Virus record (IMG/VR): IMGVR_UViG_3300007541_000182
Coordinates: 1 to 25,950 of that record
Length of the DNA: 25,950 bases
Direction: 5' to 3' (one strand)
Source of the DNA: a virus
The notes below the pieces were generated by a model. It was given only the letters and a program-made list of their open reading frames with translations. It made no database searches and was not told the origin of the DNA. Numbering within the stretch: position 1 is the first letter of the stretch; every line of letters begins with the position of its first letter. This document shows, one piece after another, positions 1 to 25,950 of the stretch. The position numbers and the translations under genes were made by a program.

Positions 1-833
1 AAGTCACCACGAGTGATATCAGTTGGTTGTTTGCTATATACTACTGTATAATTAGCAGTTCCTGACAACACTGCAGAAGATGAAATAACGAAATCAATGT
101 TACCGCCATTCAATTTAGTGTATGCAGGATAAAGAGATGTGTTAGCTGATGTTACAGCTGATCCTGAACTAAGAATGAATGAACGAACTGCTAATGGATC
201 GAAACCTGTCAATGAAGCAGTTTCAACGCTTACTACAACGTAATCACCCCAGTTTGACAAGTTTGTCAAAGCAGAATCAAAATTAACAGATGCACTGTCA
301 GCCGATGCAGTTGCTGCAGAAGCAGAATTCACAGTTACATCATTGATAGAGTAACCAAAACGACCTGCACCATAAAGACCACCTGATGGATCATTTGATG
401 TGTTAGTGATACCGAATACAGAGTCTGCTGAATTTGCAGCTCCAAATGGATGCTGTCCAGCTACTTCTGCGTTATCGTCATCGAATCCTGGTTGAGCTGT
501 ACCATATTTAAAGTCTAGGTAGAACACAAGACCTGATGGCAAGTTCATTGGTTGTACTGATACGAATTCTTTAGCTGCAAATTCAGCAAAGATACGACGT
601 ACCAATGGAAGAGCAACTCCTGCCCATTCCTCAGAACCTTCTGCGGTTCCTGTTTGCGAAGCTTCTTTTACAAGCTGACGTGCTTGGTTTTCAAGAAGTT
701 GCGCCATACCAGCTTTTTCAGTCTCAGTTCTAAGACCTTCCAAAAGACCGGTTCCTTCCCATTTGTTAACAAGCGGTTTAGCTGCAACACTTTGGTTAGG
801 ATTATTTCCTTCTAATAGAGATGAAATATTCAT
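1..833 (-). CDS. gp23: Major capsid protein, gp23-like (3' end missing)
   Basis: Partial gene: 277 codons are present and the C-terminus lies beyond the left edge. The start is the ATG at 833, preceded by an AAGG-type SD (AAAAGGAAAA). About 70-95 residues in, the stretch RRIFAEFAAKEFVSVQPMNL followed by PSGLVFYLDFKYG matches the conserved T4 gp23 segment (VQPMNSPTGQVFALRAVYG in T4). The N-terminal part, rich in Leu/Gln/Glu, corresponds to the propeptide region that in T4 is removed by the gp21 protease. The family forms the hexameric HK97-fold shell of the head. It lies directly after the scaffold gene with a 24-nt gap, as in T4, and probably shares its transcript. The Ala/Ser/Thr-rich middle resembles an insertion-type surface domain, but this cannot be judged on half a protein. 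Confidence 0.93.
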   Translation of the reverse strand, partial: MNISSLLEGNNPNQSVAAKPLVNKWEGTGLLEGLRTETEKAGMAQLLENQARQLVKEASQTGTAEGSEEWAGVALPLVRRIFAEFAAKEFVSVQPMNLPSGLVFYLDFKYGTAQPGFDDDNAEVAGQHPFGAANSADSVFGITNTSNDPSGGLYGAGRFGYSINDVTVNSASAATASADSASVNFDSALTNLSNWGDYVVVSVETASLTGFDPLAVRSFILSSGSAVTSANTSLYPAYTKLNGGNIDFVISSSAVLSGTANYTVVYSKQPTDITRGD

Positions 834-857
834 TTTTCCTTTTCCTTTTGTTTAAAA

Positions 858-1847
858 TTAAATTAATCCGGCTAATTTTTTCCAACGATTTGCAAGTTCA
901 TTGCCTTCTGACAATACTTGTTTCGTTGCTTTAGACGGTGCTGTTGTTTGTGTTGGTTTAGAAGCATAGCTTTCTTTAACCACTCGCTTCTTAGCCGTTG
1001 GGCGATTGAAGCTCTCAGCCAATGTGCTGAATACTAGTTTAACCTCTCTTGTGTTTGCTGCACGATCAAAGTTTTCAATAACTTTCATTTTTTGCGATTC
1101 GTTCAACTCAAAGTTACGGAACAACTTGTTAGTGTAAAGAAGTTTAGCATTTAGAAGATTAACTTCATTGATTACAGATCGAAGTTCTTTGATAGTTGCA
1201 TAAGCTTCATTAAGCTCAGATACCATATCAGACTCATCTTCGTCTGTTTCATCTTCTGCTTCTTCTTCAGCAAGAATTGATTCAATGATTGCATCGATAT
1301 CTTCTTCGATCATACCATCTCCATCATCACCGGCTGAATCAGCTACTTGCTCATCCATTTCTTCTTCGTACATTCCTTCTTCAAGTTCACGAATAATTTC
1401 GTCTAGATCCATGTCTGCTTCATTGTAACGACCTTCTTCCATTTCTGCTGCATCATATTCAGCATCCATGTCTTCTTCGCCCATTTCAGGTTCAGCTTCC
1501 ATATCATCCATTTCCTCTTCTTCGGCACCCATTCCTAGTTCACCTTCGATGTCATAATCGCCGTCCATGTCTAAATCAACACCAACGCCAACTGCTGCAG
1601 GTTCTGCATCCATTTCAGCATCCATATCCATTTCTGGTTCTTCTGCTGGCATCTCATCTTCTACGCCCATCTCAACATCTTCGACTTCTTCTTCGTCATC
1701 TAATTGTTCAGACAGCTTTGTTGACAACATGCTGTGGATTCTAGGAGTGAAAGCTTCTTCAAGAGCAATCTTTGCATTTGCGATAGCCGTTTCTTTAACA
1801 GTACGAGCATCCGCAATCGCTTCTTTTAGCAAATCTGATTTTGCCAT
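858..1847 (-). CDS. gp22: Prohead core scaffolding protein, gp22-like
   Basis: A 329-residue, extremely acidic protein. Residues 1-48 are a predicted helix (AKIALEEAFTPRIHSMLSTK). Residues about 50-210 are a low-complexity Asp/Glu/Met tract with MDAE-type repeats. Residues about 210-270 look helical or coiled-coil, and the basic C-terminus ends in NRWKKLAGLI. No catalytic motif is visible. The assignment rests on position (immediately before gp23 and after the protease, as T4 gene 22), acidity, helical content and length. In T4, gp22 forms the internal prohead core and is degraded by gp21 during maturation. The start at 1847 has the strongest SD in the window (AAGGAG, about 6 nt spacing). The 295-nt upstream gap, with a terminator at its far end, implies its own promoter. 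Confidence 0.85.
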   Translation of the reverse strand: MAKSDLLKEAIADARTVKETAIANAKIALEEAFTPRIHSMLSTKLSEQLDDEEEVEDVEMGVEDEMPAEEPEMDMDAEMDAEPAAVGVGVDLDMDGDYDIEGELGMGAEEEEMDDMEAEPEMGEEDMDAEYDAAEMEEGRYNEADMDLDEIIRELEEGMYEEEMDEQVADSAGDDGDGMIEEDIDAIIESILAEEEAEDETDEDESDMVSELNEAYATIKELRSVINEVNLLNAKLLYTNKLFRNFELNESQKMKVIENFDRAANTREVKLVFSTLAESFNRPTAKKRVVKESYASKPTQTTAPSKATKQVLSEGNELANRWKKLAGLI

Positions 1848-1923
1848 TTGTTCTCCTTAAATTTTGTTTTTGGAAGTAAGATTATTTAAAAATCTTAATA
1901 GAATTATTTTTAATAGTCATATA

Positions 1924-1948
1924 ACGCCATATAAAGGTGGGATGGCGT
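1924..1948. repeat. Inverted repeat, 7-bp arms
   Basis: Arms ACGCCAT (1924-1930) and ATGGCGT (1942-1948) are perfectly complementary around an 11-nt loop, in the leader about 75-100 nt upstream of gp22. No U-tract follows on the coding sense, so it is not a typical terminator. It could be an mRNA leader hairpin or a protein-binding dyad. Confidence 0.5.
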
Positions 1949-2028
1949 ATTTTATAATATATATAGCACCGAACAGAAAAACCGCATTAAAACGTAAAAA
2001 AATATAATGTAAAGTGCTTATATACCTA

Positions 2029-2081
2029 ATTATAAGGCAATACACTTATAATAGTGCATTATAAGACTGCTGACTTATAAT
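2029..2081. repeat. Four alternating copies of CTTATAAT / ATTATAAG
   Basis: The 8-mer occurs exactly at 2029-2036 (ATTATAAG), 2045-2052 (CTTATAAT), 2058-2065 (ATTATAAG) and 2074-2081 (CTTATAAT). Start-to-start spacings are 16, 13 and 16 nt and the orientation alternates. The middle pair forms an 8-bp dyad with a 5-nt spacer. The cluster sits just after the terminator and before gp22, where a promoter or operator for the capsid genes is expected. Confidence 0.7.
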
Positions 2082-2090
2082 ATAAACAGT

Positions 2091-2118
2091 AAAAAAGCCC
2101 TAACTCGAAAGCTAGGGC
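2091..2118 (-). terminator. Intrinsic terminator after the bS21 gene
   Basis: On the minus strand the stem GCCCTAGCT pairs with AGTTAGGGC around a TTCG loop (9 bp with one G-U pair; 2097-2118) and is followed at once by six T (2096-2091). It starts 24 nt after the bS21 stop. This is a textbook Rho-independent terminator and is among the most GC-rich spots in the window. It ends the operon running from portal to bS21. Confidence 0.93.
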
Positions 2119-2142
2119 CGGGACATAAAAATCAATTAATTT

Positions 2143-2373
2143 TTAATACGTGTCTTTTACTTGTTGTAAAAATGTAGCTCGTTGAATTTCTTTTTTTCTG
2201 GTAACGCTTGGTTTTTCAAATTCTCGACGATCTTTTAATTCATCAAGAATACCACTTTGTTTAACTTTTCTTTTCCATGTTTTTAAGGCATATGAAATAT
2301 CACCTTCTACTACCATGGTAGATAAACCATTACCAGATGTAACTGATTGATGTGCTTTTTGTTTTTTGTTCAT
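2143..2373 (-). CDS. rpsU: Phage-encoded ribosomal protein bS21
   Basis: 76 residues. Residues 20-56 (VVEGDISYALKTWKRK, then SGILDEL, then REFEKPSV) carry the bS21 signature: an acidic turn, a basic ALxxxKRK helix, G-(I/V)-L and the (F/Y)EKPSxxRK motif. The tail (RKKEIQRATFLQQVKD) resembles Bacteroidota bS21 more than the enterobacterial form. bS21 sits on the 30S platform near the 3' end of 16S rRNA and acts in initiation. An N-terminal extension of about 18 residues precedes the core. An internal ATG at residue 20 (2316) would give a minimal 57-residue form, but neither start has an SD and I keep the longer one. It is the last gene of the head operon, 11 nt after the 154-residue gene and before a strong terminator. 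Phage bS21 genes are known from several large phages. Confidence 0.88.
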   Translation of the reverse strand: MNKKQKAHQSVTSGNGLSTMVVEGDISYALKTWKRKVKQSGILDELKDRREFEKPSVTRKKEIQRATFLQQVKDTY

Positions 2374-2384
2374 GTAACTTTTAT

Positions 2385-2849
2385 TTAAATTTTTGGATTT
2401 CGTCGTGTTGGTTTTTCGTTTAATAGTTTAAATCTAAAATGTTTTACTTCTGGTTTCGAAGAAATATATCCTTGAAGTTGTTGTGATTCTTTTGCTGGAT
2501 CATCTCCTAGCCTGAAATGAAAATATCCAAATCTTCCATCTCGAGACTTTTTATGAGTGATAATGTATATTTTCTTCTTAGTAGCAAAATTACGAATTTC
2601 GTGAGCTACTTGATCTGCCATGGCAGCATCTCGCAACATGTATTGAACTCCTCCTTTATAATCAGTCATATGATTAATAAGTTGAGCTTCATCTAGTTCT
2701 TCTTCTGTGATGTTAATTTCAACATTAGGATCTTTTGCTTTTAAATCAGAAACTGTCTCAGACCATTTTGGATCATCTTTTTTACTTACAGTAATCGATT
2801 CATTAATACCAAAAAATGATTTATACATGTTTTTAATTTTGCTCATCAT
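2385..2849 (-). CDS. Unknown 154-residue protein of the head operon
   Basis: I do not recognise this protein. It has a charged N-terminus (MMSKIKNMYKSFFGI), an acidic middle (NITEEELDEAQ), and a C-terminal half with alternating hydrophobic and charged strands (KKKIYIITHKKSRDGRFGYF) and a basic end. It looks soluble, with no membrane segment. Two adjacent ATG codons are possible starts; AAGGAA lies at proper spacing before them. It lies between the 135-residue gene and bS21 in the operon that makes the prohead, so a head-assembly role is possible but not shown. Confidence 0.75.
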   Translation of the reverse strand: MMSKIKNMYKSFFGINESITVSKKDDPKWSETVSDLKAKDPNVEINITEEELDEAQLINHMTDYKGGVQYMLRDAAMADQVAHEIRNFATKKKIYIITHKKSRDGRFGYFHFRLGDDPAKESQQLQGYISSKPEVKHFRFKLLNEKPTRRNPKI

Positions 2850-2890
2850 GTTCCTTATATAATATAATAATTTTTATACTATGATCCAAA

Positions 2891-3298
2891 TTATTTAACA
2901 TCATAATATTTTTTAAGTCCTTCGCCGATATCATCAATTGCAGCAGAACATCGTCTTTCGTGAATCATGATTTCATTTGCTGATTTTTTTAAATCTTTAA
3001 GAGCAGCTTCAACCATTTTTAAACGACGAGACTCAGCAACTTTATCAAGCATATCATCTTCTGATTCATGAACCATTCTAGTAGCAGTTTCAACCATGTG
3101 TGATATACGTTCTACAATCTCTTCTAAATTTCTAGTTCCTGACACCGCTTCTGCCATTGCCGAATATGAAGATAGTGATTCAGCAAATCTTTGTTTATCT
3201 TCCATTGTTAATGGAGTTGGTTCGTCTTTTTCGAAAACTGTTCGCTTATCAGTTTCATTTAAAAAAGATTTAATTGTATTTAAGTTTTTTCCTAGCAT
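2891..3298 (-). CDS. Unknown helical 135-residue protein next to the protease
   Basis: Not recognised. The sequence is almost entirely predicted helix, with heptad-like stretches (residues about 58-125: EEIVERISHMVETATRMV, then LKMVEAALKDLKKSANEI). It has no signal peptide or membrane segment. The start follows AGGA at good spacing and lies 2 nt after the gp21 stop, so translation is probably coupled. By position it corresponds to the small prohead core proteins that surround gene 21 in T4-like phages. That role is inferred from location and helicity only. Confidence 0.78.
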   Translation of the reverse strand: MLGKNLNTIKSFLNETDKRTVFEKDEPTPLTMEDKQRFAESLSSYSAMAEAVSGTRNLEEIVERISHMVETATRMVHESEDDMLDKVAESRRLKMVEAALKDLKKSANEIMIHERRCSAAIDDIGEGLKKYYDVK

Positions 3299-3300
3299 TC

Positions 3301-3930
3301 TTATATCCTACATTTTCCATCTTCGCAAAGAATAGAAGTTATTATTTCATTTGTTCTGTGATATTTATCTGATACTGTTTTTGCAGCAACTGATTCATTC
3401 ATTCTTGTTGGTCTCATAAATGCTCCGTGAGTAGATGGATTTGAAACAAAGTCCCAACAAACCAATTCAAAATCTTCTTGAACTTCTACTGCACCTTCAC
3501 TGTATAATTCTTTAACGCTACCTAGTCCTCGAGAAGAAATACCTAGTGTTACACCGGCTTTAAGTAGTTCTTTTAAAATCTTTCCAGAAGGAGTATCTAA
3601 AACTAAAACATCTCCTTTCAAATCATTGCCTTCCCACCATATTTTTAAAACATTGTGAGAAACATTGTTTAGGTTAACGATTGCAGAGTCTGGATGATCT
3701 AGTTCGCCGAGTGCTCTGTTTTGATGAATAAATTCTTGTTCATATCGCTTGCATTCTCTTTCTAAGATATGTTTAGGATACACACGTCCATTTTGATTTT
3801 TAGCTCCTGCTCTTTGTAAAACGCCTTGAACAACATAACCGCCTGGAACACCATATTTAGCACCATTAGCTTCATTCAATGAGCCAACTGGTTTAAATGG
3901 CATATAATCTTGTATAAGTTGTTTTGACAT
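3301..3930 (-). CDS. gp21: Prohead core protease, gp21-like (assemblin-fold serine protease)
   Basis: 209 residues, the family's normal size. GELDHP (residues 75-80) carries the candidate catalytic His79, and GISSRG (130-135) the nucleophilic Ser, as in T4 gp21 and other S78/S80 prohead proteases. RAGAKNQNGRVYP (40-52) is the usual start of the fold. In T4 this enzyme assembles in the prohead core, activates itself and cleaves scaffold, capsid and internal proteins at maturation. The start at 3930 has AGGAG at ideal spacing. It is 1 nt from the previous gene and 2 nt from the next, in the order expected between portal and scaffold. The C-terminus (SILCEDGKCRI) may be a self-cleaved tail. Confidence 0.95.
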   Translation of the reverse strand: MSKQLIQDYMPFKPVGSLNEANGAKYGVPGGYVVQGVLQRAGAKNQNGRVYPKHILERECKRYEQEFIHQNRALGELDHPDSAIVNLNNVSHNVLKIWWEGNDLKGDVLVLDTPSGKILKELLKAGVTLGISSRGLGSVKELYSEGAVEVQEDFELVCWDFVSNPSTHGAFMRPTRMNESVAAKTVSDKYHRTNEIITSILCEDGKCRI

Positions 3931-3931
3931 T

Positions 3932-4528
3932 TTATTCTCCTAATGATCTTACGCGTTCTGATATTTTAATTAATCTCTCTGATATTTTATTTAATGCTCG
4001 TTCTACTTGAGGTCCATAACCATCCTTAGACATCCCGGATTCGGTCTTAAGACGAGATGCATGTTTTACCATTTCTTCAATTTCACTCATTTTTTTAGAA
4101 ACGTCTCGAATGGTATTTTTAACTTTCTTTTCTGGAGTTAATTTAGGATTATCTGTTACATATGAACGATAACCTTCAATAAGTTGTGCATATTTTTTAT
4201 CCATTACTTCTTGAACTTTTCGATATCCTAATGCCTCAATAGTATCATCATCAGCTTTTCCAAAAGCTTTCGGTGTCATGTATGCGCCAGCTCCTGCTGA
4301 TGTAGATGCTTCTTGTACATCATCTCCAGGTTCATACCATATGCCATCTCCATCATCATCTTGCCAACGTTTAGGTTTTCTATTTGAATCCAACGGACGG
4401 CCTTCTTCATCATGTGGTATAGGCACATCTTCATCATCTTGTTCAGCATCTGCATCATATGATGTTTCTGCTAATTCAGCTTCAAATTCTTCGAACTTTT
4501 TTTCTATTTCTTTTATAAATGATTTCAT
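3932..4528 (-). CDS. Unknown 198-residue acidic protein, probable prohead component
   Basis: Not recognised as a named family. Residues 1-40 form a very acidic helix-like segment (KFEEFEAELAETSYDADAEQ). Residues 54-70 (RWQDDDGDGIWYEPGDD) contain a DxDGDG loop of the calcium-binding type. An Ala/Gly/Ser linker follows (about 74-82), then a long charged helical C-terminal part (about 92-198). It overlaps the preceding gene by 4 nt (ATGG, stop within the start region) and precedes the protease by 1 nt. In T4 the small acidic core proteins gp67 and gp68 occupy this place between portal and protease, which makes a core role plausible, but I see no sequence proof. Confidence 0.75.
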   Translation of the reverse strand: MKSFIKEIEKKFEEFEAELAETSYDADAEQDDEDVPIPHDEEGRPLDSNRKPKRWQDDDGDGIWYEPGDDVQEASTSAGAGAYMTPKAFGKADDDTIEALGYRKVQEVMDKKYAQLIEGYRSYVTDNPKLTPEKKVKNTIRDVSKKMSEIEEMVKHASRLKTESGMSKDGYGPQVERALNKISERLIKISERVRSLGE

Positions 4529-5376
4529 CCATGTACCCTTGTGAGTTCGTCTACTAATTCAAAATATCTTAAAAGTGATAATATATGAGATTCTTTAATC
4601 ACTTTCATTGTTTCAACATTGCAAAGCATCTCTGAAAGTTTTTTAACTTTAATTTGAGTTACTTGATCTGTAATTTGTTTGGAATGTTCTGCCAACTGTT
4701 TTTTTATGGCAGGTATTTCTTGCTTAATATATTCACGAAGCGAATCAGTATCATTAATATGAACAATGTATTTATTCAATAAACGTTTTTGTGATTCTGA
4801 CAGTTTTGAATATTTTTGATTGAATTTATCAACAAGAAGTTTATATGTTAATAATCGTTCTGATTCATCCTGATTTTTAAATGTTTCTAGAACCACATCT
4901 TTTTCCGTTTTCTTTGTTTCTGTCAATAAAACATGATCTAGAATTACATTCTTACATTCTGCTAACTGCTTTACATTAGCTGTATCTTGATATTCAAACA
5001 ACATGTATATAGAAGCTAACACTTTATAATTATTAATATGTCCTTTTGCAAGAGAATCAAATTTAAAATTTTCTGAAATTTCTTTTACTAGATTATACTT
5101 TTGTCTGCGGAGCAATGATTGATTTAATTGCGAATATGCTCTTTGTGATTCTTTAATAAAATCTAATGCTCTTGCTTCAGACTTGAATTGCTCTTTAACT
5201 ATGGAATTATATAATTGTAATTCTTTTGACAATTCTGTATTCTTACCAAAATATTTTTTAATAATATCAATAGCTATGGATTTATCAGAAGAAAGTGTTT
5301 CCGATGTAAGTTTGCGAACTAACATTTCAAAAAGAATACCTGCGTTTTTGTATTTTGAATGTTTTAATTTTTTCAT
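4525..5376 (-). CDS. Conserved phage protein of unknown function (283 aa)
   Basis: The N-terminus (KKLKHSKYKNAGILFEMLVR) is of a type I associate with uncharacterised proteins beside the portal gene in marine T4-like phages. The rest is Lys/Glu-rich and helical throughout, with no signal peptide, membrane segment or catalytic motif that I can name. The start at 5376 has no SD but follows an ATATTTAT element and an AT-rich 16-bp palindrome. It opens the sub-operon 283 aa - 198 aa - gp21 - 135 aa - 154 aa - bS21. Its position after the portal gene suggests head or neck assembly; that is inference. Confidence 0.8.
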   Translation of the reverse strand: MKKLKHSKYKNAGILFEMLVRKLTSETLSSDKSIAIDIIKKYFGKNTELSKELQLYNSIVKEQFKSEARALDFIKESQRAYSQLNQSLLRRQKYNLVKEISENFKFDSLAKGHINNYKVLASIYMLFEYQDTANVKQLAECKNVILDHVLLTETKKTEKDVVLETFKNQDESERLLTYKLLVDKFNQKYSKLSESQKRLLNKYIVHINDTDSLREYIKQEIPAIKKQLAEHSKQITDQVTQIKVKKLSEMLCNVETMKVIKESHILSLLRYFELVDELTRVHG

Positions 5377-5406
5377 TGTACTAGACAGTTCTTTATTTAT
5401 TTATAT

Positions 5407-5414
5407 ATAAATAT
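5407..5414 (-). promoter_or_regulatory. ATATTTAT element before the 283-aa gene
   Basis: Coding-sense ATATTTAT with 30 nt before the ATG at 5376. It is embedded in the perfect 16-bp palindrome TATTTATATATAAATA (5398-5413), which also contains the T4 late-promoter consensus TATAAATA on the coding strand. Candidate late promoter for the head sub-operon. Confidence 0.6.
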
Positions 5415-5422
5415 CATTTAGT

Positions 5423-7240
5423 TTATAAAATATTGTTTTCATCAAGCATCGTTCCAGAATCGGTATCTGTTTCTTTGTTTTCATATAGCAATTTTGTTGA
5501 TGTTGATTTCTTAATTTTCTTTAAAATATCCGAAGATTCTGTCTTAGCCCAGGTACCTATTTTCGGTCTACGTTGTGGGTCTGGTTGAAATGTCGTTTTT
5601 TGATTTTGTGGATCAAAAGACTGTTTTATCTGTTTTGTTCCTAATGGATCCCATCCAAATGCATTTCGGTGTTGACCTGACTTAATTCCTTCTGGCGGTC
5701 GGCCTCCTTGATCATCGCTATCAGTGCCCATATGCATTGAAGCCAAGTCGTGCGGAGTACCATATGACATACCAGTAACAGTTGGATCATTTCCTTCTTG
5801 TTCAATTTGGTTTTGACGGAAGCGAAGTTTCAAGTCTTCAATAACATTGGTTCTTTCTGCTAACCATTGTTCTTCTGTCATATTGAATATGTATTCATAA
5901 ATGTATTTGTCAGACACGAGCTTGCTGTCTTTCATTGTGTTAGCAAGTTGTATCTTTTCATTCATTAATGCAATTTTTTGCTGATCATAAATAATAGATG
6001 GAGCAGTTAAAGCCAATTCAAAATTAATTAAATCTTCGCCTTCGAAACCTTGTGAATATAAATGAACGATTGCAATCTTAGTTAATTCTGACACTACAAT
6101 TTTTTGAATTCGTTCTATGGTTCTAGCAAATCTGATATCCATTGATGCTAATGTGGATTTTCCTTCTACTCCTTCATCATAACCTAAAAATGGTTTAGGT
6201 ATTTTAAGAGCAGCCATCATTTTGTGTTTAACATATTCAATGTCATCGATACCAGTAAAAGTCATTCCTGGTAGTGTATCAATTTGAGTAGATGAATTTC
6301 CTCCCCTTACAGGTAAATAGAAATCTTCCATCATGTTATTCAAATTGAATTTCAGATTGTAATTACCAGTTTGTGGATCTACGTGAGGAACTTTTTTCAT
6401 TTTATTGATAACCTGTTCCATGAATGAATCAACTTCGTTTGGCGGAATATTACCAATATCAATTTTAAAAATACGTTTTTCTGGTGCTCGCATTATTCTG
6501 TGAATAAGCATGGCATCTTCTAGCAATGTTAATTTTTGAAATTCATTTCTTGCACCTTCGAGCATTGAACGACCGTACGGTAAAAAATTTGAATCAGACA
6601 ATAAACGGAAGTGTGCTATTTCAAACACATCATATTTAATATCGCCGGATGAAACATGACGAAATGTAATATCATATTCACCGGTTGCTTCATCATATTC
6701 TTCCCATCTCTCTACTTCATAACTAGAAAATGGTCTTGCATTTAATACTCCGACTTCATCTGCAATATCCAATTTTAGGAATAAATCTCCGTATTTACAC
6801 ATATTGCGAATCCATGACCAAAGATTAAAATCTACATTTAAAATATCATAAAATAAATTTTGAAGTATTTTTTGAATCTGAGCATTTTCAGTTTTAATTG
6901 TGATAAGATCGCCGAATTGATTTGCTAAGGTAGATTCATCTGCATAGATATCTAATGCAGAATGCAAGATAGGATCTTTATCCATCATTTCATAGTCAGT
7001 GTATAACTGCATACGATTTTGATGCATATAATAATTTGAATCATAACCACCCATGCCACCGACACGATGTTTGTTCGATCCATGCAAACGAGTGTATCTG
7101 TCTGCAATTTTACTCTGTGTTAAGTTACCAGTACTCTGTAAACGGTTGGTATCTACAACGCGTAGTTTGTCTTTCCCATATGCTCTAACGATAACATTGG
7201 TACTAAATAGATTTTGTAATCTTTTTCTTAAAGAAGCCAT
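5423..7240 (-). CDS. gp20: Portal vertex protein, gp20-like
   Basis: 605 residues, close to T4 gp20 (524 aa) and its longer marine relatives. Diagnostic stretches are DPILHSALDIYADEST (about 89-104) and the downstream NLWSWIRNMCKYGDLFLKL, both typical of T4-type portals. MRAPEKRIFKIDIG and KIPKPFLGYDEGVEGKSTLA follow in the family order. The product is the dodecameric ring at the head vertex through which DNA is packaged and to which the neck attaches. The C-terminal part of about 100 residues, rich in Gln/Asp/Pro, is variable. The start is set by the ATG at 7240, with no SD but an ATATTTAT element 19 nt upstream. The gene lies 49 nt after the terminase gene, the usual order. Confidence 0.95.
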   Translation of the reverse strand: MASLRKRLQNLFSTNVIVRAYGKDKLRVVDTNRLQSTGNLTQSKIADRYTRLHGSNKHRVGGMGGYDSNYYMHQNRMQLYTDYEMMDKDPILHSALDIYADESTLANQFGDLITIKTENAQIQKILQNLFYDILNVDFNLWSWIRNMCKYGDLFLKLDIADEVGVLNARPFSSYEVERWEEYDEATGEYDITFRHVSSGDIKYDVFEIAHFRLLSDSNFLPYGRSMLEGARNEFQKLTLLEDAMLIHRIMRAPEKRIFKIDIGNIPPNEVDSFMEQVINKMKKVPHVDPQTGNYNLKFNLNNMMEDFYLPVRGGNSSTQIDTLPGMTFTGIDDIEYVKHKMMAALKIPKPFLGYDEGVEGKSTLASMDIRFARTIERIQKIVVSELTKIAIVHLYSQGFEGEDLINFELALTAPSIIYDQQKIALMNEKIQLANTMKDSKLVSDKYIYEYIFNMTEEQWLAERTNVIEDLKLRFRQNQIEQEGNDPTVTGMSYGTPHDLASMHMGTDSDDQGGRPPEGIKSGQHRNAFGWDPLGTKQIKQSFDPQNQKTTFQPDPQRRPKIGTWAKTESSDILKKIKKSTSTKLLYENKETDTDSGTMLDENNIL

Positions 7241-7259
7241 ATATGTATATTATTTTAAT

Positions 7260-7267
7260 ATAAATAT
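7260..7267 (-). promoter_or_regulatory. ATATTTAT element before the portal gene
   Basis: Coding-sense ATATTTAT in the 49-nt gap between terminase and portal, with 19 nt before the portal ATG. The flank reads TATATTTATATTAAAATAA, an imperfect version of the palindrome seen at 5398-5413. Candidate promoter giving the portal a transcript independent of the terminase. Confidence 0.6.
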
Positions 7268-7289
7268 AACTAACCTAAGATCTACCGGG

Positions 7290-8876
7290 TTATAATAACC
7301 ATGTTAGGCCTTGGTCTCCATCTCCGGGATTCCAATTCCATCCGGTATCATTTTTATTATTTTTCCCAGTATAGATTACACCACTTGTTTTTTGAAATTG
7401 TGATAATGCTCTTTTATTTAGTTCAATACCTTGTTGTCTTAGTTTTAATGATGTATCTCTCAACCATAATCCAATTGCATAACTCATAACAAGGTCATCA
7501 TTATATCCTACTTGAGCTTGAGCTTTTCCGTTCTGCCAAACAAATACTAATAATTCTTGTATGAGTCGTTTGCTTCTTATAATCGGAGTGCCTTCTCTCA
7601 TATACATTTCTAATGCTGAGATCATTAATGGTCTTGTTCTAGATGTGGTTGATACTCCCGGTACCATCTGTGATTTATCTTTTGTATCATAACCTTTTCT
7701 TAGTTGGATATCTAAATCTACATATCCATCGTCTTTATATGTATAGAATAAATTTTCATATCCCCGATCGAGTATTGGCTGAATAGCCGCCCAACCAATA
7801 TTAGCATTTTCCACTGCCAGCAATGCATTATTCCATTCGGTTGCAACAGCAAATAACATGTTCCCGAAATCTTTCGGAGGTATTTTTCCTTTATATTCTG
7901 CAACTTGTTTTATATCTTGCACATCGATAACATGAAAGGCAGACCAATCTGCTCCATCCCCTCGCGCGACATCAGCTACCACTACATAATCTCTAGAATA
8001 ATCCGGATACTCCCAAATCCAATATGCATTATCATATCCACGCATTTCAATTGGATCTATGCAGTTTTCTTCATATCTTTGAAGTATAGGACCGTCTACC
8101 ACAGTATGACCGGAACTAATAAAATCACAATCACATTCCTGAGCTGCTCCTTTTTCACCTAATAGCTGTGTCTGTTCGTCGCGCCAAGACTGATCGCGTT
8201 CTGGGTGAACGGTCCAATGCAGTTTAATATTATGCCATTGAGTTTTAGGATTTGTTTCTCCATCAACCCATGTTTGATGAAACCAGTTACCAATACCATT
8301 AGGAGTAGATAATACTATGGCTCCACCACCTGTTGATAAGGTTGCTTGTGATGCTATCCAAATTTCTTCAATGTTTCTGATAAAGGCAGCCTCATCCACA
8401 ATTAATAAAGATAGTGCTTCTGATCGAGCACCGGTTGTTGCTGATGATACGGCTTTTATTTGTGAACCATTTTTAAATTTTAAAGAAAGTTTATTATCTG
8501 CTTCAATTGTACCTTTAAGCCAACTCGGAAGATTATCGTGCATTACACGAACTTTAGTTACTAGGTTTTTTGCTACTTCTTGTGTGGTTGCAATTACTAG
8601 CACATTGAAATCTTCGTTGAACAACATATTCCACAGAGCAAAGCCGGCAGATAGAGTTGAGATACCTAACTGACGAGATTTAAGAATTACATTGTAACGA
8701 TTATCTCGAAGTTCTTCAAGACTTTCTTCTTGAAACTTATATAAATTAAATTTAATCTTTCCTCGTTTAGGATGCTGTATATAACAATAATTACGCATAA
8801 AGAATACAGGATCTTGCGAACATCGCATATATTGGTCGCGTATTATAGATTTTAAATCTTTATTCTTGTTTGACAT
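7290..8876 (-). CDS. gp17: Terminase large subunit, gp17-like
   Basis: 528 residues. The N-terminal ATPase has the Walker-A-like KSRQLGIST (66-74), Walker B LLIVDEAAF (157-165, catalytic Glu162) and coupling motif LSTPNG (189-194). The C-terminal RNase-H-fold nuclease has Asp302 (VVADVARGDGADWSAF), Glu356 (LLAVENANIG) and Asp461 in NDDLVMSYAI, matching the HDDLVMSL motif of T4 gp17. It is the packaging motor and headful nuclease that docks on the portal. The start at 8876 has AGGAAAG as SD. It is complete, and slightly shorter than T4 gp17 (610 aa). No small terminase is obvious; the 222-aa gene upstream is one candidate by position only. Confidence 0.97.
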   Translation of the reverse strand: MSNKNKDLKSIIRDQYMRCSQDPVFFMRNYCYIQHPKRGKIKFNLYKFQEESLEELRDNRYNVILKSRQLGISTLSAGFALWNMLFNEDFNVLVIATTQEVAKNLVTKVRVMHDNLPSWLKGTIEADNKLSLKFKNGSQIKAVSSATTGARSEALSLLIVDEAAFIRNIEEIWIASQATLSTGGGAIVLSTPNGIGNWFHQTWVDGETNPKTQWHNIKLHWTVHPERDQSWRDEQTQLLGEKGAAQECDCDFISSGHTVVDGPILQRYEENCIDPIEMRGYDNAYWIWEYPDYSRDYVVVADVARGDGADWSAFHVIDVQDIKQVAEYKGKIPPKDFGNMLFAVATEWNNALLAVENANIGWAAIQPILDRGYENLFYTYKDDGYVDLDIQLRKGYDTKDKSQMVPGVSTTSRTRPLMISALEMYMREGTPIIRSKRLIQELLVFVWQNGKAQAQVGYNDDLVMSYAIGLWLRDTSLKLRQQGIELNKRALSQFQKTSGVIYTGKNNKNDTGWNWNPGDGDQGLTWLL

Positions 8877-8883
8877 AACTTTC

Positions 8884-9264
8884 CTAATTGATTAAAGTTG
8901 CAACTAATTTACCAGTTATTACTGCAGTACCAATTCCACCTACAAACCATATAGCCGGATGTTGATACCATTTAGGTTTAAGTAGTTTTTCTCGTTCAAC
9001 GTATAAATTTATATTAGACTTAAGCAAATCCATTTGCATTGTCTGTATCTGTAATTCAACTGAATCGAGTTTTATAACTGTTTCTAAATAATTAATTATA
9101 GAATCTTGTTCTAGAATTATTAATTCATTGATAGAATCTAGATAAAATAGAGAATCTAATGTTTCTGATATATCATGTATTTCTTTTTCAGTAAAACATG
9201 TATCTGGCATAATTTGTGAGTAGCTGATAAATGGAAATACTAGTATGATCAGTAATTGTTTCAT
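8884..9264 (-). CDS. Small exported membrane protein, possible spanin-type lysis protein
   Basis: 126 residues. Residues 1-17 (MKQLLIILVFPFISYSQ) are a signal peptide of the form common in flavobacteria. A charged, heptad-like middle follows (about 27-88; repeated DSI/LDSVE patterns), then a C-terminal transmembrane segment (about 105-125, AIWFVGGIGTAVITGKLVA). Signal plus periplasmic helix plus C-terminal anchor is the layout of a unimolecular spanin, but Cys23 lies in PDTC, not a canonical lipobox, so lipidation is doubtful. Its ATG overlaps the stop of the preceding membrane-protein gene (TAATG), so the two are coupled and may act together. Function is not established. Confidence 0.7.
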   Translation of the reverse strand: MKQLLIILVFPFISYSQIMPDTCFTEKEIHDISETLDSLFYLDSINELIILEQDSIINYLETVIKLDSVELQIQTMQMDLLKSNINLYVEREKLLKPKWYQHPAIWFVGGIGTAVITGKLVATLIN

Positions 9265-9614
9265 TATTTTCTTTTTGTTTTAGTCTGAATATTCTTTTTA
9301 GCTTGGCTGGTTGTTCTTTTACTTTTTACAGGTGTTTTCTTTTTTTCTTTTAATTCAGCAACTATTTCTTGTTTCTCAACAACTTGTTTTGTTATTTGTT
9401 TCTTTTTCTCTTGTACCTGTTTTTTAACTTGCTCAGCCTTTTCAATTTTTTTATCGTTTTCTTCGATCTGCTTTTTAGTTTCTTCTAGCTTTTTATTTTT
9501 TCTGCTGGAAATTGCCTTTGCAGTTAATATAGCAACAATGCCAGTTACTATTACAGCAATTACATGTTTAATTGCTACTAAATTACTCAGTATCCAAGTC
9601 TTTATCTTTTTCAT
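9264..9614 (-). CDS. Small membrane protein with Lys/Glu coiled coil
   Basis: 116 residues. One hydrophobic segment (about 16-34, AIKHVIAVIVTGIVAILTAK) is followed by RKNKK and a long Lys/Glu/Gln coiled coil (about 38-92), then a very basic Thr/Lys tail. The basic residues directly after the membrane segment suggest a cytoplasmic C-terminal part by the positive-inside rule; a periplasmic orientation would instead make it look like an inner-membrane spanin. The start at 9614 lies 32 nt inside the preceding gene, and its stop is coupled to the next start. With the next gene it forms a two-gene membrane module. A lysis or envelope role is a guess from topology. Confidence 0.68.
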   Translation of the reverse strand: MKKIKTWILSNLVAIKHVIAVIVTGIVAILTAKAISSRKNKKLEETKKQIEENDKKIEKAEQVKKQVQEKKKQITKQVVEKQEIVAELKEKKKTPVKSKRTTSQAKKNIQTKTKRK

Positions 9615-10251
9615 CTGTTAATCCGTTTAATTTTTCTAAAAAATCTTGTTTAAATTTATCAAAGCCTTTTTGTACCTGCTCCTCAAATTGTTCTGGAGTC
9701 ATACGAGCTTCAATTGTTTCTGTCATACCATCGGAGTTGGTAACAACTTTAGCTGCTTCTGTATATGCTCGTTTTAATAATGCAACTTCTTGCTCCGTTT
9801 GTTTAAGCCAGGCCATTGCATTGTTGCGAATCTTTTCAACAGCATATTCGTTGAACTTGCCTTCGGTTTTTAGTTTATGTTCATATTCAATTGTGCAATC
9901 AAAACACATTCCGTTAACTTTTCTCATTTTTTCATCTAAATGATTTGGTTTAACGCAAGTGCATGATTCTTTTTGACAATTAGGGAAAGATCGTAAATAA
10001 TCTCGTACTGTTTGCATTGTATCAGAATTTTTTGTTTTTCTGATACGGAAACCTTCTTTTTGTTCTACAACGGTAACCATTCCCGTAACCGGATCTACCT
10101 CTTCCCAGATATCACCAACTTCATGGCGTTCTGATTTCTTTGCGGCAGCTTCGGCATCTGAGAATCCTACTGTCTTTTTTGTTTGGAACTTGTGATTACC
10201 ATCCAACATTTGTTGAATAGCTTTGATGTTTTGTAACTTGTTTTTTGCCAT
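9583..10251 (-). CDS. Cys-cluster protein upstream of terminase, unknown function
   Basis: 222 residues. N-terminal basic segment, then a compact region (28-90: GFSDAEAAAKKSERHEVGDI, WEEVDPVTGMVTVVEQ). A likely zinc-binding cluster follows: Cys92, Cys97, Cys99, His104, Cys116 and Cys119. After that comes a helical C-terminal half (about 120-222) with a strongly acidic end. I recall proteins of this type in marine T4-like phages but know no proven function. It lies three genes before the large terminase. A small-terminase or DNA-binding adaptor role is conceivable from the position and metal cluster, but not supported by a recognised fold. The start lies 3 nt after the previous stop. Confidence 0.75.
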   Translation of the reverse strand: MAKNKLQNIKAIQQMLDGNHKFQTKKTVGFSDAEAAAKKSERHEVGDIWEEVDPVTGMVTVVEQKEGFRIRKTKNSDTMQTVRDYLRSFPNCQKESCTCVKPNHLDEKMRKVNGMCFDCTIEYEHKLKTEGKFNEYAVEKIRNNAMAWLKQTEQEVALLKRAYTEAAKVVTNSDGMTETIEARMTPEQFEEQVQKGFDKFKQDFLEKLNGLTDEKDKDLDTE

Positions 10252-10254
10252 ATA

Positions 10255-11016
10255 TTATTTGTTTTCTAAACTACCCATAGCATTTCTTGCTGAGATAGCA
10301 TATGTTTGTAACATTTTATAAACTGCTAACTTTTGAGATGCATCTAAATCTTTAATACTTTTTCCTAGAGCAAGTATCACTGATGTTGCAATATCAATTC
10401 CTCCTTTTTTAGTTTTAAGGAAATTAACAAATTTATCTTCTGGTGTTATTGCAATTTCGGCATCTGCTGTCGCTTCTGGTGCATCTGCAGGTTCTGCTGG
10501 TGCTTCTGGGGCAGGAGCTGGTTCTGGAGTATCTGCTAAAGGCTTTTCTTCTTCTTGCTCTTTTATCATTACAGCTATTTTGCGACGGATATATTCTCGA
10601 ACTAAACGCTCTTTACCATCTTCTGATAATCGATTGATTTTTTCTTGAAGTTTAGCTCCGACAACAACACCGTGATCGATATCATCAAGTTTTTCTAGAT
10701 AATCTTCAGTATCTTGTTCTTGATTTTTTTCGAAATATTTTGCTGCGTGTTTTGGATCATAATCTCCATCTTCGAGCTTTTTATATGTGCGATCTTTGTC
10801 AGTCATTTTAGGTACCATGTTCTCTACATCGTCGATAACTTGCTTATCTGTCTTTCTAGGTACTTTATCTTGTTTTTCTCCTGTTGATTTAGGATTCATT
10901 GCTCCTTCTTTATCGTCATGTGTATAATCTTTAAGATCTTTTCTTGCTTGAATCTTTTGTGATTTTTCCATGTCTTTTGGAGCTTTGTATTTGCTCTTAT
11001 GTTTTTGTCCTGCCAT
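10255..11016 (-). CDS. Unknown 253-residue charged protein with Pro/Ala/Glu linker
   Basis: Not recognised. The N-terminal 110 residues are Lys/Asp-rich and probably disordered (KHKSKYKAPKDMEKSQKIQA). Residues about 120-155 form a basic helix pair (EDGKERLVREYIRRKIAVMI). Residues about 156-190 are a Pro/Ala/Glu linker, and the last 60 residues form a small helical domain (FVNFLKTKKGGIDIATSVIL). The architecture suggests a flexible tether between two short modules. It has its own ATATTTAT element 21 nt upstream and starts a set of four small genes leading to terminase. A virion or assembly role is possible but unproven. Confidence 0.72.
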   Translation of the reverse strand: MAGQKHKSKYKAPKDMEKSQKIQARKDLKDYTHDDKEGAMNPKSTGEKQDKVPRKTDKQVIDDVENMVPKMTDKDRTYKKLEDGDYDPKHAAKYFEKNQEQDTEDYLEKLDDIDHGVVVGAKLQEKINRLSEDGKERLVREYIRRKIAVMIKEQEEEKPLADTPEPAPAPEAPAEPADAPEATADAEIAITPEDKFVNFLKTKKGGIDIATSVILALGKSIKDLDASQKLAVYKMLQTYAISARNAMGSLENK

Positions 11017-11037
11017 TTGATTTCCGTTTATTTATAT

Positions 11038-11045
11038 ATAAATAT
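11038..11045 (-). promoter_or_regulatory. ATATTTAT element before the 253-aa gene
   Basis: Coding-sense ATATTTAT, overlapping by one base the stop of the preceding 1028-codon gene, with 21 nt to the ATG at 11016. It is part of TATTTATATATAAATA (11029-11044), the same perfect 16-bp palindrome as at 5398-5413. Confidence 0.6.
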
Positions 11046-14000
11046 TATCTGTTGTACTTTAGGATGCCTACAAGTTGATTAATAGGGGCGAATGCGCCGG
11101 TTAATTTATATGTATTACCGCCGTATACGAATACTAATCCTTCTATAGGGACAATTGCTTCAAATCCTCCAAGTCGTTGTATGCGACCTAATTGAGTACT
11201 TAATAGCTCTAATTGTTTAGGATCATTAGTTTGTCTCAAGGCTTTTATTGAATCAGCCATGTCTTGTCTTATCTGCTGAACAGCTTTGCTAGGATTTAAA
11301 GCTAAAAAGTCTGAAGCGTTCTTTAATACCATTGCTCCAAGTTTTAAAAATATTGATTCGAATGGTTCAATGTTTTGTTTTTGATACTTCTTAAAATCTT
11401 TTTTATCAAATTCATTAACCCAATTAGCAAAGTCTTCATTATCAATCTGTTTAACCAATGCAGTTATTCTAGTAGACTTATCTGCTAATGCCCAACGATT
11501 AACAAGAAGTTTTGTTACATTTTCTGGAATATTGTATCCTAATTCTTGAGCTTTAGTTTCAATAACATCTTTCCACCATGCCTTATGATATTCAGACACT
11601 AGATCTGTTTCATCTAAGCCGAATCGATTTTTTAACTGATCTACTTCATTATGCAAAGCATCTTGGTAATCTTCAAAATTGTCTACACGACCTATTTTTA
11701 ACTGACGTGGCGGAATAATTTGAAATGTTTTTTGTAAATGAGCATTAGCCGATTGAATAGCTTTTTGTAGTTCAGCACCTCCAGGCATATCTGTCATTAC
11801 CACATTACCCTTTTCATCAAATTCAGTTAAATTATGAAACTGCAGATAGGCATCTTCATATGAAATTACGTTTCTTGTTGCTGGATATATGATTTCCATG
11901 TTTGCAAATATGCGACCGTTCTTGAAAATTTCATTGAGTCGTTCTCGACCTAATTTTGATAAAGCTGCATTTAAATCTGTTCCTGCTTCACCAAAAGCAT
12001 CCGATATTGCTCCTCTACCTCCAAATTTTTCTTGAAGTTCAGCAACAGATAAAGGATTGACACGTTCTCTTGTACCCCTGGCAAATTTAACTTGACCATC
12101 TTTATATGTAACAAATATATTTTGTCCATCTGTTTTTTCAGTAACTGCCTGTTCCATGTCCAATCTACCATCTAATGCTCTGGAAATTATTTCTTTCATG
12201 TCATTGAATGTTAAACCATGAGTATCATATGGATGATTCATGTGGCCACCTAAACCGCCTTCGGTAATTATTCCTTCAGATATTTGTCTTTTTTGCAATA
12301 CCGTTTTAACTCGATTATAATTATCCTCAGTCCAATCTGGAGTTGACAGATCATATGCAACTTGTGTATCAAAATGCGTTAAACGACCGGCTTCATCCCA
12401 TCCCATATTATTTGCATGAGCTTCATACGGATTCAATTTAAACTTCTTCAACGCATTTAAAAAACTTTTTCTTTGTGATAATACTCGTTTCCAAAAATCT
12501 TGTGCAGGACCTGGTCTATATGCATTATCAATTAATCGATCAAATCTTTCATCACTACGATTATAATCCACGAAGTCTTGGTACAAAGTTCCCCATGTAG
12601 ATTTTTCATCATAATTAAATGGAGTTACATAATCCATTATGAGTGCATACCAGTCACTATCACCTAATCGACGAACATCATAATATCCTACAATATGTGG
12701 GTGTTTTGGCCTACGGTGTATACGCCATGCATTGTTAATTTCCGATTTATTGTCTGTAATTTTCATTACTCGACCAGATGCTAATTTATAAGCATATCCG
12801 AAATAACCTTCTCCGAGTTTTGACACGACATTTTCATGAAATGCAGATGCTATGCGATCAATTATTACACTATGAGAACTTAAATAGTCTCGGGTATATT
12901 CTGTTTCTATGTCATTATTATCAGGATCATTTACTGATTCAATTGTGTAAATTTTATCTTGTGGATTATTAGACTGCCATCTTTTTCTTTGTGCTTTTAT
13001 TGTTCTAGGACTCAATTTGATTTGTCCTAAACTAGGATCGAACCTTAATTGAAATGGCATATGTAATGGAACATCAAATTGATAATCAGATGCTACTGCA
13101 GTAGGTCTTTTTTCACGAAGTTGTGATACTATCTCTTCTCCATATTCATTTGCTAAGTCTGAAAATAAATTTTCTAAATCATCGAGTGTAATTGTTCCTT
13201 CATTTCTAGGATCATTTAGTCTGTCAATGAAATGAGTAAACTTGCCTTGAAAATCTACATCGATTCCATATTTTCGAAAAAAGTTATCGATGACAGGTTC
13301 GATCTCTGCTAACTCGGCTCTAGTAATATAATTTTCATGAAGCTTGGATTCTGTTAACTTGACACCAAATGTGGTTTTTTCGTAATCTCCAAAATCATAC
13401 ACAAACTCTTTACCGGGATTATCTTTGAGAAACTTTTTTAATTTTTCAATTTTCTTGCGATGTTTTTCAGCAGTTTTAGGATCCATGTATCCTTCGGTGA
13501 CTGCATCAATATCTTCTTGTAACTGAGATAACCACCACTCTTTAGATAGAAAGGTTTCCTGTGTTCCTCGTAATATCTGAAATATATTTTTTACTATAGC
13601 ATCTTTATACTGCGGATAACTTTGTTTGAACGTGTCATAATCAGACAAAGCAGCACGTGTTCGGGATGCGGAGATTGGTTCTCCATCTGTTGTTGTTAAT
13701 GGATCTACTGTGACCATTAATTCTACCGCATCTACTCCTTGTGGAATTTTTCTTCCGCTACGATCACCGGTAATTTTATATTTATCTACATTTCCGACAA
13801 AATCTTTAACTCGAACATAGTCATTGTCTTTGTTAGATGCAGCTAATGCATAAGTTCCTGATTCCGATGCTGGTAATGAAAATAAGTATTCATATGCAGC
13901 CATGATAGGACTGTTAAAATCGGTTGGCTGAAATTTTATTTTTGAATTTGCGTTTAATAGTTCAAATATCTGTTGACTATCGCTTCTAGTAATACCATCT

Positions 14001-14131
14001 CTTTCTTTCGGACCAACAAGCATAATAACTTGTGAAACCTGTGGATTATCAGCATATCTCTCAGCTAATTGCATATGAGCACCGGTTATTGGTTTGAACC
14101 CGCCCGGGAAAAGTACTGTTACATTGTCCAT
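11045..14131 (-). CDS. Multidomain nucleotidyltransferase - kinase-fold - polynucleotide ligase protein
   Basis: 1028 residues. (1) About 1-190: HIGH-superfamily nucleotidyltransferase (cytidylyltransferase/NMNAT type), with PGGFKPITGAH (9-19) and ISASRTR (153-159). (2) About 265-396: a middle domain (FTHFIDRLNDPRN, MPFQLRFD) of a type I associate with T4-like marine phage proteins. (3) About 435-600: protein-kinase fold, with glycine loop LGEGYFGYAYKL (439-450), Lys457, hinge LIMDYV (497-502), catalytic-loop-like EAHANN (570-575) and metal Asp588 in HFDTQ. (4) About 640-1028: covalent nucleotidyltransferase/ligase, with motif I KTDG (Lys666), FARGTRER (683-690), FANMEIIY (742-749), motif IV IEGLVF (996-1001) and motif V YKLTG (1008-1012). 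The ligase motifs suggest RNA or DNA end joining, while the substrate of domain 1 is unknown. An RNA-repair or nucleotide-transfer enzyme is the best guess. An ATATTTAT element precedes it. Confidence 0.85.
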   Translation of the reverse strand: MDNVTVLFPGGFKPITGAHMQLAERYADNPQVSQVIMLVGPKERDGITRSDSQQIFELLNANSKIKFQPTDFNSPIMAAYEYLFSLPASESGTYALAASNKDNDYVRVKDFVGNVDKYKITGDRSGRKIPQGVDAVELMVTVDPLTTTDGEPISASRTRAALSDYDTFKQSYPQYKDAIVKNIFQILRGTQETFLSKEWWLSQLQEDIDAVTEGYMDPKTAEKHRKKIEKLKKFLKDNPGKEFVYDFGDYEKTTFGVKLTESKLHENYITRAELAEIEPVIDNFFRKYGIDVDFQGKFTHFIDRLNDPRNEGTITLDDLENLFSDLANEYGEEIVSQLREKRPTAVASDYQFDVPLHMPFQLRFDPSLGQIKLSPRTIKAQRKRWQSNNPQDKIYTIESVNDPDNNDIETEYTRDYLSSHSVIIDRIASAFHENVVSKLGEGYFGYAYKLASGRVMKITDNKSEINNAWRIHRRPKHPHIVGYYDVRRLGDSDWYALIMDYVTPFNYDEKSTWGTLYQDFVDYNRSDERFDRLIDNAYRPGPAQDFWKRVLSQRKSFLNALKKFKLNPYEAHANNMGWDEAGRLTHFDTQVAYDLSTPDWTEDNYNRVKTVLQKRQISEGIITEGGLGGHMNHPYDTHGLTFNDMKEIISRALDGRLDMEQAVTEKTDGQNIFVTYKDGQVKFARGTRERVNPLSVAELQEKFGGRGAISDAFGEAGTDLNAALSKLGRERLNEIFKNGRIFANMEIIYPATRNVISYEDAYLQFHNLTEFDEKGNVVMTDMPGGAELQKAIQSANAHLQKTFQIIPPRQLKIGRVDNFEDYQDALHNEVDQLKNRFGLDETDLVSEYHKAWWKDVIETKAQELGYNIPENVTKLLVNRWALADKSTRITALVKQIDNEDFANWVNEFDKKDFKKYQKQNIEPFESIFLKLGAMVLKNASDFLALNPSKAVQQIRQDMADSIKALRQTNDPKQLELLSTQLGRIQRLGGFEAIVPIEGLVFVYGGNTYKLTGAFAPINQLVGILKYNR

Positions 14132-14149
14132 TAAATATCCAATTTATTA

Positions 14150-14157
14150 ATAAATAT
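14150..14157 (-). promoter_or_regulatory. ATATTTAT element before the multidomain gene
   Basis: Coding-sense ATATTTAT with 18 nt before the ATG at 14131, in the 30-nt gap after the structural gene. It overlaps the 14-bp palindrome ATTTATTAATAAAT. Candidate promoter core. Confidence 0.6.
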
Positions 14158-14161
14158 TGTT

Positions 14162-16807
14162 TTAATTAATTACTATACCTTCATCCGAACCAGTTGCTGA
14201 TGACGGAGCTGTCCATGCTTGTGATGTACCAGTATATACATTAGATGATCCGATATCTTTTGCTATAAATACACATATACTACTTGAATCATATGCAAAC
14301 CCACCAGATAAAATCAATTTAAGTTTTAAGTATTTATCTGTTAAACTAACTTCGGTACCGTTACTTTTAAAAGATCCACCATCTAAATATGCTATATATG
14401 ATAATGCAGTAAAACGTTGTGTACTACTTTTTATAAAAGATGCGGTAGCGTACGCTGGTGCTACAATACCACCAAATCCATTTGCTGGATTTTCATATAC
14501 TGTTGCTTCATATCCGAAAGATCCAGTACCTGTTGCTGTAGTATCTAATACTAGAAATGAAATAATTTTTTCAGTAGTATTTGGTAAATATAATCCAATG
14601 TCTTGATTAAGATCGGTTATAGGAAGATATTTTACAATATTAAATCCATCTAATGTACCATTTCCTGTATCTAATAAGGGTGTTCCATTATATTCAACTA
14701 ATAAATTAGAGCCAGTAATTACTCCGTTAAATATGTTTAGCCCACTTGATGAAATTTGTAAATTTCCATTACTAGCAGAAATGAATGTTGATGAATTACC
14801 TACAAAAAATGTTTGTGTACGTATGTCTAATTCCGATGGGTCTGTTGAATAACGGAAATAATTATCAGCATCAGCATATAATTCTAATCCAACACCACTA
14901 TACGGTACTCCGCCTTTTGTTCCTGCACTACCACTTAATGCAGATCCAGACCACAACAAGAATCCAGGATTACCTGTAGCAAATCCATCGTATCCTAACG
15001 ATCTAACGTATCCGGTATTTTTATATCCAGATATTGCAACACCCGATTCCAATGTATCTGCTACATACAATGAACCGGTTAGCATGGAATAATCTCCGTC
15101 TATATATCGATTACCTCCTTGCCATGTTTTATTGTAAACATAACTGATTAGTTTGCTACGTGTTCCTGCAACATTATAATATTCTATTTTGAATGAAAGT
15201 TGATTTGCTGCTTTGTGTTTGGTAGGTATTTCGGTTCTAATACGCGTATAGTTTGGCGTATAACCAGGATCGTTGTCTGTTGTGGTTCTTATATCAGATA
15301 ACTGCCAATCCCCTGCATCTATAACAAATATTAATACTGCGGTACCTGTGTTGTCTGCTTTAAAATTTATTTCGTAATCATCAACTCGTACTGCAGAACC
15401 GGCAATATCCAATTGACCGATTCGTTTTCCTATATTAACACCTAATTCTTGATTATAATAATCTGTTACATCATAGTTAAATGCTGATCCTGAAGCATAT
15501 ACATAAAGTTTAGGTGCTCGATTTGAACTAGTGCTAGCTTTTTCAGCAAATGCATCAAACTGCACTTTATACTGCGAATCCTTAATGAATTCTCCAGCAA
15601 ATGACTCCGACACTTGAAATAGATGAACTGAGTTTTTTGCAGTTATGTCTGTTGCACTCGTTATTGCGGCTGCATTTGATAAAGATGATGTACTCCATGT
15701 TACTGTAGGAGCTGCGGTCTCCGTTCTTCCTTGAAATGTTCTAGCTCGCCAATATGTGTCAATTATACTCTGTGAAACGAATGAACCGACACTAATGTCC
15801 GGATCGACTGAACTTGTGCTTGGAACAAATATTTCAGTTTCAATCAATTCTATATCATTTGCAAGTTCCCATGTGCCTACTGTCCCTTTTCCGGATGTGT
15901 ATATTTTAATTCGAGAAACATCACCCGTTGCTGGTTCTAATCCTTTTATTTCAACAATAGCAACTGATTCAGAATTTTGTGTTGGAACATATGTTGGCGT
16001 TTCTTCGTAATCAATTGTATAAGAAGAAGGCTCAAATTCAGTGTATATGTGTTCTGATAAACTTTTACTGCTATATCCGATATAAGGTGTTTCTAGTTCT
16101 ATAATAGAATCAGATAACACTTTTTTTATTGTGGCAGAATAACTTGTGTTGCTAATTGTGTATAACGCAGTAGGCTTTGGATTTTGTGGAGAAGCTACAG
16201 TTAGCGTTCCGCCTTTCATATCCGTATTAAATTTACCACCTGACACAACAGCAACTGGCGTATTATTTAATGACTGATATTGTATGGTACCTGTCGAATA
16301 CTGCGGAAACTGGCTGATTGTATAACTGCGATCCAATTGCACAGAAACTTGTTCTTGCACAGTTACTTGAGGATCTTCTTCAAATATAATTTCAGATGTG
16401 TTAGGCGATACCGGATTAACTGGTACTGTTCGAGTCCAACGAATGTTTGGTTTATCTCTCCATTCTGTCGGTACTTGACTTGCTTCTCCTACAATATTTA
16501 CTACGGCATCGCCAGGTGCAGAATCTTCATATATGTAAATAGCAACAACTCGTGATTTATCTTCATCGACATAACTTATAATTTCAGAATATATCGGATC
16601 ACCATTATAATCTAAAACTTCAATGTTAATACTAGAACCTATTCTCAGTGAATCAGGTTTTCCGCGGAGTTTAAATAAATTCTTTCCAGCAGTTAATCTT
16701 AATGGAAATTCAGATATTTGAAAATAGTCCGGAGATAGGTCAGAATTGTCTTGTATGTATACAGGAATTTCTTCTAGATTTTGCCTAACCGCAGTTTTTC
16801 TTTTCAT
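14162..16807 (-). CDS. Large tail/fibre-type structural protein
   Basis: 881 residues. The N-terminal part (about 14-150: PVYIQDNSDLSPDYFQIS, LTAGKNLFKLRGKPDSLRIG, NGDPIYSEI) matches a structural-protein type I recall from marine T4-like phages. The remainder is beta-rich and Gly/Ser/Thr-rich, with repeated strand patterns and jelly-roll-like sections (about 330-520 and 540-881), as expected for a fibre or baseplate decoration protein. There is no signal peptide, catalytic motif or obvious C-terminal chaperone. It is probably carried on the tail and may contact the host surface; the exact position in the virion cannot be told. It has no SD, but an ATATTTAT element lies upstream, and it stands apart from the LamG tail gene at the right edge. 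Confidence 0.8.
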   Translation of the reverse strand: MKRKTAVRQNLEEIPVYIQDNSDLSPDYFQISEFPLRLTAGKNLFKLRGKPDSLRIGSSINIEVLDYNGDPIYSEIISYVDEDKSRVVAIYIYEDSAPGDAVVNIVGEASQVPTEWRDKPNIRWTRTVPVNPVSPNTSEIIFEEDPQVTVQEQVSVQLDRSYTISQFPQYSTGTIQYQSLNNTPVAVVSGGKFNTDMKGGTLTVASPQNPKPTALYTISNTSYSATIKKVLSDSIIELETPYIGYSSKSLSEHIYTEFEPSSYTIDYEETPTYVPTQNSESVAIVEIKGLEPATGDVSRIKIYTSGKGTVGTWELANDIELIETEIFVPSTSSVDPDISVGSFVSQSIIDTYWRARTFQGRTETAAPTVTWSTSSLSNAAAITSATDITAKNSVHLFQVSESFAGEFIKDSQYKVQFDAFAEKASTSSNRAPKLYVYASGSAFNYDVTDYYNQELGVNIGKRIGQLDIAGSAVRVDDYEINFKADNTGTAVLIFVIDAGDWQLSDIRTTTDNDPGYTPNYTRIRTEIPTKHKAANQLSFKIEYYNVAGTRSKLISYVYNKTWQGGNRYIDGDYSMLTGSLYVADTLESGVAISGYKNTGYVRSLGYDGFATGNPGFLLWSGSALSGSAGTKGGVPYSGVGLELYADADNYFRYSTDPSELDIRTQTFFVGNSSTFISASNGNLQISSSGLNIFNGVITGSNLLVEYNGTPLLDTGNGTLDGFNIVKYLPITDLNQDIGLYLPNTTEKIISFLVLDTTATGTGSFGYEATVYENPANGFGGIVAPAYATASFIKSSTQRFTALSYIAYLDGGSFKSNGTEVSLTDKYLKLKLILSGGFAYDSSSICVFIAKDIGSSNVYTGTSQAWTAPSSATGSDEGIVIN

Positions 16808-16827
16808 ATGTATAATATCTATTTATT

Positions 16828-16835
16828 ATAAATAT
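16828..16835 (-). promoter_or_regulatory. ATATTTAT element before the structural gene
   Basis: Coding-sense ATATTTAT with 20 nt before the ATG at 16807, overlapping the last base of the preceding stop. It lies in TATTTATAATAAATA (16820-16834), a 7+1+7 inverted repeat. Confidence 0.6.
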
Positions 16836-19390
16836 CATACATGATTAATCTGGCTGAATTTATTAATCTTATTAACTTCTAGCAAATTGTCTACCATATC
16901 ACGCATTGAATCAACGTGTGAAATAATAATAGAAAAATCAAATTTAGTTCTTAGATATTCGAACAGATTAACTACCGATGAAATGTGTTCTGCGTCTAAT
17001 GATCCCCATCCTTCATCGATTGCAATAAAATTAGGACGTGGTAATGCCGATACATTGATTAAACCAATTCGAATTGCCAGAGATGAAATAAATCGTTCCA
17101 TTCCACTCGTTAACTCCAATGGCCAAATATTATCTTCATCATACACAATATAACCATTAATGTTTTTTCCATCAGTTTGTAACACAATATTAAAATCTAC
17201 AATCTGATTGAGCACATTGTTAATTTCAGATTCAATTTTAGGTATAGCTTTTGCTACTAAGTCATATGGAACACCGTTTCTTTTTACCGATTGCAAATAA
17301 TATTCATATGCACGATATTCTGTTTCTATGCGTTTATATGTTTCTAATTGTGAAAGAGCGTTAGCTTTTTTAGTTTTAGCAACTTCAATTTCACCATGTT
17401 TCGTTTTTATGTTTTCTGATAAAACTTTTAATGCAAAATCAATTTCAGAGATCTGTTTTTTAATTTCCTGTATCTCAGTTTCGATTACAGCATTCTTTTC
17501 AATTGCAGATTTATTTTTAAAAAAGTGTTCTTGTCGTTCTTGGTTAGTTTCTAGTTCAGATTCTTTGGTTTGTAAATCACTTTCTATAACTTGTAATGCC
17601 AATTCATCTCGTTCTAATTTAGGAACATCGAACGTGTTAATTTTAGCGTGTAAGTCATTGTATTCGGTTAATTGCGTTTCATAGTGTTGATGCAATTCAA
17701 TTTTATTTTGTAAGGCTGTTTGTTTGATTTTTAACTGTTCTAATACTGCCTGATCTTCTTTAATCGTATTCTTGGCTTTTGTCGCATTTTGCACGAATAC
17801 GTTAGATGTGCAGTATTGACAATCTGGATCATATTCGTGATCGGATAAATGATTGATTTGTTTCTGCTTGCCATCAATTATTCCTTGTGTTGTTTGTATT
17901 TCAGTGTTTAATTTTAGTGCTTGTTGTTTTAACTCTTGAAGTGTATCGAATTTTTCTTGAATCGTTTTTATATCATATGATTTCAATTTCTTTTTGTTAT
18001 CAGATATAGTTTTTGAAAATGTTTCAATAAACGTTTCTTTTTCTTCTGCATCCGTTTGGAGTTGTTCAATAGCTTCAACTAATTGCGTTTCTTCCTGTGT
18101 TAAAGATTCTATAGAAGGACCGCTATATGTCGTTGCATGTTTTGATTCAATTAATTCCAATATTTTATCTTGGAGTTGTGATCTAGATGCATTTTGAATT
18201 GACTCCGAAGCTTCGCATTCAATGATATAATCTTTGTTTGCATCAATAATTGTGTCAGCTGAAGTTATAATTTCTGCAAAATCTGTCTTTTTATATTCTT
18301 TTAATTTACCGGAAGTTTCTTTGATATCTTCAGCAGCTAATTGATAAAGTTGTTCGAACACAGTAATATCTAAAAACTGCGAAAGCAAGTCTTTTCGTTC
18401 TCGTTGCGATTTATTGATAAAGTTATTGCTGTCATTTTGCAATGAAAATGCTGTTAATATAAAGTCATCATATGTACCTAGATACTTTCTGATGTTCTTG
18501 TTAGTTTCACTACGCTCTTCTCCGTTTAAATTTTCTGAATCAGAATAAAAATTAACATTAACTTTCACGTGTCCAGATTTCTGTGTTATTCCTTCTCTTT
18601 CAATGGTATATATTGTATCATTGATTTGAAATTTAAATATTCCTTTAAAGGTTGAACATTTATTATTTAACACTTCTTTTGCTTTTCCGGTTTTACTACA
18701 TTTGTCAAATATAACATATGTTATTGCATCTAATAGTGATGACTTACCAGAAGTGTTAGGTGCAAATAACCCGGTTACATCTGTTATTTTACTGAAATCA
18801 ATTTCATTGCCAGAACCATATGAAAACATGTTTTCAAACTCAAATGATATCGGAGTCCATGTGACGTGACGAACTTGATCGAGTATAGGTAATTTAGAAT
18901 TTATTGTGCGATTGATATGTCGAATTGCATCTAATTCTTCTGCAGTAGCTTGCGGATAATTATATTCAACAAAATCAGTAATTAAGTTGTTTTGATATTC
19001 AACATCTCGAACATTTCCAATATTAATATTTGCAGTAGTACCAGTTGCCGCATTAGTGTTAATTCTTTGAATAGAAATGTCTTGAACTGAATATTTAGAT
19101 CGCAAAGCAGTTATAAACTTTTTCATGTCTGCTGCATCTGTATTATCAAACTTGACTCGTATTCTGGGTTTATTAGGCATACGAGTAGGATGTTTTATGA
19201 TTTGTGCTCCTTGAACTTCGAAGGTAACATAACCGTAATCATTTTCAATTTGAACGAAATCTGCGGTGCAAGAATCTACATCCCATACCAATATTCCGTG
19301 ATCTAATGCTTCTCCATGATTCTGTTGGATTGTGCTACCGACATATCTTATTTCAGGCTTTTTTCTATATAACTTTATTTTTTTACTCAT
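16835..19390 (-). CDS. gp46: gp47 C-terminal segment fused to gp46 (SbcC/Rad50-like ATPase)
   Basis: 851 residues. Residues about 10-65 (KPEIRYVGSTIQQNHGEALD, HGILVWDVDS) are the distal part of an SbcD/Mre11 nuclease, the segment that normally follows GDIHK in gp47. From about 176 on it is gp46/Rad50: Walker A APNTSGKSS (210-218), Q-loop region FSLQND, a long coiled coil, zinc hook CQYC (524-527), signature LTSGMERF and Walker B FIAIDEGWGSLD (about 788-799; Asp792, Glu793). The 46/47 complex resects DNA ends for recombination-dependent replication. No stop separates the two portions, so this is an Mre11-tail-Rad50 fusion. The ATG overlaps the endonuclease stop (ATGA), and residues 1-9 (MSKKIKLYR) look like a newly acquired start segment. 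Confidence 0.92.
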   Translation of the reverse strand: MSKKIKLYRKKPEIRYVGSTIQQNHGEALDHGILVWDVDSCTADFVQIENDYGYVTFEVQGAQIIKHPTRMPNKPRIRVKFDNTDAADMKKFITALRSKYSVQDISIQRINTNAATGTTANINIGNVRDVEYQNNLITDFVEYNYPQATAEELDAIRHINRTINSKLPILDQVRHVTWTPISFEFENMFSYGSGNEIDFSKITDVTGLFAPNTSGKSSLLDAITYVIFDKCSKTGKAKEVLNNKCSTFKGIFKFQINDTIYTIEREGITQKSGHVKVNVNFYSDSENLNGEERSETNKNIRKYLGTYDDFILTAFSLQNDSNNFINKSQRERKDLLSQFLDITVFEQLYQLAAEDIKETSGKLKEYKKTDFAEIITSADTIIDANKDYIIECEASESIQNASRSQLQDKILELIESKHATTYSGPSIESLTQEETQLVEAIEQLQTDAEEKETFIETFSKTISDNKKKLKSYDIKTIQEKFDTLQELKQQALKLNTEIQTTQGIIDGKQKQINHLSDHEYDPDCQYCTSNVFVQNATKAKNTIKEDQAVLEQLKIKQTALQNKIELHQHYETQLTEYNDLHAKINTFDVPKLERDELALQVIESDLQTKESELETNQERQEHFFKNKSAIEKNAVIETEIQEIKKQISEIDFALKVLSENIKTKHGEIEVAKTKKANALSQLETYKRIETEYRAYEYYLQSVKRNGVPYDLVAKAIPKIESEINNVLNQIVDFNIVLQTDGKNINGYIVYDEDNIWPLELTSGMERFISSLAIRIGLINVSALPRPNFIAIDEGWGSLDAEHISSVVNLFEYLRTKFDFSIIISHVDSMRDMVDNLLEVNKINKFSQINHV

Positions 19391-20136
19391 AACTTACTAA
19401 AATTAAAATCTTTTATTTCATCTTCCCAAATACGTATCAATGTCCAGTCAGATGATTCTACTAACATATTTTTGTATTTGTCATTTTCTCTTGTTCGATG
19501 TTGTGCTTCATTTAACTCATTATCAGAAATACCTTTACCATGCCAATAAACACCATCGACTTCTAACAATATTTTTTTAGATGGTATTGCAAAATCAAAA
19601 TAACGTCCTCTAAACTCATATTGTGTTTCAAATATTATGTTATTATTTGTTAAAATATCAAACACTTCCTTTTCTGGTTTTGTTTGTTTAGTATCGTGTA
19701 ATATTTTATTCCGATAGTCGTGAGATGACATACCATATCTTTCTAACATTGTAATATCACATTGTCTTGTACCATATTTTCCTGATAAATTATGTCCGCC
19801 GTTAGCTTCAATAGTTTTATTACGTTTTTCAATTGCTTCAAGTGACCAACCAATTGGATAATCGCTATTTTCATCACGAGCTTTTTGTAAACCTTCTAAT
19901 CGCCTTTTACGAATTTCATCATTCTGCCATGTCTCAGTAGTTCGTTCCGCCCTCATTTTACGTTCTTCTGCCGATGCTTTTCGTCCAACATTATGATGTG
20001 GTTCTTTTTCATATTTTTCTTTTTTACGTCTTGAATCAGCTTTTGCATAACATGATCTATTACAGAACTTTTGTTTTGAGTTGAATGTTGAATATTCTTT
20101 TTTACATTCCTCACATATTTTTGTTTGTTTTGCCAT
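19387..20136 (-). CDS. Vsr-like (EDxHD-type) homing endonuclease inside gene 47
   Basis: 249 residues. The N-terminal zinc finger has Cys8, Cys11, Cys25 and Cys29 (ICEECKKEYS, FCNRSCY). The middle is charged, with NUMOD-like helices (about 50-115). The C-terminal nuclease carries EKEVFDIL (155-162), RYFDFAIP (178-185, Asp181), LEVDGVYWHG (191-200) and RIWEDEI (235-241), the arrangement of Vsr-fold endonucleases such as I-Bth0305I. Such enzymes cut a target DNA site and spread their own gene by recombination. It sits exactly between the two halves of gp47, overlapping the downstream half by ATGA. It has no SD; an ATATTTAT element and a hairpin precede it, which suggests its own timed expression. 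Confidence 0.88.
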   Translation of the reverse strand: MAKQTKICEECKKEYSTFNSKQKFCNRSCYAKADSRRKKEKYEKEPHHNVGRKASAEERKMRAERTTETWQNDEIRKRRLEGLQKARDENSDYPIGWSLEAIEKRNKTIEANGGHNLSGKYGTRQCDITMLERYGMSSHDYRNKILHDTKQTKPEKEVFDILTNNNIIFETQYEFRGRYFDFAIPSKKILLEVDGVYWHGKGISDNELNEAQHRTRENDKYKNMLVESSDWTLIRIWEDEIKDFNFSKL

Positions 20137-20144
20137 ATTGATTA

Positions 20145-20186
20145 TGTTGTATTAGTCTCTTTCTAATAAATATGTCTAATACAACA
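20145..20186. repeat. Perfect 11-bp inverted repeat before the homing endonuclease
   Basis: Arms TGTTGTATTAG (20145-20155) and CTAATACAACA (20176-20186) are exactly complementary around a 20-nt loop. The element fills most of the 56-nt gap between the gp47 fragment and the endonuclease ATG. On the coding strand no U-run follows, so it is not a standard terminator. The loop holds the ATATTTAT motif, so a transcript starting there would lack the 5' arm while a read-through transcript would fold. Confidence 0.8.
20166..20173 (-). promoter_or_regulatory. ATATTTAT element in the hairpin loop, before the endonuclease
   Basis: Coding-sense ATATTTAT with 29 nt before the endonuclease ATG at 20136. 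It is the same octamer as upstream of six other genes and lies wholly inside the loop of the 20145-20186 inverted repeat. Confidence 0.55.
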
Positions 20187-20192
20187 AAAACA

Positions 20193-20888
20193 TTATTTTA
20201 TTTGCCAACCCTTTTGTAAATATTCATCAACATCGCATTCGTCAACTTCAATTTCTTCATATTCATATTTCTGTAATATTTGATTGGGTTTATGAATATC
20301 ACCTAACAGAGTCATGTCATGTCCTACAAACATATCTGTTGTTACATGTTCGTTGGATATTTCATAACCAATGTCTGTTTTAGCTGAATGCACAGCACCA
20401 TGGTGTAATGCAATTTTACGATATTCTGCATCGAAGTCTTTGGCTTTTACATAATGCTTTGGTTCTACATCGACTGCCATATGATTCCAAGTGATACCCG
20501 CAAAATCAAATAATCCATTGTCTTTAACAAAAAATACATTTGGATTCTTAATCATGTCCAACACCGGAGATAATGCATCTTCTCGATAAGTGTTATTCAG
20601 ATTCATGTCGTGATTTCCTAGAATAACAATCGTAGGAATATCAAAGCCATTGAAAAAATTAGTTAGCATTCGAATAAGCTCCGGAGACATTTCTAGTTTG
20701 CTGTGAACAATATCGCCAGTAACTACAGCAATACTATTAGCAGTGCTTGTTCGTGCAATGTAATTGAACATGTTTTCAAACACAGAACGATATTCCTGGT
20801 GTCGCTTCAATGTTCGTATGTGTACATCAGATATATGATATATTTTATCAGCTCGTTCTATACCACAATCTATATGTTTTATTTCCAT
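20193..20888 (-). CDS. gp47: gp47 N-terminal nuclease segment (SbcD/Mre11-like), split gene
   Basis: 231 residues. All metallophosphoesterase motifs are present: DVH (21-23), TGDIVHS (57-63), GNHD (91-94), LHHG (161-164) and GDIHK (196-200). The protein then leaves the family: after PNQILQKYE the tail YEEIEVDECDVDEYLQKGWQ looks like the short linker seen around homing-endonuclease genes, and a stop follows. The missing distal part of gp47 is at the start of the downstream gp46 ORF, across the inserted endonuclease. The active site is thus intact but the C-terminal region is supplied in trans. The start at 20888 has AGGA and overlaps the primase end by 10 nt. The partner is gp46, for DNA-end processing. 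Confidence 0.92.
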   Translation of the reverse strand: MEIKHIDCGIERADKIYHISDVHIRTLKRHQEYRSVFENMFNYIARTSTANSIAVVTGDIVHSKLEMSPELIRMLTNFFNGFDIPTIVILGNHDMNLNNTYREDALSPVLDMIKNPNVFFVKDNGLFDFAGITWNHMAVDVEPKHYVKAKDFDAEYRKIALHHGAVHSAKTDIGYEISNEHVTTDMFVGHDMTLLGDIHKPNQILQKYEYEEIEVDECDVDEYLQKGWQIK

Positions 20889-21823
20889 AATAATCCTAAT
20901 TTATATTCTGTTAGTTTGGCAAATGTCATTGGTTCCGTTTCATCTATTAATTCTGTAATCTTTTCAAAACCTAAATCAGACGGATCTTTGTCTTGCATTT
21001 CTACTAAATACACATTTAATCCTTCTGCCATGAATTTTTCACAGATCGATAATGCATTTCTAATTGCATCATGATCTAGACATATGTATATGTTTTTTAC
21101 GTGTTCTTCTATAATCTTTTTTTGTAGTGCGGGTTGTATTATTTTTCCAAATAATGGTATTGCATTTCTTTTAATAGCCATTGCATCAAATGCGCCTTCG
21201 CATAAAACAATTGGTTCATTCCAATTAATCATCATTCCGAATCCGATTATATCTTTTGATACTTTTGGATTTTTATGTTTATTTTTGTCTGCAGAATAAT
21301 AAGCTCGACTTACAAAATAATTTAATTGTCCTTCGCAGTCATAACTAGGAATAATTATTTTTCCAGAATATGGACCATCTTCACAATAACCGATCCTGTA
21401 ACGGATTATATCAAAAACTGTGATACCTCTATTTTTTAGATAGTATATTGCGTTGCGATAATCCGGAGTATTTTTTGTGATCCATAATGGTTTATATGCA
21501 TCTGGCAAATGTAGATCTTCTTGAACTTTAGCAGTTGGTTCGAAATCTCGATACTTACCAGCATCGATTATTCGATTCAGTCTGTCAAATGTTTCTTTGG
21601 GAAGATTTAATTGTTTGAATAATGTTTGTATGCTTTTACCTTTTCGGTCTGATATCCAACAATGCCAAGTATAATTACCTTGTTCATCTGGAATACTACG
21701 TACTTCTAATTTAGGTTTATAATGTGATACAAACGGAGAAAAGAATGCAATGTTACCACCTGATGTAGGTTTTCCTTTTCCTAGAACAGATTCTAATAAC
21801 TGTATTAATCTTAGATTCTCCAT
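20879..21823 (-). CDS. DNA primase, gp61-like (TOPRIM), degenerate zinc ribbon
   Basis: 314 residues. The TOPRIM catalytic core has IVLCEGAFDAMA (205-216; Glu209, Asp213), ICLDHD (247-252) and DPSD (280-283). The N-terminal part FFSPFVSHYKPKLEV ... WHCWISDRKGKS aligns in layout with the zinc ribbon of T4-like primases (CPFC ... CWxC), but here the ligands read S29/V32 and C55/S58, so only one Cys remains. The enzyme makes RNA primers for lagging-strand synthesis with the gp41 helicase, which is not in this window. It is followed by gp47 with a 10-nt overlap, so both are co-translated. The start at 21823 has no SD and a very AT-rich leader. Confidence 0.88.
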   Translation of the reverse strand: MENLRLIQLLESVLGKGKPTSGGNIAFFSPFVSHYKPKLEVRSIPDEQGNYTWHCWISDRKGKSIQTLFKQLNLPKETFDRLNRIIDAGKYRDFEPTAKVQEDLHLPDAYKPLWITKNTPDYRNAIYYLKNRGITVFDIIRYRIGYCEDGPYSGKIIIPSYDCEGQLNYFVSRAYYSADKNKHKNPKVSKDIIGFGMMINWNEPIVLCEGAFDAMAIKRNAIPLFGKIIQPALQKKIIEEHVKNIYICLDHDAIRNALSICEKFMAEGLNVYLVEMQDKDPSDLGFEKITELIDETEPMTFAKLTEYKLGLLWK

Positions 21824-22026
21824 ATATAAATTATAATATATAAAAATCTGAAGAAATCAAAAGATCATGGTTATCTGAATTAATAATATATAATATTAAT
21901 ATAATATTTGTCAGACACATTCATTATCATTTCTGGTCCAACGATCATTAATCATTAATTCAAATAATTAATTATCATTTAATAATATATGAAAAAAATA
22001 ATCTTTTAATTTCACAATTCCAAATA
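21824..22026. other. AT-rich intergenic region before the primase gene
   Basis: About 200 nt of almost pure A/T with no gene on either strand (longest ORF about 16 codons). It contains an imperfect dyad of 10 bp arms centred between 21897 and 21898 (21888-21907, one mismatch) and repeated ATTAAT/TCATTAAT words near 21948-21985. It lacks the ATATTTAT octamer. It may hold the promoter of primase-gp47 or an easily melted replication region; nothing specific can be proven by reading. Confidence 0.5.
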
Positions 22027-22509
22027 TTATTCAAAGAATTTTTTAGGATTGTTAGGTTCTTGACCGTTTTTCACGCATTCAGATAACCATTCTTCAGGTA
22101 TTTGTTTTTTAGCTACATGTTTTATACCTAGCTTCAGAGCATATGCTTCATACGTAGTTTTACTTGTTTTTGATATTTTTTGATTTGGATTCTGGAAAAC
22201 TATTCTTAAATCTATATCAGGGTTTGACTGTAAAATATGTTTCATTTTTTTGCGATCCGTTGCTGTCCACCGGCCTTTAGTTTCAATATACATTAATTCA
22301 CCGGTTTTCTTGGTAAACACAAAGTCTGGTGTATATTTAGATTTCTGTTCTGGTACAGTATATTGTAATGTTTCAGTTTCATAATTAACCGGATAATTTG
22401 CTTCAGCTATTTGTTCAGAAACTTTCAATTCTAAGCCTGATCGATATCCGTATTTATATGCAGCTTGTCGTTGCATGCTACCAGCAGTATGCCAATGATT
22501 TTTTCTCAT
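22027..22509 (-). CDS. T7-type endonuclease I (Holliday-junction resolvase)
   Basis: 160 residues, matching T7 gp3 (149 aa) in length and order of motifs. RSGLELKVSEQ (23-33, Glu27), YTPDFVF (59-65, Asp62) and YIETKGRW (74-81; Glu76, Lys78) give the PD-(D/E)xK active site. DRKKM, LRIVFQNPN and a C-terminal LGIKHVAKKQIPEEWL also follow T7 gp3 (CEKHGIKFADKLIPAEWI). It resolves branched DNA, such as recombination and replication junctions before packaging. T4 itself uses the unrelated endonuclease VII (gp49), so this looks like a replacement from another phage lineage. No SD is present; it lies 23 nt after the 733-residue gene. Confidence 0.92.
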   Translation of the reverse strand: MRKNHWHTAGSMQRQAAYKYGYRSGLELKVSEQIAEANYPVNYETETLQYTVPEQKSKYTPDFVFTKKTGELMYIETKGRWTATDRKKMKHILQSNPDIDLRIVFQNPNQKISKTSKTTYEAYALKLGIKHVAKKQIPEEWLSECVKNGQEPNNPKKFFE

Positions 22510-22532
22510 AACTTGTTTACTTTTATTTTTTT

Positions 22533-24734
22533 TTATTCTACACTGAAAGAATTTGAGTCTCTGATATCTGGATTTACTAGATATATATTATGTTGTATAT
22601 TTTGATATCCAATCTGGTTAACCATTGGCTTTAAATTATCTCCAGCAATTCCTAGAATATAATCATATGTACTTAAATATGTAGATTCGTCGCCGTCGAA
22701 TTCTCCGTAAAATTGATTCATGAATGAATTAATTGGCCATCGATTTCCTTGATATCTTATAGTTCCCGGTGTATATATGTGTTTACTCGATATATAATCC
22801 AACCATCGACCTCCCCATTGTGATTCATTTTTATATCCAACCCCTGTTTCGAAACCTTTAGTATAACCTGCGTCTGCTGCAAAAGATTGCATAGCTGACC
22901 AACTTGGGAAATGTTCTTTCATTAGTTTAATATCAGTAATATTTCCTGGTATCCACCAGCCGCCAGCATTTTGTTTTGATGCCATTAGATCCATGTATTT
23001 TATAACAGCTACTAACTCATTCCAAGATTTAATCTTATCAATACCAGCTTTATATGTATCTTCATATGTTCCTCCACCTGCCGATGCCGCATACAATTTT
23101 CCTACGATTTTCTGTGTTTGAGAAAGCTTTTTATACTCAAAATCTTTAAAGTTTAAAGCAAAACTTGTGCCGAGTCTAGGGCTCCACTCATCCGCCGGCT
23201 GTTCGCTAATAAAATATGGTTTTAAATCTTTGAATGGGGAAGATCGCAATGCTGAATGTATTGCCTTTTCTCGATACCACTTCGGATGATATACTATATT
23301 TTCTGGTTTACTTGGTATTTGTTGTTTATTATAAACGATTTCTGAAATTTCCATATCAAACATTGTACTACCATCAGATTTTTTTGTATACCCATATACA
23401 ATATATCTTTCAGATAAATCAGCACTATTTAATACTCGCAATGGATATGGGATATATTTTTCTCCACGATCATATGATTTTTTAATTTTATATTCGGGAT
23501 ATTCTTTTAACCATATACGCTGCACAATCCAATTTTTAATTAAATATGTTTTACCGAGCTCGAAATTTTTAGCTACCGGTGTAGTTTTCCAATTTGTAAG
23601 TTTTTCACGCTCAGCACTTGATATATCATCAGAATCTTTTACAGTTACTGTTGTTCCAGATGATTTTTTCTTGCCTGTACTAGATGATCCGGATGATGTT
23701 TTCTTGTCGGTATCAGTTGTTACTTGAACAGATGGTTTCAACGACAATTCACCTTCATCATCAATTTCAGGTACTATAATATTAGACCAATCTTGTTCTG
23801 ATATTACAACTGATTCTTGCACTGTAGCAATCTTATTCCATTCTGTTGCTAATGCTTCTCGAAATTGCGAATCAATTTTTACAATGCCTTTGTTATTAAC
23901 ATTAAATGTGTATTGTTTTGAAAATCCTTGTTGAAAAAATGTTGCAATTGTTTTAGTTTCATCAGTTAAATTGCCATTCCACCCAGTACTGGCATTAAAA
24001 TTATTAGTTTTAAACTCAATTATCTTATTTTTAAGCTGCGAAGGAATCTTATCCATTACACTTAAAAAATATCCATATAAAACTTGTTGTAGCAATGCAA
24101 CATCAGTTAAATCATTAGCGCGTATAAACTGCGATTTTGCTACTGCAGGTTCTGGCGCCGGAGTTTGATGTATTTTAACTAGTGCAGGTAATTGTTCTTC
24201 CGAAAATACCGCAGCGCCATTACTCAACGTTCCCCATTTCGGTTTAACTTTATCTACTAGATCTTTTCGATTTACGTCATCTTTTCTGATACCAGATACA
24301 CGATAAAAAGATTTTCCTTTATCATCAGATTTTACTATATCATCTTCTGCAGTTTTAAATGCATCTGAAATAAACCAGATCCATTCATTGCTATCTATTT
24401 GCGGATCGCCGGATAATGCTTTATAATTCGATCCTCCTACAACTACACTGTTCAATACATTTTTTATTTGATCAACACGAAACTGATTGGATTCCGTACG
24501 TTCATCTCCTTGAGCAACAGATTTAAATCTCAAAAATATACGATTATATTTTGAATCAGATTTTTGTGGTAAATCGTTATTTAATTTGTTAAAAAATGCA
24601 GTATCAACTGGCTTAAATTGACTTAAACTAGATCCAGATCCTACTTTAGAAATAGTTGTCTTTAACTGTTTACTTTGTTCAAACAAATTATCTCGTATGA
24701 TTGTTTCTAATAATAAAGCGTTCCAATCTTTCAT
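22533..24734 (-). CDS. Large unrecognised protein (733 aa)
   Basis: The reading frame can be extended to a TTG at 24773 inside the previous gene, but I choose the ATG at 24734 (MKDWNALLLETIIRDN), which has an ATATTTAT element 17 nt upstream. The N-terminal half (about 1-335) is mixed helix and strand with no motif I can name. A Ser/Thr/Lys linker follows (about 338-363, TSSGSSSTGKKKSSG). The C-terminal half is Tyr/Trp-rich (YPEYKIKKSYDRGEKYIPY, ESQWGGRWLDYISSKHIY, GNRWPINSFMNQFYGE). It has no signal peptide, membrane segment or nucleotide-binding loop. It could be a virion protein or an enzyme; the two-part build with a flexible linker is the only firm structural statement. Confidence 0.75.
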   Translation of the reverse strand: MKDWNALLLETIIRDNLFEQSKQLKTTISKVGSGSSLSQFKPVDTAFFNKLNNDLPQKSDSKYNRIFLRFKSVAQGDERTESNQFRVDQIKNVLNSVVVGGSNYKALSGDPQIDSNEWIWFISDAFKTAEDDIVKSDDKGKSFYRVSGIRKDDVNRKDLVDKVKPKWGTLSNGAAVFSEEQLPALVKIHQTPAPEPAVAKSQFIRANDLTDVALLQQVLYGYFLSVMDKIPSQLKNKIIEFKTNNFNASTGWNGNLTDETKTIATFFQQGFSKQYTFNVNNKGIVKIDSQFREALATEWNKIATVQESVVISEQDWSNIIVPEIDDEGELSLKPSVQVTTDTDKKTSSGSSSTGKKKSSGTTVTVKDSDDISSAEREKLTNWKTTPVAKNFELGKTYLIKNWIVQRIWLKEYPEYKIKKSYDRGEKYIPYPLRVLNSADLSERYIVYGYTKKSDGSTMFDMEISEIVYNKQQIPSKPENIVYHPKWYREKAIHSALRSSPFKDLKPYFISEQPADEWSPRLGTSFALNFKDFEYKKLSQTQKIVGKLYAASAGGGTYEDTYKAGIDKIKSWNELVAVIKYMDLMASKQNAGGWWIPGNITDIKLMKEHFPSWSAMQSFAADAGYTKGFETGVGYKNESQWGGRWLDYISSKHIYTPGTIRYQGNRWPINSFMNQFYGEFDGDESTYLSTYDYILGIAGDNLKPMVNQIGYQNIQHNIYLVNPDIRDSNSFSVE

Positions 24735-24751
24735 TCCGTATCCATTTTTAT

Positions 24752-24759
24752 ATAAATAT
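24752..24759 (-). promoter_or_regulatory. ATATTTAT element before the 733-aa gene
   Basis: Coding-sense ATATTTAT with 17 nt before the ATG at 24734, in the 28-nt gap after the kinase-fold gene. The flank reads TATATTTATATAAAAAT. It also supports choosing the ATG at 24734 over the TTG at 24773, which would lie upstream of the element. Confidence 0.55.
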
Positions 24760-24762
24760 ACA

Positions 24763-25305
24763 TTACCAATCAATCATGACCATATTTCCGTTCCACAACA
24801 TCACATTGCTAGTTCGAAAATCTAAATCTAAATCTAAATCAACAATTCCGGTTTTTTGAACGTCTTGTTGCAACGCTCTTAAAAAATTAACTAGTTTCAT
24901 GTCTGTGTTACGAGCTCCATCTGCATCTAGAAAATCAAATATTGATACTTCGCCACCCTCATTGCTAGCATATTCTTGATAATGTTTAATAAAACTATCA
25001 ATAGCAGCTGTATAAGATGCCGGTAAGGGATCTGCAACACTCATGATATACATGTTTTTTCCATCTACATAATACACCGGAATAAACGTGGAAAATTGAT
25101 CATGCCGACCAACTATAATTTCAGCAACACGATACTCTTCGCGTTCAGTAGTTATCTTAAACAAATAATCTTCATCGTTAAATTTATATATACGACCATT
25201 GTCTCCGCGATTAAAAAAAGAAAATTGTTTTTCTTTTATCATGTTTAACAATCGTTTAACATCTTGTTCTCTCATTTCTCGTATCAATGTGCTTAATCGT
25301 ATCAT
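24763..25305 (-). CDS. Small protein-kinase-fold protein
   Basis: 180 residues. A helical N-terminus (LSTLIREMREQDVKRLLNMI) is followed by a glycine-loop-like FNRGDNGRIYKF (31-42), the ATP-lysine candidate Lys50 (YLFKIT), hinge-like YIMSVADPL (86-94), catalytic-loop-like DFRTSN (162-167; Asp162, Asn167) and a metal-binding-like MIDW (177-180) that ends the protein. The C-lobe after the DFG equivalent is missing, so the fold is minimal. It may phosphorylate a small molecule or protein, or only bind nucleotide. Its ATG overlaps the stop of the LamG tail gene (ATGA), so expression is coupled. It has no close similarity by eye to the kinase part of the 1028-residue protein beyond shared motifs. 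Confidence 0.75.
   Translation of the reverse strand: MIRLSTLIREMREQDVKRLLNMIKEKQFSFFNRGDNGRIYKFNDEDYLFKITTEREEYRVAEIIVGRHDQFSTFIPVYYVDGKNMYIMSVADPLPASYTAAIDSFIKHYQEYASNEGGEVSIFDFLDADGARNTDMKLVNFLRALQQDVQKTGIVDLDLDLDFRTSNVMLWNGNMVMIDW
24816..24840. repeat. Short tandem hexamer in the kinase-fold gene
   Basis: The unit TAAATC (coding sense GATTTA) is repeated nearly four times. It encodes the alternating Asp-Leu run DLDLDLD directly before the catalytic-loop-like DFRTSN. Length change would add or remove Asp-Leu pairs without a frameshift. Confidence 0.7.
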
Positions 25306-25949
25306 GGCTTAGGTGGTAAATTTTTGTCTAGATCTATTCGAACTAAAAAGTTAATATCAACATCATCTCGTTTATGTATAGGTTGAGCTAGTTTTGCTAC
25401 TGCTAACAATTCATTGCGATCATTGTATAATCCGATTGTAGTTATATAAGGTTTAAAGTCTGACCCAGTTGCAAAAGATTTAATCTGCTCTTTGTCATCT
25501 TTAAGTGTGGTCGGATTCGAAGAAATATTGAATACTCCTTTATCAACACGAGTGATAACATTCATTTCATATATACTAACAGTGCTTTTATAACTAGCAG
25601 TAAATGGAGAAGCTAAAATATATTCATAAGCATAATCCAAACTAGATATAACTGCTATTCCTTGTGGTTCAAATATATTACCTACATGATTGGTTTGTAT
25701 GAATCCTAACGTATCCTCGTTACGATCCGATAACGCACTTATATTGCTAGTTGTAAGTGACTGGTTAAATATTCTTACTTCATCTATAACACCCGTAAGA
25801 TTTGATGTATTCGCGGTATAACCGCCTATTTTTACTGGATCGTTATTATTAATATATGCACTCTGTGTAAATGAGTTACTAATATTAGCATTTAATAAAT
25901 TGCTTGAAGCAGATGCATGTATAGACCCATCAATATACAATTCAAACAC
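25302..25949 (-). CDS. Tail/adhesin protein with C-terminal LamG domain (5' end missing)
   Basis: Partial: 215 residues remain and the N-terminus is beyond the right edge, so the apparent first Met is not a start. GVIDEVRIFNQSLTTSNI (about 54-71) is the closing motif of a LamG/concanavalin-like lectin domain. The distal part (FEPQGIAVISSLDYAYEYIL, KSTVSIYEMNVITRV, FKPYITTIGLYNDRNELLAV, AKLAQPIHKRDDVDI) is a beta-rich module of a kind I associate with T4-like phage tail or baseplate proteins. LamG domains bind carbohydrates, so host-surface binding is likely. Its stop overlaps the start of the kinase-fold gene. Confidence 0.82.
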   Translation of the reverse strand: MFELYIDGSIHASASSNLLNANISNSFTQSAYINNNDPVKIGGYTANTSNLTGVIDEVRIFNQSLTTSNISALSDRNEDTLGFIQTNHVGNIFEPQGIAVISSLDYAYEYILASPFTASYKSTVSIYEMNVITRVDKGVFNISSNPTTLKDDKEQIKSFATGSDFKPYITTIGLYNDRNELLAVAKLAQPIHKRDDVDINFLVRIDLDKNLPPKP

Positions 25950-25950
25950 A

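What the first reader, a model, noticed from the sequence alone, without database searches (positions are those of the whole stretch)
11045..14131. Four-part phage protein: nucleotidyltransferase + middle domain + kinase fold + ligase
One uninterrupted reading frame carries motifs of three nucleotide-handling enzymes: GGFKPITGAH/ISASRTR (HIGH superfamily), LGEGYFGYAYKL/HFDTQ (kinase fold), and KTDG, IEGLVF, YKLTG (covalent ligase). I know of no described enzyme with this order. T4 repairs cleaved tRNA with separate kinase/phosphatase and ligase proteins, so an all-in-one end-healing or nucleotide-transfer machine, perhaps countering host RNA cleavage, is a reasonable inference. A DNA-nick or cofactor-related role is equally open.
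Basis: partly seen in the sequence, partly recalled or inferred. Interest (0 to 1): 0.85.

Follow-up and report, generated by a model that had tools for sequence, protein, structure and literature searches.

The report
Phage enzyme kit cut inside capsid
A single long protein of a T4-like bacterial virus strings together four unrelated enzymes, and the joints look like cut sites for the virus's own capsid-maturation protease, so it is probably packed into the virus head, cut into separate enzymes and injected with the DNA to take over the host.

Summary
In detail: window 11045-14131 (minus strand) is one intact 1028-codon frame. It carries a HIGH-type nucleotidyltransferase (NT), a middle domain (M), a kinase fold (K) and a ligase-like domain (LIG). 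Relatives refute a frame error. NT+LIG is fused in many contigs, and modules are inserted or removed exactly at the joints: M, K, an HAD phosphatase, an SGNH-like domain, zinc ribbons.

M has a RegB-like endoribonuclease fold (Foldseek E 1.9e-5). K is closest to the T7 gp0.7 protein kinase, not to a polynucleotide kinase. LIG has ligase motifs but no significant match.

Every joint carries [L/I/V/F]-x-E followed by G, S or N. The [L/I]-x-E form matches the T4 prohead protease gp21, and gp21 is encoded 7 kb away (PF03420, E 3e-33). Strict [LI]xE[GASN] sites occur at 49 per 1000 residues in joints and 2 per 1000 in domains. Relatives of NT, M and LIG sit behind T4-like capsid-targeting leaders (MKTFIQHITE|A; T4 IPIII MKTYQEFIAE|A).

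Best explanation: a capsid-packaged precursor cut by gp21 into separate injected enzymes. Virion location and cleavage are inferred, not shown. New variant of T4 internal proteins and polyvalent proteins.

The parts
11045..14131 (-). Whole polyprotein ORF, 1028 aa (NT-LK-M-K-LIG)
   Evidence: relatives
13493..14131 (-). NT, residues 1-213: HIGH-superfamily nucleotidyl(adenylyl)transferase-like domain, GGFKPITGAH ... ISASRTR, ending VTE|GY
   Evidence: invariants; best PDB profile hits are phosphopantetheine adenylyltransferases (E 0.016); homologous NT of L181 (40% over 78 aa); other polyprotein NTs pass the PF01467 cut-off
13349..13492 (-). LK, residues 214-261: short conserved helical/basic linker domain ending KLTE|S
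   Evidence: alignment; present in 46 of 60 non-redundant members
12833..13333 (-). M, residues 267-433 (core 267-400): RegB-like (BECR-fold) endoribonuclease candidate; His300/Arg304 align with RegB His48/Arg52
   Evidence: model pLDDT 92; Foldseek BFVD 'Site-specific RNA endonuclease' E 1.9e-5, prob 1.00, TM 0.68/0.65; hhalign register with T4 RegB (E 0.031)
12275..12832 (-). K, residues 434-619: protein-kinase fold related to T7-type gp0.7 (G-loop LGEGYFGYAYKL, VMK, EAHANN loop, HFD)
   Evidence: tblastn E 2e-4 and 65 phage records; blastp 28% over 158 aa; alignment; Pkinase E 0.083, below cut-off
11045..12259 (-). LIG, residues 625-1028: covalent-nucleotidyltransferase/RNA-ligase-like; motif I EK666TDG, III NMEII (E746), IV E997G, V K1009; about 200-aa helical insert
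   Evidence: invariants across 124 sequences; PF09414 RNA_ligase hits in 12 of 32 members, best E 0.0021; in register with T4 Rnl1 motifs I and III but not significant
13493..13495 (-). Predicted cut after E213 (VTE|GY), NT/LK joint
   Evidence: 35/43 relatives have [LIVFM]xE[GASN] at this joint
13334..13351 (-). Predicted cuts after E261 (LTE|SK) and E266 (LHE|NY), LK/M joint
   Evidence: 21/21 relatives
12833..12835 (-). Predicted cut after E433 (FHE|NV), M/K joint; weakest site
   Evidence: only the window carries this joint
12260..12277 (-). Predicted cuts after E619 (ISE|GI) and E624 (ITE|GG), K/LIG joint
   Evidence: P3 is Leu or Ile in 58 of 58 relatives with the site before LIG, P2 variable
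3301..3930 (-). gp21-type prohead protease (Peptidase_S77), the proposed cutting enzyme; own N-terminus carries SLNE|A
   Evidence: PF03420 E 3.4e-33; phrog_207 head maturation protease E 5.6e-56

Best explanation
The ORF encodes a precursor polyprotein of a T4-superfamily phage. It is made among the head genes, taken into the prohead core, and cut by the phage's own prohead protease (gp21) after the Glu of [L/I/V/F]-x-E sites at the domain joints. This frees an adenylyltransferase-like enzyme (NT), a RegB-like ribonuclease (M), a gp0.7-like protein kinase (K) and an RNA-ligase-like enzyme (LIG). These stay in the capsid with the DNA and are ejected into the next host, as T4 Alt and the IP proteins are. 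There K would phosphorylate host machinery and M would cut mRNA, while LIG and NT would reseal or supply nucleotides. Shown here: one frame, the domain families, module shuffling at joints, site enrichment at joints, a gp21 gene in the window, and capsid-targeting leaders on relatives. Inferred: packaging, cleavage, ejection, and the activity and target of each enzyme.
For: 1. Joints. In 60 non-redundant relatives strict [LI]xE[GASN] sites occur at 49.3 per 1000 residues in joints and 2.1 per 1000 in domain cores. 75 of 112 joints carry a strict site against a shuffled mean of 10 (maximum 22); with [LIVFM] it is 104 of 112 against 21 (maximum 34). LK/M 21/21, LK/LIG 25/25 and M/LIG 21/21 all have it. 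P3 is only L or I (58/58), P2 is free, P1 is E. 2. The pattern equals known T4 cuts at published positions (PMC9958956; PMC9026906) read on T4's own sequence: gp23 LTE65|A, gp24 LRE10|S, gp21 LIE9|T, IPII/III IAE10|A. 3. The protease is encoded in the window and in 19 of 24 records with these proteins, including all five whole-genome phage records. 4. Relatives of the modules sit directly behind leaders like the T4 capsid-targeting sequence: MKTFIQHITE|A + NT, MKSFKEYISE|G, MKSFKQFTISE|Q + M; MKFLKSYEEFLNE|NLILE|GG + LIG; MKSILQEFKQHLTE|Q + NT; MNKLTEWLTKPFLDE|N + polyproteins up to 1552 aa. 28 of 31 distinct leaders have [LI]xE at residues 9-24, against 42 of 216 control ORFs in the same loci. 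5. Modules appear and vanish exactly at joints. 6. Domain content is takeover-like: gp0.7-like kinase and RegB-like fold. 7. The Flavobacterium phage immuto has a polyprotein with LxE sites at its joints in the same neighbourhood, and CTS-bearing neighbours.
Against: The window protein itself starts directly with NT and has no N-terminal targeting leader; a recurring WW segment next to the cut sites is only a guess for an internal signal. No virion proteomics exist here. The statistics use related sequences, so counts are not independent events. The NT/LK and M/K sites have V or F rather than L/I at P3. [LIVFM]xE[GASN] also occurs at 441 (kinase G-loop), 715 and 870 inside domains. LIG has no significant fold or profile match: its model is only pLDDT 70 and Foldseek found nothing. 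M lacks the second catalytic His of RegB. K has Glu at the usual catalytic Asp position, as some gp0.7 kinases do.
Confidence: 0.74

Rival explanations
1. An intact multi-domain enzyme, not cut, acting in the infected cell as an RNA repair/modification machine, with the LxE motifs being ordinary linker sequence.
For: NT+LIG is a very stable pairing; HAD phosphatase or P-loop kinase modules occur in some relatives, as in end-healing plus sealing; LIG has RNA-ligase-like motifs.
Against: Site enrichment at joints far above shuffled linkers; the sites match T4 gp21 cut sites; separate module proteins carry capsid-targeting leaders; K resembles a protein kinase, not a polynucleotide kinase; M is a likely RNase.
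Confidence: 0.14
2. A polyvalent protein in the sense of Iyer et al. 2017: packaged and injected as one chain, either uncut or released by an embedded zincin peptidase.
For: Unrelated enzyme domains in one chain; kinase and BECR-type RNase domains are named polyvalent-protein modules (PMC5512222); relatives L181-L184 and immuto_183 contain HExxH zincin-like segments.
Against: No zincin HExxH domain in the window protein; joint motifs fit gp21 instead; no ArdC-N or other hub domain found.
Confidence: 0.09
3. Frame error or chimeric assembly joining separate genes.
For: The M/K joint is seen only in this contig; K has no other close relative.
Against: NT-LK-M-LIG and NT-LK-LIG fusions recur in many contigs; the K/LIG joint recurs in L002 with the same downstream gene order; no stop in the frame.
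Confidence: 0.02

Closest known systems
T4 internal head proteins (IPI-III, Alt) with capsid-targeting sequence, processed by gp21
   Same: Same protease family encoded beside it, same [L/I]xE cut pattern, same leader type on relatives, and host-takeover enzymes as cargo (Alt).
   Different: T4 cargo proteins lose a short N-terminal propeptide; here several different enzymes would be released from one precursor by internal cuts, and the window protein has no N-terminal leader.
Polyvalent proteins (Iyer et al. 2017, PMC5512222)
   Same: Unrelated enzyme domains in one polypeptide, mosaic architectures, kinase and BECR-type RNase modules, predicted delivery with DNA.
   Different: Polyvalent proteins are proposed to be processed by embedded zincin peptidases; here the sites point to the prohead protease acting in trans, in T4-superfamily phages.
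T7 gp0.7 (T7PK) protein kinase
   Same: K shares G-loop, VMK lysine, E/D-x-H-x-x-N loop and the final Asp, about 28% identity.
   Different: gp0.7 is made early from the phage genome and has a C-terminal host-shutoff domain (PMC4858673); K is a bare kinase domain inside a head-cluster polyprotein.
T4 RegB endoribonuclease
   Same: M has the same fold, with RegB His48 and Arg52 conserved.
   Different: The second catalytic His (His68) is not conserved; M is a module of a polyprotein rather than an early protein.
T4 RNA ligases (Rnl1, PF09414 RNA_ligase)
   Same: Order and residues of motifs I, III, IV, V; motif III NMEIIYPATRNVISY resembles Rnl1 NFEFVAPTNRIVLAY.
   Different: Long helical insert before motif IV, motif V is YKLTG rather than KxK; no statistically secure match.

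Membership tests
T4-type packaged internal head protein | phage encodes an S77 (gp21) prohead protease | tested here: met
   PF03420 E 3.4e-33 at 3301-3930; 19 of 24 relatives' records
T4-type packaged internal head protein | [L/I]xE cut sites at the boundary of the mature domain | tested here: met
   T4 reference sites
T4-type packaged internal head protein | N-terminal capsid-targeting leader | tested here: not met
   window protein starts MDNVTVLFPGGF; leaders occur only on relatives
T4-type packaged internal head protein | present in the virion, cut and ejected | not testable with these tools
   no proteomics available here
Polyvalent protein | unrelated enzyme activities in one polypeptide with mosaic architectures | tested here: met
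Polyvalent protein | embedded zincin peptidase or ArdC-N hub domain (common, not universal) | tested here: not met
   none in the window protein; HExxH segments only in relatives L181-L184 and immuto_183
Polyvalent protein | delivered with the DNA | not testable with these tools
   inferred only
HIGH-superfamily nucleotidyltransferase (NT) | H/TxGH-type motif, ISxxxxR motif and profile match | tested here: met
   invariant H19, S154, R159; NTs of other polyproteins pass the PF01467 cut-off; a window-group NT (L003) is itself below cut-off
RegB endoribonuclease (M) | RegB/RelE-type fold | tested here: met
RegB endoribonuclease (M) | two catalytic histidines (48 and 68; PMC3014915) | tested here: not met
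   His48 equivalent invariant, His68 equivalent is Ser in the hhalign register; so RegB-like fold, not RegB
T7 gp0.7 protein kinase (K) | sequence-level homology and kinase motifs | tested here: met
T7 gp0.7 protein kinase (K) | C-terminal host-shutoff domain | tested here: not met
   only the kinase core aligns; so a kinase-domain homologue, not gp0.7
RNA ligase / covalent nucleotidyltransferase (LIG) | motifs I, III, IV, V with catalytic Lys | tested here: met
   at least 97% conserved K666, E746, E997, G998, K1009 in 124 sequences
RNA ligase / covalent nucleotidyltransferase (LIG) | significant profile or fold match | tested here: inconclusive
   PF09414 in 12/32 members, best E 0.0021; no PDB or fold match; hhalign to Rnl1 within the null range

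The most novel reading that the evidence does not exclude
Many T4-superfamily phages make modular precursor polyproteins (up to about 1550 aa) that the capsid-maturation protease cuts inside the prohead into several different enzymes, so the virion delivers a defined cocktail (RNase, protein kinase, ligase, nucleotidyltransferase, phosphatases, ADP-ribosyltransferase-like domains) from one gene. New enzymes are gained simply by insertion between LxE sites.
Probability: 0.62. Interest if true: 0.88.

Novelty: new variant of a known kind. Interest (0 to 1): 0.77.

Why it matters
It gives a sequence rule, domains between [L/I]xE sites, for reading out which enzymes a phage injects. It extends the T4 Alt/IP idea from single proteins to processed enzyme cocktails, with a different processing route from the embedded peptidases proposed for polyvalent proteins. 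It is directly testable by virion proteomics in cultured phages such as Immutovirus and Mel-JY01, and it offers ready-made joints for loading several proteins into T4-type capsids.

Tried and rejected
Ligase structure: AlphaFold model pLDDT 70, no Foldseek hit; PDB profile searches empty; profile comparison with T4 Rnl1 reached score 23.8, within the range of column-shuffled controls (maximum 26.9), so it is not counted as evidence beyond motif register; comparisons with T4 Rnl2 and gp30 gave nothing.

M against PDB: no significant hit, although some weak hits are toxin ribonucleases.

First CTS census with a too strict P1' pattern was uninformative and was replaced by a position-window test. 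The change was made after seeing the leaders, so the p value is descriptive.

TATAAATA late-promoter scan: 9 hits against 5.2 expected, not significant.

HAD module of L009 has no relatives in named phages; K not found in ten relatives' records.

Frame-error explanation rejected.

NMNAT/NadR as the specific activity of NT: only an annotation in phage immuto and sub-cut-off NCBIfam hits in other polyproteins, so left open.

PADLOC: only a weak mad6 (mads_6) hit inside the kinase fold, not followed.
Full report
WHAT WAS CHECKED. The window is a 25,950-base viral contig record. All major genes lie on the minus strand: DNA primase, SbcD-like, an HNH gene, SbcC-like, an 881-aa ORF of unknown family, the target, two ORFs of about 220-250 aa and two smaller ones, terminase, portal gp20, prohead protease gp21, a likely gp22 scaffold and gp23. 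It is therefore a T4-superfamily phage head region. The nearest named terminases are Microcystis phage Mel-JY01 (56%) and Flavobacterium phage immuto (52%).

ARCHITECTURE. A viral-contig scan gave 32 relatives. Among 60 non-redundant relatives of the close group the architectures were NT+LK+LIG 25, NT+LK+M+LIG 20, NT+LIG 10, NT+M+LIG 2, LIG only 2, and NT+LK+M+K+LIG 1 (the window). LK is a short conserved linker domain. Others carry at the same joints an HAD-type phosphatase (L009, L047, L048), an SGNH-like domain (L066, L070, L085), a zinc ribbon (L063, L101), a basic segment (L012, L086) or an HNH-like insert (L113). A second, more distant group contains polyproteins of up to 1552 aa with a zeta-toxin/AAA_33-type P-loop kinase (PF06414 E 4e-9), a sub-cut-off ADP-ribosyltransferase hit and other domains, again ending in LIG. 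The K/LIG joint of the window recurs in a 99%-identical fragment (L002) followed by the same genes. The M/K joint is seen only in the window.

THE JOINTS. Each joint in the window protein has [LIVFM]-x-E followed by G, S or N: VTE213|GY, LTE261|SK, LHE266|NY, FHE433|NV, ISE619|GI, ITE624|GG. Only three sites of the [LIVFM]xE[GASN] form fall elsewhere, at 441, 715 and 870. In the 60 relatives strict [LI]xE[GASN] sites are 23-fold denser in joints than in domain cores (49.3 against 2.1 per 1000 residues). 75 of 112 joints carry a strict site against 10 expected from shuffling the same joints, and 104 of 112 carry the broader form against 21. Before LIG the residue three back from the cut is only Leu (41) or Ile (17), the middle residue is free, and Glu is constant. 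The relatives share ancestry, so these numbers are not independent. The site persists, however, when the upstream module changes from LK to M, K or a zinc ribbon, and in a stand-alone ligase (L036).

WHY gp21. In T4 the prohead protease gp21 removes 65 residues from gp23 and 10 from gp24, cleaves nine residues off itself (PMC9958956) and cuts the 10-residue capsid-targeting sequence from IPIII, where positions 8 and 10 govern processing (PMC9026906). Reading those positions on T4's own sequence gives LTE|A, LRE|S, LIE|T and IAE|A, the same pattern as the joints. The window encodes this protease (PF03420, E 3.4e-33). Of 24 records holding relatives, 19 have it above the curated cut-off, including all five whole-genome phage records (two of them metagenome-assembled); the other five are contigs that may be incomplete.

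CAPSID-TARGETING LEADERS ON RELATIVES. Relatives of the modules were found directly behind leaders that look like T4's MKTYQEFIAE|A: MKTFIQHITE|A before an NT (L189), MKSFKEYISE|G (L185) and MKSFKQFTISE|Q (L195) upstream of M domains, MKFLKSYEEFLNE|NLILE|GG before a stand-alone ligase (L036), and MKSILQEFKQHLTE|Q before an NT of the close group (L081). The long polyproteins begin MNKLTEWLTKPFLDE|N, MNKLTRWLVETILTE|A, MDRLVKQLITPFITE|Q and similar. Among 31 distinct leaders 28 have [LI]xE ending at residues 9-24, against 42 of 216 distinct control ORFs from the same loci (Fisher p about 1e-14, relatedness not corrected). The cultured phage immuto has a 907-aa polyprotein with the same kind of joints in the same neighbourhood, annotated NadR, and CTS-like neighbours such as MKKVMGNLADLLLE|E on an HAD protein. 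The window protein itself has no such leader, which is the main gap. A recurring segment of the type LFT/SxxWWxxxL next to the cut sites may be an internal targeting signal; this is a guess.

WHAT THE PIECES ARE. NT: invariant HIGH-type motifs, weak best PDB profile hits to phosphopantetheine adenylyltransferase, 40% identity over 78 aa to the NT of L181, and other polyprotein NTs pass the PF01467 cut-off. The substrate is open; NMN is one option. M: the AlphaFold model is confident (pLDDT 92) and matches a phage 'site-specific RNA endonuclease' (E 1.9e-5, TM 0.68/0.65) and a phiM12 protein. A comparison with T4 RegB puts its His48-Arg52 pair on invariant His300 and near-invariant Arg304, but RegB's second catalytic His is not kept (PMC3014915). 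K: significant similarity to T7-type gp0.7 kinases. T7PK phosphorylates RNA polymerase, translation factors, RNase E and RNase III (PMC4858673), so a takeover role is the natural reading. LIG: all covalent-nucleotidyltransferase motif residues are conserved across 124 sequences and RNA_ligase PF09414 is by far the most recurrent Pfam family among members (12 of 32, best E 0.0021; the next has 3). Neither fold search nor profile comparison gave a significant match, and a shuffled control showed that the Rnl1 score is not above noise. Ligase is therefore likely but not secured.

EXPLANATION AND ALTERNATIVES. The evidence favours a packaged precursor cut by gp21 into separately acting injected enzymes. 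Shown: frame, module identities to the degree stated, module shuffling at joints, site enrichment, protease gene, leaders on relatives. Inferred: packaging, cleavage, ejection, enzyme targets. The intact all-in-one enzyme is the main rival; an uncut or self-processed polyvalent protein is the second. Iyer et al. describe multidomain injected proteins with kinase and RNase modules and propose release by embedded zincin peptidases (PMC5512222). The window protein has no zincin motif, and its joints fit the prohead protease instead. In the open-access library only four papers combine polyprotein, prohead protease and bacteriophage; judged by their titles and abstracts, and by passages of the polyvalent-protein paper, none describes this arrangement. 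Subscription journals and preprints were not covered, so novelty is provisional.

Noticed in passing
window 24763-25305 (-): A second kinase-fold-like 180-aa ORF with motif LDFRTSNVMLWNGNMVMIDW and an N-terminus MIRLSTLIREMRE that could be a targeting leader; no family match.
   Followed up: partly
window 2385-2849, 2891-3298, 3932-4528 (-): Small head-cluster ORFs with CTS-like starts and LxE sites: MMSKIKNMYKSFFGINE|S, MLGKNLNTIKSFLNE|T, MKSFIKEIEKKFEEFEAELAE|T; probable packaged or core proteins.
   Followed up: partly
L113 3054-6260: An HNH-like segment of about 230 aa inserted exactly in the LLTE|GG joint before LIG, possibly a homing endonuclease, intron or intein; L246, L241 and L253 show similar C-GG boundaries.
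   Followed up: no
L272 4182-4622: ADP-ribosyltransferase-like module (Tox-ART-HYD1, E 0.0026, below cut-off) inside a 1274-aa polyprotein, between IxE sites; a possible functional counterpart of T4 Alt.
   Followed up: partly
L187, L189 neighbouring genes: Separate P-loop-type proteins (VFLAGGAGSGK) with CTS-like starts MKSFKQHLQE and MKTFKQHLVE, similar to the P-loop module fused inside the long polyproteins L261, L277 and L304.
   Followed up: no
L009, L047, L048 joints; window residues 196-213; L262, L263, L319: A recurring segment of the type LFTPDWWTQEL next to the cut sites; candidate internal capsid-targeting signal.
   Followed up: partly
L320-L324 (genome contigs): LIG relatives in bins named Pelagibacteraceae, Flavobacteriales, Euryarchaeota, Bacillus and Neomarinimicrobiota are on short MAG contigs, probably mis-binned phage contigs rather than host genes.
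   Followed up: no
window 19387-20136 (-): HNH/homing-endonuclease-like ORF between the SbcD-like and SbcC-like genes.
   Followed up: no

Follow-up and report, generated by a model that had tools for sequence, protein, structure and literature searches.

An SbcD-like phage gene 47 split by a Vsr-like homing endonuclease gene, with a conserved tail at the break

The window analysed here covers 25,950 bases of the genome of an uncultured virus, as an incomplete record; the tally of gene 47 copies extends over this fragment, and a second intact copy may lie elsewhere in the genome. On its minus strand, at 16835-20888, lies a gene-47/SbcD-like nuclease gene in two pieces, separated by an 802-nt gap that contains the gene of a 249-aa Vsr-like (I-Bth0305I-like) homing endonuclease. 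The N-piece (20193..20888, minus strand, 231 aa) is a calcineurin-like phosphoesterase of the SbcD type (Pfam Metallophos, 5e-11; PHROG SbcD-like) in which all five phosphoesterase motifs (I-V), up to GDIH, are present; DxH, GD, GNHD, H and GDIH are invariant across the split relatives. Its gp47 sequence runs to QKYE at 20262, in agreement with the end near 20260 given in the initial annotation, and is followed by a 22-aa C-terminal tail, YEEIEVDECDVDEYLQKGWQIK (20196..20261, minus strand), which was added by the insertion, is kept in all split relatives and is missing in intact ones. The initial annotation had noticed this addition and put it at 20 residues; the tail stands, its size is 22 residues, and it is a conserved module rather than an incidental extension.

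The downstream piece (16835..19390, minus strand, 851 aa) carries the last strand of gp47 and its capping domain, fused to the gp46/SbcC ATPase (matches to AAA_23 and to the SbcC-like phrog_77), and the closest intact fusions among the matches listed have a C part that is 88-98% identical to it. It opens with a new N-terminal strand, MSKKIKLYR (19364..19390, minus strand), conserved in split relatives as M.KK(I/V)K(I/L).R, and gp47 resumes from KKPEIRYVGS, exactly the new ATG and nine residues with a return at about residue 10 that had been read from the letters. The same reading had labelled the piece gp47b-46, thereby recognising half of the fusion and missing that it descends from an ancestral gp47-gp46 fusion. 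Between the two pieces, the endonuclease ORF (19387..20136, minus strand) has the 249 residues first assigned to it, and its stop overlaps the downstream start in an ATGA (19387..19390, minus strand; read in ...AAGTTATGAGT...), so that translational coupling of the endonuclease and the downstream piece is possible. Within the 56-nt gap 5′ of the endonuclease start, an 11-bp inverted repeat, TGTTGTATTAG/CTAATACAACA, with a 20-nt loop (20145..20186, minus strand; -11 kcal/mol) is reminiscent of the hairpins that limit endonuclease expression in T4. Hairpins are also found at this place in other endonuclease-bearing alleles (a 17-bp version in locus L089 and other stems in L155, L175 and L188), with differing sequences and TATTTAT- or TACTTAT-like loops. 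A candidate late-promoter motif in the hairpin loop, TATTTATA, occurs 9 times in the window against 5.2 expected, which is not clearly above chance.

The same arrangement is present in two contigs from other samples, L001 (99.9% identity over 4230 nt) and L003 (99.95% over 4389 nt), and the split is therefore not an assembly chimera. Directly upstream of gene 47 lies a Toprim primase-like gene (20879-21823, minus strand), and further upstream a T7-type endonuclease I, a Holliday junction resolvase (22027-22509, minus strand; Pfam 1.7e-33).

The endonuclease has weak-to-fair matches to MTES_1575, DUF559 and Vsr. Aligned with seven homologues from the same site, its sequence profile retrieves PDB 3r3p (I-Bth0305I) at E 2.3e-5, and its AlphaFold2 model (pLDDT 78, about 90 in the catalytic part) matches the folds of 3r3p (2.2e-5) and E. 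coli Vsr (1cw0, 3.9e-4). Residues E155, D181, D194, H199 and D219 are invariant in the 8 homologues and are candidates for the catalytic set of an EDxHD-type nuclease, and four cysteines close to the N-terminus look like a zinc finger. The nuclease domain thus has its catalytic fold and sequence family (E 2e-5) in common with I-Bth0305I, an EDxHD enzyme of the Vsr fold. The two differ in that 3r3p is labelled a mobile intron protein, whereas the window gene is free-standing, splits its host gene and adds the apparent N-terminal Zn finger. Matches in named phages span at most 72% of the endonuclease among those listed.

Uninterrupted relatives, which the initial annotation had proposed to look for, are plentiful and define the insertion site. 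More than 100 related viral contigs encode the N and C parts in frame as a single gp47-gp46 (SbcD-SbcC) fusion protein, with N-to-C spacings that differ by -3, 3 or 27 nt and hold no stop; intact alleles mostly have a short plain turn at this place and no remnants of a tail. In near-family split alleles (the window, L001 and L003; the L083 group, from five samples; L089), the parts lie about 900 nt apart at the same place, and in L087 338 nt apart. The flanks of the window are found in empty form in L058 and L163, which read GDIHKPNQILQKYE-VVNGV-KKPEIRYVGSTIQQNHGEAL in one frame, and the insert therefore replaces about five codons, apparently at the hairpin turn that follows motif V (GDIH) and precedes the YxGS strand. 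The initial annotation's central claim, of a gene 47 fractured by a Vsr-like homing endonuclease, is borne out by the ORFs, the uninterrupted relatives and the 3r3p match.

Two contigs of one metagenome, L120 and L002, which probably belong to one genome given their shared sample and identity, are 93-100% identical to the window outside the site (mostly 95-100%, over segments of 30-60 nt), and L002 lacks the insert. The similarity drops to 55-85% identity just inside a tract that starts at about 20455 (the drop against L120) and ends at about 19330 (the recovery against L002). Judged by these alignments, the stretch 19330..20455 (minus strand, bounds approximate) is a co-conversion tract, the mark of homing, and takes in flanks of about 190 bp (left) and 30 bp (right). 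Synonymous divergence gives a second view of the movement. Between the window and L083, the host gene has a pS of 0.72 (N body) and 0.63 (C body), against 0.36 for the endonuclease and 0.29 for the tail (Fisher p of 3e-9 for endonuclease versus N body, 4e-6 for endonuclease versus C body and 0.009 for tail versus N body). By this measure, tail and endonuclease moved as a unit, at a later time than the divergence of the host gene into these lineages. The endonuclease has a dN/dS of about 0.19 and is thus maintained by purifying selection. Insertion, empty sites and lateral movement are accordingly established at the level of sequence comparison.

The split is not confined to the near family. 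Among the matches listed, about 28 phage lineages are split in this way and end their N-piece in a tail of this kind (E[VI]DExxLxxYLxxGW), counted from searches that took the best 80 loci per collection, so that the frequencies of split forms are biased. Searched as a DNA pattern, E[VI]D[DE]xxxxx.YLxxGW matched 29 stretches in IMG/VR, 28 of which end a split gene-47 N-piece, which rejects the idea of a general tag carried on other genes; several of these N-pieces are just 34-56% identical to each other overall. Searches with active-site patterns, with no tail in the query, retrieved eight splits (L241, L250, L252, L266, L268, L277, L279 and L282), all with a ..Y...GW tail. At the start of the C-piece there is nearly always a short basic strand that reads M.KK(I/V)K(I/L).R or differs little from it. 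Against named phages the N-piece had four matching records, one of which (LR756508) has the same split, and a tail-like query had no match there. This record, LR756508.1 (L197), is an unannotated GenBank entry for a 484-kb uncultured megaphage with the same tailed gene-47 split.

A tree built on the nuclease domain, with the tail left off, comprises 28 split and 97 intact rows and has many weak and some long branches. Split and intact alleles are interspersed in it, with 16 changes of state, at least 10 of them forced by starred branches; gains and losses are counted together here and are not separable. As read from this tree and the alignments, the insertion spot has been hit many times and is a recurrent target in phages that are distant from one another. 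The tail itself has parallels elsewhere. A related motif, [DE]E[LVI]xxYLxxGWxxG[RS], is present in a further 73 viral ORFs, in most cases close to the C-terminus of a homing endonuclease-like protein, and 9 of the 10 motif-bearing ORFs that were scanned have GIY-YIG/SegE, NUMOD3/4 or HNH_3 domains. The V/I position of the tail, which the pattern leaves free, is hydrophobic in all 53 distinct copies of the motif. The tail is plausibly an endonuclease-derived module, the motif being short enough for convergence to be possible. Five phage homing endonuclease-like ORFs (L303, L308, L346, L354, L357) have tandem KK(I/V)KKEELxxYLxxGWxxG repeats.

The gap between the pieces is occupied in different ways. 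A Vsr-like endonuclease is found in the window, L083, L089, L155/L196, L187/L204, L178, L190 and probably L180, an endonuclease that by eye looks like HNH in L188/L201, and a TnsA-like endonuclease (PF08722) in L175/L202 and LR756508. Remnants of an endonuclease are left in L087 (its last 71 residues only), L179 and L181, and gaps without an endonuclease measure 2 nt in L173 and L176, 15 nt in L182 and 69 nt in L174. In seven loci (L241, L250, L266, L268, L277, L279, L282) the gap instead holds an ORF of about 312 aa, at about 4190-5130 of the locus, that is glycosyltransferase-like (weak DUF354 match) and goes with the tail variant EHRF(I/V)PE..(V/L)DEYKLxGW; L191 has a 103-aa ORF. The split form therefore outlives its endonuclease, as the tailed split is kept with a remnant, with no gap gene or with other ones; the conservation of the tail and its endonuclease-free persistence are read directly from these alleles. 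In the particular case of L205, sister to the split L181 in the tree, the sequence reads ...LQEYSCEELVVNESKLTTKKIKHIKPAIKYSGS, with the tail strand in frame with the downstream strand and both the YLxxGW helix and the endonuclease gone, and the allele appears to be re-fused. In L155/L196, L175/L202 and L187/L204, gp47-C is a stand-alone ORF of 74-76 aa, unlike the gp47-C/gp46 fusion of the window group, and gp46, in contigs that reach far enough, has an ORF of its own further downstream.

This variety bears on the order of events. The ancestral gene 47 might already have been split and tailed, with endonucleases entering the gap later and the intact alleles being re-fusions or recombinants; the depth and gene-47 specificity of the tail, the three types of endonuclease, glycosyltransferase-like ORF or nothing in the gap, and the resemblance of L205 to a re-fusion would all fit such a history. 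We nevertheless consider it unlikely, and at best suited to some distant lineages and not to the window, whose near-identical relative is intact and tail-free and whose tail came inside the co-conversion tract; most intact alleles, moreover, have the short plain turn with no trace of a tail. Homing into an intact fusion is the reading that we prefer for the window.

The fate of the two pieces was approached by structure prediction. In L174 the N-piece, the 69-nt gap and the C-piece share one frame apart from stops, which were read as glutamine (table 6) to give one chain, joined by an artificial 30-aa linker read through the stops. AlphaFold2 modelled this N-tail-linker-C chain with a pLDDT of 90 and a pTM of 0.87, in a fold that matches Mre11/SbcD (3tho, 7dog, 6s6v). 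The tail forms a strand (209-216) and a helix (217-225), the linker is disordered, and the new C strand spans 261-268. Deduced from strand boundaries, 203-206/270-273 and 209-216/261-268 fit one antiparallel ladder. Together with the re-fused L205 allele, the prediction suggests that the halves reassemble through pairing of the tail strand with the strand newly added at the N-terminus of the downstream piece, and we infer that the split pieces function in trans. That gene 47 is simply broken, its pieces non-functional and the phage relying on another nuclease or none, would be compatible with a genome record that is a fragment. It is nonetheless very improbable, given that the catalytic motifs are all retained across split lineages, that a comparison of these lineages shows strong purifying selection on the N and C bodies (dN/dS roughly 0.04-0.2), and that several lineages keep an endonuclease-free version of the same split.

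Finally, the parts could be joined after transcription or translation into one protein. Fractured genes with split inteins and a new family of homing endonuclease between the halves have reportedly been described, to go by the title of a 2009 report by Dassa (cited in PMC10448857 and PMC3653736), and the window has in common with them an endonuclease, of a related family, between gene halves. It differs from them in that no intein is present, the halves stay separate and a short non-intein tail is found instead. At the gathering threshold, Rfam gave no intron match at the locus, and at a lax E-value just chance-level matches to unrelated families; with the catalytic RNA core found at neither threshold, a group I/II intron was rejected. 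The 22-aa tail and 9-aa lead are far below the size that a split intein needs and have no intein motif, as the initial annotation had also remarked, which makes a split intein unlikely; an atypical short one was rejected as well, there being no downstream intein half, no motifs, and a stop and start 2 nt apart in L173 and L176. Joining by either route is thus the least credible of the readings considered.

The reading that best accounts for the locus, and that we hold to be highly probable, is that a Vsr-like endonuclease homed into an intact gp47-gp46 fusion, whose pieces are now separate and likely reassemble. A free-standing homing endonuclease gene would have entered the uninterrupted SbcD-SbcC fusion gene at the beta-hairpin turn that separates phosphoesterase motif V (GDIH) from the YxGS strand. 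When the cut was then repaired against a donor, one cassette would have been copied in, consisting of the 22-codon tail with its stop, the hairpin, the endonuclease gene and a start codon for the downstream half followed by a 9-codon lead. Along with it would have come donor flank, about 190 bp to the left and 30 bp to the right. Two proteins would result, a nuclease domain with a tail and a piece made up of the last strand, cap and ATPase. Most likely these would reassemble non-covalently, with the tail strand EEIEV pairing with KKIKLYR to rebuild an extended hairpin and the YLxxGW helix acting as a clamp. We infer reassembly, nuclease function and the origin of the tail in a homing endonuclease module. 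A bolder proposal, which we put forward tentatively, is that the element brings a repair kit along with it. The tail would derive from a strand-helix module of homing endonucleases (KKIKKEELDxYLxxGW) and would let the split Mre11-like enzyme reassemble by strand pairing, so that an important replication-repair gene could be broken with little harm. The module would be kept after the endonuclease is replaced by one of another class, decays or is lost, making the break stable and reversible by re-fusion.

The nearest known systems, by comparison with PMC2988022, are the two to which the initial annotation had likened the locus, Aeh1 nrdA (mobE) and T4 39/60. In Aeh1 nrdA-a/mobE/nrdA-b, an enzyme gene is interrupted at a critical region by a free-standing homing endonuclease, splicing plays no part, and the NrdA pieces assemble into a working enzyme (PMC2988022). 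The window likewise has a gene put in pieces by a free-standing homing endonuclease with no splicing; it differs in its Mre11/SbcD-like gene, in an endonuclease that is Vsr-like where that of Aeh1 is HNH, in the one conserved tail family of about 28 lineages (among the matches listed), and in the presence of empty, homed, decayed, lost and re-fused states. The Aeh1 interaction domains for assembly are said, in the title of a 2011 report by Crona (cited in PMC3267527), to derive from the mobile element. T4 topoisomerase 39/60 with mobA and the split gene 43 of Aeromonas phage yield separate working subunits (PMC2988022), and are like the window in that a replication gene is split by, or carries, a homing endonuclease; the gene here is a different one and comes with a co-conversion tract and near-identical empty alleles. 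A literature search for a split gp47/SbcD found no report, which upholds the suggestion that a fractured Mre11-like gene is a new instance. New here are the host gene, the non-intein Vsr-like endonuclease, the tail conserved in many phages and the presence of all stages of the cycle, the splitting itself being known from Aeh1 nrdA/mobE.

One site of one gene thus offers a natural series of empty, freshly homed, swapped, decayed, lost and re-fused alleles, on which the fate of endonuclease-split genes can be put directly to the test. Should the tail be an endonuclease-derived assembly tag, it would explain how important genes can be invaded without an intron or intein, and would provide a split Mre11-Rad50 system that assembles through a short peptide. 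For annotation, gene 47 will seem missing or broken in many uncultured phages. Two further loci, L182 and L192 (IMGVR_UViG_3300009408_000003 and 3300023478_000002), have an apparent cis intein at GNHD (..ISGN|CNLNNN), so that their gene 47 bears two kinds of intervening element, this apparent intein and the tailed split.
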